Made by a program: the position numbers and the translations under genes. Below are positions 1 through 64,000 of a stretch of DNA of 64,000 bases, piece after piece. Under the pieces are notes generated by a model that saw only the letters and a program-made list of their open reading frames with translations, had not been told where the DNA came from and searched no databases. Every line of letters begins with the position of its first letter. Position 1 is the stretch's first letter. The DNA lies in assembly GCF_020622065.1 (NCBI RefSeq), contig NZ_JAHRYQ010000001.1, positions 310,001 to 374,000 of the forward strand. Reading direction: 5' to 3'. This stretch comes from Geothrix sp. Lineage in GTDB: Bacteria; Acidobacteriota; Holophagae; Holophagales; Holophagaceae.

Positions 1-1
1 T

Positions 2-310
2 CTCCTGGGGCTCGCCTACGGCCCCTTCTGGTTCAAGGACAACCAGAGTCTGGAACAGGAGATGGGCTATCTCCCCTGGTATTTCATCGCCGAGTGGGAT
101 GTGCTGGAACGCAGGCCGCGCTTCGGTGAAGAGGTGGTGGCTCACAGCGGGAGCCCCGGGGTCTTCTTTGGCCGGCACACGCCCCATTTGGACCTGAGGT
201 CCACGATGAAGCCGCTGCCTCCCGAATCCCGAAGCGAGGCCGAAATCCGCCAGGCCAGCCTGAAGGCCTACGGCGAAGCCTTGGTGAAGCACTTCCGCAA
301 GAAAGGCTAG
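2..310 (+). CDS. C-terminal part of an unidentified protein (5' end outside window)
   Basis: The frame is open from base 2 to a TAG at 308-310, giving 102 residues ending in FRKKG. An internal ATG at 62 is possible but the frame continues upstream without a stop, so I treat it as a 5'-truncated gene. The visible part is rich in aromatic and charged residues, with no signal peptide or membrane helix; I do not recognise the family. Its stop lies inside a CTAG that also forms the stop of a duplicated hpd tail on the other strand, so its 3' end may have been remodelled by recombination. Confidence 0.55.
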   Translation, partial: LLGLAYGPFWFKDNQSLEQEMGYLPWYFIAEWDVLERRPRFGEEVVAHSGSPGVFFGRHTPHLDLRSTMKPLPPESRSEAEIRQASLKAYGEALVKHFRKKG

Positions 311-481
311 AGAACACCGCGCTTCTTCTGATCCAGCTCAATGGAGTCGTACAGAGCCTGGAGAACGACGATGGGTGCCGAACCTCCCTCACCAGGAGGG
401 CGAATCTAACGAATGGCACGAGTCATTCCGGGAGAGGTCTGAGCCCGAAGGGCGAAGAGGTTGCCCTCGCCGAAGCCCATG
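307..481 (-). pseudogene. Broken duplicate of the hpd 3' end
   Basis: Bases 308-362 repeat bases 525-579 with a single difference (316 versus 533), and 460-481 repeat 581-602 exactly. Both pieces lie in the same order and orientation as in hpd, and read on the minus strand they encode the last residues of that protein, ending KKRGVL then TAG. In hpd the two pieces are adjacent; here 97 unrelated bases (363-459) separate them. High identity in both pieces points to recent duplication or recombination rather than slow decay. No upstream hpd sequence is present, so this is a fragment and not a functional gene. Confidence 0.7.
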
Positions 482-515
482 GGGCGACCGACCATCGGAG
501 GCTTCGGGGGAACAG

Positions 516-539
516 GCGCGGCGTTAGAGAACGCCGCGC
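516..539 (-). terminator. Hairpin across the hpd stop codon
   Basis: A perfect 10-bp inverted repeat (516-525 and 530-539, loop 526-529) covers the last codons and the TAA of hpd. On the minus strand it is followed only by CTGTTCC, so the U tract is poor. It may be a weak terminator or a 3' stabilising hairpin. The duplicate tail at 308-362 has lost the pairing half. Confidence 0.45.
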
Positions 540-1633
540 TTCTTCTGATCCAGCTCAATGGAGTCGTACAGAGCCTGGAAGTTGCCCTCGCCGAAGCCCA
601 TGTTCCCCCGCCGCTGGATGATCTCGAAGAACAGCGGCCCCAGCTGGTCTTCGGTGAAGATCTGGAGGAGGTAGCCGCTCTCGTCGCCATCGATCTGGAT
701 GCCCAGCTCCTGGGCCTCGGCGAGGCTTTCCCGCACGGTGTAGCCGCTCTTGGCGATGCGGCCCGGCAGCAGCTCGTAGTAGGTGTCGGGCACCCGGAGG
801 AACTTGAAGCCCTGGGCCTGGAGGGTGCGCAGCGTGTGGAAGATGTCGTTGGTGGACATGGCGATGTGCTGCACGCCCTGGCCCTTGTGCCGATCCACAT
901 ATTCCTGGACCTGGCTCTTCAGATCCGTGGGCTGGTTGATGGGGATGATCACCTGGTTGTTAGCGCTCTGCACCACCTTGGAATCGAGGCCGGTGCCCAG
1001 CGCGCCACGGATGTGGAACTCGCGGGTGACGACGAAGCCGTAGACGCGCTCGTAGAAGTCCACCAGGGCTTCCATTTCGGCGGGGCCCACATTGTTCGTG
1101 AGGTGATCCACCCGCACCAGGCCTGGATCGCAGAGAGCCTCGGCGGGGTCCGGCCCGAGGCCGGGCCAGAAGGCGCCCAGCTCACCCTTGCGCTCCACCA
1201 GGAAGTTCCAGACATCGCCCACGCCCCGGATGGCGGCGAAGCTGAGGGTGCCGTCCCCGAGCGCGTGGGTCTGGGGCTCGAGCATCACATGGGCGCCCTG
1301 GGCCCGGGCCTGGGCGAGGGCGAGGTCGAGGTCCTCCACCAGGAAATTGAGCGCGCAGACCCCCTCGCCGTGGGCCTGGAAGTAGTGCCCGGCCGGGTGG
1401 GAGGCGTCGGCTTCAAAGATGAGGATGTCCATGCGCTGCTGCCGCAGGTGCACCAGGCGGCCCCAGGGGTGGCGGCCGCTGGCGATCCGGGCGAAGCCCA
1501 GGCGCCGGTACAGGGGCTCCAGGCGGTCGATGGAGCCGGTCAGCTGGAAATGGTCGATGCGGTGCAGCCCCATGGGATTGCTGGCGGGCTTCGACGGCGT
1601 GGGAGAGGTGAGGGCGAAGCTGGGGCTGGACAT
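524..1633 (-). CDS. hpd: 4-hydroxyphenylpyruvate dioxygenase
   Basis: A 369-residue Fe(II) dioxygenase that converts 4-hydroxyphenylpyruvate to homogentisate in tyrosine catabolism; cytoplasmic. It shows the two-domain vicinal-oxygen-chelate layout. The three iron ligands are visible as H177 (VDHLTNN), H256 (GVQHIAM) and E337 (FFEIIQRRG). Length matches bacterial members. The ATG at 1631-1633 is preceded by GAGGATTCC, a reasonable ribosome site. The gene stands alone, convergent with the partial gene at the window edge; no other homogentisate-pathway gene is in view. An inverted-repeat operator candidate lies in its promoter. Confidence 0.95.
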   Translation of the reverse strand: MSSPSFALTSPTPSKPASNPMGLHRIDHFQLTGSIDRLEPLYRRLGFARIASGRHPWGRLVHLRQQRMDILIFEADASHPAGHYFQAHGEGVCALNFLVEDLDLALAQARAQGAHVMLEPQTHALGDGTLSFAAIRGVGDVWNFLVERKGELGAFWPGLGPDPAEALCDPGLVRVDHLTNNVGPAEMEALVDFYERVYGFVVTREFHIRGALGTGLDSKVVQSANNQVIIPINQPTDLKSQVQEYVDRHKGQGVQHIAMSTNDIFHTLRTLQAQGFKFLRVPDTYYELLPGRIAKSGYTVRESLAEAQELGIQIDGDESGYLLQIFTEDQLGPLFFEIIQRRGNMGFGEGNFQALYDSIELDQKKRGVL

Positions 1634-1692
1634 GGAATCCTCGTCGGGGGGGATGTCCCAGTCTGGCGTCGAAGGTCCGTGACGGGGATCAC

Positions 1693-1721
1693 ACCATAAT
1701 CGTTTACATGAGTGTAATCAA
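1693..1721 (-). promoter_or_regulatory. Candidate hpd promoter with an embedded inverted repeat
   Basis: On the minus strand TTGATT (1716-1721) and TATGGT (1693-1698) are 17 bases apart, about 60 bases upstream of the hpd start. Inside this promoter, 1704-1717 reads TTACA-TGAG-TGTAA, a 5-4-5 inverted repeat well placed for a repressor of aromatic amino acid catabolism. Assignment rests on motif inspection only. Confidence 0.4.
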
Positions 1722-1761
1722 TAGTTTAAACACCATTGGGTCAGATATGGAAATCAATGGA

Positions 1762-1786
1762 AACGGGCCCGCAGAGCGGGCCCGTT
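1762..1786 (-). terminator. Terminator of the rimP-nusA-infB operon
   Basis: A perfect 11-bp stem (1762-1772 with 1776-1786, loop AGA) lies 29 bases beyond the infB stop. On the minus strand it is followed by TCCATTGATTT, a moderate T-rich tail. Position and strength fit an intrinsic terminator at the end of the operon. Confidence 0.75.
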
Positions 1787-1814
1787 GGAAATCAGCATGG
1801 GGCTCGGATCGTCG

Positions 1815-4800
1815 TCAGCTGAGGCTGGTTGCGATGACCTTCTCCTTGCTGAAGAACTCGAGGAGATCCCCTTCCTTCAGCAGGTCGAAGCCGTCGATGG
1901 CGATGCCGCAGTCGAGGCCGTTCTTCACTTCGGACACATCTTCCTTGAAGCGCTTCAGGCTCTTCAGGGCGCCCTCGAAGAGGGTCTCCTCGCCGCGCTT
2001 CACGCGGACCTTGTGGTTCTTCTGGACCTTGCCCTCGGTGACGAAGCAGCCGGCGATGACGGTGCGGCCGATCTTGAAGAGCTGGCGGACCTCCGCCTGA
2101 CCGTGCACGGTCTCCTTCTCGGTGGCGTCCAGCATGCCGACCATGGCCTGCTCGATCTCCTCGGTCACCTTGTAGATGATGTCGTGGAAGCGCAGGTCCA
2201 CGCCCTCTTCGCGGGCGAGTTCCTCGGTCTTCTTCTCGGCCTTGGTGTGGAAGCCGATGATGGTGGCCTTGGAGGCTTCGGCGAGCAGCACATCGTTCTC
2301 GGTGACGGTGCCGGCGGCGCTGTGGATGATGCGCACCCGGACCTTGTCGGTGCTGAGCCGCTCGAGCTGGCCCACCAGCGACTCCACTGAACCCTGGGTG
2401 TCGGCCTTGATGATGAGCGCGAGCTCCTTGACCTGGCCGTCCTTGATGGTGCTGAACAGGGTTTCCAGCGTGGCGCGCTGCTTGAGGTGGGCCGCCTGCT
2501 TGGCCTTCTCCTGGCGGAACGACACGATGGTGCGGGCCTTGGGTTCATCCTCGACCACCTGGAAGTTGTCGCCGGCGCTGGGTACTTCCTCGAAGCCGAG
2601 GATCTGCACGGCGCTGGAGGGGCCGGCCTCGGTGACGCGCTGGCCCAGGTAGTCGAACATGGCACGGACACGGCCCATGGTGGCGCCGGCCACGAAGATG
2701 TCGCCGGCCCGCAGGGTGCCTCGCTGTACGAGCACGGTGGCCACGGGACCTCGGCCCCGGTCCAGGCGGCCTTCGATGATGGATCCGGCGGCGGGACAGT
2801 CGTAGACCGCCTTGAGTTCCTTCAGGTCCGCCACGAGGAGGAGCGTCTCGAGCAGTTCGTCGAGACCCTGCTGGGTCTTGGCGCTGACGAGGACGGCGGG
2901 CACATCGCCGCCGTAGGCCTCGGTCTGGACGCTGTGCTGGAGCAGGCCCTGCTGGACCTTGTCCGGGTTGGCGCCGGGCTTGTCGATCTTGTTGATCGCC
3001 ACGACCAGCGGCACATCCGCGGCCTTGGCGTGGTTGATGGATTCCACGGTCTGGGGCATGACGCCGTCGTCGGCGGCCACCACCAGGACGGCGATGTCCG
3101 TGACCTTGGCGCCACGGGCGCGCATCTTCGTGAAGGCTTCGTGACCTGGGGTGTCGAGGAAGACCACCTTGCGCAGCTCGCCGGTGTTCGGGTCCTTCAC
3201 ATTCACATGGTAGGCGCCCACATGCTGCGTGATGCCGCCGGCTTCGCCCGCGGCCACCTTGGTCTTGCGGATGGCGTCCAACAGTGAGGTCTTGCCGTGG
3301 TCGACATGACCCATGATGGTGACGACCGGGGGCCGGGGCAGCTTCTCGCCCACCACCTCGCCGGACTCGTCGGCGGCGATCTGGACATCCTCCTCGAAGG
3401 ACACGATGTCGGCGAGGAAGCCGAACTCGCGGGCGATGTCCTTGGCCATCTCGGTGTCGAGGGGCTGGTTGATGGTGGCGAAGATGCCCCGGTGGAGCAG
3501 CTTGGCCACCACATCCTTGGCGGGGCGGTTGCACTTCTCGGCGAGTTCCTTGACCGTCACGCCCTCGGAGAGCATGACGATGCCGATCTCCTCCTCGATG
3601 TACTCGCTGGCCACCTGCTGGGCACGGGAGCGGGGCTGGCGGAGCTTGAGGTCGAGTTCCTCCTCCTTGCTCCGGACATAGCCGCCCTTCTTCTTCTTGC
3701 CACCCACATGGGCGCCACGGCCAGGGCCCTTCTGGCTGTTGGGATCGATGGGACCCGAGGCCGGGATGGAGGGACCGCGACCGGGGCCGCCGGGGCGGGA
3801 ACCCATGCCGGGTCGGCCGGGACCGCCAGGGCGCGAACCCATGCCGGGACGGCCGGGGCCGCCAGGACCGCCGGGGCGTCCACCGGGGCCGCCGGGGCGG
3901 CTGCCGGGTCCGCTCGGCCGGCTACCGGGCGCAGGGCGGGCCTGGGGCAGCTGGATGTAGCGGGCGGGCTCCGTGGATCGGGGTGCCGGGGCCGGAGTAT
4001 CCGATGTCTTGATGCGGCTGAAGCCCTGGTCGGGCCTCATCTCCGTGATGGCGGGGGGGATGTAGGGGCGCCGCGAAGGGGAGACCGGCGCGGGCGCCTC
4101 GTGGCGCACTTCGCCACGGCCTGTGTTGGTGGCCATCGGCAGGACGGCCTTCTCCTTCTGGGGCATGCCGGAGCGCTGCACATTGCCAGGCACGGAGGAC
4201 TGGCCGGGCCGCTGCACCATGGGGCGGGCGCCCGCTTCGGGGCGGGGGCCCGAACCGGACGGCGTTCCCGCGGGGGCAGCCTGAGCCGGCCGCGGGGCCG
4301 CGGGGCCCGTGGGACGCGCGGGAGGCAGCTGGATGTAGCGGGCGGGCTTGTCATCCCGGGGAGCCGGGGCGGGAGTGCCCGTGGACACCTTCAGGCGGGA
4401 GAAGGTCTCCTGGGGAGCCTCCGCCTTGGCCGGTGCCGGGACAGGCTCGGCGGTGGCCGGAGCAGCCGGAGGCTGCGGGGCCGTGGGGGCCACGGGGGAA
4501 GCGGCCGTCGACTCCATTTTTGCGTCCTTGGCTTCAGCCTGCGGCGCGGGGGCAGGGACGGCGGCAGGAGCAGCGGGCGCGGAGGCGGGTTCGGCCTGAG
4601 GCTCCGGTCGGGGCTCGGGGCGGGGTTCGGCCTTCTTCACCAGCACCGCGGGGGCAGGCTTGGCGGGCTCGGCCTCCACCTTGGCGGGCGGCAGGTTCGG
4701 CGCCTTGACCACCTTCACGGCGGCGGAGGGCTTGTGGAGGGCGAGCGGCGGGGCCTCGGACTCTCCCTTGTGCTTGCCCTGGAAGGCCCGGCGGATCTGG

Positions 4801-4928
4801 TCCGCCTGGTCGTCGGTGAGGTTGGAGCTATGGCTCTTCCCTTGGAGGCCCAGGCGCTTATCGGCGGCCTCGATGACCTCCTGATTGGCGACTCCGAGCT
4901 CTTTGGCGAGTTGGTTGATACGCAGCAT
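1815..4928 (-). CDS. infB: Translation initiation factor IF-2
   Basis: A 1037-residue GTPase that delivers initiator tRNA to the 30S subunit. An IF2_N helix bundle occupies residues 1-50, then a very long Ala/Pro/Gly/Arg-rich linker to about 415. A second IF2_N-like segment (about 445-505) precedes the G domain with G1 GHVDHGKT at 540-547, DTPGHEAF and NKID, followed by domains II-IV. The linker contains two copies of a module with consensus FSRxKxS..TPAPAPR...ARYIQLPxARP and a run of [12 protein letters not shown] repeats. It is 57 bases downstream of nusA in the same operon. The ATG at 4926-4928 has a weak ribosome site, so coupling to nusA is likely. Confidence 0.97.
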
Positions 4929-4985
4929 GTAAGCGGACTACCTCGGCCTGGGGGTGGGGAACGGGAAGGGCTGCAGGACTACAGC

Positions 4986-6314
4986 CTACTCCCCGAAGTG
5001 AGCCTGCACGGCATCGATGAGACGGAAGGCCAGATCCTGATCCATGCCCTCCACCTGCATCAGCTGCTCGGCAGTAACAGTGTAGAGGGATTTGACATCG
5101 GGGTATCCGGCGGCGGCCAGACGGTCCGCGAGGGCGGCGTCCAGACCCTCGACCTGGATCGCATCCTGGAGGGTGGAGGCGGGCGCGGCGGCCTCCGCGG
5201 CCGGGGCGGCTTCGTCGCTGGCATCCGGCAAGGCCAGGCCCATGGCGATCTCGGCCTCGCGGCGCTTGTCGGCCTCGCTGCGGACATCGATGTTCCAGCC
5301 CGTGAGCTTGGCGGCCAGGCGCACATTCTGGCCCCGCTTGCCGATGGCGACGCTGAGCTGCTCGTCGTCGACGACCACTTCCACCCGGCGGCCCTCGGGG
5401 TCCACCAGGTTCACGCGGATGGCCTTGGCCGGGTTCAGCGCATTGGCGATGAACTGGGCGGAGTCGTCGGAATACCGGACGATGTCGATCTTCTCGTTCT
5501 TCAGCTCGCGGATGATGGCCTGCACGCGACTGCCCTTGAGGCCCACGCAGGCGCCCACGGGATCGACATCGGGATCGAGGCTGTGAACGGCCACCTTGGC
5601 GCGGTCGCCGGCCTCGCGCACGCAGTTGCGGATGACCACGGTGCCGTCATGGATCTCGGGGACTTCATTCTCGAAGAGCTTGATGAGCAGCCGCGGATCG
5701 GTGCGGCTGACCTGCACCTGGGGATCCTTGGCGCTGCGGTCCACGCTGACGATGACCACCTTGATGCGCTGGCCCTTGTCGAAGCGGTCACCGCGCAGCG
5801 CCTCGCTGCGGCGCAGCATGGCTTCCACCCGGTCGATCTCGAGGATGATGGCGCTCTTCTCGAAGCGCTTGACCTCGGCGACCACCACCTCACCGATGCG
5901 GTCGGCGAATTCGGTGAAGATGCGCTCGCGCTCGGCCTCGCGGACCTTCTGCACCAGCACCTGCTTGGCGGCCTGGGCGGCGATACGGCCCAGCTGGCTG
6001 GTGTCCTGGGGCAGCCAGAGGGTGTCGCCCTCGGCGGCATCGGGGTTCAGCTGCTGGGCTTCGGCCAGGCTGATCTCCAGATCCTCTTCCTCGACTTCGG
6101 CCACCACCTGCTTCAGGGCGTAGACATGGAACTCGCCAGTCTCCCGGTCCATCTGGGCCTGGAAGTTGCCGTAGAAATCCTGGGCATTGAAGTATTTGTC
6201 CGCGGCCTTGGCGAGGGCCTCCTCCACCGCTGCGAACACATCTTCTTCAGGGATCCCCTTTTCAGCGGCGATCATCTTCACGCTGTCGAAAAAGGTCGTT
6301 GCCACATTCGCCAT
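4986..6314 (-). CDS. nusA: Transcription termination/antitermination factor NusA
   Basis: A 442-residue RNA-polymerase-associated factor. The N-terminal polymerase-binding domain, S1 domain, and two KH domains can be followed ([14 protein letters not shown] and [12 protein letters not shown] mark KH loops), then an acidic Ala-rich linker and one C-terminal helix-hairpin-helix-like repeat ending in AHFGE. It is shorter than the E. coli protein, which has two such repeats. It begins one base after the rimP stop, so the two are translationally coupled. NusA is known to act on terminators in its own leader in other bacteria, which makes the hairpin at 6904-6929 relevant. Confidence 0.96.
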
Positions 6315-6315
6315 C

Positions 6316-6885
6316 TCAGGCCTCCTCGTCCTCGACGGCGCTTGTCTCTACGCCATCGGCATCCGGTAGTTCAGTCAAACGGGCGGCCAGGTGCTTGGGC
6401 CGCGGGGTCTTTTCTTCGTCGAAGGGTGCCAGCCGGGCCTTCTGGATGGCCTCGACCGGAATGGTCTTCAGGACGCCGTCCTCCTCGAGGGTGACGCTGC
6501 CCTCGGCCACGGGGCCGATCCAGCCCTTGAACCGCTTCTGGCCATTGATGGGGGCGGCGGTCTGCACGCGGCAGAGCCGCCCGGCAAAGCGGCGGAAGTG
6601 GTCGGCCTTGACCAGGGGGCGCTCCATGCCGGGGCTGCTGACTTCCACGCCGAGCTTCTCGCGCAGGTCGGGGAACTCCACATCCATCCAGAGGGCCAGG
6701 CCTTCGTGGGCGGTGGTGCAGTCGTCCAGGGTGACCTTGCGCCGGCTGGTCTCGGCATCCAGGTGGTCGATGTAGAGCCGCAGCACTTCGTCCCGGCCCT
6801 CGCGGGCGGTCTCCAGGTGCACCAGCTCGTAGCCCAGCAGGGCCAGCTGGCGTTCGAGGGGAGGCTGGACTTTCTTCAGATCCAC
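6316..6885 (-). CDS. rimP: Ribosome maturation factor RimP
   Basis: A 189-residue 30S assembly factor. The conserved segment VEVSSPGMERPL and the following SH3-like domain (near KGWIGPVAEGSVTL) identify the family. I chose the GTG at 6883-6885 because GGAG stands five bases upstream. The longer frame reaching an ATG at 6927 would start inside the leader terminator hairpin and adds unconserved residues. It is the first gene of rimP-nusA-infB, a widespread operon. The C-terminus is acidic (VEDEEA). Confidence 0.93.
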   Translation of the reverse strand: MDLKKVQPPLERQLALLGYELVHLETAREGRDEVLRLYIDHLDAETSRRKVTLDDCTTAHEGLALWMDVEFPDLREKLGVEVSSPGMERPLVKADHFRRFAGRLCRVQTAAPINGQKRFKGWIGPVAEGSVTLEEDGVLKTIPVEAIQKARLAPFDEEKTPRPKHLAARLTELPDADGVETSAVEDEEA

Positions 6886-6903
6886 TGAGGCTCCGGTTGA
6901 ACA

Positions 6904-6929
6904 ACAAAAAAGGTGGGCCGAACCCACCC
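6904..6929 (-). terminator. Intrinsic terminator in the leader of rimP-nusA-infB
   Basis: On the minus strand a GGTGGG-TTCGG-CCCACC hairpin (6913-6929) is followed directly by six T residues and then GTTGTT. It lies between the operon promoter (6976-7004) and the rimP start (6885), and no gene lies between promoter and hairpin. It therefore looks like an attenuator rather than the end of an upstream gene. Confidence 0.75.
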
Positions 6930-6975
6930 AGTCTTGGCACCCGAGACCGGGAGGCCATGGCCGAATTGAATGGCA

Positions 6976-7004
6976 AGTCTAGCGCTCATTCCCAGGAATC
7001 TCAA
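6976..7004 (-). promoter_or_regulatory. Promoter of rimP-nusA-infB
   Basis: On the minus strand TTGAGA (6999-7004) and TAGACT (6976-6981) are separated by 17 bases, a near-consensus sigma-70 promoter. Transcription would begin near 6969 and give a leader of about 85 bases before the rimP GTG, containing the terminator hairpin. Confidence 0.6.
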
Positions 7005-7023
7005 GGCGAGTTAATGGGTCTGT

Positions 7024-7200
7024 GCTCTCCGGGGGTTCCCCGCTGCGCGGACACCCCCGGGCCCCCGCGCAGGAACGCGGCCAAGCCGCGCTCCTGCTGA
7101 TCGCTCTCCGGGGGGTTCCCGCTGCGCGGACACTCCCGGGCCCCCGCGCATTGGCCCGGCAAAGCCGGGCCAATGCTTGATCCCTCTCTGGGGCCCCGAG
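7024..7200. repeat. Tandem structured intergenic repeat
   Basis: Two 48-base copies (7024-7071 and 7103-7150) share nearly all bases. A decayed beginning of a third copy can be seen from about 7180. Each copy can fold by pairing CCGGGGG with its complement about 20 bases later, around an inner CCGC-TGC-GCGG hairpin. Each is followed by a different hairpin: 7071-7093 (one mismatch) and 7150-7174 (perfect 11-bp stem, loop AAA). This occupies most of the 330-base gap between the rimP promoter and folD; I see no gene there. Confidence 0.7.
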
Positions 7201-7331
7201 CCATGCGTGTATGGTGGGGATCTCGGGGCTCGCCGCGCGAACCTTCCGCCGGCCCCGGCAAGCCGTGCCCCTGCCTAAATTCTTGATGAGGACCACAGGC
7301 GCGCTGGGCTTCAATGGAGGCTGGGGGACTC

Positions 7332-8240
7332 ATGGCCACCATCCTGGACGGCAAGGCGCACGCGGACCGCATGCTGGAGGCAGTGCGCCTCGGGGTCGAG
7401 GCCCGGAAGGCGGGAGGTCTTCGGGCCCCCGGGCTGGCGGTGGTGCTGGTGGGCGACGACCCGGCCAGCCAGGTCTATGTCCGCAACAAGTCCGCCGCCT
7501 GCGGCAGGGTGGGGATCATCTCCATCGAGCACCGGCTGGTCGCGGACACCCCCCAGGCGGACCTGGACGCCCTCATCGACCGCCTGAATGCCGATCCGGA
7601 GGTGGATGGCATCCTGGTGCAGCTGCCCCTGCCCAAGGGGTTGGATTCCAAGCGGGCCCTGCACCGCATCAGTCCGGCCAAGGATGTGGACGGCTTCCAT
7701 CCCGTGAACCAGGGCCTGCTGCTGGAGGGCCTGCCGGGCCTGCGCCCCTGCACGCCCAGTGCCTGCATGTCGCTGCTGGCCCACCATGGGGTGGAGCTCA
7801 AGGGCCTGCGGGCCGTGGTGCTGGGTCGCAGTGAGATCGTGGGCAAGCCCATGGCCCTCATGCTGCTGGAGCAGCACGCCACCGTGACCATCGCCCACAG
7901 CCGGACCAAGGACCTGCCGGAGGTCTGCCGGGAAGCGGACCTGCTGGTGGCCGCCGTGGGCCGTCCCGGCCTGGTGGAAGGCTCCTGGATCAAGCCCGGC
8001 GCCGTGGTGGTGGATGTGGGCATCAACCGGATCGAGGACGAGGTCCTGGGCGCCCGGATTTTCGCGGCTGAACCCAAGAAGCTGGAGACCCTCCGGGTCA
8101 AGGGTGCGGTACTCTGCGGCGATGTACGCTTCGGCGAGGCCATGCAGGTGGCTTCGGCCGTGACGCCGGTGCCGGGCGGCGTGGGGCCCCTGACCATCGC
8201 CGGGCTCCTGACCAATACCCTGCAGGCGGCGAACGGCTAG
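7332..8240 (+). CDS. folD: Bifunctional methylene-THF dehydrogenase / methenyl-THF cyclohydrolase
   Basis: A 302-residue cytoplasmic enzyme of one-carbon metabolism interconverting 5,10-methylene-THF and 10-formyl-THF. Family marks are YVRNKSAACGRVGI with the catalytic lysine, GILVQLPLPKG, the dinucleotide-binding VVLGRSEIVGKPMA, and PVPGGVGPLTIA near the end. I place the start at the ATG of MATILDG, behind a G-rich ribosome site; an in-frame ATG 18 bases upstream has a poorer site. Its TAG overlaps the stop of the convergent TonB receptor within a shared CTAG (8237-8240). It supplies folate one-carbon units used by the MTHFR and MetH encoded elsewhere in the window. Confidence 0.96.
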   Translation: MATILDGKAHADRMLEAVRLGVEARKAGGLRAPGLAVVLVGDDPASQVYVRNKSAACGRVGIISIEHRLVADTPQADLDALIDRLNADPEVDGILVQLPLPKGLDSKRALHRISPAKDVDGFHPVNQGLLLEGLPGLRPCTPSACMSLLAHHGVELKGLRAVVLGRSEIVGKPMALMLLEQHATVTIAHSRTKDLPEVCREADLLVAAVGRPGLVEGSWIKPGAVVVDVGINRIEDEVLGARIFAAEPKKLETLRVKGAVLCGDVRFGEAMQVASAVTPVPGGVGPLTIAGLLTNTLQAANG

Positions 8241-10313
8241 AACCGCCAGACCAGGTCCAGGTTCACCAGCCGGTCATTGGCCGGAAGGGGGGCGTGGGCG
8301 CCATAGTAGGGCTGGAGGATGGGGTAGTTGGCGGCTCCCAGGTTGCTGGCGGACAGCCGCGCCTCGGTGCCGGTGCCCAGCCACTCCTTCCAGGTCAGGG
8401 CCAAGTTGACGAGGATCCGGCCCGGCTGGGGGGCGCTCTCGACCAGGTTGGGCAGGAGGTCATCCGGGGCGATGCCGGACTGGGCCGATCGGGCGGTCTG
8501 GCCTTCCCGGGCCGAGGCGTAGAGCAGGCTCGGGGCCACCTGCACGGGCCCGAGGCGAAGGTAGGTGCCCACATTCACCTTCAGGGGGGAGATGCCCAGG
8601 AAGGCGTTGCCGCCGCTGCCGAGGAAGAAGGGATCCACCTGCCCATCGGGGCGGGTGTAGCTGAGGTTCGCGAACCCGCCCCAGGTCTGGTTCCGGACTT
8701 CCAGGCTGGCCTCGAGCCCCTTCGAGTGGGTGGAGCCCGCGTTCACATAGTAGATGTTGTAGTTGTCCAGGCCGAAGGAGATGGAGCGGGTCACGCTCAT
8801 GCGGTAGAGGTTCAGGCGGACGACGGAGCTGCCGTTCAGGCGCCAGCCCAGCTCCAGCTCGCGGCTGCGGATGATCTCGGGCCGCAGGTAGCCCTTGAAG
8901 GCGAAGAAGGTGCTGTAGGTCTGGAAGAGGGTCGGGCTCCGGAAGGCCTCGCCATAGAGCAGCTTCGCGTTGAAGCGGCCCTGGACGAAGGTGAGTCCCA
9001 GCCTGGGGGCGAAGGCATTGGACAGGTCACTGTCCTCGTAGCGGCCCCCGGCCGTCAGCCCGAAGGCGCCGGCCTGCTGGGTGTACTGGAGGTAGCCGTA
9101 CCGGGTCTGGAGGGTCTGCTGGGGCAGGAGGACCGTCGGATCCTTCGGATCGCGGAGCGCCGTGGTTCTGGAGATCCACGCTGCGCTCGCGGTCCTGGAT
9201 CAGGCCGCCCCCGGCGATGAGCACGCCGGGGTAGGGCAGGTTCCAATGCAGGGAGGCGTCCAGGACGAAGCGGCTGCGCTCCGTTCCCGAATGGTTCACG
9301 CCGTTGGAGTTGCGATCCTGGGGAAAGACCGAGCCGCCGGTGTTCTCCAGGAGCTCGCCCCGGGTCTCGAGGCTGAGGCCGTGGTCGAAGGCGAAGCTGC
9401 GCTGCACCCGGATTCCCTGGACGATCCGCGAGGCCGTTCCCAGCGTTCCCGGGGGCAGGCCGGGCAAGACGGGGTTGCCGTTGCCGGACCCGCCGCCGTC
9501 CACCTGCGCCTCCTGGAAGGCGGCCCGGACCAGATGCACCGAGGTGCCGAGGGCGCGGACTTCGCCGAAGAGGTTGGTGACCTCCCGGCGGGTGTTGCCC
9601 TGGTCCTGGCTGAAGCTCCGGCCGGTGAAGAAGGTGTCCACATAGGGCTGGCGGCTGAAGGGGCTGGACTGGTACCCCACATTCAGGGAAATGGCCGCCC
9701 CATTGGAGAACTGGCCGTTGGTGACCAGGAAGCCCCCGCCGCCGAAGTTGCCGGCGCCGAGGCTGCTGCCCCGCAGGGTGAACCGGCCGGCCTCGGGATC
9801 CTCCGCCGAGCGGGTGATGAGGTTGATGACGGCGGCTCCCGCGAACTGCCCATAGATGGCGCTGCCGGGACCCCGGATCACCTCCACCCGCTCGATGAGC
9901 TCCGCGGGATAGCTCCCGTAGTAGTTCACATTCCCGTTGTGGAGGGGGCTCACCTGGATGCCGTTGACCATCAGGAGAGCCTTGCCCTCGTGGGCCCAGA
10001 TGCCGCGCTCGGCCAGCCCGATGAGGGCCGTGCCGTCGTTCCCGAAGTCGAAGCCGGGCAGGGTGCGGAGGATGTCGGCCAGTTCGCGCCACCCGTACCG
10101 CTCGATGTCCGTCCGCGTGACCACGGAGACCGCGGAGGGCGCCTCCTCCTGGTTCTGCTGGAGCCGACTGGCGATGATGACCGGGGTGTTCAGCAGGCGG
10201 GCCATGTCGTCGGGCTGCTGGCCGGGCAGGAGCGGGTCCTGTCCCAGGAGCGGCAGCGAGAGCAGGGGGAGCAGGCGGGCGCGCGGCACCAGACCTCCGG
10301 TCAAGGGATTCAT
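8237..10313 (-). pseudogene. TonB-dependent outer-membrane receptor interrupted by one frameshift
   Basis: Starting at the ATG at 10311-10313 (ribosome site AAAGGAA) the reading frame encodes an N-terminal leader, a plug domain (APSAVSVVTRTDIERYGW, GPGSAIYGQFAGAAVINLIT) and the first barrel strands as far as DRERSVDLQN. Near 9170 the frame is lost. The next frame continues perfectly with TTALRDPKDP, then a typical barrel ending in LVWRF with the terminal phenylalanine expected for BAM targeting. One extra base or two missing bases explain everything. It could be a real recent mutation, a sequencing error or phase variation. It is divergent from the YfiR-like gene and was probably part of that signalling unit. 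Confidence 0.85.
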
Positions 10314-10559
10314 ATGGGTTCCTTTCGGCAGTTCAACATGGAATCCATGAATCCCGACGCCGGGGGCTGGAATCAAGTCCGGGTCCGGGTCCGCCGAAAC
10401 AGGAGGGAATCTCGGTTCCATGCAGGTCACCCGAAGTCTTTTCGGGACGAATTCTGCGACCGGATCTCAGACCACTTCCTACCTCCATTCTGCAGCCCAT
10501 CCCATGCGTCCATGGATCGACCCCATGAACATGAAGCCTGACCGCGCCCGGGCGGTTTC

Positions 10560-11105
10560 ATGAGACGCACCTCCGCCTGTCTGGCGCTGGCGATCGTGGC
10601 GGTCGGAGGCCCCCGGCTCGAGGCCCAGGCCCCCGTGCCGGAGTACGCGCTGAAGGCGGAGGTCTTCCTCAAGGTGCTCTCCTATGTGCAGTGGCCGACG
10701 GGCCCAGAGCCGGCAGGGTGGCCCATCGACATCGTGGTGGTGGGGAAGTCCCCGTTCGGGACCTATCTGGACGACTACGCGCGAGCCCGCACCATCCAGC
10801 GCCGACCGATCCGCGTCCGCTACCAGGCGAAGACCGCCGATGTGGGGCCCTGCCACGCGATCTTCATCTGCCGCTCGGAGGCGGGCCGCGCCGATGCGGT
10901 GCTGGCCTGGGCGAGGAACCACCAGGTCCTGACGGTCTCCGATGACGAGGGTCTCGCCCGCCGGGGGGTGATGGTGAACCTGGTCCTGGAAGGTCATCTC
11001 GTCCGCCTGGCCGTGAGCCCCAGCGCCGCCGCCGCCGCCGGGATCACCCTCACCCGCCTGCTCCCGTACACTCGGATCCTCCCCCCGGCCCGACCCATCC
11101 CCTGA
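10560..11105 (+). CDS. YfiR-like periplasmic protein (DUF4154 family)
   Basis: A 181-residue secreted protein with an N-terminal signal peptide ending near EAQA. The conserved YALKAEVFLKVLSYVQWP start, the KSPFGTYLDD and CHAIFICRSE segments and GVMVNLVLEGHLVRL fit the YfiR/DUF4154 family. In Pseudomonas, YfiR binds the periplasmic CHASE8 domain of the cyclase YfiN and holds it inactive. Here the next gene is a membrane kinase with a CHASE8-like sensor, so this protein is probably its periplasmic partner. It is divergent from a TonB receptor gene, 246 bases away. Confidence 0.8.
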   Translation: MRRTSACLALAIVAVGGPRLEAQAPVPEYALKAEVFLKVLSYVQWPTGPEPAGWPIDIVVVGKSPFGTYLDDYARARTIQRRPIRVRYQAKTADVGPCHAIFICRSEAGRADAVLAWARNHQVLTVSDDEGLARRGVMVNLVLEGHLVRLAVSPSAAAAAGITLTRLLPYTRILPPARPIP

Positions 11106-11165
11106 CCCTTGCCCCCTGACCCCTGACCGCTGCCCCCTGGACGCGCCACGCCACCGGAGCCGTTT

Positions 11166-13529
11166 TTGACCGCACCGACCTCATCCATCCGCCGCAAGGT
11201 GATCACGCTGGTCCTCGCCACGACGACCACGGCCCTGCTGCTCTCGGCCCTGGCCTTCCTGGGGTATGAGGGCTACGCGCTGCGGCGGGCGGCGGCCCAG
11301 GATCTGCAGGCCCTCGGGGAGATCATCGCCTACAACACGGCACCCTTCGTGGCCTTCCACGACGGGGGCCCGGCCACTCAGATTCTCGAGAGCCTGAAGA
11401 CGCACGGCCACATCGCCCGGGCCCAGGTCCACATGGCTTCGGGGGAACTGCTGGCCTCGTACCCGGCGGATGGGCGCCCCGTGGTCATCCACCCGCTGGA
11501 CGCCGCCCGCGACCGGGTCTGGTTTTCCGGGGGCCGCATCGAGCTGACGAAGCTCGTCCACAACCCGGAAGGGCAGCCCACCGGCTTCGTCTTCCTGTCC
11601 TCGGACATGAGCCACCTGAACGCACGCCTGGTCCTGGCGAGCCTGTTCCTGGCCGGCATGCTGCTCCTGATCGGCCTCGTGGTCGCGACCTTCGTCCGGC
11701 GCTGGGCCCGGGTGATCACGGAGCCGGTTCTGGAGCTCGCGGGCGTCGCGTCGCGGGTATCCACCAGCCGGGACTACAGCCTGCGGGCCCAGTCCCGTTC
11801 CGATGATGAGCTGGGGGCCCTGATCGGGGCGTTCAACGGGATGCTGGAGCGCATCCAGGAGCAGGACCGCCACCTGGCCGAGCACCGCGGCCAGCTGGAG
11901 GAGCAGGTGGCCACCCGCACGGGCGAACTCGTCCGGACCAACAACGAACTGCTCATCGCCAAGGAGCGGGCCGAAGTCTCCAATCGTGCCAAGAGCACCT
12001 TCCTGGCGAACATGAGCCACGAGCTGCGCACACCCCTCAACGCCATCCTGCTCTACAGCGAGCTGGTGCGCGAGGACTCCGAGGCCGCGGGACACGCCGA
12101 GATCCTGCCGGATGTGCGCCGCATCGAGTCCGCCGGGCGCCACCTGCTGAGCCTCATCAACGACATCCTGGACCTTTCCAAGATCGAAGCCGGGAAGATG
12201 ACCGTCTCCTGCGAAACCTTCGATGTGCCGGGCATGATCCGCGATGTCCTCGCCACCGTGGAGCCCCTGGCCGCCAAGAACGGAAACTCGCTCCATTTCA
12301 CCTGCGCTCCTGATGTGGAGGAGATCCACTCGGATGCGATCAAGGTGCGGCAGTCCCTCTTCAACCTGCTGAGCAATGCCTGCAAGTTCACCCGGGAGGG
12401 CCACATCGAAGTGCGGGCCGCCGTGGATCCCTTGCCGGGCTCGGAGACTCCTTGGCTTCACCTCTCCGTGGAGGACACGGGCATCGGCATCAGCCCGGAT
12501 CAGCTGCAGCGGATCTTCAGCGAGTTCATCCAGGCGGAGGAAGGCACCAGCCGCCAGTTCGGCGGCACGGGGCTGGGCTTGGCCCTCAGCCGCAAGTTCT
12601 GTCAGATCCTGGGCGGCGACATTCGCGTCCGGAGCGAGGCGGGCAAGGGCTCGGTCTTCACCATGCTCCTGCCCCTGTCGCCCCCGAAGGCGCCGCCGGC
12701 CCCTGAGCCGGCTTCCACCCTTGGCGGGCTGAGCGGGCAGGGCACGCCGGCGGCCAGTTTGCCGAGGGGCCCAGTCCTGCTCATCGACGACGACCCGACG
12801 CTCCTGGAGGCCCTGTCCCGGCTGCTGGCCCGGGACGGCTACGAGGTTCGGATGGCCCAGAACGGCGCCGAGGGGCTGCGCATGGCCCGGGAGTTCCACC
12901 CGGGGATCATCGTGCTGGATGTGATGATGCCCCTGATGGACGGCTGGGAGGTGCTGAAGGCCCTCAAATCGGATCCGGTGCTGGAACCCATCCCGGTCGT
13001 GATGCTCACGATCCTCGATGAGGTCGAGCGGGGCCTGGCCCTGGGGGCGGCGGAGTATCTCTTCAAGCCCATCGACCGGGCCCAGCTCACGGGGGTGCTC
13101 CTGAAGTTCCAGCCGTCCTCGCCCCCCTTCCAGGTGCTCGTGGTCGAGGACGACCAGGCGACCCAGCACACCCTGCGGCGGATCCTGCTGGCCGAGGGCT
13201 GGGAGTCCCGTTCAGCCTCCGATGGCGCCGAGGCCCTCGACCTTCTGCGGGAAGGGGTTCCGAACCTGATCCTCCTGGACCTGATGATGCCGGGCATGGA
13301 CGGCTTCGATTTCCTGGCGGAGAAGCAGGCGAACCCTGAGTGGGCGGGTATTCCAGTGGTGGTCCTGACCGCCCGGGAACTCGGGACCGCCGAGCAGGAG
13401 CGGCTGCGCCGTAGCCAGGTGGCGGCCGTGATGCAGAAGGGCCTCTACACCAAGGGAGAACTGGTTGAGGAAGTTCAGCGCACCATCCGCCGGAGTACTG
13501 CCCTGATGCCGGAAGGGGGGCGAGCATGA
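11166..13529 (+). CDS. Membrane hybrid sensor histidine kinase with CHASE8-like sensor and two receivers
   Basis: 787 residues from a TTG start with GGAG seven bases upstream. Order: TM1 (about 12-34), a periplasmic segment of about 120 residues resembling CHASE8 (LGEIIAYNTAPFVAFHD, then ARAQVHMASGELLA), TM2 (about 155-178), HAMP (about 180-232), a coiled coil, HisKA with H285 in SHELRTPLN, an ATPase domain with DTGIGISPDQL and GTGLGLALS, then two receivers with phospho-acceptors D585 and D705. It follows the YfiR-like gene by 60 bases and overlaps the next receiver by four. It likely turns a periplasmic or outer-membrane cue into a phosphorelay. Confidence 0.9.
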   Translation: MTAPTSSIRRKVITLVLATTTTALLLSALAFLGYEGYALRRAAAQDLQALGEIIAYNTAPFVAFHDGGPATQILESLKTHGHIARAQVHMASGELLASYPADGRPVVIHPLDAARDRVWFSGGRIELTKLVHNPEGQPTGFVFLSSDMSHLNARLVLASLFLAGMLLLIGLVVATFVRRWARVITEPVLELAGVASRVSTSRDYSLRAQSRSDDELGALIGAFNGMLERIQEQDRHLAEHRGQLEEQVATRTGELVRTNNELLIAKERAEVSNRAKSTFLANMSHELRTPLNAILLYSELVREDSEAAGHAEILPDVRRIESAGRHLLSLINDILDLSKIEAGKMTVSCETFDVPGMIRDVLATVEPLAAKNGNSLHFTCAPDVEEIHSDAIKVRQSLFNLLSNACKFTREGHIEVRAAVDPLPGSETPWLHLSVEDTGIGISPDQLQRIFSEFIQAEEGTSRQFGGTGLGLALSRKFCQILGGDIRVRSEAGKGSVFTMLLPLSPPKAPPAPEPASTLGGLSGQGTPAASLPRGPVLLIDDDPTLLEALSRLLARDGYEVRMAQNGAEGLRMAREFHPGIIVLDVMMPLMDGWEVLKALKSDPVLEPIPVVMLTILDEVERGLALGAAEYLFKPIDRAQLTGVLLKFQPSSPPFQVLVVEDDQATQHTLRRILLAEGWESRSASDGAEALDLLREGVPNLILLDLMMPGMDGFDFLAEKQANPEWAGIPVVVLTARELGTAEQERLRRSQVAAVMQKGLYTKGELVEEVQRTIRRSTALMPEGGRA

Positions 13530-13906
13530 GCCGGATCCTGCTGGTCGAGGACAACGAGATGAACCGGGATGCCATCTCCCGGCTGCTGGAACGACGCGGA
13601 TTCACCCTGCTGACGGCGCCGGATGGCGAGGAAGGGGTGCGCCTCTGCCGGGAAGCCCTGCCGGATCTGGTGCTCATGGACCTGGGGCTGCCCGGCATCG
13701 ACGGGTTCGAGGCCACCCGTCGGATCAAGGCCGATCCCGCCACTCAGGGGATTCCGGTCGTGGCCCTGACAGCCCGGGCCCTGACCTCGGACCGGGAGGC
13801 GGCCTTCGAGGCCGGATGCGACGATTACGATACCAAGCCCGTGGATCTGACCCGGCTGGTGGCCAAGATCCGGCAGCTGCTGGGACGCGAGGGTGATGCG
13901 CCATGA
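13526..13906 (+). CDS. Single-domain response regulator
   Basis: A 126-residue CheY-like receiver with no output domain. The acidic pair follows ILLVED, the acceptor is D52 (LMDLGLPG), the threonine lies in ALTAR and the lysine in TKPVD. ATGA overlaps join it to the kinase before it and the receiver-kinase after it, so the three are translated together. It may shuttle phosphate between the two kinases, or act as an output through protein contact. Confidence 0.93.
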   Translation: MSRILLVEDNEMNRDAISRLLERRGFTLLTAPDGEEGVRLCREALPDLVLMDLGLPGIDGFEATRRIKADPATQGIPVVALTARALTSDREAAFEAGCDDYDTKPVDLTRLVAKIRQLLGREGDAP

Positions 13907-15111
13907 TCCATGGAAATCCAGCCCGCCTGCTCGTGGTCGATGACGCGGATTCCAACCGCGAGGTGATGACCCGCATCCTCGAGCGCGAGGGCCATGAGGT
14001 GGCCACGGCCGTCGACGGCGCCGAGGGGCTGGCGAAGCTCCGCAGCGGGAGCTACGACCTGGTGCTCCTGGATGTGATGATGCCGGGCATCGACGGCATC
14101 CAGGTGATCCAGGTCATGCATGAGGATGAGCGGCTCAAGCGCATTCCCGTGATCATGCTCTCCGCCCTCCACGAACAGGAGACGATCCTGAAGTGCATCC
14201 AGCTGGGGGCCCAGGACTACCTGCCGAAACCCATCAACCAGCAGCTCCTCAAGGCCCGCATCGCGGCCAGCCTGGAGAAGAAGCGGCTGCAGGACCTGGA
14301 GCTGCAGTACACCCAGCAGGTGGAGTCCATCAGCGCCCAGCTGAAGGCGGCCAATGAGCAGCTCCTTCGTGCCAACCAGCTGAAGAGCCGTTTCCTCGCC
14401 ACCGCGGCCCACGACCTGAAGAACCCACTCGGCGGCATCGTCCTGCTTTCCGACGGCATCCGCATGGAGGCCGAGGCGGGAGGCTCCTACGCCCGCATCG
14501 CCACCCAGGCGGGGCGGGTCCACGATGTGGTCCAGAAGATGGTCCACATCATCAACGGCCTGCTGGATGCGACCGTCCAGGAGGTGGGCGAGGTGAGCCC
14601 CTGCTTCGAGATGACCGACTTGGGCGACCTGATTCGTCGCGTGATCCAGGAAAACGAGCTCTATGCGGCGAGCAAGGACATCCGCCTCCATGGCCCGGCA
14701 CCCGCCGCGAGGTGCCAAGGCTCCGTGGACGGCACCCGGCTGGCCCAGGTCATCGACAACCTCGTGAACAACGCCATTAAGTACTCCCCCGGTGGTCGCG
14801 AAGTCCGGGTGGAGCTGGGCCTCCAGGTGACCGGCGCTGGGCGCCGGGCCCGCATCGAAGTGCGCGACCAGGGGCCTGGTTTCACGCCCGCGGACCTGGA
14901 GAGGGCCTTCGAACCCTTCCAGCGGCTCTCCGCCCTTCCCACCGGCGGCGAATACAGCACCGGGCTCGGTCTTTCCATCGTCAAGCAGATGGTCGAGCTG
15001 CACGGCGGCCAGGTCTGGATCGAAAGCGAACCTGGCCAGGGAGCGGCCTTCGTGGTGGAGATCCCGCTGGTGGAGGAGGGCTCTAGGGACAGAGGCCCCC
15101 ATCCACATTGA
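13903..15111 (+). CDS. Soluble receiver-histidine kinase
   Basis: 402 residues: an N-terminal receiver (acceptor D57 in LLDVMMPG, lysine in LPKPI), a coiled coil (about 125-160), a HisKA domain with H170 in AAHDLKNPL, and an ATPase domain with DQGPGF and STGLGLSIV. There is no membrane segment. The gene overlaps the lone receiver by four bases upstream, and its 3' end overlaps the convergent SDR gene by 29 bases. Receiver-first kinases of this form commonly take phosphate or signal from another kinase, which fits a multi-step relay with the two genes before it. Confidence 0.92.
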   Translation: MIHGNPARLLVVDDADSNREVMTRILEREGHEVATAVDGAEGLAKLRSGSYDLVLLDVMMPGIDGIQVIQVMHEDERLKRIPVIMLSALHEQETILKCIQLGAQDYLPKPINQQLLKARIAASLEKKRLQDLELQYTQQVESISAQLKAANEQLLRANQLKSRFLATAAHDLKNPLGGIVLLSDGIRMEAEAGGSYARIATQAGRVHDVVQKMVHIINGLLDATVQEVGEVSPCFEMTDLGDLIRRVIQENELYAASKDIRLHGPAPAARCQGSVDGTRLAQVIDNLVNNAIKYSPGGREVRVELGLQVTGAGRRARIEVRDQGPGFTPADLERAFEPFQRLSALPTGGEYSTGLGLSIVKQMVELHGGQVWIESEPGQGAAFVVEIPLVEEGSRDRGPHPH

Positions 15112-15841
15112 TGATCTGCCCGCTCATGTAGCTGGCCCAATCAGAACAGAGGAAGGCCACCACGCCCGCCACCTCCTCCGGTTCGCCCTCCCGCTTGAGG
15201 ATGGTCGGGGCGAGCATCTGCCGGCGGGCCTCTTCGGGCACATCCTGGGTCAGCTCGGTGTGGATGAGGCCGGGGTTCACCGCGTTCACCAGCACACCGA
15301 AGGGCGCCATCTCCCGGGCGAGGCTGCGGGTGAGGGCGATCACCGCGCCCTTGCTGGCTCCGTAGTTGGTCTGGCCCGCCTTGCCGATGATGCCCGTGGG
15401 GCTGACGATGTTGACGATGCGCCCCCACTTGCGGTTCATCATGCCTCGCACGAAGGCCTTGGTGGCGTAGACGGTGCCCCGGAGGTTCACATTCATGACC
15501 TCCTCCCACTTCTCGTCGCCCATGAGGATGAAGGGGCCGTCCTGGCGGGTGCCCGCATTGTTCACGAGGATGTCCACCGGGCCCAGCTCCGCCTTCACGC
15601 GGTCGGCGGCGGCTTCCAGCTCCGCCTTCACGCGCACATCCGCCAGCACGGCCATGGCCCGGCGGCCCGTACCTCGGATTTCCTCCGCCACGGCCTCGGC
15701 CAGATCCAGGTTCTTGTGGGCGTGGACCACCACATCGGCCCCCCAGCGGGCGAACTCCACGGCGATGGCCCGCCCGATGCCCCGGGAGGACCCGGTGACG
15801 AAGGCGATGCGGCCGAGCAGGGGTGGCTGGTTGAAGGGCAT
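15083..15841 (-). CDS. Short-chain dehydrogenase/reductase, FabG-like
   Basis: A 252-residue classical SDR. TGSSRGIG is the NAD(P)-binding loop, NNAG the structural motif, and YGASK carries the catalytic Tyr and Lys; the end QIINVDGG is typical of FabG-type proteins. I start at the ATG of MPFNQPP (15839-15841); a longer frame to 15919 overlaps the neighbouring dehydratase gene. The substrate is unknown: 3-oxoacyl-ACP reductase is the usual annotation but the gene is not near fatty-acid genes. It is divergent from the pterin dehydratase gene with 46 bases between. Confidence 0.85.
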   Translation of the reverse strand: MPFNQPPLLGRIAFVTGSSRGIGRAIAVEFARWGADVVVHAHKNLDLAEAVAEEIRGTGRRAMAVLADVRVKAELEAAADRVKAELGPVDILVNNAGTRQDGPFILMGDEKWEEVMNVNLRGTVYATKAFVRGMMNRKWGRIVNIVSPTGIIGKAGQTNYGASKGAVIALTRSLAREMAPFGVLVNAVNPGLIHTELTQDVPEEARRQMLAPTILKREGEPEEVAGVVAFLCSDWASYMSGQIINVDGGLCP

Positions 15842-15887
15842 GGCAAGATCCAGATGCAACGAATTAGGATGCCGCAGGGGGGGGAGC

Positions 15888-16196
15888 ATGTCCAAGGATC
15901 TGGTGAGTCCCGACGCCATGGAGGCTTTCCTGAAGGCGCACCCCGATTGGGTCGCGCAGGGCGATGCCCACGGCCTGACCCTCCGCCGGCGCTATGTGTT
16001 CTCCGCCTATCCCCGCGGCCTCGGGTTCGTGGTGGCGGCCGCTGAACATGCCGAGAAGGTGGACCACCATCCTGACCTCACCCTCGGCTACCGCTGGGTG
16101 GTGGCCGTCCTCACCACCCATGTCAGCCTCGGCGTCACCCAGCGGGACCTGGATCTGGCCGAGGCGCTGGACCGGCTGTACCAGGAGCATATCTAG
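15888..16196 (+). CDS. Pterin-4a-carbinolamine dehydratase
   Basis: A 102-residue protein that dehydrates 4a-hydroxytetrahydrobiopterin, regenerating the cofactor of aromatic amino acid hydroxylases. The active-site signature DHHPDLTLGYRWV is clear. The ATG follows a strong GGGGGGGGAGC ribosome site. No phenylalanine hydroxylase is in the window, but hpd at the left end belongs to the same catabolic route, so a link through phenylalanine/tyrosine breakdown is possible. Many bacteria carry this gene without a hydroxylase, where its role is less clear. Confidence 0.9.
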   Translation: MSKDLVSPDAMEAFLKAHPDWVAQGDAHGLTLRRRYVFSAYPRGLGFVVAAAEHAEKVDHHPDLTLGYRWVVAVLTTHVSLGVTQRDLDLAEALDRLYQEHI

Positions 16197-16222
16197 GATC
16201 TGCTTTCCGGGCCGCTCTCCCG

Positions 16223-16678
16223 CTACCGCACCGGCGATCCGTGGGGCAGCTGCCGGTTGAAGCGCTCCTGGAGGGACCGCACCTTGACTGAGTCCAGCCA
16301 CTGAGGTTGGCTGGGGTCGCTCATCATGAACTCGCCCAGCTCGATGGCGCCATGGCTGAACGAGGGGACCGCCAGGGCCCGGTTCAGGCGGGCCCGGAAA
16401 TCTCCCAGGAACAGGCGGAAGGCCCGGTGACGAGGGGGCTCCTGGAGGGCGATGTCCCAAACCTCCACCGTGGCTTCGGGCGTACGCCGCGAGACGGGCG
16501 GCAGCGGCCGCGGAGGGCTCCCGAGCAGCAGTCCGTCCCAGCAACCCCGCGGTGCCAGATGGATCCCCGCAATGGGGTCGCCACCCAGCTCCGGCCGCCC
16601 ATCGGGGACCAAGCCGAGGGCCGGCGGTTCCTGGGCGGCGAGGGCCAGCGGGAGCAGAAGGCAGGACAGGGCGTTCAT
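16223..16678 (-). CDS. Hypothetical secreted protein
   Basis: A 151-residue protein with a short signal peptide (MNALSCLLLPLALAAQ). The mature part contains a proline-rich stretch (PPRPLPPVSRRTP), then a segment FRLFLGDFRARLNRALAVP suggesting helices. I do not recognise the family. It lies between the pterin dehydratase and the pseudouridine synthase on the opposite and same strand respectively; the 44 bases to the synthase stop make cotranscription with it likely. Confidence 0.55.
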   Translation of the reverse strand: MNALSCLLLPLALAAQEPPALGLVPDGRPELGGDPIAGIHLAPRGCWDGLLLGSPPRPLPPVSRRTPEATVEVWDIALQEPPRHRAFRLFLGDFRARLNRALAVPSFSHGAIELGEFMMSDPSQPQWLDSVKVRSLQERFNRQLPHGSPVR

Positions 16679-16722
16679 GGGATCAAGGAGATCACGAACG
16701 GGGCGAGGCGGGGCTTTCGAGG

Positions 16723-18555
16723 CTAGGGTTTCCGCGGCTTGGACTTTCCCATCCGGGGCACGGGCTTGCGCGTGGGGCGGTCGGCGGGACCTTCGCGGCG
16801 GGGGCCGGAGGGGCGGTCCGCAGCGCCGAAGGTCCGGCGGGGCCGGGCTTCGCCATCCTCGCGCCGGGGGCGGGCGGGGCGGTCGTTCGGGCCGGAGGGT
16901 CGGCGAGGCCGGGCATCCCCATCCTCACGCCGGGGACGGGTGGGACGGTCCGCGGCGCCGAAGGTGCGGCGGGGACGCTCGTCTTCACCCTCACGCCGAG
17001 GCCGGGCGGGGCGGTCGTTCGGGCCGGAGGGTCGGTGGGGCCGGGCATCCCCATCCTCGCGCCGGGGGCGGGCGGGACGGTCCGCGGCGCCGAAGGTGCG
17101 GCGGGGACGCTCGTCTTCACCCTCACGCCGAGGCCGGGCGGGGCGGTCGTTCGGGCCGGAGGGTCGGTGGGGCCGGGCATCGCCATCCTCACGCCGGGGA
17201 CGGGCGGGACGGTCCGCGGCGCCGAAGGTGCGGCGGGGGCGCTCGTCTTCACTGTCGCGGCGGGGTCGAGCGGGACGATCGTTCGGACCGGAAGGGCGGT
17301 GGGGCCGGGCATCGCCGTCCTCACGCCGGGGACGGGCGGGACGGTCCGAGGCGCCGAAGGTGCGGCGGGGGCGCTCGTCTTCACCGTCGCGGCGGGGCCG
17401 GGCGGGGCGGTCGCTCAGGCCGGCGGGCCGACGGGGCCGGGCATCGCCATCCTCACGCCGGGGGCGCATGGGGCGCGCGGGGGCACCCTCCTGGTCGTCG
17501 TAGCGCTTGGCGCGGGCCACGCGCTTGAGCTTGTGGTCGCGGCTCTCCGTGGGCTGGAAGATGCCCTCCTCGCCCTTCACGCCGCTGCTGGCGCGGACGA
17601 TGCGGGCCTGGTTGCGGAGGGCCTTGAGGGCGGCTTCCATGTCCGCGGGCATGGGGGCGGTGACGGTGACCTGCTCCTCGGTGACGGGGTGCTTGAAGCC
17701 CAGCAGCTCGGCATGCAGGGCCTGGCGGTCGAGCAGGGGGCTCTCCACGCCGTAGACCTGATCGCCCAGCAGGGGATAGCCCCGGTCGGCGAACTGCACG
17801 CGGATCTGGTTGCGGCGGCCCGTCTCCAGCTTCACTTCCACCACGGTATGGCCCGGCAGGCGCTCGATGACGCGGTAGTGGGTCACGGCCTCCTTGGCAC
17901 CGGCGGGCATGCGCTTGCCGCCTCCGGGGCCCTTGCGGACCGTGGCCACGGACATCTTCAGGGACTTGGCGTGCTCGATGAGATGTCCCGCCAGGGTGCC
18001 GCTGTTTTCGGGCAGTTCGCCCACGAGGATGGCGAAATAGACTCGCTGGAGGCGGTGCAGCTCGAAATGCTTCTTCAGGCCGTGGAGGGCCTCGGGGGTC
18101 TTGGCGAAGACCAGCACACCGCTGGTGAAGCGGTCGAGGCGGTGCACGATGTAGAGATTGAAGCGCTTGAAGCCGCGGCGGCGATAGGATTCGGTGATGG
18201 CCTCGGCCAGGCTGGGTTCGCCCGGCTTTTCCGCCGGCACGGTGAGCAGGCCCGCGGGCTTGAATACGAAGAGCAGGTGGGTGTCCTCCCACAGCGCTTC
18301 ATAGGGGCCGGCCTGGAGCTTGCGGGCAGGGGGCAGCACCTCGTAGGTCTGTTCGGGGTCGAAGGCCACCTTGACCTTGTCGCCGACCTTGAGCCGCTGG
18401 CCGTGCTTCTCGGCCGGCTGGTCGTTCACGGTCACGCAGCGGCCATCAATGAAACCCTTGGCCTGGCGGTGGCTGATCACCATCACCTTGTGCAGTTCTG
18501 AAGCCAGGGCCGCGCCTTCGTGCTCCGCCTGCCATTCCCGTTCGATGCGTGCCAT
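16723..18555 (-). CDS. RluA-family pseudouridine synthase with long Arg/Pro repeat tail
   Basis: A 610-residue protein. An S4-like RNA-binding domain (about 15-75) precedes the catalytic domain, where HRLDRFTSG holds the catalytic aspartate and GRRNQIRVQF and PLLGDQVYG are conserved. From about residue 370 the tail is built of about ten 22-residue units alternating between the forms DRPARPRREDGDARPHRPSGPN and DRPARPRREGEDERPRRTFGAA. Ordinary RluA/RluC-type enzymes end near 320 residues. I start at the ATG of MARIERE, behind GGAGG; an upstream ATG at 18606 is less likely. The RNA target (rRNA or tRNA) cannot be decided. Confidence 0.9.
   Translation of the reverse strand: MARIEREWQAEHEGAALASELHKVMVISHRQAKGFIDGRCVTVNDQPAEKHGQRLKVGDKVKVAFDPEQTYEVLPPARKLQAGPYEALWEDTHLLFVFKPAGLLTVPAEKPGEPSLAEAITESYRRRGFKRFNLYIVHRLDRFTSGVLVFAKTPEALHGLKKHFELHRLQRVYFAILVGELPENSGTLAGHLIEHAKSLKMSVATVRKGPGGGKRMPAGAKEAVTHYRVIERLPGHTVVEVKLETGRRNQIRVQFADRGYPLLGDQVYGVESPLLDRQALHAELLGFKHPVTEEQVTVTAPMPADMEAALKALRNQARIVRASSGVKGEEGIFQPTESRDHKLKRVARAKRYDDQEGAPARPMRPRREDGDARPRRPAGLSDRPARPRRDGEDERPRRTFGASDRPARPRREDGDARPHRPSGPNDRPARPRRDSEDERPRRTFGAADRPARPRREDGDARPHRPSGPNDRPARPRREGEDERPRRTFGAADRPARPRREDGDARPHRPSGPNDRPARPRREGEDERPRRTFGAADRPTRPRREDGDARPRRPSGPNDRPARPRREDGEARPRRTFGAADRPSGPRREGPADRPTRKPVPRMGKSKPRKP
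16790..17480 (-). repeat. 132-bp tandem repeat inside the pseudouridine synthase gene
   Basis: Two alternating 66-bp units make a 132-bp period, seen for example as the same sequence starting at 16971 and 17103. Copies near the middle are almost identical, while those at both edges diverge, the usual result of unequal crossing-over. The length is a multiple of three throughout, so the coding frame is kept. Confidence 0.9.
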
Positions 18556-18640
18556 GGCGACGCCCTCCGTCATCGCCCAGCATCCTTGCAAACGCCAAGC
18601 GGACACCTAGCAGATCACGGAAAGGCCTTGATGCCTAACG

Positions 18641-18670
18641 AAAAGGGAGCGGCATAGCCGCCCCCTTTTT
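18641..18670 (-). terminator. Terminator downstream of the M16 peptidase gene
   Basis: The stem AAGGGGGCGGC / GCCGCTCCCTT with loop TAT is followed by TTCG on the minus strand and preceded by a T run on the plus strand. It lies 16 bases beyond the M16 stop and before the pseudouridine synthase gene. Confidence 0.7.
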
Positions 18671-18685
18671 GACGGAACGAGGACG

Positions 18686-21532
<2,847 letters not shown>

Positions 21533-21615
21533 GAGACCTCCAGGTTGGGAAAGATTCCGCAGGGGGAAGGCCCCAGCATACGAGGGGTCTTCGACCGCCG
21601 GGCTGTTAAGAATTG

Positions 21616-22227
21616 TTAAGAAGGGGCCAGCAGGGTCTGGAGCTGCATCTGCCAGGCAATTCTCAAGTCGTCCAATTTCATTCCTTTGCCCCGGTTGGGT
21701 GCCCCCTGCAGCAGGCCCTGGGCACTGGGATGCGGCAAAGGCTGGAGGTCGAAGGCGGGGGCTCCAGGCAGGCGGCTGAGCACCCACTCCGCGCGCTTGC
21801 CGAAGGCGATGACGCGGAGCTGGCCCGGGGCACCTGCCGCGGCCTGGGCCAGCTCCGCCGCCAGCCGAGCGAGGTTGGGGGGAGCCAGCAGGTCCCTGTT
21901 GGAAGGCGCATGGAAGTGCTCGCCATCCTTGGTGGGGCAGGCAGGGTAGGCGTTGCTGAGGGCGGTGCCGAGGAGCCTCGGCCTCAGGCCCAGGGCCTTG
22001 AAGCGGGCGCCATCCCAGTCCTCCCAGGCCGTCTCGGGCACCTCGGCCCGACCCGTGGCGACCAGGGCGCGGTAGACGGTGATGCCCGCACCGTCGCCCC
22101 AGAAGGGAATGCCAGATTGGTCCGCCCCCCGCGGGCCCGGGGCCTCGCCGAAGAGCATCACGGACACCGGGCCGGCCTCAGGAAAGAGAGCGGGAACGGC
22201 ATGACCACGGATGCGAGCCGTGATCAA
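21616..22227 (-). CDS. Uracil-DNA-glycosylase superfamily protein
   Basis: 203 residues from a TTG start. FGEAPG followed by GIPFWGDGAG matches the first conserved motif of the UDG superfamily, and PLPHPSAQG near the C-terminus fits the HPS-type second motif. The four-cysteine iron-sulfur site of family 4 enzymes is not evident, so I do not assign a subfamily. The TTG overlaps the isochorismatase stop (TTGA, 22224-22227) with AAGGG upstream, indicating coupling; a longer reading frame to 22296 overlaps that gene and is less likely. It would act in base-excision repair or on modified bases. Confidence 0.65.
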   Translation of the reverse strand: MITARIRGHAVPALFPEAGPVSVMLFGEAPGPRGADQSGIPFWGDGAGITVYRALVATGRAEVPETAWEDWDGARFKALGLRPRLLGTALSNAYPACPTKDGEHFHAPSNRDLLAPPNLARLAAELAQAAAGAPGQLRVIAFGKRAEWVLSRLPGAPAFDLQPLPHPSAQGLLQGAPNRGKGMKLDDLRIAWQMQLQTLLAPS

Positions 22228-22814
22228 CCCGGTTGCCCTTCCTTCATGAGCGCTGACAGCGCCTTGAACTGGGGGTGGTTTTTGTCGCGGGCCCACTCGA
22301 AGGCCACGGACTCGTGGTTGGTGATCGTGGCCCCGGCGGCGGCCATGCGGTCCAGGGCGTGCTTCCGGTATTCCTCGCCCCGGCCGCTCACGGCATCCCA
22401 GCAGAGGTGCACCTCGTGACCTGCGGCCAGGAGCTCGAGCACAGTCTGCATCACGCAGACATGGGCTTCGATGCCTGCCACCACGATCTGCCGCTTCTCG
22501 GGAGGGAGTCCGGGCCGGGCCCGCTGGAGGAGGGGCTCGAAGCCTGCGTCGCCGCAGCAGCCGAAGGCCGTCTTTTCCAGAAAGAAGGTCGGGGTGGACA
22601 GTCCGTCATAGGCCTCGCGGATGCTCGCCTCCGTGGGGCCGATGCCCTTGGGGTATTGCTCCGTCAGCACCACCGGCACCGCGAAGAGGTCCGCCAGCCT
22701 CAGCAGCCGCCGGGTGGTCTCCAGAACCGGGGCCGGGCGCTGCACCATGTGGACGAGCTTGCCCTGCAGGTCGATGACGACGAGGATGCTGCGGCTGGAA
22801 TCGAGAAGGGGCAT
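22224..22814 (-). CDS. Isochorismatase-family cysteine hydrolase
   Basis: A 196-residue protein of the isochorismatase-like fold. The catalytic triad is visible: D15 (VVIDLQ), K81 (LEKTAFGC) and C120 (AHVCVMQT). It resembles the YcaC-type subgroup of unknown substrate rather than true isochorismatases. Its GGAGG ribosome site overlaps the end of the M13 peptidase gene, nine bases before the ATG, and its stop overlaps the start of the glycosylase gene. The three genes form one minus-strand operon. Confidence 0.88.
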   Translation of the reverse strand: MPLLDSSRSILVVIDLQGKLVHMVQRPAPVLETTRRLLRLADLFAVPVVLTEQYPKGIGPTEASIREAYDGLSTPTFFLEKTAFGCCGDAGFEPLLQRARPGLPPEKRQIVVAGIEAHVCVMQTVLELLAAGHEVHLCWDAVSGRGEEYRKHALDRMAAAGATITNHESVAFEWARDKNHPQFKALSALMKEGQPG

Positions 22815-22823
22815 GGGGTCCTC

Positions 22824-24884
22824 CTACCAGATCTTCACGCGGTCCGCGGGGGCCAGATAGAGGGCCTGGCCGGGTTTCACCTGGAAGGCGGGGTACCAGG
22901 CATCGAGGTTCCGCGCGGTGGCAGGCCGGAAGGGGGCGGGGGCGTGACCATCCGTGAGGATCTGCTGGCGGAGCAGGGGCTCGCGGGCCTTCTCGCGCCA
23001 GCTCTGGGCGTAGCTGAGGAAGAACTGCTGGTCCCCGGTCAGGCCCTGCACCACTGGTGCCTCCCGGCCCCCCAGGGACAGGCGGTAGGCATCATAGGCG
23101 GCGGCGAGGCCCGCTACATCCGCGATGTTCTCGCCAAGGGTCTGCCGGCCCTTGATGTGGAGGCCGGGGAAGGGCTCATAGGCGTCGAACTGCGCCACCA
23201 GCTGGTTGGCGGAGGCCTGGAAGTGCTTCAGGTCCTCCGGCGTCCACCAGTTGTTCAGCTTGCCGGTGGCGTCGAAGAGGGAGCCCGAGTCGTCGAAGCT
23301 GTGGCTGATCTCGTGGCCGATGACGGCCCCGATGGCGCCGTAGTCCATGACCATGGGGCGCTTGGGATCGAAGTAGGGGGGCTGCAGGATGGCCGCCGGG
23401 AAGTTGAGGGCGTTCATGACGGGCAGGTTCACGGCATTCACGGTCTGGGGCGTCATCACCCACTCGGTGCGGTCGATGGGCCGGCCCAGCTTGCGCAGGT
23501 TCCGGGCGTACTCGAAGCGCTCGGCGCGCTCGGCGTTCCCGAAGGCATCGCCGGCCACGACCTTGAGCTCGTGGTAGTCCTGCCAGCGATCCGGATAGCC
23601 CACGCCCACCTTGAGGGCATCCAGCTTGGCGGAGGCCTTGGCCTTGGTGGCCGGCGACATCCAGGTCAGCGCCTCGATGCGGGCGCGGAAGGCGTCCTTG
23701 ATCTTGGCCACCATGTCTTGGGCCCGGGCCTTCTCGGAGGGCGGGAAGTATTTGGCCACATAGGCTTTGCCGACGGCCTCGCCCAGGGCCTGATTGGTGA
23801 GGGCCACGCCGTAGACCCAGCGCTCCCGGGGTTTCGAGGCGCCGCTCAGCACCCGGCCGTAGAAGGCGAAGGACTGGTCCACCACGGCCTTGGGCAGTAC
23901 CCGGGCCCGGTGCTGGAGGGCGTGGAATGTCAGATAGTCCTTCCAGGTATCGAGAGGGACTTCTGCGGTCAGGGCGGAGAGGCCCGTGAAGGCGCCCGGC
24001 TGCCAGACCACGAACACCTCGGGCTGCTTCAGGTCCGCGGCGGCGAAGAAGGTCTCCCAGTCCAGGCCCGGGGCCTTGATGCCGAAATCGGCCCGCTTCC
24101 AGTGGTTGTTCCCCTTCAGCACATCGCCCGAGTCCTCCCGGCTGGCGTGGACCTTGGCCATGCGGGTTTCCAGGTCCACCACGGCCGCCGCGCGCCGCTC
24201 GCTGTCCGACAGGCCCGCGAGCTTCAGCATGGCCGCCACATGGGCCCGGTACTGGGTGCGGACGGTCGCCATGCCTTCGGCGGGATCGAGGTAGTAGCTC
24301 CGTTCGGGCATCCCCAGGCCGCCCTGCAGGAGGAAGGGAGCATAGCGGGTGGGCTCATCCAGATCCTGGGCCACCCACAGGCCGAAGAGGTTGGCGGTGT
24401 CGATGTGGGTGGCGTTCAGCACATCCACATCGGCCCGCAAGGTGCGGCCGAGGTGGTGGGCCAGGTCCTTCCGGTCCCGGATGGCGCTGATGGCCTGGAA
24501 CGCAGGTTGGAGGGGGGTCAGCCCCTTGGCCTCGATGGCCTGCTCGTCCATGAAGCTCGTGAAGTAATCCCCGATCTTGCGGCGCTCCGACCCAGCCGGG
24601 GCCTTGGCCTTCGCCGCGGCCCGGATGAGGGCGGCCGTGCGCCGGTCCGTGAGGTCGGCCACCTCGTGCCCGACACCGAAGGAGCCCCGGTCCGCCGGGA
24701 TCTCGGTCCGCTTCACCCAGCCCCCGTTGGCGTAGGCGAAGAAGTCGTTCCCGGGGGCGACCGAGCGGTCCATGCCCGCCAGGTCGAGACCGTGCACCGC
24801 CGGGGCCGGACTGGCCTTGGGCGGAGCCGCCACGAGCGCTGGGACGGCCAGGCAGAAGGTGAGGGAAGGTAAAGCTCGATGCAT
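22824..24884 (-). CDS. Secreted M13 (neprilysin-like) metallopeptidase
   Basis: 686 residues with a signal peptide ending near VAAPPKA. The N-terminal M13 domain begins DRSVAPGNDFFAYANGGWV. The zinc motif is HEISH at 524-528, with the third ligand in GENIADVAG, and the substrate-binding NAVNLP stretch is present. The C-terminus VKIW is the usual short end of bacterial PepO-type enzymes. It would cleave oligopeptides in the periplasm or outside the cell. The frame stays open for 279 codons upstream of the chosen ATG, but that part is not conserved-looking and overlaps another gene; start 24884 gives the signal peptide. Confidence 0.95.
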   Translation of the reverse strand: MHRALPSLTFCLAVPALVAAPPKASPAPAVHGLDLAGMDRSVAPGNDFFAYANGGWVKRTEIPADRGSFGVGHEVADLTDRRTAALIRAAAKAKAPAGSERRKIGDYFTSFMDEQAIEAKGLTPLQPAFQAISAIRDRKDLAHHLGRTLRADVDVLNATHIDTANLFGLWVAQDLDEPTRYAPFLLQGGLGMPERSYYLDPAEGMATVRTQYRAHVAAMLKLAGLSDSERRAAAVVDLETRMAKVHASREDSGDVLKGNNHWKRADFGIKAPGLDWETFFAAADLKQPEVFVVWQPGAFTGLSALTAEVPLDTWKDYLTFHALQHRARVLPKAVVDQSFAFYGRVLSGASKPRERWVYGVALTNQALGEAVGKAYVAKYFPPSEKARAQDMVAKIKDAFRARIEALTWMSPATKAKASAKLDALKVGVGYPDRWQDYHELKVVAGDAFGNAERAERFEYARNLRKLGRPIDRTEWVMTPQTVNAVNLPVMNALNFPAAILQPPYFDPKRPMVMDYGAIGAVIGHEISHSFDDSGSLFDATGKLNNWWTPEDLKHFQASANQLVAQFDAYEPFPGLHIKGRQTLGENIADVAGLAAAYDAYRLSLGGREAPVVQGLTGDQQFFLSYAQSWREKAREPLLRQQILTDGHAPAPFRPATARNLDAWYPAFQVKPGQALYLAPADRVKIW

Positions 24885-25000
24885 GTGAAAGAACCCCGAT
24901 GGATTGCAGGTGGAACAAAGGGCGCCCGTCAGGGGGCGAAGAGAATGATACTCACCCCCTGGTGGTTGGATATCTGTCGCCTGAAGACCCCATCGAGGCT

Positions 25001-25945
25001 TCAGGTGGTGGGGGCGGCGGCTGGCAGCGCGTGCCGCCAGTCGCGTCCGACGAGCACGACCTGGGGCTTCCGGTCCCGGAGGAACACGGCGGCATCCCAG
25101 AACAAGCCAGGGAAGACGCGCACGGGTCCCGGCGCCGCGTCGAAAGCCAGGCTGCGGGCACGGAACCAGCGGCGGTAGACGAGGTGCCAGCGCCCTTCGG
25201 TCAAGACCAGGTAGGCGGCCCCGAGCCGCGGCACCCCCTTCACCCGGCGGGCGAAGCAGGGCAGGATGTCGGCGGCCGCCCCGAGGGCCAGTTCCAGGGC
25301 CTTCAGCTCGACCCAGGTGGGGACTTCGTCTCGGCCTCCCTCGCCGAACAAGGCGTGCAACGCCCCGCGGAAACCCGTGAGCACGAAGGCCAGGGCCCTC
25401 AGCAGCAGGGGCAGGAGGAAGGCCGTGGCCACCAGCAGCGCCCCAAGCACCGGGAGGGCGATGGCGGGGTGGCTGTAGGCCAGGGCGAGCAGGGCGGCCA
25501 CGCCCACATCCTCCGCCACGCTGAGGACGCTGTGGCTGGTGGGCTCCGGCGTGGTGTGGGCCAGGAGCCGGACCCCCATCTTGCTGCCGTGGGTGCCCAG
25601 GGCGATGGTGCCGCCCGCCAGCAGGGCCACCACCTTGGCCACGGGATGCAGCTCGCCGGCCGCACCCAGGGCCAGGAGGGCACCGCCCAGGGGGCGGATG
25701 AAGGTGTGGAGGCCGTCCCAAACGGGCGTGACGAAGGGCACCTTGTCCGCCAGGAACTCCAGGAGGAAGAGGAGGCCCGCGACGGCCAGCACCACCGGAT
25801 GGCCGAGGATGGCCAGATCCGCCGGCAGGCCGTGGATCCAGCCGAACCGCTGTCCCGCGCCCACGAGGAGCACCGTGAGGTAGAGGTTGATGCCGGAGAC
25901 GGTGGAGAGGCCGAGGATGGCCGCCAGGGTCTGCAGTGGGCCCAT
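25001..25945 (-). CDS. DUF4126-family membrane protein
   Basis: 314 residues. The N-terminal two thirds are strongly hydrophobic with about six membrane segments (LGLSTVSGINLYLTVLLVG, VVLAVAGLLFLLEFLADKVP and others), matching the DUF4126 pattern. The C-terminal 110 residues are soluble and contain paired aromatics (WHLVYRRWFRARSL) and may be an extra domain. Function is unknown. It follows the GlsB-like gene by one base (stop 25947, start 25945), so both are coupled. Confidence 0.75.
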   Translation of the reverse strand: MGPLQTLAAILGLSTVSGINLYLTVLLVGAGQRFGWIHGLPADLAILGHPVVLAVAGLLFLLEFLADKVPFVTPVWDGLHTFIRPLGGALLALGAAGELHPVAKVVALLAGGTIALGTHGSKMGVRLLAHTTPEPTSHSVLSVAEDVGVAALLALAYSHPAIALPVLGALLVATAFLLPLLLRALAFVLTGFRGALHALFGEGGRDEVPTWVELKALELALGAAADILPCFARRVKGVPRLGAAYLVLTEGRWHLVYRRWFRARSLAFDAAPGPVRVFPGLFWDAAVFLRDRKPQVVLVGRDWRHALPAAAPTT

Positions 25946-25946
25946 C

Positions 25947-26201
25947 TCAGGCCGTGAATTTCTTGTAGAGGTGGTAGGCGCCCAGCAGGATCACCGCGCC
26001 CACCACGGACATCAGGAAGCCTGCCCCCTGGCCTTCCTGGTAGTGGCCCACGGCCCGTCCGATCCAGGTGCCCAGGAAGGAGCCGGCGATGCCGAGGACC
26101 ATGGTGATGATCCACCCGCCGGGATCCTTGCCGGGCATGAGCAGCTTGGCCACGGCGCCCGCGATGAGACCGATGATGCAGGTCCAGATGAGGTGGAGCA
26201 T
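25947..26201 (-). CDS. GlsB/YeaQ/YmgE-family small membrane protein
   Basis: 84 residues with three membrane helices and glycine-rich contacts: IWTCIIGLIAGAVAKLLMPGKDPGG is the family signature region (positions 5-29). Members are called transglycosylase-associated or stress-response envelope proteins, with no proven activity. It is the first gene of a two-gene unit with the DUF4126 protein. Confidence 0.85.
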   Translation of the reverse strand: MLHLIWTCIIGLIAGAVAKLLMPGKDPGGWIITMVLGIAGSFLGTWIGRAVGHYQEGQGAGFLMSVVGAVILLGAYHLYKKFTA

Positions 26202-26359
26202 GGGACCTCCCGTCCGGCTTTGAGGCAGTGCGGTGCAACCCTACGCCGGGCGGGGGCCTGCGTCAATGAATGGGCGGATGATCATCCCCATCGTTTCCGG
26301 GAGGCTTGCTTGGCCCCCGATCTAACCGAACCTTGGCTCCGACATCCAAGGAGGGCGTC

Positions 26360-26752
26360 ATGGGTTTGCTGGACATGGTGGGTGGCCTGCTGGGGCAGGG
26401 CGGCCAGGAACAGGGCAACAACCCCCTCATGGGGGCGGTCATGGGCCTCATCCAGAACCACCCCGGGGGCCTCCAGGGCTTGCTGGGCCAGCTCCAGGAG
26501 AAGGGCCTGGGGGACCAGGTGGCGTCCTGGATCGGCACGGGCGCGAACCAGCCCATCAGCGCAGAGCACATCCAGACCGCGCTGGGCTCTGACCAGCTGC
26601 AGCAGCTGGCGGGCCAGCTGGGCGTCTCCCACGACGAGGCCGCCTCGGGCCTGGCCGGGCTCCTGCCCCAGGTGGTGGACAAGCTCAGCCCCGAGGGCAA
26701 CCTGCCCGAGGGGGGGAATGTCATGAACCTCTTGAAGGGGTTCCTCGGCTGA
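26360..26752 (+). CDS. YidB-like protein (DUF937)
   Basis: 130 residues starting MGLLDMVGG behind AAGGAGGGCGTC, an excellent ribosome site; the frame extends 18 codons further upstream without support. A Gly/Gln-rich N-terminus leads to the conserved SWIGTGANQPISAEHIQTALG and an acidic helix pair. The family is widespread and uncharacterised. The gene is divergent from the GlsB-like gene; the 158 bases between hold both 5' regions and nothing else I can name. Confidence 0.85.
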   Translation: MGLLDMVGGLLGQGGQEQGNNPLMGAVMGLIQNHPGGLQGLLGQLQEKGLGDQVASWIGTGANQPISAEHIQTALGSDQLQQLAGQLGVSHDEAASGLAGLLPQVVDKLSPEGNLPEGGNVMNLLKGFLG

Positions 26753-26825
26753 GGGCCGGCTGACGCCAACCGGGGGTCATTGACCCGGGAGAAGGCGGGA
26801 GGCATGGTGGAGGGGTCTTCCCATC

Positions 26826-29800
26826 ATGCCTCGTCTTCTTATGGATGGACCCATGACCCGTCGACCTTCCTCCCTGAACCCCCTGGCCCTGGTGATGGCC
26901 GCGGCTCTCGTCCAGCCGCTCCCCGCGGTGGACCTCCAGGACACCCGGCTGGTGGCCCAGCCGGCCGTGAGCGCCCGGCAGGTCGCCTTCCTCTACGCGG
27001 GGGACCTGTGGACCTGCGCGCCGGATGGCGGGGCCGCGAAGCGCCTCACCACCCGCGGTGGCTGCGTGGGCACGCCCCGCTTCAGCCCCGATGGGGCCTG
27101 GATCGCCTACACGGCGGCGCTGGAGGGGAATGCCGATGTCTGGGTGATTCCCGCGGCCGGTGGCGAGCCCCGGCGCCTCACCTGGCACCCGGGTGCCGAT
27201 GTGGTGCAGGACTGGACGCCGGATGGCAGGGCCGTGCTGTTCACCTCGGGCCGCTCGGTACACACGACGCGCTACACCCAGCTCTTCACGGTGCCCCTCG
27301 CCGGGGGCATGCCCACCCAGCTGCCCATCCCCAACGCGGCCCGGGCCACCTACTCGCCGGACGGCAGCCACATCGTCTACAACCCGCTGAGTGATGCCTT
27401 CCGCCAGTGGAAGCACTACCGTGGCGGCACGGCCTCGCGGCTCTGGATCTACCGGGTCAAGGATCACGAGGTCGTCCAGATCCCTCAGCCCCAAGATCAG
27501 CCTCAAGGCCGCTGCAACGACATCGACCCCATGTGGATCGGCGGGAAGGTCTACTTCGTATCCGACCGGGCGGGCGAGTTCAACCTCTTCAGCTATGACC
27601 TGGCCACGAAGGTGGTCGCGCAGCTGACGACGCATAAGGACTTCCCCATCTTGGCCGCCAGCCACGGTGCGGGCCGGATCGTCTATGAGCAGGCGGGCTG
27701 GCTTCACCGGTTCGACCCGGCCACGGGCCAGAGCACCCGCCTGAAGGTGGCCGTGGCGGCAGACCTGCCCGAGGCCCGGAGCCGCTGGGCCACGGGGGCG
27801 AAGTGGGCGAGCAACCTGGAGCTCTCGCCTTCCGGCAGCCGGGTGGCGGTGGAATACCGGGGCGAGATCCTGAGCGTTCCCGCGGAGAAGGGGGATGCCC
27901 GCAACCTGACGAACGCGCCGGGATCCCACGAACGGAACCCCGCCTGGTCTCCGGATGGGAAGGCCCTTGCCTACCTGTCGGACGCCGGGGGCGAATACGC
28001 CCTCAAGGTCCAGGCGCAGGATGGGAAGGGCGAGGTGCGGTCGTTCGCCCTGAAGGGGGCGGGCTTCTACGACAACCTCAAGTGGTCGCCGGACGGGAAG
28101 AAGATCGCCTACACCGACAACGCCCTCGCGCTGCGGATCCTCGACCTGGGCACTGGCGCGGTGAAGGCCGTCTCCAGTGAGGTGCTCTATACGCCGGCGC
28201 CCACCCTCAACCACAACTGGTCGCCGGATTCCCGGTTCCTGGCCTACACCCGCAACACGGAATCCGGGATGCTGCGCCTCCATGTGTACGCGGTGGAGGA
28301 GGACAAATCCACGGCCCTGACGGACGGCCTGGCCGATGCCAGCGATCCGGTCTTCGACCGCAGCGGCAAGTACCTCTACTTCACCGCCAGCACGGACGCG
28401 GGGCCGGTGCGGGACTGGTTCGCCCAGTCCAATGCCGACGCCCTCATGCGTGGGAACCTCTACCTGATGGTGCTGGCCAAGGACACCCCTTCGCCCCTGG
28501 CCAAGGAGAGTGACGAGGAGGGCGGGGCCGCCAAGGCAGAGGAGAAGAACGGCAAGCCCGAGGACAAGAAGGGCGCCAAGACCGAGGTGAAGGTCCGCAT
28601 CGATTTCGATGGCCTGGCCGAGCGTATCGTGCCCATCGAAGCCGCCAAGACGGCCTTCTTCACGGACCTGCAGGCCGGCGAGGCCGGCACGCTCTTCTAC
28701 CTCCGCCAGACTGGCGGCGCGAACCGCTTCAACCGGAGCGAGCCCATGGCCCTCTGCCGCTTCGACCTGAAGAAGCGGGAGGAGACCGTGCTGGTGGAGA
28801 AGGCCGACGCCTTCAAACTGTCGGCGGACGGCAAGAAGCTCGTCTACCAGTTGAAAGAAGCGGCCACGATCATCCCCACCGCCGGCAAGCCCGAGCCCGG
28901 CAAGGGCAAGGTGGCCCTGGAGGGCCTGCAGGTGAAGGTGGAACCCCGGCAGGAATGGGCCCAGATCCTCGACGAGGTCTGGCGCATCAACCGCGACTTC
29001 TTCTATGCCCCCAACATGCACGGTGCGGACTGGAAGGCCATGAAGGCCAAGTACGCGGCCTTCCTGCCCGACCTGGGCACCCGGGCCGACCTGAACCGGG
29101 TCATCCAGTGGATGTGTTCCGAGCTGGCCGTGGGGCATCACCGCGGAGGCGGCGGCGACCTGCCTGATGCCGGCAAACCCGTCCCAGGCGGCCTGCTGGG
29201 CGCCGATGTGGAGGTGGCGAACGGCCGGTACCGGTTCGCGAAAATCTTCGGCGGCCTGAACTGGAGCCCCGAGCTTCGCTCGCCCCTCACGGAGCCGGGC
29301 GTGAATGTGAAGCCGGGCGATTACCTGTTGGCGGTGAACGGCCGCGACCTGAAGGCGCCCGAAAACCTCTATGCCCGGTTCGAGAACACCGCCGGCAAGC
29401 TGGTGGAACTCACCGTGGGCAGCGATCCCGCGGGGAAGGATGCGCGGACGGTCAGCGTGGTGCCGGTGGGAAGCGAAGCGGGCCTGCGCAACCGGGACTG
29501 GGTGGAGGGGAATCTCCGCAAGGTCCAGGCGGCCACCGAGGGGCGCGTGGCCTATGTCTATGTGCCGAACACCACCACCCTGGGCCACACCTACTTCAAG
29601 CGCTACTTCTACCCCCAGGCGCAGAAAGAGGCCGTGATCATCGACGAGCGCTACAACGGCGGCGGCCAGGTGGCGGACTACTACATCGACCTGCTCCGCC
29701 GGCCCTTCACCGCCATGTGGGCCATGCGCTACGGCCAGGACCTGAAGTCGCCCCAGGCCTCCATCCAGGGCCCCAAGGTCATGCTGGTGGATGAGACCGC

Positions 29801-30143
29801 CGGCTCCGGCGGCGACCTGCTGCCCTGGATGTTCCGCAAGTTCGGCCTGGGCCCCCTGGTGGGCCGGCCCACCTGGGGCGGCCTCGTGGGCATCCTGGGC
29901 TTCCCCACCCTCATGGATGGCGGCACCATCACCGCCCCCAACCTGGCCATCTGGACCGAGAAGGGCTGGGTGGTGGAGAACGAGGGCGTGGCGCCGGACA
30001 TCGAGGTGGAGCAGCTGCCCAAGGACATCATCGCCGGCCGCGATCCCCAGCTGGAGAAGGCCATCGACCTGATGAAGGCCGAGCTGAAGAAGAACCCGCC
30101 CCAGAAGCTGCAGCGCCCGCCCTATCCGGTGCGGACGAAATAG
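26826..30143 (+). CDS. Secreted tricorn-like S41 peptidase
   Basis: 1105 residues with a signal peptide ending near PAVDL. A WD40/TolB-like propeller follows, with repeated FSPDGAWIAY, WSPDGKALAY, WSPDGKKIAY and WSPDSRFLAY units, then a highly charged linker (about 560-590, Lys/Glu/Asp-rich), the core helical domain (about 700-780), a PDZ-like domain (about 800-880) and the S41 catalytic domain with nucleophile S994 in DETAGSGGD. It degrades peptides, here probably in the periplasm. I start at 26826 because GGAGGGG lies ten bases upstream; the ATG at 26853 is an alternative. Confidence 0.93.
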   Translation: MPRLLMDGPMTRRPSSLNPLALVMAAALVQPLPAVDLQDTRLVAQPAVSARQVAFLYAGDLWTCAPDGGAAKRLTTRGGCVGTPRFSPDGAWIAYTAALEGNADVWVIPAAGGEPRRLTWHPGADVVQDWTPDGRAVLFTSGRSVHTTRYTQLFTVPLAGGMPTQLPIPNAARATYSPDGSHIVYNPLSDAFRQWKHYRGGTASRLWIYRVKDHEVVQIPQPQDQPQGRCNDIDPMWIGGKVYFVSDRAGEFNLFSYDLATKVVAQLTTHKDFPILAASHGAGRIVYEQAGWLHRFDPATGQSTRLKVAVAADLPEARSRWATGAKWASNLELSPSGSRVAVEYRGEILSVPAEKGDARNLTNAPGSHERNPAWSPDGKALAYLSDAGGEYALKVQAQDGKGEVRSFALKGAGFYDNLKWSPDGKKIAYTDNALALRILDLGTGAVKAVSSEVLYTPAPTLNHNWSPDSRFLAYTRNTESGMLRLHVYAVEEDKSTALTDGLADASDPVFDRSGKYLYFTASTDAGPVRDWFAQSNADALMRGNLYLMVLAKDTPSPLAKESDEEGGAAKAEEKNGKPEDKKGAKTEVKVRIDFDGLAERIVPIEAAKTAFFTDLQAGEAGTLFYLRQTGGANRFNRSEPMALCRFDLKKREETVLVEKADAFKLSADGKKLVYQLKEAATIIPTAGKPEPGKGKVALEGLQVKVEPRQEWAQILDEVWRINRDFFYAPNMHGADWKAMKAKYAAFLPDLGTRADLNRVIQWMCSELAVGHHRGGGGDLPDAGKPVPGGLLGADVEVANGRYRFAKIFGGLNWSPELRSPLTEPGVNVKPGDYLLAVNGRDLKAPENLYARFENTAGKLVELTVGSDPAGKDARTVSVVPVGSEAGLRNRDWVEGNLRKVQAATEGRVAYVYVPNTTTLGHTYFKRYFYPQAQKEAVIIDERYNGGGQVADYYIDLLRRPFTAMWAMRYGQDLKSPQASIQGPKVMLVDETAGSGGDLLPWMFRKFGLGPLVGRPTWGGLVGILGFPTLMDGGTITAPNLAIWTEKGWVVENEGVAPDIEVEQLPKDIIAGRDPQLEKAIDLMKAELKKNPPQKLQRPPYPVRTK

Positions 30144-30226
30144 GCCGTTCCCACCGCGACCGACCCTCCCTCAGGCTCCCGTTCCGGGCGGCCTGGGGAG
30201 GATCGGCAGGGCCTGATCTTCACCCC

Positions 30227-30775
30227 TCACAGCCGCAGCGCAGTCTCCGCGGCGACGGCGTCGCGTTCCCTCTGGTGGTCGAAGAGGACCAGATACCAGC
30301 CGAAGGCGGCGAGCAACGCGTGCCTGAACCGGGCGAAGGAAGTCAGGTTCAGGTCCACATCGCAGCGCTCGAGCCCCGCGGGCGAGGTGAGGTCCCGGCC
30401 CGGGTAGGCGTGGAGCCGGACCAGGGCGATGCCCCCGGGATCCAGGAAGGCTCCGCCATCGGGATGCCAGGTCCAGTCGAAGACAGCCCCGTCCAGGAAT
30501 TCGAGCTTCCCGTGCCGGAGGGCGTGGGGGTGGAAGGTGGCCAAAGTCGTCTTCTCGCCCTCCTCGCGCAGGGTCACGACGGGCGCCAGGAGACCCAGGT
30601 GCTTGAGGGTCCAGGCGCCTTCGGCCGTTTCGACGCGGGCCAGCGTGCGTTCCCCATCGAGGAAGGTGAGGGTGGCAAAGGTCTCGCCGTTCGCCTGCAA
30701 CGCGAAGTCGGGCGGCGAGTAGCCTCCCCGCCGCCAGGCCAGGGAGGCGGTAGGGCATTCCGAGAGCGATCTCAT
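30227..30775 (-). CDS. Hypothetical beta-rich protein
   Basis: 182 residues without signal peptide or clear membrane span. Alternating short strands with Gly and charged turns (TLTFLDGERTLARVETAEG) suggest a beta-rich fold; the end is a helix with FGWYLVLFDHQRERDA. I do not recognise the family. It is downstream of the SDR gene on the same strand, 88 bases away, and may be cotranscribed. The 83 bases to the tricorn stop contain an imperfect inverted repeat that may terminate both genes. Confidence 0.5.
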   Translation of the reverse strand: MRSLSECPTASLAWRRGGYSPPDFALQANGETFATLTFLDGERTLARVETAEGAWTLKHLGLLAPVVTLREEGEKTTLATFHPHALRHGKLEFLDGAVFDWTWHPDGGAFLDPGGIALVRLHAYPGRDLTSPAGLERCDVDLNLTSFARFRHALLAAFGWYLVLFDHQRERDAVAAETALRL

Positions 30776-30863
30776 GGCATTCCCCTGTTCTCGCGGGGAT
30801 GCATCCGCGCAGGGGGAATGTACATTCCGCAGGGCGGTCGCGTCAGAGGCGCCGCCGAAAAAG

Positions 30864-31616
30864 TCACACCTGGATCACGCCCCCATCGAGGTTGAGACAC
30901 TGCCCCACCTGCATGGTGTTGGCGGGATCCAGCAGCCAGGCGATGCCGTGGGCGATCTCCTCCGGCTGGAAGAACCGCTTCACGGGCACGGCCGCCTCGG
31001 CCTGGGCCCGCGTCTGTGCTTCGGTCTGCCCGGTGGCGGCGGCGATCTGGCGGAGGCCGGTCTGGGCCATGTCCGTGTCCACCCACCCCGGGGCCACGGC
31101 ATTCACCACGATGCCCCGATCGATGAGTTCGAGGGCCAGGGCCTTGGCGAGCCCATGGACGCCGTGCTTGGCGGCGCAGTAGGCCCCGTAACCCGGCACG
31201 CCGAAGCGGCCCAGGACGCTGGCCACCAGCACGATGCGCCCGCCGGGTCCCATGTGGGGGAGGAAGGCCCGCACGGTGTTCCAGGGCCCCGCCAGATCCG
31301 CGGCGAGGATCTGGTCGAAAAAGGCGTCGGAGTCGCCGTCCACGGGCGTCATGCCGGAGATGGCGGCCGCAGCCAGCAGCCCGTCCACCGGGCCGAGGTC
31401 CTTGGCCACGGCCGCCAGGCGGGTGCGATCCGTCACATCCGCCTCGTGGGTTTCCGCCGTGCCGCCGGCCTTCCGGACGGCTGTGGCCGCCTCGGCGAGT
31501 GCCGCGGCGTCCCGCCCGAGGAGGATCAGGTGGGCGGACTCCGTGCGGGCCAGGTGCAGCGCGCAGGCGCGACCCAGGCCGCGGGAACCGCCGGTGATGA
31601 GGATGGTGCGGGTCAT
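30864..31616 (-). CDS. Short-chain dehydrogenase/reductase
   Basis: 250 residues. TGGSRGLG is the nucleotide-binding loop and YCAAKHG carries the catalytic Tyr/Lys. In place of the usual NNAG motif the sequence has AAAAISG, an uncommon variant. The C-terminus CLNLDGGVIQ is standard. A good ribosome site (GGAGGTCCC) precedes the ATG at 31614-31616. Substrate unknown; the neighbours give no metabolic clue. Confidence 0.85.
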   Translation of the reverse strand: MTRTILITGGSRGLGRACALHLARTESAHLILLGRDAAALAEAATAVRKAGGTAETHEADVTDRTRLAAVAKDLGPVDGLLAAAAISGMTPVDGDSDAFFDQILAADLAGPWNTVRAFLPHMGPGGRIVLVASVLGRFGVPGYGAYCAAKHGVHGLAKALALELIDRGIVVNAVAPGWVDTDMAQTGLRQIAAATGQTEAQTRAQAEAAVPVKRFFQPEEIAHGIAWLLDPANTMQVGQCLNLDGGVIQV

Positions 31617-31720
31617 GGGACCTCCCTTCCAAGAGGGTGCCAGATCTGGAGGCGGCCGGATGCCGCCCGGTGGCGCGGGGGGATCGGCGGCCTATCTTTT
31701 AGGATTCACAGGAGAAAGCG

Positions 31721-31951
31721 ATGGGCTGCGAGACGCAGGGCGACCGGCGGCAAGCGTCGGAGCTGAGGGAAGGTGAGGGCCGGGGGGCCCTCTGGTCCCT
31801 GCCGGATGGCCATCGCCTGCCCAACCTGGTGGATGCGATCCCGCTCGTGTTGGCCGATCCCGCCCACCCGGCCCGCCTGCGGGAGACCGACTTGGAACAT
31901 CCCGAGGATTTCCACCTGCGCCTGACGGCCTGGCTGCTGCGGCAGGGCTGA
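31721..31951 (+). CDS. Small hypothetical protein
   Basis: 76 residues, starting MGCETQG behind AGGAGAAAGCG. It is acidic, with a run of short helices (NLVDAIPLVLADPAHPARL) and no signal peptide. I do not recognise it. It is convergent with the aspartokinase gene, whose stop lies seven bases away. Confidence 0.5.
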   Translation: MGCETQGDRRQASELREGEGRGALWSLPDGHRLPNLVDAIPLVLADPAHPARLRETDLEHPEDFHLRLTAWLLRQG

Positions 31952-31957
31952 GGCCGA

Positions 31958-33322
31958 TCAGCCGGTCTTCTGGCGCTCCGGGATCCGGAGCGGGGGTTGG
32001 CCATCCACGCAGCGGTCGTGCAGGCGGGGGATGAGGTCCCCCAACCGGGATTCGGGCACGAGGAAGGCGATGGAGACGGTGCTGCTGCCCGTCAGCAGGC
32101 CACCTACGGGCTCTGGACCCAGGGCTGCGAGGTGGCGCAGGGCCGCCAGGGGATCGGCCCGCAGGCCCTCGCCCACCAGGGCCACGACGGCCCAGCCGGA
32201 TTCGCAGGCGAGGCCGGAAGCCGCGAGGGTCCCCAGCACCTCGGCGGCGGCTGGGGTCTCCGGCCGCACCGCCAGCAGGGTGCCTGCGGGGCTGGCGATC
32301 AACCCGAAGCGCAGGGCGCCGGCTTCCTCCAGGCTGCGTGCGGCTTTGAGCGGTGGCTCGAGTCCGGCTGAGGCGGGGAAGCGCAGCAGGCTGATCCCCT
32401 CCTTGTAGGCCACGGAGGTGACGGCGCCGGGGGAGCGATGCGGCGGCACCGGCAGGATCTCCGTGCGGGAGGCCCCGGGCCGCAAGGTGTTGGCGACCAC
32501 AAGGCGGAACCCCGCCCGCGCGCCGGGGGCCAGGGAGTCCGCGTGGAGGACCTTCGCCCCGAAGGCGCTGAGGGCCTCGGCCTCGCCCTGGCTCATCTGG
32601 GGGATGGGGCGGGCGCCGGGAACCAGGCTTGGATCCGCCGTCAGCACGCCATCCACATCGGTCCAGATCTGCACCTCCTCGGCTCCCAGGGCCTCGCCGA
32701 GCAGGGTGGCGCTGGTGTCGGATCCCCCCCGGCCCAGGGTGGTGGTGTGGCCTTCCGCCGTGGCGCCGAGGAACCCCTGAGTGATCCAGAGGCCCCCGGC
32801 CTCCAGGGACTCGCGCCAGGGGGCCGCCGCCGTGCGCAGGGCCGCCAGCTGGGGCCGGGCCTTGCCGAAGCGGGCGTCCGTCCGCAGCACCTCGCGGACC
32901 TCGCGGAAGGCGCCGCCGAAGCAGGCGGCGGCGAGGTGGGCCGACAGCGTCTCACCCACGGCCAGGGCGGCGTCCCGGCCTCGGGGCGTGGCCTCGCCCA
33001 GCATGGCCATGCCCGTGAGCAGCCGGTCCAGCCGGTCGAAGAGGGGCGTCCAGGCGGGCCGGACCTCGGTCCAGAGGCCCAGCTCGGAGGCCACCTGGCG
33101 GTGCCGGTCCCGCAGGGCGACCAGATGCTCCCGCGCACTGGGCAGGTGACCTCCGCCTGCGGCGGCGCACGCCTCGAGGATGCGGTCCGTGGTGCCCCGG
33201 AGGGCCGAGACCACCACGAGGCCGCCTGTGGGCAACTCCTCGGAGACGATGGCCGCCGCGCGACGGAACGCCTCGGCGCTGCCCACGGAACTGCCGCCGA
33301 ATTTCAGGACCTTCAGGCTCAT
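31958..33322 (-). CDS. lysC: Aspartate kinase
   Basis: 454 residues: kinase domain with [10 protein letters not shown] at the N-terminus, [10 protein letters not shown] and the aspartate-binding [12 protein letters not shown], then two ACT-like regulatory segments (about 300-440). It makes aspartyl phosphate, the first step towards homoserine, lysine and threonine. Its ATG overlaps the metA stop (ATGA, 33319-33322). Being last in a SAM-riboswitch operon, it probably provides the methionine-dedicated flux into homoserine. It is monofunctional; no homoserine dehydrogenase domain or gene is in view. Confidence 0.9.
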
Positions 33323-34254
33323 GCCTGCCCTCCTTCCGCGGGGAGCGTGCCCAGGTCAAAGGGCGCCTCCTGGTAGACGCAGTGGTTCAGCCAGTTGGAG
33401 AAGAGAAGATTGGCGTGCCCCCGCCACCGGACCAGGGGCTCCCGGGCGGGGTCGTCGTCCGGGAAGTAGTTCCGCGGGAGGCCGATGGGGAGACCTTTCC
33501 CGAGGTCCCGCGCGTACTCGCCCTGCAGGGTGCCCGAGTCGTACTCCGAGTGGCCCGTGACGAAGACCTGGCGCCGGTCCGCGGACTGGACCAGGTAGAC
33601 CCCGGCCTCATCCGACTCGGCGAGGAGCGCCAGCCGGGGTTCGGCCAGGATGTCCTCCCGGCGGGTTTCCGTGTGGCGCGAGTGGGGCGCGAAGAAGACA
33701 TCGTCGAACCCCTGCACGATGCGCTCATGGCGCACCTTCAGCCGGTGGGGGAAGACGCCGAACATCTTCTCGGGGAGGGGCTGTTTCGGAATGCCGTAAT
33801 AGCGGTAGAGCGCGGCCTGGGCGCCCCAGCAGATGAAGAGGCTGGAGAAGACATGCGTCCTGGCCCAGTCCAGCAGTTCGGTGAGCTCGGGCCAGTAGTC
33901 CACCGCCTCAAAGGGCAGCTGCTCCACGGGGGCGCCGGTGATGATGAGGCCGTCAAAGGCCTGGTGGCGCACTTCCGCGAAGGACGCGTAGTGTTCCAGC
34001 AGGTGCTCCGCCGGCGTGTTCCTGGCCTCGTGGGAGGCCATGTGGAGCAGCGTGACCTCCACCTGCAGGGGCGTGTTGCCCAGCAGGCGAAGCAGTTGGG
34101 TCTCCGTGGCGATCTTCGTGGGCATCAAGTTGAGGATGGCGATGCGCAGCGGCCGGATGTCCTGATGGAGGGCGCGGGGCTCCTCCATCAGGAACACATT
34201 TTCCGCCTCAAGAACACCCCGGGCGGGCAGGGAGGAGGGGACTTTGACGGGCAT
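33319..34254 (-). CDS. metA: Homoserine O-acetyltransferase (MetA family)
   Basis: 311 residues. The family marks are [17 protein letters not shown], the nucleophile C142 (FICWGAQ) and HSRHTE. Although the family is named after succinyltransferase, position 111 is glutamate (GAPVEQL); in the characterised Bacillus cereus enzyme E111 selects acetyl-CoA, while E. coli has glycine. The adjacent O-acetylhomoserine sulfhydrylase agrees with acetyl specificity. The start at 34252-34254 is two bases after the metY stop. A longer open frame upstream lies inside metY and is spurious. Confidence 0.92.
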
Positions 34255-34256
34255 GG

Positions 34257-35546
34257 CTAGGCTTTCGCGAGGGCCTGATCGAGATCCCCGATCAGGTCCT
34301 CGATGTGCTCGAGGCCCACGGACAGGCGGATCAGGTCGTCGGTGACGCCCGTGGCCGCCCGCTCCTCGGCCGACAGCTGCTGGTGGGTGGTGCTGGCGGG
34401 GTGGATGATGAGGCTCTTGGCATCGCCCAGATTGGCCAGGCGCGAGAAGAGCTGCACGGCATCGATGACCTTCCCGCCCGCCGGGAGGTCTCCCTTCACG
34501 CCGAAGGTCAGGATGCCGCCGAAACCCGCGCCCTTGCGGAAATAGCGGGTTGCCGAAGCGTGGTTCTCGTTGCCGGGCAGCCCGGGGTAGTTCACCCAGG
34601 CCACCTTGGGATGCTTCGCCAGCCATTGGGCCAGGGCCAGGGCGTTCTCGCCGTGGCGCTGCAGGCGCAGGTGCAAGGTCTCGATGCCCTGGAGGATGAG
34701 GAAGGCGTTGAAGGGGCTCAGGGCCGCCCCGGTGTCGCGCAGCCCCTCGATGCGGGCCTTGGTGATGAAGGCCGCCGGACCTGCCAGATCCGCCAGCACG
34801 GCGCCATGGTAGGCGGCGAAGGGCTCAGTGAACTCGGGAAACTTGCCACCCTTCCAGTCGAAGGTGCCGCCATCGACGATGAGGCCCGCCACGGAGGTGC
34901 CGTGCCCGCCCAGATACTTGGTGGCGCTGTGCACCACGATGTCTGCTCCGTATTTGAAGGGGTTCAGCAGATAGGGGCTGGGCAGGGTGTTGTCCACGAG
35001 GAGCGGGATGCCCGCCGCGTGGGCGATGGCGGCGATCACCTCGAACTCGGGTACATCCAGCTTGGGATTGCCCACAGCTTCGATGTAGATGGCGCGGGTC
35101 TCGGGCCGGAGGGCGGCGCGGAAGGCCTCGGGCTTCGTCGAGTCCACGAAGGTGGTGGTGATGCCCGTGCGGGGCAGGGTGTGGTGCAGCAGGTTGTAGG
35201 TGCCCCCGTAGAGGTTGTTCCCGGCGACCACATGGTCGCCGCCCCGCAGCAGGGTGGTGAGGGCGAGGGTGATGGCCGCCTGGCCCGAGGCCGTGGCCAG
35301 GGCCCCGATGCCGCCCTCGAGCTGCGCCACGCGCTGTTCCAACACGGCCGTGGTGGGGTTCATGATTCGTGTGTAGATGTTCCCCGGCACCTCCAGGTTG
35401 AAGAGCTGGGCGCCATGTTCGGTGCTGTCGAACACATAGCTGGTGGTCTGGTAGATGGGCACGGCCCGGCTCTTCGTATCCGAGTCCGGGCTGTGGCCCC
35501 CGTGGAGGGCGATGGTTTCGAAGCGGGGGGCGGGGGTGGCGCTCAT
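34257..35546 (-). CDS. metY: O-acetylhomoserine sulfhydrylase
   Basis: 429-residue PLP enzyme of the Cys/Met metabolism family making homocysteine from O-acetylhomoserine and sulfide. [10 protein letters not shown] carries the PLP lysine and [13 protein letters not shown] is the MetY-type N-terminal signature. The ATG at 35544-35546 is preceded by AGGAGACGCC. It is the first gene of metY-metA-lysC, directly downstream of a SAM riboswitch and its terminator, so it should be repressed when SAM is high. Confidence 0.95.
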
Positions 35547-35612
35547 GGCGTCTCCTGGAGAAGGAAGGTGAGAAGGCCGAGGCCTCGTCTGTCCAAGCAA
35601 GTCCAGGAAAAG

Positions 35613-35640
35613 CAAAAGGGGCCCGATTTCTCGGGCCCCT
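35613..35640 (-). terminator. Riboswitch-controlled terminator before metY
   Basis: A perfect 10-bp stem (35617-35626 with 35631-35640, loop TTTC in plus-strand notation) is followed on the minus strand by TTTTGCTTTT. It sits between the SAM aptamer and the metY start and is the expected expression platform. Confidence 0.85.
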
Positions 35641-35659
35641 TCGATGATTGCGTCAGTTC

Positions 35660-35785
35660 GACACAGCTCGACATCTCTCCGCGGTTGATTGCTCAATCGC
35701 GGCAGGAATTGGCACCTTGCTTTCGCAGGTTGCCAAGGTTTCACAGGGCCCGTCCCTCCACCTTTCTGGATAACTCGCTATGGAA
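35660..35785 (-). ncRNA. SAM-I (S-box) riboswitch upstream of metY-metA-lysC
   Basis: On the minus strand the conserved core reads AGAAAGGTGGAGGGAC, GGCCCTGTGAAACC, TTGGCAACC and GGTGCCAATTCC in the S-box order, with variable P3 and P4 hairpins in place. A strong intrinsic terminator follows at 35613-35640. By analogy with other S-boxes, SAM binding favours the terminator. End points are approximate because the outer P1 helix pairs imperfectly in my reading. Confidence 0.92.
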
Positions 35786-35831
35786 CTGACAAGGATCTCG
35801 TAAGAGAACGGCCCCAAAGGGCCGGTCAGAA

Positions 35832-35860
35832 AAGGTAGCGCCGCGGAGGCCCCCTGGCAA
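35832..35860 (-). promoter_or_regulatory. Candidate promoter of the metY operon
   Basis: On the minus strand TTGCCA (35855-35860) and TACCTT (35832-35837) are 17 bases apart, about 50 bases upstream of the SAM aptamer. The rest of the 445-base gap between metY and the lipoprotein gene holds the riboswitch, its terminator and a GGCCCTTTGGGGCC hairpin near 35810. Confidence 0.45.
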
Positions 35861-35991
35861 GGGCCATCGTCGGCTTCGCCCAAAAGGGATCGGAGCGGGG
35901 CGCCTCTCCCGGGACGGCAGCCTCTGGCACACTGCTCTTATCAGGCTCCGCCTCCCCGGGATGGATGGCCTGCCCTGATTGGAGCCGTGCC

Positions 35992-36498
35992 ATGCAACGA
36001 CGCCTTGCCGCCCTGATGATCGCGATTCCCGCCGTTGTGTCCCTGGGCTGCACCAAGCCGGATCTGGATGTGTCCAAGCTCAGGGTGGGGATGACCAAGA
36101 AGGAGGTGATCGAGCGGGTGGGGAATCCAACCCGGACGAAGGTCACCAACGACACCGAAGTGCATGAATACGAAGCCTACGATCGGTACGGGGCCATCAA
36201 GGTCAACAGCCGCACCCAGTACATCCGGTTCGTGAATGGCCGGGTGGACGCCTTTGGAACGCTTGAGGACCTGAAGGCCGGGCGGTCTTCCTGGAATTCT
36301 CCCGAGGCCCGCGCCAAGGTGAACCCGGAGATGCGGGAAGCGGCTCCCCTGAAGCAGCCGGCCACCCCTGCCGGGCCGGCGTTCGACCTGCGCGTCGAGC
36401 TGGAGAAGCTGGAAAAGCTGAAGAAAGATGGGCTCATCACCGAAGTCGAGTTCCGGGAACTCCGCCAGAAGGTCATGGATAAGGCCCGCGCTCAGTAA
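35992..36498 (+). CDS. BamE/SmpA-like lipoprotein with C-terminal SHOCT segment
   Basis: 168 residues. The signal peptide ends in a lipobox (VVSLGC), so the mature protein is a lipoprotein. LRVGMTKKEVIERVGNPT is the SmpA/OmlA (BamE) start motif, followed by EVHEYEAYDR. The C-terminus LEKLKKDGLITEVEFRELR is a SHOCT-type helix pair. The combination suggests an envelope protein, but its short and partial BamE domain makes a true BAM-complex role uncertain. The start follows GGAGCCGTGCC. It is convergent with metH, stops being 15 bases apart. Confidence 0.75.
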   Translation: MQRRLAALMIAIPAVVSLGCTKPDLDVSKLRVGMTKKEVIERVGNPTRTKVTNDTEVHEYEAYDRYGAIKVNSRTQYIRFVNGRVDAFGTLEDLKAGRSSWNSPEARAKVNPEMREAAPLKQPATPAGPAFDLRVELEKLEKLKKDGLITEVEFRELRQKVMDKARAQ

Positions 36499-36513
36499 GG
36501 CGCGCCCAGAACC

Positions 36514-39500
36514 CTACGCCGAGAAGTACCGCGCCTGGGGATGCCAGGCCACCAGGGCGCTGGTGCTGTATTCGGGATCCATCTGGTGGCTGTCAGAGAG
36601 GTGGACGCCGATCTCCTGGCCGCGCAGCAGGTCCAGGATGGGGCCGTTGCCCTCCAGCTCTGGGCAGGCCGGGTAGCCGTAGGAATAGCGGGATCCCTGG
36701 TAGCCCTGGGCGAAGAGGGCGCGGCCCGGCAGGTCTTTGGCCGCGATGCCCAGTTCCCGGCGGATGCGGGCGTGGATCCGCTCGGCATAGGCCTCCGTCA
36801 GTTCCGTGGCCAGGCCGTGGAAGGCGAAGTAGTCCGCGTAGCCATCCTCCCGGTAGAGCTTGGCCGCGTGGTCCGCGGCGGCCTGGCCCAGCGTGACGAG
36901 CTGAATGGCCAGCACATCGGTCCGGTCGGCGCGGAAGAAGTCCGCGATGCAAAGCCTCCTGCCCGTGCCCTGGCGCGGGAAGCCGAGCACCGCGAGCGTC
37001 CGGGCATGGTTGGCGGGATCGAGTACCCGCAGCGCATCCCCCTCGGCGCGCACGGGGAAATAGCCGTAGCGGGCCTTCGGGTGGAAGAGCGGGGCCTCGG
37101 CCAGCCGTTCCTTCCAACGCACCAGCTGGGGCACGGCCTTATCACGCAGCACGGCGGCGAAGGCCTCGTCGCTCTGGCTGCCCTGGCTGAAACCCCAGCG
37201 GTTGCGGATCAAGGCGAAGGCGTCGAGGTGCTCGAACAGATCCACCGGCGCATCCACCCGCTCGCGCACGCCCCAGAACGGCGGTTCCGGCGGCGGCCCG
37301 TCATGCCGCACCCAGCTGCTCTGTTGGAGCGGAGTCAGCGGCACGGCCGCGCCTCCTCGCTTCAGGATCTTGATGTCGCCTGCCACAGAGGCGGATGGGG
37401 CAGGAGCCGGGACGCCGGTCTCCCCCGCCACCAGCGCCTGCATGTGCCGCAGGCCCTCGAAGGCGTCCTCGGCGTAGAAGACCGGGCCCGCATACGAACG
37501 CCGGCAGTCGCCCTCCACATAATCCCGGGTGAGGGCCGCACCGCCCAGGATCACAGGCACCTTCAGACCCTGCTCCTCCATGAAGTGCAGGTTCTCCTTC
37601 ATGATGACGGTGGATTTCACCAGCAGGCCCGACAACCCGACGGCATCGGCAGGCCAGGCTTCGAGTTCCTTGAGGATGGCCTCGATGGGCTGCTTGATGC
37701 CCAGGTTCTTCACCTCGAAGCCGTTGTTGCTGAGGATGATGTCCACCAGGTTCTTGCCGATGTCGTGGACATCGCCCTTCACGGTGGCCAGCAGGATGCG
37801 GCCCTTCTGGTAGTTCGATTCCTTGGGCAAATGGGGCTCGATGCGCTTGATGGCCTCCTTCATGGCCTCGGCGCTCTCCAGCACGAAGGGGAGCTGCATC
37901 TCCCCGGCGCCGAAGCGCTCACCTACCACCTTCATGGCCCCCAGCAGCACCTCGTTGATGAGGACGAGCGGATCGTGGTCCTTCAGGGCCTCATCCACAT
38001 CCGCGAGGATGGCCTGCTTCTCGCCGTCGAGGATGCCGCGGTGCAGCCGCTCCAGCACCGGAAGGTCCTCGCGGTGGTCATCCGCCGCGACCGCCTTGCG
38101 ATCGCTGAACCGGGCCAGGACCGCTTTGAGGGGATCGTAGCCTTCCGCGCGGCGGTCGAAGATCAGGTCCTCGATCATGCGGCGGTCCTCGGGGTCGATC
38201 TTCGCCACGGGGATCACCTTGGAGGCGTTGAAGATGGCCATGTCGAGGCCGAACTTCACGCCGTGGTAGAGCATGAGGGCATTGAGCACATGGCGGGAGG
38301 CGGGATTCAGGCCGAAGCTGACATTGCTCACGCCGAGGATGGTCATCACGCCGGGCAGCTCGGCCTTGATGAGCTTCAGGGCCTCCAGGGTCTCCACCGC
38401 GGAACCGCGGAACTCCTCGTCGCCACTGCCCAGGGTGAAGGTCAACGGGTCGATGATGAGGTCGCCGGGATCGAGGCCGTACTCACCCACGGCCAGGGCG
38501 TGGAGGCGCTTCGCCACAGCCAGCTTCTGCTCGCGGGTCTTGGCCATGCCGCGCTCGTCGATGGTGAGGGCCACCACGGCGGCGCCGTAGGTCTTGCAGA
38601 GGTCCAGGATCTTGCGCGCCTTCGTGTCGCCGTCCTCGAAGTTGATGGAGTTCACCACGCACTTGCCGGGGGACCGCTGCAGGGCCCGCTCGATGACGGG
38701 CACCTCCGTGCTGTCGATGACGAGGGGCAGGGTGATCTGGGAGACGAGGCGGCTCAGCAGCTCGTCGGCATCGCGCACCTCGTCCCGGCCCACATAGGCC
38801 ACGCAGAGATCCAGCAGGTGGGCGCCCTCCCGCTGCTGCTCCTTGGCCAGGGTGATCATGCCATCCCAGTCCTCGGCCGCCAGCAGGTCGCGGAACTTCT
38901 TCGAACCGTTGGCATTCGTCCGCTCGCCGACGATGAGGGGGGCTGGTTCCTGCCTCAGGGTCACGCTCTGGTAGAGGCTGGCGGCGCTCCGTTCCAGCTT
39001 CGGCGTGCGCCTCGGCGGGTTCAGCCGCTCGACGCCCGGAGCCAGGGCCCGGATGTGGTCGGGTGTGGTGCCGCAGCACCCGCCGACGATGGCCAAGCCG
39101 AATTCCGAGGCCGCGTGCAGAACCTTCGGCGCGAAGGCCGATGGATCCAGGGGGTAGACCACCTGGCCCCCCATATTCTCCGGGAGGCCGGCGTTGGGCA
39201 GGCAGCTGATGCGGAAGGGGCTGGCTTCCGACAGGGTCTGGAGGTGCGAGTGCATCTCGTCGGGGCCCGTGGCGCAGTTGAGCCCCAGCACATCGATGCC
39301 GAGGGGCTCCACGCTGGTGAGCACCGCGGAGATGTCCGAACCCACCAGAAGGGTGCCCGTGGTCTCCACGGTGGCCTGCACCCAGAGCGGGATCTTCCGT
39401 CTTTTGGCGGTCATGGCTTCTCGGGCGGCGCGGACGGCCACCTTGATCTGCCCCAGGTCCTGGCAGGTCTCGATGAGGATGGCGTCGGCGCCGCCGTCCA

Positions 39501-39936
39501 GCAGGCCGTCCATCTGCACGCGGTAGGAGGCGAGCAGTTCGCCGTACCCCACATGGCCGAGCGTGATGAGCTTGGTGCCGGGGCCGACGGAGCCGATGAC
39601 GAAGCGGGGCCGGTCGAAGCTGCGGGCCACCTCCTTGGCGATGGATGCGGCCTGCACATTGAGGTCGTAGGCCCGGTCCGACAGTCCGAAATCACCCAGC
39701 ACCAGCGGGTTGGCGCCGAAGGTGTTGGTCTCCACGGCGTCGGCGCCCGCGCGGAAGTAGCTTTCGTGGATCTCCCGGATCCACTGGGGGCGGCGCTCCG
39801 TGAGCAGATCCACGCAGCCTTCCAGGGCCGCGCTGCCATAGTCCTCCGCCGTGGGCTTGCGGGCGAAGATCTGGGTGCCCATGCCGCCGTCGAGCAGCAG
39901 CACCTTGTCGCGAAGGATCGTCTCGAGGGTCGTCAT
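36514..39936 (-). CDS. metH: Cobalamin-dependent methionine synthase
   Basis: 1140 residues with all four modules: homocysteine domain with zinc cysteines C287 and C288 (GGCCGTTPDH), pterin-binding domain (VGERTNANGSKKF), cobalamin domain with the axial ligand H724 (GDVHDIGKN), and the AdoMet activation domain (SYGYPACPEL). It transfers the methyl group of methyl-THF to homocysteine. The start at 39934-39936 is one base after the ferredoxin stop, so the two are coupled. It is somewhat shorter than E. coli MetH. It is the last gene of the operon led by the second SAM riboswitch. Confidence 0.96.
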   Translation of the reverse strand: MTTLETILRDKVLLLDGGMGTQIFARKPTAEDYGSAALEGCVDLLTERRPQWIREIHESYFRAGADAVETNTFGANPLVLGDFGLSDRAYDLNVQAASIAKEVARSFDRPRFVIGSVGPGTKLITLGHVGYGELLASYRVQMDGLLDGGADAILIETCQDLGQIKVAVRAAREAMTAKRRKIPLWVQATVETTGTLLVGSDISAVLTSVEPLGIDVLGLNCATGPDEMHSHLQTLSEASPFRISCLPNAGLPENMGGQVVYPLDPSAFAPKVLHAASEFGLAIVGGCCGTTPDHIRALAPGVERLNPPRRTPKLERSAASLYQSVTLRQEPAPLIVGERTNANGSKKFRDLLAAEDWDGMITLAKEQQREGAHLLDLCVAYVGRDEVRDADELLSRLVSQITLPLVIDSTEVPVIERALQRSPGKCVVNSINFEDGDTKARKILDLCKTYGAAVVALTIDERGMAKTREQKLAVAKRLHALAVGEYGLDPGDLIIDPLTFTLGSGDEEFRGSAVETLEALKLIKAELPGVMTILGVSNVSFGLNPASRHVLNALMLYHGVKFGLDMAIFNASKVIPVAKIDPEDRRMIEDLIFDRRAEGYDPLKAVLARFSDRKAVAADDHREDLPVLERLHRGILDGEKQAILADVDEALKDHDPLVLINEVLLGAMKVVGERFGAGEMQLPFVLESAEAMKEAIKRIEPHLPKESNYQKGRILLATVKGDVHDIGKNLVDIILSNNGFEVKNLGIKQPIEAILKELEAWPADAVGLSGLLVKSTVIMKENLHFMEEQGLKVPVILGGAALTRDYVEGDCRRSYAGPVFYAEDAFEGLRHMQALVAGETGVPAPAPSASVAGDIKILKRGGAAVPLTPLQQSSWVRHDGPPPEPPFWGVRERVDAPVDLFEHLDAFALIRNRWGFSQGSQSDEAFAAVLRDKAVPQLVRWKERLAEAPLFHPKARYGYFPVRAEGDALRVLDPANHARTLAVLGFPRQGTGRRLCIADFFRADRTDVLAIQLVTLGQAAADHAAKLYREDGYADYFAFHGLATELTEAYAERIHARIRRELGIAAKDLPGRALFAQGYQGSRYSYGYPACPELEGNGPILDLLRGQEIGVHLSDSHQMDPEYSTSALVAWHPQARYFSA

Positions 39937-39937
39937 G

Positions 39938-40225
39938 TCAAAGCCCCAAATACTCGATGTCCACATCGCCGGTGATGACCACCTGGCAGGCGAGGCGCTG
40001 GTCGCGGGGGGCGTCCAGGCCCTTCAGGAAGTCCCGTTCCTCAGAGCCCGGTTCGCCGCAGTGGTCGAGTCCTTCGGCGATGCGCACCCGGCAGGTGCCG
40101 CAGGAGCCTGTGCGGCAGCCGAAGGTGATGTCGGCGCCCGCGGCATCCGCGATGCGCTGGAGCGGCGTCCCCGCCGGCGCTTCGACCAGCAGGTCTTCCA
40201 GAAGGAAGTGAATCTTTACCGACAT
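39938..40225 (-). CDS. 2Fe-2S ferredoxin coupled to metH
   Basis: 95 residues with the plant-type 2Fe-2S pattern: C36, C41 and C44 in GCRTGSCGTCRV, and a fourth cysteine in RLACQV. It is placed one base before metH and after the methyltransferase/MTHFR fusion. MetH needs reductive reactivation when its cob(I)alamin is oxidised; E. coli uses flavodoxin. Position therefore suggests that this ferredoxin is the electron donor for MetH, or possibly for MTHFR. That role is an inference from context. Confidence 0.9.
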   Translation of the reverse strand: MSVKIHFLLEDLLVEAPAGTPLQRIADAAGADITFGCRTGSCGTCRVRIAEGLDHCGEPGSEERDFLKGLDAPRDQRLACQVVITGDVDIEYLGL

Positions 40226-40251
40226 GCCGGGACCTGAAACGAAAAAGGACG

Positions 40252-40315
40252 GTTAACCTCCGAGGGCGCAGAGAAAAAGGGTTCTGGTCCGCCCTCTGGG
40301 TTCTCTGCGGTGAAC
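40252..40315. repeat. Degenerate inverted repeat in the ferredoxin/MTHFR gap
   Basis: GTTAACC..GGGCGCAGAG and CTCTGCGGTGAAC form long imperfect arms (exact core CGCAGAG 40267-40273 with CTCTGCG 40303-40309). It fills most of the 106 bases between the MTHFR-fusion stop and the ferredoxin gene and resembles dispersed CTCTGCG-type intergenic palindromes. No T tract suited to termination follows it. Confidence 0.45.
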
Positions 40316-40331
40316 AATTTTTTCGGTTCCT

Positions 40332-42197
40332 TCATGGGGCCTCTCGCTTGGGCAGCAGCGGGGCCACGAGCTCGACCTGGCCGAAGGGGGCGCTGAGCTG
40401 GAGGCCCCGGACGCGGGGACGGATGATCTCGATGACTTCCTGGGCGATGGCGAGACCCTCTTTGACCTGGTCCTCGGCGCGGGTCCACTTCGCCATGCGG
40501 GTGAGGACTGAGGGCGGCACGAAGGCGCCGGGCACCTCGTTGGCCATGAATTCGGCGTTGCGCAGGCTCTTGAGGGGCCAGATGCCCGCGATGATCGGCA
40601 CTCCGCCCTTGCCGTCGAGGGCCTCGGTGAAGTCTAGGAAGCGGAACAGGGTGTCCGCATCGAAGACGGGCTGGGTGATGGCCCACTGGGCGCCGGCCTC
40701 CACCTTGTAGCGGAAGCGGGCCTTCTCGCGTTCCAGGTCCGCCGCCACGGGATTGGCCCCCACGCCCACGCTGAAGGAAGTCGGCTTGCCGATGCCGGCG
40801 CCGCCGAGATCGAGCCCCGTGTTCAGGCGCTTGAGCATGTTCACGAGGCCGATGGCATCCACATCGAAGACGGCGGTGGCCTGGGGGTAGGGCCCCAGCT
40901 TCGGGGGATCGCCGGTGACGGCCAGGATGTTGCGCAGGCCGAGCCCCGCGGCGCCCAAGAGGTCGCTCTGCATGCCCAGCAGGTTCCGGTCGCGGCAGGC
41001 GTAGTGGAGGATGGTCTCGAGCCCCACCTGCTGCTCGATGATGAGGGCCGTGGCCAGGGCGGACATGCGGGCCATGGCGCGGGGGCCGTCCGGCACATTG
41101 ATGGCGTCCACGCCCAGGGCCCGGCACTGGCGGGTCTTGGCCACGAGCTTCTCGTATTCCATGCCCTTGGGCGGCACCAGCTCCACGGTGTGGGTGAATT
41201 CCCCCTGGGCCAGCTTGAGGCTGAAGCGGCTGCGGTAGGCGAAGGGAACCTCGGGCTGGGGCTGCTCGTGGGGCTTCAGCTCGAAGCCGCCGCCAGCCTG
41301 GACGAAGGCTCGCTCTTGGCGGAAGGCCCCGCGCATGGCGCGGATGTGGGCGGGCGTGGTGCCGCTGCACCCGCCCACGCCCCGGGCGCCGGCGGCGAGG
41401 GCCCGGGCGGCGAATCCACCCAGGTATTCGGGACTGGCGCCATAGATGAGGCGGCCGTCCACCAGGTGGGGCAGGCCGGGATTCGGCTGCAGGACGATGG
41501 GCTTGGCGGTGACGGCCTTCAGGCGCTCGAGCAGGCGCAGGTGGGGGGCTGGCCCATTGCCGCCGATGAGGCCCACCAGGTGGGCCCCCCAGGTGTCCAG
41601 CTGCTTGACGAACCAATCTGGTTCGGCCCCGAAGAGGGCCTGGCCCTCGTCGTTGGTTGTCATCAACGCGGCGATGGGGAGCTCATCGAGCTCCTGCACG
41701 GCGAGGATGGCCTGGTGGATCTCATTGAGGTCCTCGAAGGCCTCGAGGACGATCAGATCGGCCCCGGCCTCGATCAGGGGCGTGGCCTGTTCGCGGAACA
41801 GGGCGCGGGCTTCGTCGAAGGAGGTGGGGCCCCAAGGCTCGATCCGCACGCCCAGCGGGCCGATGCAGCCAGCCACCCAGGCGCGGGCGCTCTGCTGGGT
41901 GATGGCCTGTTTCGCCAGGGCCACGCCTTCGCGGTTGATGGCATCCATGTGCCCCTCGAGACCCCGGGCCGCGAGCTTCAGGCACCCGGCGCCCCAGGTG
42001 TTGGTGGTGAGCACCTGGGCGCCCGCTGCGAGGAACTCCCCGTGGATGGCCAGGAGCAGATCCGGTGCCTTGAGGTTGCACTCCTCGAAGCTGCGCTGGA
42101 GCGTGATCCCGCGGTCGTGCAGGGCCGTGGCGGTGCTACCGTCGAAGAGGAAGCATTCGCCCGCATCAAGGGCCTGCTGGAAGGTGGGATGGGTCAT
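40332..42197 (-). CDS. Homocysteine S-methyltransferase / methylene-THF reductase fusion
   Basis: 621 residues. The N-terminal half is a homocysteine methyltransferase domain with zinc cysteine C277 in GGCSGTTPAHI; the C-terminal half (from about 315) is a MetF-like flavin reductase (ELVPPKGMEYEKL, LAVTGDPP). The architecture matches Bacillus subtilis YitJ. It would make 5-methyl-THF, the substrate of MetH two genes downstream. I start at MTHPTF (42195-42197); an ATG at 42233 has a poorer site. It is the first gene after a SAM riboswitch. Confidence 0.93.
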   Translation of the reverse strand: MTHPTFQQALDAGECFLFDGSTATALHDRGITLQRSFEECNLKAPDLLLAIHGEFLAAGAQVLTTNTWGAGCLKLAARGLEGHMDAINREGVALAKQAITQQSARAWVAGCIGPLGVRIEPWGPTSFDEARALFREQATPLIEAGADLIVLEAFEDLNEIHQAILAVQELDELPIAALMTTNDEGQALFGAEPDWFVKQLDTWGAHLVGLIGGNGPAPHLRLLERLKAVTAKPIVLQPNPGLPHLVDGRLIYGASPEYLGGFAARALAAGARGVGGCSGTTPAHIRAMRGAFRQERAFVQAGGGFELKPHEQPQPEVPFAYRSRFSLKLAQGEFTHTVELVPPKGMEYEKLVAKTRQCRALGVDAINVPDGPRAMARMSALATALIIEQQVGLETILHYACRDRNLLGMQSDLLGAAGLGLRNILAVTGDPPKLGPYPQATAVFDVDAIGLVNMLKRLNTGLDLGGAGIGKPTSFSVGVGANPVAADLEREKARFRYKVEAGAQWAITQPVFDADTLFRFLDFTEALDGKGGVPIIAGIWPLKSLRNAEFMANEVPGAFVPPSVLTRMAKWTRAEDQVKEGLAIAQEVIEIIRPRVRGLQLSAPFGQVELVAPLLPKREAP

Positions 42198-42261
42198 GGC
42201 TGCGCCTGGGAGGGGCAGTCCGTTGATCGGCATCCAGGGGGTCTCGGGTCAGTCTGGGACG

Positions 42262-42385
42262 GTTCGGTATCTTCCCCCCGGGCAATGCCGGGGGCAGGAG
42301 TTGGCACCTTGCTTTCGCAGGTTGCCAAGGTTTCACAGGGCCTTTCCCTCCACCTTTCTGGATAGCGCTATCGGACTGCCAAAGA
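42262..42385 (-). ncRNA. SAM-I (S-box) riboswitch upstream of the MTHFR-fusion operon
   Basis: The core is nearly identical to that before metY: GGTGGAGGGA, GGCCCTGTGAAACC, TTGGCAACC and GGTGCCAACTCC on the minus strand. The P4 region differs (CCCCCGG-CATTG-CCCGGGGG) and P1 can form between CGCTATC and GATACCG with one mismatch. No hairpin with a T tract follows before the start codon, so control may be by another mechanism, for example at translation. Confidence 0.9.
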
Positions 42386-42395
42386 TCGAGGGGAC

Positions 42396-42425
42396 AGCAT
42401 GCGCTGGGGGGATGGCGACCGTCAA
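42396..42425 (-). promoter_or_regulatory. Candidate promoter of the second SAM-riboswitch operon
   Basis: TTGACG (42420-42425, minus strand) overlaps the stop codon of the upstream glycosyltransferase gene; CATGCT (42396-42401) follows after 18 bases. The -35 is near consensus, the -10 is weak. Confidence 0.35.
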
Positions 42426-43852
42426 GCTTCGGGGGGCTTCGGGGCCGGGTGCGTGGTGAGGCCCAGGCGCTTCAGGTGCCCCCATTGATCCTTCCCGCGG
42501 ATCCAGTCGAGGGTGCCCCGTAGTCGCCACCAGAGGGTCAGCTGGCGGTAGCCGAAGTTCTCGGCCACGGCGAGGAGCAGCAAGATGCTCCAGGCCTTGA
42601 GGCCCTGGTAGCGGTGGCTGCTGATTTCGTGGAGCACCACGGACACCACGGAGTTCAACACCCCGAGCAGGAGGGCGACATAGAAGAACAGGAGGGCGAA
42701 GGTGCCGCCCACGGAATGGGTCCAGAGGGAGCTGGCGAACACGAGGTAGCCGGCGACCTCGATGACCGGAGCCAGGGCCTCGAAGACGAGGAAATAGGGC
42801 ATGGAGAAGATCCCGATGCGGCCGTACTTCGGGTTGAAGCACATGCGCCGGTGCCGCCAGATGGTCTCGAGCATGCCCCGCTGCCAGCGGTTGCGCTGGC
42901 GGCCCAATTCCCGGAAATGTTCGGGAACCTCGGTCCAGCACACGGGATCCGGCACCAGGGCGATGTGGTAGGGGCGCTTCCAGTCCCTCAGGCAGCGGTG
43001 GAGGCGCACCACCAATTCGAAGTCCTCGCCGATGGTGGCCGTGTCGAACCCACCCGCGGCCACGACCAGGTCCTTCCGGAAGACGCCGAAGGCGCCGCTG
43101 ACAATGAACAGGGAGTCCAGCGATGCCAGCCCCACCCGGGCGAAGAGGAAGGCCCTCAGATACTCCACGATCTGGAACCGGGCCAGCCAGGAGTCCGGGA
43201 GGTAGATGCCGCGGATGCCCATGGGCGTGACCTTGCAGCCGTTCACGGGCCGGACCACGCCGCCCGAGGCGATCAGGTCCGGCCGGTCCATGAAGGGCCG
43301 CGCGATGCGGAGCAGTGCGTCGTTCTCCAGGAGGCTGTCCCCGTCCATGCAGCACACCAGGGGATACCGGGCGAGGTTCACACCACAGTTCAGGGCGTCC
43401 GCCTTGCCGCCATTCGCCTTGTCCACCACCACCAGGTTGGGCACATAGGCGCTTTCGTAGACGCCGAGCACCTCTTGCGCGGGGAGCAGTTGGCGGATGA
43501 CGCGGTGGCTGGGCTGGAGCTTGAAGGCGGTGATGAGCCGTTGGAGGGTGGCGTCCGTGCTCCCGTCGTTCACCACCACCACCTGGAACTCCGGGTAGCG
43601 AAGGCTGACGAGGCTGTTGACGCTCGCCACCACGCCGGCTTCTTCGTTGTAGGCCGGACAGATCAGGGACATGGGTTTGAAGTGGCTGGACTCGAAGGCC
43701 GTGTCGAGGCGATCGGTTTCGGCCTCATCCAAGTGCCGCCGGATCGAGAAGAAAGCCCGGAGAATCAGCCCCAGGTGCGTGAGGTTCATGGCCAGGAAAT
43801 AGGCGAGGATGCCCCACTGGGCGAAGGCGGTGACGAACACGCGGAAGCTCAC
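42422..43852 (-). CDS. Processive GT2 glycosyltransferase (polysaccharide synthase)
   Basis: 476 residues. One N-terminal membrane helix (about 10-32) precedes a GT2 domain with the processive-synthase motifs D170-G-D172 (CMDGDS), GED at 275-277 and QRNRW at 319-323; two to three helices follow (about 340-420). The order matches PgaC/hyaluronan/cellulose-synthase-like enzymes, so it probably polymerises a polysaccharide at the inner membrane and moves it across. The start is a GTG overlapping the HEAT-gene stop (GTGA). No PilZ domain is present. It is the last gene of the minus-strand half of a divergent exopolysaccharide locus. Confidence 0.9.
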   Translation of the reverse strand: MSFRVFVTAFAQWGILAYFLAMNLTHLGLILRAFFSIRRHLDEAETDRLDTAFESSHFKPMSLICPAYNEEAGVVASVNSLVSLRYPEFQVVVVNDGSTDATLQRLITAFKLQPSHRVIRQLLPAQEVLGVYESAYVPNLVVVDKANGGKADALNCGVNLARYPLVCCMDGDSLLENDALLRIARPFMDRPDLIASGGVVRPVNGCKVTPMGIRGIYLPDSWLARFQIVEYLRAFLFARVGLASLDSLFIVSGAFGVFRKDLVVAAGGFDTATIGEDFELVVRLHRCLRDWKRPYHIALVPDPVCWTEVPEHFRELGRQRNRWQRGMLETIWRHRRMCFNPKYGRIGIFSMPYFLVFEALAPVIEVAGYLVFASSLWTHSVGGTFALLFFYVALLLGVLNSVVSVVLHEISSHRYQGLKAWSILLLLAVAENFGYRQLTLWWRLRGTLDWIRGKDQWGHLKRLGLTTHPAPKPPEA

Positions 43853-44922
43853 AGGTGACCCCGCTCATCCGCCCATTCGAGCCGCTCCCGCGCGATGTCC
43901 CGGGCGAAGCGATCCGCCGACGAATCCTCGGCGATCCAGGTCAGTGCCGAGACCCCGGCCCGGCCGAGATCCACGAGGCTCTGGGCCGCATTCCGGCGCA
44001 CTTCGAACACGCGATCGGCCAACAGGGGGAGGAGGGCCGGAATGGCGGAGGGCCCCCCCAGCACGCCCAGAGCCCGGGCCGCCTGGGTGCGGATCTCCCA
44101 GACGGGGCTGGAGGCGAAGGGCAGCACCTTGGGATAGATGGTCGGGTCCGCGAGGATGATGAGCGACTTCAGGACCGAGACCCGGAGATTCACATGCGGG
44201 ACCTCCAGCAGCCAGAGCAGGCGGGGCTGGGAGTCCCGGTGCCGGTGGGAACCGACCAGCAGCGCGAAGAGGATCCAGGGTTCCGGGTTTTGGTCCGGGG
44301 ACTCGAGGTGGTCTTTCATCCAGGGCAGCAGGCTGGGGCCGAAACCCTCCAGGACCCGCAGCAGGCGCTCGCGCTGGTAGACCTCCTCGCGCATGACCCA
44401 GGCGAGGACGGGGCTGGCGAAACGCAGGTCCTGGCTGTGCGTGAGGGTCCGGGCCGCCACATGCGCCACATAGGGGACCGGATCGTCGAGGAGGGGCAGG
44501 ACCAGGTTGAGGTAGCCCTCGATGCGGACGCCCGGGTTCCAGCGCCAGGGCCGGTCGGCGACGGGCGGGGGCGGGGTCCCAGTGAGTTCGTCCAGCCGGA
44601 AGGCGCCGATCTCCTGGGCGGCCATGGCCCGGACCCGGGGGTCCCGGCTCCGGAGGCGGCGGGGGAGGGAGAGGTGGATGTCCAGGCCCAGGTAGAGCTG
44701 GCGGAGGACTTCGGACTCCTGGCCGGCGAGCGTGGACTGGTAGCGGGCCAGGAAATTCCGGAAGAGCCAGCGGTCGGCGTGTGGGATGGGCCCGAAGGAG
44801 CCGCGCTCGTAGCCACCCTTGAAGAGGTAGTCCGTCAACTGGACTTCCCAGGCCTGGTAGCAGGCGATGCGATGGCGGTTCTGGCGGTCCCGGCGCACCT
44901 GCAGAATGGCCCCGACCAGCAC
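43849..44922 (-). CDS. HEAT-repeat protein, probably membrane-anchored
   Basis: 357 residues from the GTG at 44920-44922. HEAT/PBS-lyase-like helical repeats are visible, e.g. DPVPYVAHVAARTL, SSPVWEIRTQAARALGVLGG and DRVFEVRRNAAQSLVDLG. The frame remains open upstream to the receiver stop at 45007 and there encodes GATVILLSLVAGL, which completes a membrane helix with the first residues of the annotated protein. The real start may thus be a rare codon upstream (CTG or ATC), since no ATG/GTG/TTG exists there. It lies between the receiver and the synthase genes and may scaffold or regulate the synthase. No enzyme motif seen. Confidence 0.7.
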   Translation of the reverse strand: MLVGAILQVRRDRQNRHRIACYQAWEVQLTDYLFKGGYERGSFGPIPHADRWLFRNFLARYQSTLAGQESEVLRQLYLGLDIHLSLPRRLRSRDPRVRAMAAQEIGAFRLDELTGTPPPPVADRPWRWNPGVRIEGYLNLVLPLLDDPVPYVAHVAARTLTHSQDLRFASPVLAWVMREEVYQRERLLRVLEGFGPSLLPWMKDHLESPDQNPEPWILFALLVGSHRHRDSQPRLLWLLEVPHVNLRVSVLKSLIILADPTIYPKVLPFASSPVWEIRTQAARALGVLGGPSAIPALLPLLADRVFEVRRNAAQSLVDLGRAGVSALTWIAEDSSADRFARDIARERLEWADERGHL

Positions 44923-45006
44923 CAGGCCGGCGACGAGGCTCAGCAGGATGACGGTGGCCCCATGCAGAGCGGGAAGGAAAAGGTCCTGGGACAGGGGAAA
45001 GATGGA

Positions 45007-45411
45007 TCACCCCGCCCGGCGGGAGCGTTCGAAGAGGCGCCACAGCCGTTCCATGAGCACCTGCACGGAGATCGGCTTGGTCATGTAGTCGTCGGCCCCG
45101 GCCGCGAGGCAGCGGACCATGTCCTGTTCATTCTGGTTGCTGGAGATGAGCAGGATGGGGGTGCGCCCTTTGGGGGCCGGGAGGTCCCGCACTTCCTGCA
45201 CCAGCCGGAATCCGTTCATGGACGGCATCATGAGGTCGGTGGTGATGAGATCGATGGCTTCGCGGTTCAGGATCTCGAGGGCTTCCACGCCATTGAGGGC
45301 CACGAACACCTTCAGCCCCTCCATCTCCAGGCGGGCCTGAATGATCCGGGCGGTCGTGAGGTCATCTTCGACCACCAGGACCGTGGTATGTTCTGGCCAG
45401 CGTCGGCTCAT
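45007..45411 (-). CDS. Single-domain response regulator of the exopolysaccharide locus
   Basis: 134 residues, CheY-like: acidic pair in LVVEDD, acceptor aspartate in TTDLMMPS, and lysine in MTKPIS. There is no output domain. Its stop is in the same frame as the HEAT-repeat gene that follows. It heads the minus-strand operon with the HEAT protein and GT2 synthase and probably controls polysaccharide production by protein contact. No cognate kinase gene is adjacent. Confidence 0.92.
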   Translation of the reverse strand: MSRRWPEHTTVLVVEDDLTTARIIQARLEMEGLKVFVALNGVEALEILNREAIDLITTDLMMPSMNGFRLVQEVRDLPAPKGRTPILLISSNQNEQDMVRCLAAGADDYMTKPISVQVLMERLWRLFERSRRAG

Positions 45412-45544
45412 GAAAAAAGTCTAGCAAGATATGAATCAAACCTGTCGATTTCCATGGATTAGGAGCACCTGGTTCCACCATGACCCGAGGATTCCACGCC
45501 CCCATCCAGGACTGCATCCGCCCATGGGACGGAGTCGCCCATCC

Positions 45545-46456
45545 ATGAGCTTCCTGTCGTCCATCCGAGCGATCGCCTGGGGGTTCTGCTGCGCAGTCCT
45601 GGCCGGCCAGTCGCTGTCCATCACCTTGGACGATGGTCCCAACCTCAGCTCGACTCCGCGGCTCTCGGGCGATGAACGGAACCGGCGCCTGCTGGAGGCC
45701 TTCCGGGAGAAGGGCGTGCGCGTGGTCCTCTTCGCCAACGGCATCCGCGGCGGAGACAGTCCGGAGGGGATCCGGTGGCTGGAGGCCTGGGGCAAGGCGG
45801 GCCACCGCATCGGGAATCACACTTACGGCCACCCCAACCTCGAGGAGATCGGCCTGGCCCGATTCAAGGAGGATGTGGTTCGCCTGGATCGCCTGATCCG
45901 CGGCGTGCCGGGCTACTGGCCCATGCTGCGGTTCCCGTACCTGCGCGAGGGAAGGGCGGGGGTGGAGCGGCGAGCCGCCCGGGCCATGCTGAAGGACCTG
46001 GGATACGGCGTCGCGCCGGTGACCATCCCGACCTACGACTGGCTCTTCAATGAGCGTCTCCAGCAGCTGCTGCAGGCCCGGCCCGATGCCGACATCGCGC
46101 CCATCCGGGCCCTCTACCTGCGGCACCTGGACGAGGTCCTCCAGGGCTACCGCGACCTGGGTGACCGGCTCCTCGGCAAAGATCCCGTCCACACGCTCCT
46201 CCTCCACCACAACCTCCTGAACGCCCTCGTCATGCCGGACCTGCTCCGCATGCTGGACGCCAACGGCTGGAAAGTGGTGGGTCCGGAAGAGGCCTACCGG
46301 GATCCCATCTACGCGGAGGACCTGTCGGCCATGGGCTACAGCGAAAGCCACCTCGGCTCCCTGGCGCGGAAGCGCGGCATGTTCGTGGTGGAGGTCCAGC
46401 GGCTGGAGGCCCTGCTCGAAGGTGGGAAGACGGCCCTCAAGGAGGTCGCGCCATGA
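45545..46456 (+). CDS. Secreted NodB-type polysaccharide deacetylase
   Basis: 303 residues from the ATG of MSFLSSIRAIAW, which gives a proper signal peptide; further ATGs upstream would not. The NodB motif 1 is TLDDGPN (D29/D30) and the metal histidines are H92 and H96 in HTYGHP. RFPYLREG provides motif 3. It would remove N-acetyl groups from an amino-sugar polymer in the periplasm, as PgaB does for PNAG. It overlaps the next gene by four bases (ATGA). It is the first gene of the plus-strand half of the divergent locus. Confidence 0.88.
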   Translation: MSFLSSIRAIAWGFCCAVLAGQSLSITLDDGPNLSSTPRLSGDERNRRLLEAFREKGVRVVLFANGIRGGDSPEGIRWLEAWGKAGHRIGNHTYGHPNLEEIGLARFKEDVVRLDRLIRGVPGYWPMLRFPYLREGRAGVERRAARAMLKDLGYGVAPVTIPTYDWLFNERLQQLLQARPDADIAPIRALYLRHLDEVLQGYRDLGDRLLGKDPVHTLLLHHNLLNALVMPDLLRMLDANGWKVVGPEEAYRDPIYAEDLSAMGYSESHLGSLARKRGMFVVEVQRLEALLEGGKTALKEVAP

Positions 46457-49020
46457 CCCTGGCCTGGCTGCCCATCTGCCTGGCCCTGGCCGGTCTCCTC
46501 CAGGATCCCGCCGAGGGCCACCGGCTGCTCCGGGAGAATCGCCTGGAAGCGGCCCGGAAGGCCTTCGACGCCGTCCTGGCCAAGGCTCCCCAGGATGTCG
46601 ACGGCCTGGTCGGGGCCGGCTTCACGGCCCTGCGCCAGGAGCGCATTCCGGAAGCCCTGGCCCATTTCCAGAGAGCGCTGTCGCTGTCACCCACCTATGC
46701 GGATGCCGCCTACGGCCTGGCGCTGTGCCAGGAACGCCTGGGCAGAACCGCCGAGGCCCGGCGCCTGGCGAAGGAGGCGGTGCGCCTCGACCCGGCCCGC
46801 GAGGACTTCCAGGCCCTTCTGGTCCGGGTCTCCCCGATGGAAGACTCGATCCCACCCCTTCCGCCCCTCCCCGCGGAGCTGCGGGTGCCCTTCCGCAGCG
46901 TTCCGGCCGGATTCCAGGTCCGCGATGGGGCGGGCTGGAAGGCTGTCTACCTGAAGGGGGTGAACCTGGGCGCGGCTCTGCCGGGGCGGTTCCCCACGGA
47001 ATTCCCGGGCAAGGAGGTCTATGCCGGATGGCTGACGGAGATGGGGCAGCTCGGGATCAACGCCCTCCGCCTCTACACCATCCACCCCCCGGCCTTCTAC
47101 GAGGCCCTGCGGGAGCACAACCTCAAGGCGGCGCACCCGATCTATGTGCTGCACGGCGTCTGGGTGGAACCTCCGCCCGGGGACGACTTCGGCGATCCCG
47201 CCTGGTTTGCGGCCTACCGCGAGGACATGCGGCGCGTGGTGGACCTGATGCACGGTCGCGCCAGCTTTCCGCCCAGGCCGGGGGCCGCCGGGGGGCACTA
47301 CCGTGCGGATGTGAGCCGCTGGTGGATCGGGACGATCCTGGGCCGGGAGTGGGAGCCCTTCAATGTCATCGCCTACAACCGGCGGCATCCGGGTGAAGCC
47401 GACTGGAAGGGCCGGTTCGTGGAGGTGCGCCGGGCCCACGCGACGGAAGTCTTCATGGCCAAGGCCCTGGACGCCTTCATCGGCCTCGAGCACGACACCT
47501 ACCATGTGCAGCGCCCGGTGGCCTTCACCAACTGGCCCACGCTGGATGCCATCACGCATCCCAGCGAGACCTCGTTCATCGAAGAGCAGCGGATCCTGAA
47601 GAAACTCGGCCTGCCCTACACAGAGGAAGTGAAGTCGGAAGTCTTCGACGACGACAGCGTGTCCATCGACATGGAAAAGTTCTCGGATCTCCCGGCGTTC
47701 CGGGGGGGGCTGTTCGCGAGCTACCATGTCTATCCTAACTATCCCGAGTTCATCAACCTCGACGCCGGGTACGCGAAGGCCCGGGATGAGGAGGGGCCCA
47801 ACAGCTACCTGGGATATCTCCAAGAGCTCCGGGCCTACCACAAGAAGCACGCCGTGCTGATATCCGAGTTCGGGCTCAGTTCCTCCCGCATGCCGGCCCA
47901 TTGGCAGCCCCAGGGCATGACCCACGGGGGCCTCGAGGAGAAGGACCAGGCCCGCCTGATGAAGCGCCTGATCCGGAACATCTACGACACGGGGTACGCC
48001 GGGAGCATCGTCTTCGCCTGGATGGACGAGTGGTTCAAGAAGACCTGGCAGGTCTCGCCGATCGAATTGCCGCCCGAGCGGAAGCCCCTCTGGTTCAACG
48101 CCATGGATGCAGAGGAGAACTACGGGTTGATCGGACATCATCCCGGAACCAAGGGGCCGAACATCCTCATCGACGGCCGGTCCGACGACTGGAAGAACAT
48201 CCTCACCTACCTCAAGAACGAGACCCTGGAGGTGAAGCTCTTTGCCGATGAGGGCTGGTTCCATGTGGGCCTCTTCTGGAAGGGGCCCGTCGACTGGAAC
48301 CGCGATGCCTTCCTGCTGGGGCTGGACACTCTGGGGCCGGACCTGGGCAACCACCACTTCCCCTTCGGTGTCCCCGTGCGGAACGGCGCGGGAATGGAAT
48401 TCGCTTTGGAACTGTCTGCGAAAGGCTGCGGCGTCTGGGTGGATGCCCCCTACGAGTTCTCCCCCCACCGCCACCCGGGCCCTTCCCGCACCATCGCCCA
48501 TGAAGACGGCCCCTGGCGCCAGATGCAGACGGAGACCAACCGCCTGCGGGTGGGGCAGGACCTGACGGTCTACCCGGCCCGCCGCTACGACATCGGAACC
48601 CTGCACCGGGGGACCCAGGACCGCCGCGATCCCGCCTTCGATTCGCTCGGTGAATGGATGGATGGCCCCGGGTTCCTGGAAGTCCGCATCCCCTGGACGC
48701 TGATCCATGTCACCGATCCGAGCTCACGGCGGGTGCTCCAGGATCCGGCGGACCTGCTTTCGATGGAGGACCACGGCTCGGTGACCACCGACGGATTCCG
48801 CGCCAGCCTGGTGCGGACGAGCCGGAAAGGGCCCGAGGGGCCAGTTGAGGTCATCGAGACCCTGCCCGCCGCGAACCGGAACGGCATCCCCCTTCCTCCC
48901 CTCTTCACCTGGCCCACCTGGGAGCAGCCCCGCTGGCATCCTTTCCGGAAGAAGGCCTTCGAAGCCGTCCGGGATGCCTTCGCCGCCCTTCCGGCCCAAC
49001 CCAAACCGAGCGCGCCATGA
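46453..49020 (+). CDS. TPR / glycosidase-like fusion protein, secreted
   Basis: 855 residues with a short signal peptide (MTLAWLPICLALAGLLQ). TPR units occupy about 20-130. A (beta/alpha)8-type domain follows (about 150-540): E299 in LGREWEPF and E472 in ISEFGLSS sit where clan GH-A enzymes have the acid/base and nucleophile. The C-terminal 290 residues look like a beta-sandwich carbohydrate-binding or family-9-like domain (ILIDGRSDDWKN at its start). I cannot name the GH family. It is overlapped by four bases on both sides, so it belongs to the deacetylase-exporter operon and may trim or process the polymer. Confidence 0.7.
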   Translation: MTLAWLPICLALAGLLQDPAEGHRLLRENRLEAARKAFDAVLAKAPQDVDGLVGAGFTALRQERIPEALAHFQRALSLSPTYADAAYGLALCQERLGRTAEARRLAKEAVRLDPAREDFQALLVRVSPMEDSIPPLPPLPAELRVPFRSVPAGFQVRDGAGWKAVYLKGVNLGAALPGRFPTEFPGKEVYAGWLTEMGQLGINALRLYTIHPPAFYEALREHNLKAAHPIYVLHGVWVEPPPGDDFGDPAWFAAYREDMRRVVDLMHGRASFPPRPGAAGGHYRADVSRWWIGTILGREWEPFNVIAYNRRHPGEADWKGRFVEVRRAHATEVFMAKALDAFIGLEHDTYHVQRPVAFTNWPTLDAITHPSETSFIEEQRILKKLGLPYTEEVKSEVFDDDSVSIDMEKFSDLPAFRGGLFASYHVYPNYPEFINLDAGYAKARDEEGPNSYLGYLQELRAYHKKHAVLISEFGLSSSRMPAHWQPQGMTHGGLEEKDQARLMKRLIRNIYDTGYAGSIVFAWMDEWFKKTWQVSPIELPPERKPLWFNAMDAEENYGLIGHHPGTKGPNILIDGRSDDWKNILTYLKNETLEVKLFADEGWFHVGLFWKGPVDWNRDAFLLGLDTLGPDLGNHHFPFGVPVRNGAGMEFALELSAKGCGVWVDAPYEFSPHRHPGPSRTIAHEDGPWRQMQTETNRLRVGQDLTVYPARRYDIGTLHRGTQDRRDPAFDSLGEWMDGPGFLEVRIPWTLIHVTDPSSRRVLQDPADLLSMEDHGSVTTDGFRASLVRTSRKGPEGPVEVIETLPAANRNGIPLPPLFTWPTWEQPRWHPFRKKAFEAVRDAFAALPAQPKPSAP

Positions 49021-50708
49021 TCTTCTTCCCGTTCCCGGCCACCCTTCAAGCGGCCCCGACCCCCAGCGACGCCGAGATGGGCCGGCTGCTCACTCAGGCC
49101 CGACAGGCGCGGAACCAGAGCCACTGGGACGAGGCGATCAAGGGCTACGATGCCTTGCTGGCCAAGGATGGCTGGCATGAGACGGCCCTCTTCGAACGGG
49201 CGCAGACGCTGGGATGGGCCCAGCGGTATCCGGAGTGCGTGACGGCCTGGCGCCTCTTCCGGGAACGCGCGCCCTGGCGGGCCCGGGAAGCGGACCAGAA
49301 CCTGGCCATGATGGCGAGCTGGGGGCGGATGTTCGAGGTGGCCCTCACGACCCTGGAGCCCTATGCCCAGAAGGGCGAGCGCTGGGCCATCCTCGACAGC
49401 GCCAAGTACCTGAGCTGGGCTGGCCGCTACCGCGAGTCGCTGGCCCGCACCTCGACCTGGATCACCGCGCATCCGAAGGATCGGGATGCCCTCCTCATGC
49501 AGGCCCGCGTGCTGAGCTGGGATGGCCGCCTGAAGGCGGCCCACGGGGCCTTCCAGCAACTGGTGGCCCAGCATCCCGATCTGGGGGACGCCCGTCTGGG
49601 GCTGGCCCAGGTGTCGCTGTGGAGCGGCCGGGTCGAAGAGGCCCGGGTGGAGGTGGACCGGCTGCCCAAGGAGACCCGCGAGACGCCCGAAGGGAAGCTC
49701 CTGGAAGGGCAGGTCCGCCTGGCGGAAGGCCGCCGGCGCGCGGCGCTGGCGCAGCTGACGCCGCTGGCCCGGCAGGGCAGCCCCGTGCAACGGGACGCGG
49801 AGGACCTGATCCGGGCCGCCGCCGAGACGAACGGCCCCTCGGCGGAGATCGGCCAGTCCCGCACCCTCACCAGCGAGCCTCTGCGCATGCTGGACAGCTT
49901 CGTGCGCGCCAAGGTGCCCCTCGGGGACGGCAGCATCGGCCTGAGCCACACCCTGCACCATGCGGAACTGAGCGGCGCGGAATCCGATGCCCGCGAAACG
50001 GCCGCCACCGTGGCCTACCCCCTGGGGCCGCTGCGCCTCTCGGCCGACCTGGGCCGCATCACGGGGCTGGATGGGGATCCCGCCGGATTCCACCGCCTGG
50101 GCCTCCTCTGGCGGCTGGGACATGGCGCGGAGGTGAACCTGACCCAGAGCCGGAGCGTGATCGTCTTCACGCCCCAGGCGGTGGCGCAGCGGGTCGGCAT
50201 CCAGGCCACGGACCTGGCCTTCACCCTGGCCGGCTTCGCGGATGTCCTCCGGCTCCAGGGCGGAACCGCCACCGTCTCCGCGGGGAACCGCCGGACCACC
50301 TGGAGCGGCGCCTATGAGCACCGTTGGCGCCTCTCGCCCGTCACCCTGTCCGCCGGCCTCACCAGCCGCGGCATGGGCTATTCGGAAACGCTGCCGCTCG
50401 GCTTCTGGAACCCGAGGCACTACCTCTTCCATGGCGCCACGGGCAGCGCGGCCTTCGAGCACGGCCGCTTCGCCTTGTCGGTGGAGGGGCGCTGGGGGCG
50501 CCAGGTGACGGATCAGCAGGCCTGGACCACCGGCAAGGGCTACGCCGCGAACCTGAGCTGGGGCCTCGGGCGCAGTCCCATCACGCTGCTGCTCGGCTGG
50601 TCCGACAGCACCTCGGGCCTGAACGCGGTGAGCGTGACCGACCCGAACACCTATCGCGAGCAGAGCTTCCGCTGGGGCCTCCGGGTGGCCGGTCCCTGGC
50701 GCTGGTAG
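49017..50708 (+). CDS. TPR / outer-membrane beta-barrel exporter (PgaA/BcsC-like)
   Basis: 563 residues. After a weak signal peptide, TPR-type helices fill about 20-270 (DEAIKGYDALLAKDGWHETAL, ARVLSWDGRLKAAHGAF). The last 290 residues alternate in short amphipathic strands (VAYPLGPLRLSADLGRITG, LTLSAGLTSRG) and end in aromatic WRW, as in barrel proteins. The TPR-then-barrel order is that of PgaA and BcsC, which carry exopolysaccharide across the outer membrane. It overlaps the glycosidase-like gene by four bases and is last in the operon. Confidence 0.8.
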   Translation: MIFFPFPATLQAAPTPSDAEMGRLLTQARQARNQSHWDEAIKGYDALLAKDGWHETALFERAQTLGWAQRYPECVTAWRLFRERAPWRAREADQNLAMMASWGRMFEVALTTLEPYAQKGERWAILDSAKYLSWAGRYRESLARTSTWITAHPKDRDALLMQARVLSWDGRLKAAHGAFQQLVAQHPDLGDARLGLAQVSLWSGRVEEARVEVDRLPKETRETPEGKLLEGQVRLAEGRRRAALAQLTPLARQGSPVQRDAEDLIRAAAETNGPSAEIGQSRTLTSEPLRMLDSFVRAKVPLGDGSIGLSHTLHHAELSGAESDARETAATVAYPLGPLRLSADLGRITGLDGDPAGFHRLGLLWRLGHGAEVNLTQSRSVIVFTPQAVAQRVGIQATDLAFTLAGFADVLRLQGGTATVSAGNRRTTWSGAYEHRWRLSPVTLSAGLTSRGMGYSETLPLGFWNPRHYLFHGATGSAAFEHGRFALSVEGRWGRQVTDQQAWTTGKGYAANLSWGLGRSPITLLLGWSDSTSGLNAVSVTDPNTYREQSFRWGLRVAGPWRW

Positions 50709-50712
50709 CTCG

Positions 50713-51675
50713 CTACCAGGCCAGCAGCCGCTCGAGCGCCGAGGCCACGGCGGCCGGGCCCGGCAGGAAGGCCGCCTCCAGGGGCGGACTGGCGGGGGTG
50801 GGCGTGTCCGCCGCGCCCAGGCGCATGACGGGGGCGTCGAGCCAGCTGAAGCAGGCTTCGCCAATGCGGGCGGCCAGCTCGGCGCCGGGGCCGTAGGTGA
50901 GGCTGGCCTCGGTGAGCACCAGAACCCGGTGGGTGCGCTTCACCAGGTCCGCGATGGCGGCGTCGTCCAGGGGCCAGAGGGTCCGCAGGTCCAGCACGGC
51001 GACATCGAGGTCGGCCGCGGCTTCCAGGGCCGCATGCTGGGCCGCCCCGTAGGTGATCACGCAGGCGCGGGTGCCGTCCTTGCGCAGGGCCGCCTCGCCC
51101 AGCCGCGCCGTGGGGGCCTCGCTCCACTGATCCTTGAGGCGGCGGTAGAGGTGCTTGTGCTCGAAGATCAGCACGGGATCTGGGTCGTCAATGGCCGCGC
51201 GGAGCAGGGCGTAGGCGTCGCGCACGGTCCCCGGCGCCACGACCTTGAGGCCCGGGCTGCCCAGGAAGTGTCCTTCGGGGTTCTGGCTGTGGAAGGGGCC
51301 ACCGCCGTTGCCGCCGCCGGAAGGTCCGCGGAAGACGGCGGGTACCGACTGCCCCCACCGCCAGTGGGCCTTGGCGGCGAAGTTCACCATGAGGTCCGAC
51401 GCCAGCAGCGCGAAGTCCATGAATTGGAACTCCGCCACAGGCCGCTGCCCCATGAGGGCCGCGCCGATGGCCGACCCGGCGATGGCCTGCTCGGAGATGG
51501 GTGTGTCGATGACGCGGTCGGGGCCGAAGCGCTCCAGCAGCCCCTCGGTGGCGCGGAAGGCCCCGCCGTAGACGCCGATGTCCTCGCCCAGGCAGCAGAC
51601 CCGGGCATCGGCCGCCATCGCATCGAAGAGCGCCTGGCGGATGGCCTCGAGGTAGGTGCCCGAGAAGGCGGTCAT
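50713..51675 (-). CDS. 2-oxoacid dehydrogenase E1 beta-like subunit
   Basis: 320 residues. GEDIGVYGGAFRATEGL, DTPISEQAIAGSAIGAAL and the C-terminal transketolase domain (VLDLRTLWPLDDAAI) match E1 beta of pyruvate or branched-chain dehydrogenase complexes. No E1 alpha, E2 or E3 gene is nearby, which is unusual. The ATG overlaps the stop of the preceding cysteine-synthase-like gene (51672-51675). It may pair with an alpha subunit encoded elsewhere or have another thiamine-linked role. Confidence 0.88.
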   Translation of the reverse strand: MTAFSGTYLEAIRQALFDAMAADARVCCLGEDIGVYGGAFRATEGLLERFGPDRVIDTPISEQAIAGSAIGAALMGQRPVAEFQFMDFALLASDLMVNFAAKAHWRWGQSVPAVFRGPSGGGNGGGPFHSQNPEGHFLGSPGLKVVAPGTVRDAYALLRAAIDDPDPVLIFEHKHLYRRLKDQWSEAPTARLGEAALRKDGTRACVITYGAAQHAALEAAADLDVAVLDLRTLWPLDDAAIADLVKRTHRVLVLTEASLTYGPGAELAARIGEACFSWLDAPVMRLGAADTPTPASPPLEAAFLPGPAAVASALERLLAW

Positions 51676-52694
51676 TCCCCCGCCTCGAGCAACCCCCGCT
51701 CGCCATCCAGCAAGCCGCGCTCCGCGAGCCAGGCGTCGTTGAAGATGCTGCTGAGGTAGCGGCCCGCGCCATCCGGGAACACGGTCACGATGCGCGCTGG
51801 GCGGCCCAGGGCGGGCAGGCTCTTCGCCACCTGGAGCACCGCCCACAGGGCCGCGCCGCTGGAGCCGCCGCCGAGGACGCCCTCCTCCCTGACGAGCCTG
51901 CGCGCCTGCTGGAAAGCGTCGCGGTCGGACACCTGGTACATCTCGTCGATGAGTTCGAACTCCATGGTGGGGATGAGGAATTCGTCTCCCAGACCCTCGA
52001 TGCGGTAGGGGCCGGCCTTGGGGTTCTCCTCGCCGCGAAAGTGGGGCGTGAACACCGAACCCACGGGATCCACGGCCACGACCTTGATCTTCGGGTCCTT
52101 CTCTTTCAGGTAGCGGCCCACGCCGCCGATGGTGCCGCCGGTGCCGGCGCCGGCCACCAGGTAGTCGATGCGACCCTCCATCTGCTCCCAGATTTCAGGG
52201 CCCGTGCCCTGGTAGTGGGCCGCGTTGTTCTCGCGGTTGCCGTGCTGATCGGGGAAGAAGCAGCCGGGCGTCTCCCGGGCCAGGCGGGGGGTGATGTTGT
52301 TGTAGCTGTCCGGATGCTCCGGCGACAGGCTGGTGTCCACCTTGTGCACCTGGGCGCCGAGGGCCAGCAGCTGGTTCAGCTTCTCCTGGGAGATGGTGTC
52401 GCGCACCACCACCTTGAGCCGGTAGCCCTTCTGGATGGCCATGAGGGCGAGCCCCATGGCCGTGTTGCCTGAAGAGTTCTCGATGATGAGATCGCCGGGC
52501 TTCAGGCGGCCGTCACGCTCCGCGGCCTCGATCATGTGCTTCGCGATGCGGTCCTTGCTGCTCCCCATGGGATTCAGGAACTCGAGCTTGGCGAAGACCT
52601 CCACCGGCAGGTTCTCGACGACGCGGCGCAGCTGGACCAGGGGCGTGTTGCCGATGGCCTCCAGCACACTTCCGCAGGGCTTCCGGTAGAGCAT
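51672..52694 (-). CDS. PLP-dependent cysteine synthase / cystathionine beta-synthase-like enzyme
   Basis: 340 residues. GSSKDRIAKHM carries the PLP lysine, ENSSGNTAMG binds the substrate carboxylate, and AGAGTGGTIGGVG holds the phosphate. It resembles the catalytic core of cystathionine beta-synthase (the EGLGDEFLIP stretch) more than CysK, but has no CBS regulatory domains. Substrates could be serine or O-acetylserine with homocysteine or sulfide. It is first in a two-gene unit with the E1 beta-like gene; the link between the two is not obvious, since cystathionine breakdown yields 2-oxobutyrate only after another step. Confidence 0.85.
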   Translation of the reverse strand: MLYRKPCGSVLEAIGNTPLVQLRRVVENLPVEVFAKLEFLNPMGSSKDRIAKHMIEAAERDGRLKPGDLIIENSSGNTAMGLALMAIQKGYRLKVVVRDTISQEKLNQLLALGAQVHKVDTSLSPEHPDSYNNITPRLARETPGCFFPDQHGNRENNAAHYQGTGPEIWEQMEGRIDYLVAGAGTGGTIGGVGRYLKEKDPKIKVVAVDPVGSVFTPHFRGEENPKAGPYRIEGLGDEFLIPTMEFELIDEMYQVSDRDAFQQARRLVREEGVLGGGSSGAALWAVLQVAKSLPALGRPARIVTVFPDGAGRYLSSIFNDAWLAERGLLDGERGLLEAGE

Positions 52695-52812
52695 GGGGAT
52701 CCTCCCGAGACCAGTATGCCCGCTGCGCCGGTCTTAGATCCGAGCCACAATGGGGGCTTCAAGTTCCCTCCATCCGCACGCAAGGGTGCTCCGGTGGGGG
52801 CCCCGGGGTTCC

Positions 52813-54006
52813 ATGCCGCATCGATTCCAGACTCTCTTCGACCACCATTCCCATGTGAGCCTCTACGCGGCCCTGAAGGGCACGCCGGACCTCTCGGCCT
52901 GCGCGGACTCGGGTGCGGCTCTGGAGCTGATGCGGGGGCTCCCGGGGGACCGGCTCTCCCTGGTCATGGGCTGGCACAGCGGGCGCCTGCCCCTGTCAGA
53001 GGCGGATCTGGCCGGCCTGCCCCCGGTGCTTCTGGTGAACTTCAGCCTGCACGGGCTGAGGCTCAGCCCGGAGGGGGCCCGGCTGCTCCGGGACACGGAT
53101 CCCGAACTGGTGGAGCGCTGCGCCGACGCCGACTGGAGCGAGCGGAACCTGGGGCGCCTCCTGGGCCTGTACGGGCGCACCGCCGGGCTCACGCCCGCCA
53201 AGCTGGAGACCTGGATCCAGGGCCTGGAGGCCGTGGGCATCGGTGCGGTGGAGGACATGCTGTTGACGGGGACGGAGGCCTGGCGGACGATGCGCGCCTC
53301 GCGCTGGGCCGACCGGATGCCCTGGTGGACCGTCCCGGCGATCTTCGAGACCCTGCCCGCCGAGGCCCAAGCCGAGTGCGCCGGGCTGAAGTTCTTCACC
53401 GACGGGGCCCTGGGCGCCCGTACGGCGGCCCTGGACGAACCGTTCCTCGGCGGCGAGCCGGGCCTGCTCCTCCGCGCCGACGAGGCACTGAGGCAGATGC
53501 TGGCGGCCGCCCATCCCCATGGCAAGGCCGTCGCCATCCACGCCATCGGCGACCGGGCCATCGGGCAGACGCTGAATGTGCTGGAGGACCTGGAGCGGCA
53601 GGGACTCCGCTTCCCCTTGGTCCGCCTGGAACATGTCCAGTTCATCACCCGGACGCAGGCGCGGCGGGCCCGGGACCTGGGCCTGGTGCTCTCCATGCAG
53701 CCGAACTTCTCCAGCGACAGCGCGGACTATGCGGATCGCCTCGACGAGCCGCGCCTGGCGCGGAACAACCCCTTCCGGATGCTCATCGATGAGGTGGGGT
53801 TCAGGCCGGGCCGGGACCTGCTCTTCGGTTCGGACGGCATGCCCCACGGCCTGGCCTACGCGGCCCAGTGGGGTCTCTTCCCGCTGTTCGAGGGCCAGCG
53901 CCTGAGCCTGGAGGAACTGCTGGCAGGCTATGGTCCCGCACCGGGATCTCCAACCTGGAGAGAACTGGCCGTCGACGAGGCGGCCCGAAGCGTCCGGTTG
54001 TTCTGA
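52813..54006 (+). CDS. Amidohydrolase-family protein (YtcJ-like)
   Basis: 397 residues. DHHSHVSL gives the HxH metal motif, LKFFTDGALGART matches the YtcJ subgroup, and AIHAIGDRAI and LEHVQFI carry further histidines; GSDGMPHGL supplies the last aspartate. It lacks the N-terminal beta-sandwich segment seen in longer YtcJ proteins. Cytoplasmic, substrate unknown. I start at MPHRF; an upstream ATG at 52750 adds an unlikely low-complexity stretch. It is divergent from the cysteine-synthase-like gene. Confidence 0.8.
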   Translation: MPHRFQTLFDHHSHVSLYAALKGTPDLSACADSGAALELMRGLPGDRLSLVMGWHSGRLPLSEADLAGLPPVLLVNFSLHGLRLSPEGARLLRDTDPELVERCADADWSERNLGRLLGLYGRTAGLTPAKLETWIQGLEAVGIGAVEDMLLTGTEAWRTMRASRWADRMPWWTVPAIFETLPAEAQAECAGLKFFTDGALGARTAALDEPFLGGEPGLLLRADEALRQMLAAAHPHGKAVAIHAIGDRAIGQTLNVLEDLERQGLRFPLVRLEHVQFITRTQARRARDLGLVLSMQPNFSSDSADYADRLDEPRLARNNPFRMLIDEVGFRPGRDLLFGSDGMPHGLAYAAQWGLFPLFEGQRLSLEELLAGYGPAPGSPTWRELAVDEAARSVRLF

Positions 54007-54146
54007 TCGACGATCGGCAAGAAGCGCCGACCCGGCACCACACGACCCCGGGCCCTGGCAAGCCGCTACCTAAATGACTGGTCTTGTTTCACCTGGATTG
54101 CGATCAAAATGGGACGCAGGGACCACGCCATCCCAGGGGAGCCCAC

Positions 54147-54599
54147 ATGCCCAACATCGCCTCACTGCTGAAGGCCGAGATCCTCCGCCTCGCCCGAAAA
54201 GAAATCCGCAACGAACTCGAGAGCCTCAAGAAGGCTTTGAGCCACTCGCGCTCGGAGATCGCTCAGCTGAAGCGGCGGACGGATCAGCTTGAGAAGCTGC
54301 AAGCGCGCGTTTCCAAACAGGTTCTGGGAAGGCCGGCCCCCCCCGAAAACGATGAAAGCACCTCCCGCATTCGCTTCAGTGCGAAGCGGTTCGCCGCACA
54401 GCGCAAGAAGCTGGGGCTCTCTGCCGCAGACATGGGCCTGCTGCTCGGGGTCTCCGGTCAATCCATCTATCACTGGGAGGCCGAGAAGAGCCGTCCCCGG
54501 CAGGCCCAGCTGGCGGCCATTGCGGCATTGAGAAAGATCGGGAAGCGGGAGGCGAGGAGCCGGCTGGAGCAGCTGGGGAACCAGGACGCCTCGAAATAG
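54147..54599 (+). CDS. Coiled-coil / XRE-type helix-turn-helix protein
   Basis: 150 residues. A charged coiled coil (about 20-60) is followed by a HTH of the XRE type: FAAQRKKLGLSAADMGLLLGVS then SIYHWEAEKSRPR as recognition region, and a final helix. The start follows GGGGAGCCCAC. The coiled coil at the N-terminus is uncommon for such small regulators and may set oligomeric state. No operon partner; the 140 bases upstream contain nothing else I can name. Confidence 0.8.
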   Translation: MPNIASLLKAEILRLARKEIRNELESLKKALSHSRSEIAQLKRRTDQLEKLQARVSKQVLGRPAPPENDESTSRIRFSAKRFAAQRKKLGLSAADMGLLLGVSGQSIYHWEAEKSRPRQAQLAAIAALRKIGKREARSRLEQLGNQDASK

Positions 54600-54666
54600 C
54601 CCCGCAGCGACTGGGCCAGAGCTGACTGGGGCCGGCCTCTTCCCGTCCTCCCGTTAGACTGGTCCC

Positions 54667-56364
54667 ATGCTGTCATCGCTGAGAATCCAGAACCTGGCCC
54701 TGGTGGAGGATCTGTCCCTGGATTGGGGCCCGGGCTTCACGGTGCTCACGGGCGAGACGGGGGCCGGCAAGTCTCTGCTGGTGGACGCGCTCTCCCTGCT
54801 GGTGGGAGCCCGGGGGGACGGTGAACTAGTGCGCCACGGGGCGGAGCGGGCCACGGTCGAAGCCGTGGTGGAGGGGCGCTTCGAAGCCTGGCGTGGGTTT
54901 CTTGCCGAGCGGGGCCTGCCGGAGGAACAGCCCGTGGTGCTGCGCCGGGAGGTGGGAGCGGGCCGCAGCCGGGCCTGGATCAATGGGGCCAGCTGCTCCC
55001 TGGCGGATCTGCGGGATGCGGGACGCCTCTGGATGCGCCTTACGAGCCAGCATGATCATCAGTCCCTGCTGGGCGAGGAGCGCCATCTGGCGTTGGTGGA
55101 CGAGGTGCTGGGCATCGAGCCCAGTCTGGAGATCGAGGCGGCGGCCGTGCGCACGGCCGAGGCCGCGCTGAAGGCCCGGCGCCGCAGTGAGACCGAGCGG
55201 GAGCAGCGCCTGGAGCAGCTGGCCGAAGCCCTGGCCGACCTGGACAAGCTGGCACCGAAGCCGGGCGAGTGGGCCCAGCTCCGGGCGGACCGCGAGCCCC
55301 TGCGTCATGCCGTGCATCTCGAGCAGGCGTTCCGCGAGGCCGCCGAGGCCCTGAACGCCGGACTGCCCAAGGTGGAACTGGCCCACAAGGCGCTGGTGCG
55401 GGCCGTGAACCACTGGCCGGACGCCATCGCCGAGCAGGACCGCCTGCGCTCCGTGACCCTGGAGCTGGAGGATCTGCTGGCACTGGTCCAGGACCAGGCC
55501 ATCCGCTGGGCCGGCGCCGGGGCCGACCGCATCGAGGCCATGGAGGCCCGGCTGGCCCAGTACGAGCGCTTGGCCCGCCGCCACCGCTGCGAGCCGGAGG
55601 AACTGGTGGTCCGGGCGCAGGCCCTGAGGGACGAGCAGCGCGCTCTCCTGGCCGGGGACGCGTCCGTGAAGGAGCTGGAGGCCGCCCTGGCCAAGGTGGT
55701 GGAGGCCTACCGGGCCGCCGCCGAGGTTCTGCACGGGAAGCGGGCCGCAGCCATCCCGAAGCTGGAGGCCGAGGTGCAGAAGCGCCTGGGGCGCCTGGGC
55801 ATGAAGGGGGCGCGCCTTCAGCTGCGGCTGTCGCTGGCGGAGGAGGCCGGCAGCCCGGTGCAGCAGAGCGGCCGGTCCGTGCGCGTGGCCGCACAGGGCT
55901 TCTCAGCCCTGGCCATCTGGATCGAACCCAATCCCGGCGAGGGTTTCCGGCCCCTGGCCAAGATCGCCTCCGGCGGCGAGCTGAGCCGCCTCATGCTGGC
56001 CCTGGTGGGTGCCGGTCTCGCGCCGGGCATCGGCATTCGGGGGGCTGGGGTGAAGGACGCCCTGACCTTGGTGCTGGATGAGGTGGATGCGGGGCTGGGG
56101 GGCGAAACGGCCCTGGCCGTGGGCAAGGCCGTGGCGGAGCTGGGGCGGGCCCACCAGGTGCTGGCCGTCACGCACCTGGCCCAGGTCGCGGCCCGCGCCG
56201 ACCGGCATGGCCGGCTGCACAAGGAGACCGAAGGCGGCCGCACCCGCAGCGCCCTGGGCTGGGTGGCGGGCGAGGCGCGCAACCGCGAATTGGCGCGGCT
56301 CCTGTCCGGCCATCCCGATCGCCCTGAGGCCCTGGAGCACGCCAAGGTGCTGCTGGAGGGATGA
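54667..56364 (+). CDS. recN: DNA repair protein RecN
   Basis: 565 residues, an SMC-like ATPase for double-strand-break repair. Walker A is GETGAGKS (about 30-37), the coiled-coil arms run from about 150 to 370, the ABC signature is ASGGELSRLMLAL, and Walker B is TLVLDEVDAGLGG. The ATHL-type end VLAVTHLAQVAARADRH is typical. Length is normal. A strong bidirectional terminator follows its stop. Confidence 0.95.
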   Translation: MLSSLRIQNLALVEDLSLDWGPGFTVLTGETGAGKSLLVDALSLLVGARGDGELVRHGAERATVEAVVEGRFEAWRGFLAERGLPEEQPVVLRREVGAGRSRAWINGASCSLADLRDAGRLWMRLTSQHDHQSLLGEERHLALVDEVLGIEPSLEIEAAAVRTAEAALKARRRSETEREQRLEQLAEALADLDKLAPKPGEWAQLRADREPLRHAVHLEQAFREAAEALNAGLPKVELAHKALVRAVNHWPDAIAEQDRLRSVTLELEDLLALVQDQAIRWAGAGADRIEAMEARLAQYERLARRHRCEPEELVVRAQALRDEQRALLAGDASVKELEAALAKVVEAYRAAAEVLHGKRAAAIPKLEAEVQKRLGRLGMKGARLQLRLSLAEEAGSPVQQSGRSVRVAAQGFSALAIWIEPNPGEGFRPLAKIASGGELSRLMLALVGAGLAPGIGIRGAGVKDALTLVLDEVDAGLGGETALAVGKAVAELGRAHQVLAVTHLAQVAARADRHGRLHKETEGGRTRSALGWVAGEARNRELARLLSGHPDRPEALEHAKVLLEG

Positions 56365-56392
56365 AAAAGGGCCGCTCGAAAGCGGCCCTTTT
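56365..56392. terminator. Bidirectional terminator between recN and the M4 protease gene
   Basis: A perfect 12-bp stem AAAAGGGCCGCT / AGCGGCCCTTTT with loop CGAA begins one base after the recN stop. The A and T runs at both ends allow termination of either convergent gene. Confidence 0.9.
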
Positions 56393-56407
56393 CCTGGTTC
56401 GCTCAGC

Positions 56408-58837
56408 CTACTTGACACTCACATCGTCGACGACGAAGGAGGTCTGGAGGCTGCTGTCCTCCACGGCGTAGAAGCGCAGGCGGACGGTCTGGCCCTTGTA
56501 GGCCGCCAGGCTCAGCGACTTCTGCGTGTAGCCCGCGCCCTTGTTCAGGTTCGAGTAGGTCGCCAGGGTGGCGAGCACGGTGCCGGAGGTGTTGAGGACC
56601 TGGACCTTCAGGGTGTCGTAGGCGGTGGTGGTGGTGGTTTCCGCCGAGTCGACATGGAGCCAGAAGGTCAGGGTGCCCGTGGCCGTGGTGGGGATGGCGA
56701 TCTGCTGGTAGATGTAGTCGGTGTGGGCGGAGCCGTAGCCGCACATCCAGGCGTCGTAGGAGCCGGTGTGGGCGGCCTGGCCGGTGAAGGTGCCGATGAC
56801 GCCGCTGGTCTGGGTCCAGCTGGTGGCGCCGCTTTCGAACCCGCCATTCAGGATCAGCTCGGTGCCGGAGGTGGTGTTGGACACGGAGAAGGTGGTGGTG
56901 GTGCTGGTGCCCACATTGCCGGCCGCGTCATAGGCCTTGGCGACCAGGCTGTGGCTGCCGTTGGTCAGGGTGGTGCTGTCGAAGGTCATGCTGTAGGGGC
57001 TGGTGGTATCCGTGCCCTTCAGCGCGCCGTCCACATAGAACTCCACCCGGCTCACGCCGACATTGTCCGAGGCGGTGGCGGAGAAGGTGATGGTGCCGCT
57101 GGTGCCGGACTCGGTGGCCGAGACGGTGGGGGCGGTAGTGTCCGTGGATCCACCCGACCAGGCGGCGCCCACATTGATGCCGTGGAAGGCGTTCCAGACG
57201 GCCTGTTCCTCAGCGCCGCCAACGCCGTAAAGGTCCTTGGCGGAGCTGATGGCGGCCGTGCGGGCCGCGGCGTAGTTGGAGCTGGAGGTGAGGTAGGTGG
57301 TCAGGGCCCGGAACCAGATGGCGGCGGCCTTGTCGTTGCCGATGCCCGTCATGCCGCTGGGCAGGTAGGTGGTGCTGGTGTTGCCCGTGGTGGTGGCGCC
57401 CTGGCTCAGAAAGTAGAAGCAGCGGTTCATGGGGCCGCTGGAGTAGTGCACATCCAGGCTGCCGACGGTCGAGGACCACGCGTCGGGGCTGGAGCCATCC
57501 AGGCTGGGCTTGTACATGTAGCGCAGGGGCGTGGACGCGAGCTGTTCGCCGATGGTCCAGTTGCCGCCGGTGTTGCCGATGGTGGCGCCGGAGCCGCCGC
57601 GGGCATAGAACTCGATCATGGTGCCGAAGATGTCGGAATTGGACTCGTTCAGGCCGCCCGACTCGCCGGAATAGGTGAGGTTCGCCGTGCGGGCGCAGAC
57701 GCCGTGGCTCATCTCGTGGCCGGCCACATCGAGGGCGGTGAGCGTGGTGAAGGACGAGCCGTCGCCGTAGGTCATGCAGAAGCAGCTGTCGGACCAGAAG
57801 GCGTTGTCGTAGCTGTTGCCGATGTGGACGCGGCTGTAGGTGGCGGTGCCGGCGCCGTCGATGCCGTTGCGGCCGAAGACGCTCTTGTAGAAGTCCCAGG
57901 ACTTGACCATGCCGAACATGGCATCCACCGCGGCGGTTTCGCCGTTGGCGGCGGTGGTGGAGGAACCTTCCACATAGTTGGCGCCATCGCCCCAGGTGTT
58001 GTCGGCGTCCGTGTAGAGGGTGCCGGCAGCCGTGGAGGTGGTCGCGGCGTGGGCCGAGTTGGTCACCACATTGTTGCCGAAGGTGCCGCCGGTGCCGCGG
58101 GTCATGTCCCGCAGCTCATAGGTGGTGCCGGTGTAGTTCGTGGGCAGGGAGACGATGCCGTTGTACTGGCTGTTGCCCGTGCCGGTGGCGGCCGTGGTGT
58201 GGAGGGTGTTCCACTTCTTCAGGATGGCGCCGGTGTGGGCGTTCACGAGGTAGTCGGTGTGGCGGATGCCATCGGCCTCGTTCTCGAGCTCGGTGTGGAC
58301 ATGGTAGGCCAGGGTGTGCCGGAGCACTTGGCGGGTCACATCGTCGGTGTTCAGCTGATCGAGGGCGCGCTTTCCGGGGCGGGTGACTTCCACCATCTCG
58401 GGATAGACCACCAGCTCCGTGGTCGGGGCGTAGGCGAAGGGGCCCTTGGGGGCCAGGTCGGACTGGGCCGCCGCCAGCGCTTCACCCTCGCTCAGCGAAG
58501 GCATCACATTGATGGTGATGTTCCGGTGCAGGGCGTTGGTCAGCGGGAGTTCGGCGCCGTCCTTGCCGGTGTGGGTGATGGCGTCGCCGCCCCAGACCTT
58601 CACGCCCTTGTAGGTCTGCTGGAAGTGGCCATGGGTCTGGCCGAGCTGATCCGAGTGCGAGTCGCGGAGCCGGAAGGCGTGATCGGCATCCAGGCCCAGC
58701 TGGGTGCGCTCGGCCAGGAGGCGCTCGGCGGCGGCGTTCACGCGCAGGGATTCCTGCGGGGAACGGGCGGTCAGGGAACCGGCGGCGAGGGCCGCGGTCA
58801 GGAAGGACAGGGCCATGCGGCCCTTAGTCGTTGCCAT
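56408..58837 (-). CDS. Secreted thermolysin-like M4 metalloprotease
   Basis: 809 residues. A signal peptide (from MATTKGRMALSFL) leads to an FTP/PepSY-type propeptide (about 30-220). The M4 catalytic domain has HEMSH at 374-378 and the third zinc ligand E398 (GGLNESNSD). An Ig-like domain (about 580-670, DNVGVSRVEFYVDG) and a C-terminal beta-sandwich (about 675-809, LILNGGFESG) follow and probably bind surfaces or substrates. The start has AAGGAGTTGCCC upstream. Its promoter region is unusually AT-rich. Confidence 0.95.
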   Translation of the reverse strand: MATTKGRMALSFLTAALAAGSLTARSPQESLRVNAAAERLLAERTQLGLDADHAFRLRDSHSDQLGQTHGHFQQTYKGVKVWGGDAITHTGKDGAELPLTNALHRNITINVMPSLSEGEALAAAQSDLAPKGPFAYAPTTELVVYPEMVEVTRPGKRALDQLNTDDVTRQVLRHTLAYHVHTELENEADGIRHTDYLVNAHTGAILKKWNTLHTTAATGTGNSQYNGIVSLPTNYTGTTYELRDMTRGTGGTFGNNVVTNSAHAATTSTAAGTLYTDADNTWGDGANYVEGSSTTAANGETAAVDAMFGMVKSWDFYKSVFGRNGIDGAGTATYSRVHIGNSYDNAFWSDSCFCMTYGDGSSFTTLTALDVAGHEMSHGVCARTANLTYSGESGGLNESNSDIFGTMIEFYARGGSGATIGNTGGNWTIGEQLASTPLRYMYKPSLDGSSPDAWSSTVGSLDVHYSSGPMNRCFYFLSQGATTTGNTSTTYLPSGMTGIGNDKAAAIWFRALTTYLTSSSNYAAARTAAISSAKDLYGVGGAEEQAVWNAFHGINVGAAWSGGSTDTTAPTVSATESGTSGTITFSATASDNVGVSRVEFYVDGALKGTDTTSPYSMTFDSTTLTNGSHSLVAKAYDAAGNVGTSTTTTFSVSNTTSGTELILNGGFESGATSWTQTSGVIGTFTGQAAHTGSYDAWMCGYGSAHTDYIYQQIAIPTTATGTLTFWLHVDSAETTTTTAYDTLKVQVLNTSGTVLATLATYSNLNKGAGYTQKSLSLAAYKGQTVRLRFYAVEDSSLQTSFVVDDVSVK

Positions 58838-58992
58838 GGGCAACTCCTTCAGGAAGGGGAAGAGGGTTCGCGACCGCCCCGGCTCTTCCGGCCTGGACGG
58901 CGCCCAGGCTTCGCAAGCGAAGACCTTGGGATCACGGGGGGGAAGAAAGAACGGAAGTGAGACCGTCAGCTTCCCGGCCCGCCCGGGGCCCC

Positions 58993-59090
58993 ACAAGTTA
59001 AGGCTTGTTAATTTTTATGAGAATCAATTCTATTTGATTAAATGTCATCTAAATATATTTATTCAAAACAATTAATAACATATCTCGGAG
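58993..59090 (-). promoter_or_regulatory. AT-rich regulatory island upstream of the M4 protease gene
   Basis: About 100 bases are far richer in A+T than anything else in the window. Two 16-bp palindromes of the same 5-6-5 form lie here: ACAAG-N6-CTTGT (58993-59008) and ATCAA-N6-TTGAT (59023-59038). Several TTGNNN/TANNNT pairs could serve as promoter, so I do not choose one. It is about 160 bases upstream of the protease start and adjoins the 3' end of the amidohydrolase gene. Confidence 0.5.
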
Positions 59091-59109
59091 TCGCAATTGG
59101 AGGTTTTGA

Positions 59110-60366
59110 TCAATGCTCGCGGCGGACGATGCGGCCCTCCCGCAGCACGAACCGCACCTGTTCGAGGGTGGTGATGTCCTTCAGGGGGTCGCCGTCCACC
59201 GCGATGATGTCCGCGGTGCGGCCGGGCTCCAGGGTGCCGATCTCCGCCTCGAGCCGCAGCAGCCGGGCGGCGGTCAGGGTGGCGCTCTGGATGGCCTGTA
59301 GGGGCGTCATGCCGTAGCTCACGAGGTACCGGAAATCCATGGCCACCTGGCCGTGCTCGAAGACGCCGATGTCGGTGCCGTAGGCGATGGGAACGCCGGC
59401 GTCGAGGGCGGCCTTGAACCCGGCTCGCCGCAGGGGCAGGATGGCGCGGGCCTTGGCCAGGGAACCCTGGGGGACCTTGTAAGGGTTCCCCGGCAGCAGG
59501 ATGGATTCGAGGGCATAGAGCGTGGGCACGAGGAAGGTGCCGCGGGCCTTCATCTCCTTGGCGGTGGCGGGGCTCAGCAGGCTGCCGTGCTCGATGGAAC
59601 GGACGCCGGCCACCGTGGCCTCGAGAATGCCGGCATCGCCGTGGGCGTGGGCGCAGACATCCATGCCGCGCCGGTTGGCCTCGTCGACGATGGCCTTGAA
59701 CTCCGCCGGGCTGAAGCTGGGCGCGGCGGGGTCGTCATGGTTGGACAGCACGCCGCCGGTGGCGTGGATCTTGATGAGGTCCACGCCCCGCTTGCGCCAT
59801 TCCCGGACGGTGTGCCGGGCCGCATCGGGGGAATCCACGATGTGGTCGTCCTGGGTGTGGAGGTGGGGGGGGAACCCGTTGAGGTCTCCGTGCCCCCCTG
59901 TGATGGAGAGGGCGGGACCGGCCACCAGCAGGCGTGGGCCGGGGACATCACCGCGGGCGATGGCTTCGCGCAGGGCCACATCACCGAAGCCGGCAGAGGC
60001 ACCCACATCCCGCACCGTGGTGAAGCCGGCCTGGAGGACCTTGCGGGCGTTCACCACGCCATCGAGGACCAGGGCCCCTTGGGTGCGCTTGAGATAGCCC
60101 AGCTCGCCCAGGCCCGCGGGAATGAGTAGGTGGGTGTGGCAGTCGATGAGGCCCGGCAGCAGGGTGCGGTCGCCCAGATCGACCGTGTCCGCATCGGCGG
60201 GCGGTGCGCCGGGTTGGATGCGGCCATCCTTCACCCAGACCTGGCCCGGAGTCTCCACCTTCCCGGTGCGGACATCCAGCAGCCGCGCTGCCTTCAGGAC
60301 GAGCGGGCGCTCCTGGGCGGAAAGCGTGAGGCCGAGAAGGCTGACGAGGAGGCAGCGCAGGATCAT
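59110..60366 (-). CDS. Secreted amidohydrolase (imidazolonepropionase/prolidase-like)
   Basis: 418 residues with a signal peptide (MILRCLLVSLLGLTLSAQ). DCHTHL gives the HxH metal pair; KIHATGG, HAHGD and SIEHGS supply the other metal and catalytic residues, and YGTDIGVFEHG the last aspartate. This pattern is shared by secreted Xaa-Pro dipeptidase-like amidohydrolases. The ATG at 60364-60366 follows GGAGCCCCC. It likely acts in the periplasm on peptides or amides, complementing the peptidases in the window. Confidence 0.88.
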   Translation of the reverse strand: MILRCLLVSLLGLTLSAQERPLVLKAARLLDVRTGKVETPGQVWVKDGRIQPGAPPADADTVDLGDRTLLPGLIDCHTHLLIPAGLGELGYLKRTQGALVLDGVVNARKVLQAGFTTVRDVGASAGFGDVALREAIARGDVPGPRLLVAGPALSITGGHGDLNGFPPHLHTQDDHIVDSPDAARHTVREWRKRGVDLIKIHATGGVLSNHDDPAAPSFSPAEFKAIVDEANRRGMDVCAHAHGDAGILEATVAGVRSIEHGSLLSPATAKEMKARGTFLVPTLYALESILLPGNPYKVPQGSLAKARAILPLRRAGFKAALDAGVPIAYGTDIGVFEHGQVAMDFRYLVSYGMTPLQAIQSATLTAARLLRLEAEIGTLEPGRTADIIAVDGDPLKDITTLEQVRFVLREGRIVRREH

Positions 60367-60449
60367 GGGGGCTCCGGGGAGGTGGCCTACGATAGCCCAA
60401 AGCCCCATCCTGCGCGCCCCGTTTCCATGATTCCGGAGGCTCTCCGCCC

Positions 60450-62030
60450 CTACACCTTCTTGGTGGACTTCTGCCGGATCCGTTTGGGCGGCGCGCCCTT
60501 GCCCCTCTTCGGCGCCTGCTTGGCGGCGGGCTTGGGGCCTTCCTTCTTCTTGGGGCGGGGCCGGGCCTTGACCTTGTCCACCCGCTGGGCCTGGAGGGAC
60601 TCGTTGCTGCGGGAGGGCTTCAAGCCTTCGCCGGGATCCAGGATGCGGCGCACGGGAGCCACTTCCGGCTCCTCACCCTCGCCGGTCTTCTTCTTCTGGA
60701 CGCTGAGGCGCAGGGGTACGCCCGCCAGGCCGAATTGCTCGCGCAGGCGGTTCTCCATGTAGCGCACATAGCTGAAGTGCAGCCCGCGGTCCGTGTTGGC
60801 CTTCACCACGAAGCTGGGCGGCCGCACGCCCACCTGGGTCATGAAGTAGAGCTTGGGGAGCTTGCCGTCGATGGCGTGGGGGCTCATGGCGCTCACGGTC
60901 TCGCGAAGGAACCGGTTCAGCTCGCCCGTGGGAATGCGGCGGCCATGGGCCTCGGCGAGGGTGTCGATCATGCCGAACAGCTTGGACACCCGCTGCCCCG
61001 TGAGGGCCGAGAGGAAGATCATGGGCGCGTGGTGCAGAAAGCCCAGGCTGCGGCGCAGGTCCTCCTCGGCGCCGTAGATGGTGTGGGTGTCCTTCTCGAC
61101 GAGGTCCCACTTGTTCACCACGAGGATGACGGCGGCCCCGGCCTCCTGGGCATAGCCGGCGATGACGGCGTCCTGGTGCGTGGCACCTTCCACGGCGTCC
61201 AGCAGGAGCAGGCTCACATCGGCCCGGGCCATGGCCTGCTTGGCCTTGAGGATGCTGAGCTTCTCCGCACCCTCGTGGGTCTTGCCCTTCTTGCGGATGC
61301 CGGCCGTGTCGATCATCCGGTAGACCCGGTCCTTCACATGGAAGACCGTGTCCACGGTATCGCGCGTGGTGCCGGCGACTTCGCTGACGAGGCTGCGCTC
61401 ATAGCCCAGCAGGCGGTTCGTGAGGGACGACTTGCCCACATTGGGCCGGCCGATGAGGGCGAAGCGCAGCTCGTCGGACAGGGAATGGCTCTCGGCCTCC
61501 TCCGGCGTGCGGTGGAAGGGCAGGCGGGCCCGCAGGGCCTCGATCAGCTCGGGGACGCCCGCCCCGTGGGCGGCGGAGATGGCCAGCACCTCGTCGAAGC
61601 CCAGCCCGTAGAAGCCGGCGTCCGGCGCGCCACCCTTCATGCCGTCGAGCTTGTTGATGACGAGGAGGATGGGCTTGCCCTGGCGGCGCAGGCGCGCGGC
61701 GATCTCCTCGTCGCCGGCGGTGAGGCCGTCGTGGCCGTCCACCAGCAGGATGGCGACATGGGCTTCGCCCAGCGCGGCCTCGGCCATGCGGGTGATGCCC
61801 TGGGTGATGACATCGTCGCCCTCGAAGTCGAGGCCGCCGGTGTCCACCAACTCGAAGACCTCCTCGGCCTCGCCCTCCTCGCTCAGGCAGGTGACGCGGC
61901 CGTAGCTGCGGTCCCGGGTCATGCCCGGCAGGTCGTGGACCAAGGCCGCGCGGCTGCGGGTGAGCCGGTTGAAGAGGGTGGACTTGCCCACATTGGGGCG
62001 TCCGCAGAGGGCGACGAGGGGCAGTTTCAT
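60450..62030 (-). CDS. der: Ribosome-assembly GTPase Der (EngA) with basic tail
   Basis: 526 residues. Two tandem GTPase domains each start with GRPNVGKS (first at residues 10-17, second near 195), each with DTGG or DTAG and NKLD/NKWD, then a KH-like domain (about 370-450). The last 70 residues are an added Lys/Arg/Pro-rich tail (KARPRPKKKEGPKPAAK and on to KSTKKV). E. coli Der is about 490 residues. It assists 50S assembly; the tail may strengthen rRNA binding. Confidence 0.96.
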   Translation of the reverse strand: MKLPLVALCGRPNVGKSTLFNRLTRSRAALVHDLPGMTRDRSYGRVTCLSEEGEAEEVFELVDTGGLDFEGDDVITQGITRMAEAALGEAHVAILLVDGHDGLTAGDEEIAARLRRQGKPILLVINKLDGMKGGAPDAGFYGLGFDEVLAISAAHGAGVPELIEALRARLPFHRTPEEAESHSLSDELRFALIGRPNVGKSSLTNRLLGYERSLVSEVAGTTRDTVDTVFHVKDRVYRMIDTAGIRKKGKTHEGAEKLSILKAKQAMARADVSLLLLDAVEGATHQDAVIAGYAQEAGAAVILVVNKWDLVEKDTHTIYGAEEDLRRSLGFLHHAPMIFLSALTGQRVSKLFGMIDTLAEAHGRRIPTGELNRFLRETVSAMSPHAIDGKLPKLYFMTQVGVRPPSFVVKANTDRGLHFSYVRYMENRLREQFGLAGVPLRLSVQKKKTGEGEEPEVAPVRRILDPGEGLKPSRSNESLQAQRVDKVKARPRPKKKEGPKPAAKQAPKRGKGAPPKRIRQKSTKKV

Positions 62031-62129
62031 AGTTGTTCCAAGCCTTCCAGTCTATCGGGCATGGGGCGAAAGGGCACGGGCGGATTTCGCAGGGGCGGCT
62101 ACAGTGGACCGATCGTCCCCGGGGTGTCC

Positions 62130-62531
62130 ATGATCCGTCCTCTGTCCATGTTCATCGTCTCCTCGATGCTGGTTGCGGCTCCCACCCCGAAGGTCCTCAG
62201 CCCCACCGCCACGGTGCAGAAGCAGATCGAGACCTTCAATGCCCACGACCTGGAGGGCTTCCTGGCCCTCTTCGCGGAGGAGGTCGAAGTCTCCGAGATC
62301 CCCGGCACCTCGGCCCCCACCGGCAAGGCCCGCCTCCGGGAGCTCTATGCGGCGCGCTTCCAGGCGAACCCGGACCTTCACGCCTCCGCCGAGGCCCAGA
62401 TGGTGTCCGGCGACTTCGTGATCCAGAAGGAGAAGATCAAGGGCCGGGCGGGCAAGGGGCCCCTGGTGGCGGTCACCATCTACCAGGTGAAGGCGGGGAA
62501 GATCGTGCGGATGTGGTCGTTGAGGGATTAG
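62130..62531 (+). CDS. Secreted NTF2-like (SnoaL-type) protein
   Basis: 133 residues with a short signal peptide (MIRPLSMFIVSSMLVAAP). QIETFNAHDLEGFLALFAEE and the following strands fit a SnoaL/NTF2-like cone fold. No catalytic residues can be assigned. It is divergent from der with 99 bases between. Function unknown. Confidence 0.75.
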   Translation: MIRPLSMFIVSSMLVAAPTPKVLSPTATVQKQIETFNAHDLEGFLALFAEEVEVSEIPGTSAPTGKARLRELYAARFQANPDLHASAEAQMVSGDFVIQKEKIKGRAGKGPLVAVTIYQVKAGKIVRMWSLRD

Positions 62532-62594
62532 GGGGACAGTCCCGCCCTTCATCTCGTCCGATACCAGGGATGACCAGCCCACTCGACGCTGGAT

Positions 62595-62618
62595 CCCGGC
62601 CGCGCATGCGCGGCCGGG
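62595..62618. repeat. Perfect 24-bp palindrome
   Basis: The arms CCCGGCCGCGCA and TGCGCGGCCGGG pair with no loop and no mismatch. It lies in the gap after the NTF2-like gene, just before the tRNA terminator. It resembles REP-type intergenic palindromes; lack of a loop makes it a poor RNA hairpin. Confidence 0.6.
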
Positions 62619-62622
62619 GCGC

Positions 62623-62652
62623 AAAAAAAACGCGCCCAAGGGGCGCGTTTTT
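62623..62652. terminator. Bidirectional terminator after the tRNA genes
   Basis: The stem CGCGCCC / GGGCGCG (62631-62637 with 62641-62647) is flanked by eight A on the left and six T on the right, so it can stop transcription from both sides: the tRNA pair (minus) and the NTF2-like gene (plus). It abuts the encoded CCA end of tRNA-Asp. Confidence 0.9.
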
Positions 62653-62729
62653 TGGCGGGGCTGACGGGGCTCGAACCCGCGACTTCCAGCGTGACAGGCT
62701 GGCACTCTAACCGACTGAGCTACAACCCC
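62653..62729 (-). tRNA. tRNA-Asp (GTC)
   Basis: A 77-base cloverleaf including an encoded CCA. Acceptor GGGGTTG pairs with CAGCCCC, the anticodon stem CCAGC/GCTGG encloses the loop CTGTCAC with anticodon GTC, and the T arm contains GGTTCGAGCC. It is downstream of tRNA-Val in the same transcript. Confidence 0.95.
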
Positions 62730-62757
62730 TTGCGTTTGTTGCATTTCACCAGGTGAC

Positions 62758-62833
62758 TGGTGGGCGATGACGGGCTCGAACCGCCGACATGCTGCGTGTA
62801 AGGCAGCTGCTCTACCGACTGAGCTAATCGCCC
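62758..62833 (-). tRNA. tRNA-Val (TAC)
   Basis: A 76-base cloverleaf including an encoded CCA. Acceptor GGGCGAT pairs with ATCGCCC, the anticodon stem GCTGC/GCAGC encloses CTTACAC with anticodon TAC, and the T arm has GGTTCGAGCC. It is 28 bases upstream of tRNA-Asp. Confidence 0.95.
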
Positions 62834-62849
62834 GAATCGCCGAACCCTG

Positions 62850-62878
62850 ATGTTCACACACGATGCGGGAGGGGTCAA
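62850..62878 (-). promoter_or_regulatory. Candidate promoter of tRNA-Val/tRNA-Asp
   Basis: On the minus strand TTGACC (62873-62878) and GAACAT (62850-62855) are 17 bases apart, and transcription would begin about ten bases before tRNA-Val. Confidence 0.5.
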
Positions 62879-62893
62879 GGCCAAAGCTCTGCG

Positions 62894-62922
62894 TTGAGGG
62901 ATCCAGACTGGTCTGGTAAGGT
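62894..62922 (+). promoter_or_regulatory. Candidate promoter of the atp operon
   Basis: TTGAGG (62894-62899) and TAAGGT (62917-62922) are 17 bases apart. The spacer holds the inverted repeat CCAGAC-TG-GTCTGG (62903-62916). It lies about 105 bases upstream of the first b-subunit gene and is back-to-back with the tRNA promoter. Confidence 0.45.
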
Positions 62923-63026
62923 TTTAAGACTTCCGTGCCAGGGGTTCCCGCGGACCAACGCTGGTGTCGGTGTGACCCTGGTCGACCCATCGGCCGTGGC
63001 CTAGGGATGTTTCTGGAGGGTGGCCT

Positions 63027-63539
63027 GTGGCGCTGCTGGAACTGGCGAATCTGACGCTCCGAACCCCGGATGGGGACGGCCCCGTGGCGCGCATCCTGGC
63101 CCAGATGCCGGATCCCATGCGGCCGGATCTGCCGGCCATCCTGTTCGTGATCGTCCTGCTCGTGGTGCTCTACCTCTACCTCCGGGTGGTCTTCTTCCAG
63201 CCCATCACGAAGGTGATGGCGGACCGTGACCGCGACCTGAGCGCCGGCGGTGACGCCAAGGCCCAGGCCTCGGCGCAGCTCGAGGCCCGCCAGAAGGACT
63301 ACCAGGGCCGCCTGAAGGATCTGCGCGCCCAGGCCTTCGAGCGGCGCAAGGCCCTGGCGGATGCCGCGGGCCGGGAGAAGCAGGGCCTTCTCGATGAGGC
63401 GCGCACCAAGGCTCAGGCCGAACGGCAGGCGGCAGTGGCGTCCCTGAAGGCCCAGCAGGCGGAAGCCCGACAGAACCTGCTGGCCCAGGTGGATGCGCTC
63501 TCCGAGTCCATGGCCCAGTCCCTTCTGAAGCAGGCCTGA
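63027..63539 (+). CDS. atpF: ATP synthase F0 subunit b-type protein
   Basis: 170 residues from a GTG with GGAGGGTGGCC upstream. One membrane helix (about 36-56, AILFVIVLLVVLYLYLRVVFF) is followed by QPITKVMADRD and a long Ala/Gln/Arg-rich helix, the peripheral-stalk design of b or b' subunits. It acts with the next gene product as a pair. It is the first gene of the operon that runs out of the window. Confidence 0.85.
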   Translation: MALLELANLTLRTPDGDGPVARILAQMPDPMRPDLPAILFVIVLLVVLYLYLRVVFFQPITKVMADRDRDLSAGGDAKAQASAQLEARQKDYQGRLKDLRAQAFERRKALADAAGREKQGLLDEARTKAQAERQAAVASLKAQQAEARQNLLAQVDALSESMAQSLLKQA

Positions 63540-63541
63540 GC

Positions 63542-64000
63542 ATGACGATGCTGACCCGACTGACCCTCTCCGCCGCGCTGGCGCTCAGTCCCTTGGGGCT
63601 CGCGGCCCAGGCGCATGATGCCCACGCGGCCCCCGCCGCCGAAAAACACGAAGCCCAGCCTGCCGGCCATGAGGCCCAGCCCGCCGGGCATGACGCCCAA
63701 CCCGCCCATCACGGGGCTCCCGAGGCTGGCCATGAAGCCGCTCCCGGACACGGCGACACCCACGGTGGGGCCCACCACGGCCCGGCCATGAAGCTCTTCG
63801 GCAAGGAATACGGCAACCTGGGCGCCTTCCTGGTCCAGCTGATGAACTTCGCCATCTATGGCGCCGCCCTGTTCTTCATGCTGAAGGGTGCCCTGTCGGT
63901 CATGTTCAAGTCCCGCAAGGAAGAGCTGGAGACGCTGCTCGCCCAGGCGGCGAAGGACAAGGCCGAGGGCGAGGCCCAGATGAAGGACATGGAAGCGAAG
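63542..64000 (+). CDS. Second ATP synthase b-type subunit with signal peptide and His-rich segment (3' end outside window)
   Basis: 153 codons are visible from the ATG three bases after the previous stop. The N-terminus (MTMLTRLTLSAALALSPLGL then AAQA) reads as a signal peptide. Residues about 24-80 are rich in His, Ala, Gly and Pro with recurring HEAQPAGH-type units. Then comes the b-like membrane helix (FLVQLMNFAIYGAALFFML) and MFKSRKEELETLL, typical of b subunits before the stalk helix. The N-terminal extension is not part of ordinary b subunits. The gene runs off the end of the window. Confidence 0.8.
   Translation, partial: MTMLTRLTLSAALALSPLGLAAQAHDAHAAPAAEKHEAQPAGHEAQPAGHDAQPAHHGAPEAGHEAAPGHGDTHGGAHHGPAMKLFGKEYGNLGAFLVQLMNFAIYGAALFFMLKGALSVMFKSRKEELETLLAQAAKDKAEGEAQMKDMEAK

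Follow-up and report, generated by a model that had tools for sequence, protein, structure and literature searches.

A receiver–HEAT–GT2 gene core in what looks like a synthase-dependent exopolysaccharide locus of a Geothrix-like acidobacterium

Introduction

In the Pga and Bcs polysaccharide systems c-di-GMP modules hold the regulatory role that is proposed here for a stand-alone receiver. The pgaABCD operon of Escherichia coli, which serves PNAG, combines a GT2 synthase, a deacetylase, a glycosidase function and an exporter made of TPR and barrel parts. The bcs cellulose system has BcsC as its exporter and likewise includes a periplasmic glycosidase, and the yaiO-yaiP-yaiS cluster of E. coli K-12 brings GT2, deacetylase and barrel genes together, with no HEAT or receiver gene annotated there.

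c-di-GMP is frequent in the post-translational control of synthase-dependent polysaccharides, according to the available text of PMC12802240. The same text describes a stand-alone receiver of Myxococcus xanthus, EpsW, which when phosphorylated is proposed to bind and activate the exopolysaccharide enzyme EpsZ; EpsZ is, however, a phosphoglycosyl transferase of a Wzx/Wzy pathway, and this portion of the paper contains no mention of 'HEAT repeat'. The NELoc-2 locus of Clostridium perfringens, compared here by its description in the accessible part of PMC11677781, combines a membrane HEAT protein with a glycosyltransferase and a polysaccharide deacetylase, but that text gives neither receiver nor exporter and does not present the first two as a synthase pair.

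Results

Six genes in two divergent halves

Six genes at positions 42422-50708 of the window (the whole 64-kb stretch of DNA analysed) look like a synthase-dependent exopolysaccharide locus of a Geothrix-like acidobacterium, and all six were found where the preliminary description had placed them. Three lie on the reverse strand. The GT2 gene (42422-43852; PF00535, PF13632 and PF13641) encodes a 476-residue protein with hydrophobic segments near both ends and with D, DxD, ED and QxxRW motifs, features that mark it as a processive-type GT2 polysaccharide synthase. The motif residues are invariant in 22 of 22 aligned rows, with the exception of E276 (21/22). The HEAT gene (43849 to approximately 44994; PF13646 and PF02985) encodes repeats predicted to be cytoplasmic, following a single N-terminal membrane helix. 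Its listed start, GTG 44922, would cost the helix; because the frame is open from the stop of the receiver gene and the helix is kept in relatives, we place the start upstream of 44922, with a CTG at about 44994 or an ATC at 45003 as candidates. The receiver (45007-45411, 134 residues; PF00072, E 7.6e-28) carries the phosphoacceptor D59 together with D16/D17, S90 and K112.

A divergent intergenic region, 45412-45544, in which a promoter scan found no sigma-70-like site, separates the receiver gene from the likely start of an exported CE4 polysaccharide deacetylase on the forward strand (45545-46456; PF01522, with TLDD and HTxxH in the sequence). This is followed on the same strand by a periplasmic protein with TPR repeats and a putative clan GH-A-like glycosidase part (46453-49020), in which the Pfam match is confined to the TPR part and the C-terminal part is beta-rich. 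The predicted model of this protein is poor (pLDDT 61.8) and matched mannanase, Gas2/Gel4 and GH157 structures with Z 18.3-18.9 and rmsd 3.7-4.2 over some 275-306 aligned positions; of the two candidate catalytic Glu residues, E299 is kept in 20 and E472 in 21 of 22 aligned rows. The last gene (49017-50708), also with its Pfam match in the TPR part, encodes an exporter predicted as a TPR superhelix and 16-strand outer-membrane barrel (pLDDT 87.9). Its best PDB matches were BcsC, the best of all, the PgaA barrel (4y25, TM 0.81 by target) and PelBC.

Overlaps of 4 bp occur at the GT2/HEAT, deacetylase/glycosidase and glycosidase/barrel junctions. The domain matches and the exporter fold support a full set for synthesis, modification and export, as had been supposed, and the proposal that a HEAT protein and a receiver stand in the regulatory place of a PilZ module was borne out, with no PilZ match in any of the six proteins.

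Comparison with Pga, Bcs and Yai

The preliminary description drew a resemblance to Pga; by the curated models the locus is not Pga. Against the PgaC/IcaA equivalog model the GT2 protein scored 136.6 bits (cut-off 422.3), yet PgaC_IcaA is its best NCBIfam match; the exporter, although like PgaA by fold, scored 18.2 bits against the PgaA equivalog model (cut-off 366.65). Judged by its curated model, then, the synthase is not PgaC. PgaD models matched none of the six proteins, and the GHL13 domain (PF14883) has no match in the whole genome, while among 14 control genomes that of E. coli does match. Here the deacetylase and glycosidase are separate genes, the glycosidase is of another family, and HEAT and receiver genes are found within the locus rather than PgaD and c-di-GMP. 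The GT2 protein is 26% identical to PgaC across 353 columns (E 3e-28) and 27% identical to YaiP (E 2e-9). It differs from the cellulose synthase in lacking PilZ and in scoring 38.5 bits against the CelA/BcsA model (cut-off 699.1), and BcsB was unmatched among the six proteins. The barrel protein of the window has no match to PF19413 (YaiO-type), although sister cassettes in relatives use YaiO. In a tree with a weak backbone, long branches and a single PgaC, and in which NfrB falls among the HEAT-linked rows, PgaC, YaiP, BcsA and five control GT2s clustered together, apart from the HEAT-linked GT2s (95/98).

Linkage of HEAT, GT2 and receiver genes

A HEAT gene adjoins the GT2 gene in 17/17 other Holophagaceae loci and, outside the family, at 61 of 64 acidobacterial loci with a GT2 of this kind; in a control set of 35 other GT2 loci it does so once. 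The count of 61 includes L166, where HEAT and GT2 share one ORF (60/64 without it), and becomes 49/52 when the 12 loci that were in the GT2 profile A3 are left out; some of the tested loci had gone into the rebuilt, broader HEAT profile, and a profile from Holophagaceae only also gives 61/64. The exceptions are L193, on a 3.2-kb contig, L221 and L222. Beyond the Acidobacteriota, where plasmid records served as the sample, the two genes adjoin in 13/13 plasmid loci, bacterial and archaeal, 11 of them also by record annotation. These are records H1 and H3-H14 (H1 and H4 both from M. ciceri) from the best 30 of 204 with a match; H2, another M. ciceri record, was left out, as were the weaker matches H15-H30 (ranked by coverage times identity). 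The fused ORF of L166 was considered as evidence of interaction and, being one case in 94 loci on a 3.3-kb contig, was not relied on.

The receiver lies within 3 kb of the GT2 gene in all 17 other Holophagaceae loci, 49/64 other acidobacterial loci and 8/13 plasmid loci. Its phosphoacceptor Asp is kept in 70 of 75 receivers, the Lys in 70 and the Ser/Thr in 74. Since no receiver was found within this distance in 15/64 and 5/13 loci, and the Asp is lost in 5/75, the receiver is not obligate. Mesorhizobium, Haloarcula and some Acidobacteriota have genes for Hpt, kinase or Hpt-receiver proteins close to the core, and one core neighbour is a GGDEF and receiver protein, from which c-di-GMP may be relevant in some lineages. 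No kinase gene adjoins the receiver of the window, where the nearest HATPase domains are about 30 kb away.

Distribution and gene layout

In 11 more distant loci of the Holophagaceae the receiver, HEAT and GT2 proteins share 63-89% identity with those of the window, so the locus is beyond chance; the lowest identity among the compared loci of the family is 43%, for the HEAT protein of L045. The HEAT gene occurs in just 14 of 25 genomes of the genus, this one included, and is missing from 11, which indicates that the locus is dispensable. The core was seen in Acidobacteriota, alphaproteobacteria and haloarchaea, three of the latter having it without outer-membrane genes. It is flanked by glmS and a sugar nucleotidyltransferase in Halosolutus, by a gene of the LTA-synthase family in Emticicia and by a nucleotide-sugar dehydrogenase in Legionella adelaidensis; because of the last, GlcNAc may not be the sugar in every lineage.

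The deacetylase is no constant part but optional in relatives, its model matching 2 of the 17 other Holophagaceae loci; Geothrix fermentans DSM 14018 has the locus (L050), and the available part of it shows no deacetylase. Some relatives have a sulfatase–TPR–YaiO cassette instead. The envelope genes are an exchangeable cassette, and the histories of core and cassette differ. The composition is not peculiar to this locus: the receiver–HEAT–GT2 core is widespread and the envelope genes are interchangeable.

That the six genes form one unit is supported by relatives that carry the gene set on a single strand. The divergent arrangement stands for this locus, its near-identical relatives L047 and L123 and one MAG, L058, but not for the other Holophagaceae loci with glycosidase or barrel genes, where these lie on the strand of the core; it is a local inversion. 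A phase-variable inversion of the deacetylase–glycosidase–barrel block was also considered; there are 37 inverted-repeat pairs, and the 25 longest include none with an arm at each end of the block. As orientation differs between species and no change was seen within one, phase variation is not supported.

Discussion

On balance, we consider it probable that the locus serves synthase-dependent secretion of an exopolysaccharide, with an inner-membrane core made up of the GT2 enzyme, the membrane HEAT protein and a stand-alone receiver with a switch role. The GT2 enzyme would polymerise a nucleotide sugar and extrude the chain, the substrate in this lineage most likely being an amino sugar such as UDP-GlcNAc, and the membrane-anchored HEAT protein would serve as its cytoplasmic partner or scaffold. 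A kinase encoded elsewhere would phosphorylate the receiver, which would then dock on the HEAT protein, or on the synthase, and turn synthesis on or off post-translationally. Modification or trimming of the chain in the periplasm may fall to the deacetylase and the GH-A-type enzyme, and the TPR-barrel protein would export it. The phosphorylation switch raised as a possibility in the preliminary description fits the conserved receiver residues and the Hpt and kinase neighbours of some relatives, and we infer that the synthase is controlled in this way.

Three other explanations have been weighed. A divergent Pga/PNAG system, with the same polymer and machine and the HEAT protein replacing PgaD, would account for the best NCBIfam match and the PgaC alignment of the synthase and for the presence of deacetylase, glycosidase-like and TPR-barrel genes, but we judge it improbable given the low PgaC and PgaA scores, a genome devoid of GHL13, the placement of PgaC with YaiP, BcsA and the controls (on a weak backbone and for one PgaC), and a deacetylase that so few Holophagaceae loci share. 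It is equally doubtful that the product is a glycan anchored at the surface, or the decoration of another polymer, rather than a free exopolysaccharide; the sulfatase-superfamily enzyme and YaiO of the relatives' cassette and the Emticicia neighbour point that way, whereas the predicted exporter of the window has the BcsC/PgaA/PelB architecture.

The remaining alternative bears on control: the receiver could be a phosphate sink or belong to an unrelated phosphorelay, with the HEAT protein an assembly scaffold only and synthesis governed by transcription or c-di-GMP. The loci with no receiver in the 3-kb interval, the Hpt and multi-receiver proteins encoded next to some of the loci and the GGDEF-receiver neighbour all speak for this. 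We nevertheless hold it unlikely, as the receiver, where present, is tightly linked with its residues mostly intact, and the three haloarchaea retain it beside HEAT and GT2 where there is no outer-membrane gene.

A broader reading, which we put forward tentatively as falling a little short of an even chance, is that receiver–HEAT–GT2 is a separate and very old class of polysaccharide synthase that bacteria and archaea have in common. Aspartyl phosphorylation, acting by way of a HEAT adaptor, would take the place of c-di-GMP in gating it, and in diderm bacteria it would be joined to interchangeable envelope cassettes. In the literature searched, which was mainly open-access and covered by titles and abstract openings, the matches listed held no description of the receiver–HEAT–GT2 gene set, nor any described operon of the same composition as the locus. 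The portions available of PMC10778927, PMC12419801 and PMC3174227 have nothing on the gene set, and the searched term does not occur in that of PMC7112194.

If the proposal is correct, the receiver–HEAT–synthase core would tie two-component signalling directly to polymer synthesis and would explain a large set of unnamed HEAT, GT2 and receiver neighbours, and in species without an outer membrane this small core could be tested alone.

Organisation and distribution of the locus

Six genes are present at positions 42422-50708, confirming the divergent locus of the preliminary description. The minus strand carries genes for a receiver, a HEAT-repeat protein and a GT2 synthase (the core), and the plus strand genes for a deacetylase, a TPR/glycosidase-like protein (GH; 46453-49020) and a TPR-barrel exporter (49017-50708). 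The assignments GT2, HEAT, receiver, CE4-type deacetylase and TPR derive from Pfam and NCBIfam. GT2 is separated from the next gene, metF-like as named by eye, by a SAM riboswitch (42264-42368, minus strand, 82.1 bits), and the operon of the core therefore probably ends at GT2; a second SAM riboswitch is found at 35668-35776 (minus strand, 75.9 bits). In relatives with sufficient contig the locus is mostly flanked by cysK-transketolase and metF-metH-like genes.

Within the Holophagaceae, the window HEAT protein as query matched 14 of 41 genomes including its own, all 14 being among the 25 genomes of the genus, and the GH protein matched 12 of the 41. Several near-complete genomes of the genus gave no HEAT match, so the locus is dispensable there. 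Where Holophagaceae loci carry GH or barrel genes, they have the one-strand order (deacetylase)-GH-barrel-receiver-HEAT-GT2, with four exceptions; the deacetylase–GH–barrel block is inverted in the window, in L047 (Geothrix sp. isolate BP11, whose synthase, 99% identical, is the nearest among named relatives), in L123 and in L058, whose contig ends before the barrel. Since L047 and L123 barely differ from the window (99% identity in GT2), the inverted layout counts as two lineages. Opposite-strand YaiO or sulfatase genes are also found outside the family (loci L177, L191, L192 and L194).

Association of HEAT and GT2 proteins

At E 1e-8, a HEAT profile had matches in 78 of the 396 Acidobacteriota genomes, a part of these matches probably being general HEAT proteins. 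GT2 adjoins HEAT in 20 of the 22 non-family loci picked from them, with high GT2 scores in 16 and low scores in four (L106, L109, L115, L116); L122 and L132 have no adjoining GT2. At E 1e-100 the GT2 profile A3, whose making took in 12 of the 64 non-family loci, gave 82 matching places in 77 of the 396 genomes; one is the window, 17 are further loci of the Holophagaceae and 64 lie outside the family, and every locus was examined. HEAT adjoins GT2 in all 17 other Holophagaceae loci and in 61 of the 64 non-family loci. Among 35 control loci with other GT2s (five from the same genome, 30 from the phylum), HEAT was found beside one, as a weak match in L242.

The search for the gene set in other genomes, suggested in the preliminary description, thus shows the core recurring across the Acidobacteriota, and it extends to plasmids. 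With tblastn, GT2 matched 204 plasmid records, and HEAT adjoins GT2 in 13/13 loci opened from the best of these, by a profile (scores 44 to 260) that had taken in some of the 13. Independent annotation places HEAT beside GT2 in 11; the other two are an unannotated Paenibacillus record and an Emticicia gene labelled hypothetical. The Mesorhizobium neighbourhood comprises an ATP-binding protein, two receivers, YaiO, HEAT, GT2 and Hpt, and HEAT beside GT2 is also on plasmids of Erythrobacter, Devosia, Deinococcus, Legionella adelaidensis, Bacteroides and Planococcus. Relatives of GH occur in the Deinococcus, Paenibacillus and Planococcus plasmid loci, and three haloarchaea have receiver, HEAT and GT2 without an outer-membrane gene. 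In the Planococcus plasmid locus (L145), HEAT-GT2 is accompanied by CotH and DUF4956 genes, a content that resembles, by gene list alone, the printed list for C. perfringens NELoc-2 (PMC11677781).

Probable exchange of the envelope cassette

Compared with the window, locus L038 has 83% identity in GT2, but 54% in GH and 40% in the barrel, while L058 has 83% in GT2 and 63% in HEAT, but 85% in GH and 75% in the deacetylase. L128 and L057 share 92% in GT2 and only 44% in the barrel; L057 and L032 share 83% in GT2, yet 67% in the barrel. Core and envelope genes (46453-50708 in the window) thus differ in history, and cassette exchange among Geothrix relatives is the simplest reading.

An alternative Holophagaceae cassette with the same core consists of an unknown protein, a TPR protein, a sulfatase-superfamily enzyme and a YaiO barrel (L042:8030-13551, L055, L126, L127, L129). 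The 17 Holophagaceae loci other than the window have GH + barrel (10), YaiO + sulfatase (6) or barrel (1, a short contig). In the 64 non-family loci, some on short contigs, we recognised GH + barrel in 13, YaiO in 19, YaiO + sulfatase in four, barrel in six and none in 22. The CE4 deacetylase model, on which our deacetylase counts in relatives rest, matches 2/17 Holophagaceae loci and 0/64 outside the family (four loci in the first set, n = 15), so the CE4 gene is an optional part of the locus. A YdjC-type gene, which we take to belong to a deacetylase family, lies at L057:3194-4135 (minus strand) beside a GH-barrel-receiver-HEAT-GT2 locus that yielded no CE4 gene.

Predicted properties of the proteins

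The barrel protein model (pLDDT 87.9) has sixteen TPR-type helices followed by sixteen strands, and its best PDB matches by Foldseek are E. coli BcsC, the barrel 4y25 (TM 0.81 by target; a polysaccharide outer membrane secretin in its PDB entry, which we take to be PgaA) and PelBC. From residue 145 onwards the GH protein, in a weak model (pLDDT 61.8), resembles GH5 mannanases, Gas2/Gel4 (presumably GH72) and GH157 (VIA-align; Z 18.3-18.9, rmsd 3.7-4.2). In a 22-row alignment E299 is conserved in 20 rows and E472 in 21. The Planococcus protein has neither residue, and the other exception is a second copy in Paenibacillus; we infer that E299 and E472 are the acid/base and nucleophile. The window GH matched TPR models only. 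No glycosidase was among the 25 listed of 30 families matched by any of the 22 members, the listed ones being repeat-type or weak, and the TPR-less relative in L032 matched no Pfam family.

GT2 carries the D, DxD, ED and QxxRW residues, invariant but for E276 (21/22) in an alignment of 22 rows that covers Acidobacteriota, further bacteria and a single archaeon. At its N terminus the HEAT protein has a single strong membrane helix with a basic stretch after it; by the positive-inside rule its repeats should therefore face the cytoplasm. On the short contig of L166 (3-1931, plus strand) one open frame spans HEAT and GT2, as a fusion or a frame error.

Among the 75 nearest receivers, the window included, the phosphoacceptor Asp is present in 70, Lys in 70 and Ser/Thr in 74; the Asp is lost in L199, L203, L211, L213 and Emticicia. 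No receiver was found within 3 kb in 15/64 non-family and 5/13 plasmid loci. Hpt-receiver-receiver proteins adjoin the cores of L191 and L196, a histidine kinase also lies beside that of L196, a GGDEF-receiver protein beside that of L211, and two sensor kinases near that of Haloarcula. In the Geothrix genome itself no kinase lies near the locus; there are 53 HATPase matches, and the only two histidine-kinase-type ATPase domains found in the window (12333-12680 and 14728-15069) are ~30 kb off. Our best reading is that the receiver would gate the synthase through HEAT. A precedent for a receiver acting on a polysaccharide enzyme comes from Myxococcus, where direct contact with phosphorylated EpsW is proposed to activate EpsZ, a phosphoglycosyl transferase (PMC12802240).

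Polymer and relation to Pga

As for the resemblance to Pga previously proposed, PgaC is the nearest curated synthase; identification of GT2 as PgaC was rejected, the PgaC model scoring 136.6 bits against a cut-off of 422.3. In a tree of 31 GT2s, five of them controls, these five group together with PgaC, YaiP and BcsA (95/98), and the HEAT-linked GT2s lie outside. The tree has a weak backbone, however, and requires two changes of the HEAT label; the E. coli sequences sit on long branches, PgaC is represented once and NfrB falls among the HEAT-linked rows. The proximity to PgaC, the deacetylase, and the glmS and sugar nucleotidyltransferase genes adjoining the Halosolutus core favour a polymer of amino sugar, whereas the nucleotide-sugar dehydrogenase beside the L. 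adelaidensis core counts against one answer for all loci.

Our literature search found no description of a receiver–HEAT–GT2 family with exchangeable cassettes. As judged from gene content and sequence, the locus belongs to a broad family of putative receiver–HEAT–GT2 polysaccharide synthases with exchangeable envelope cassettes.
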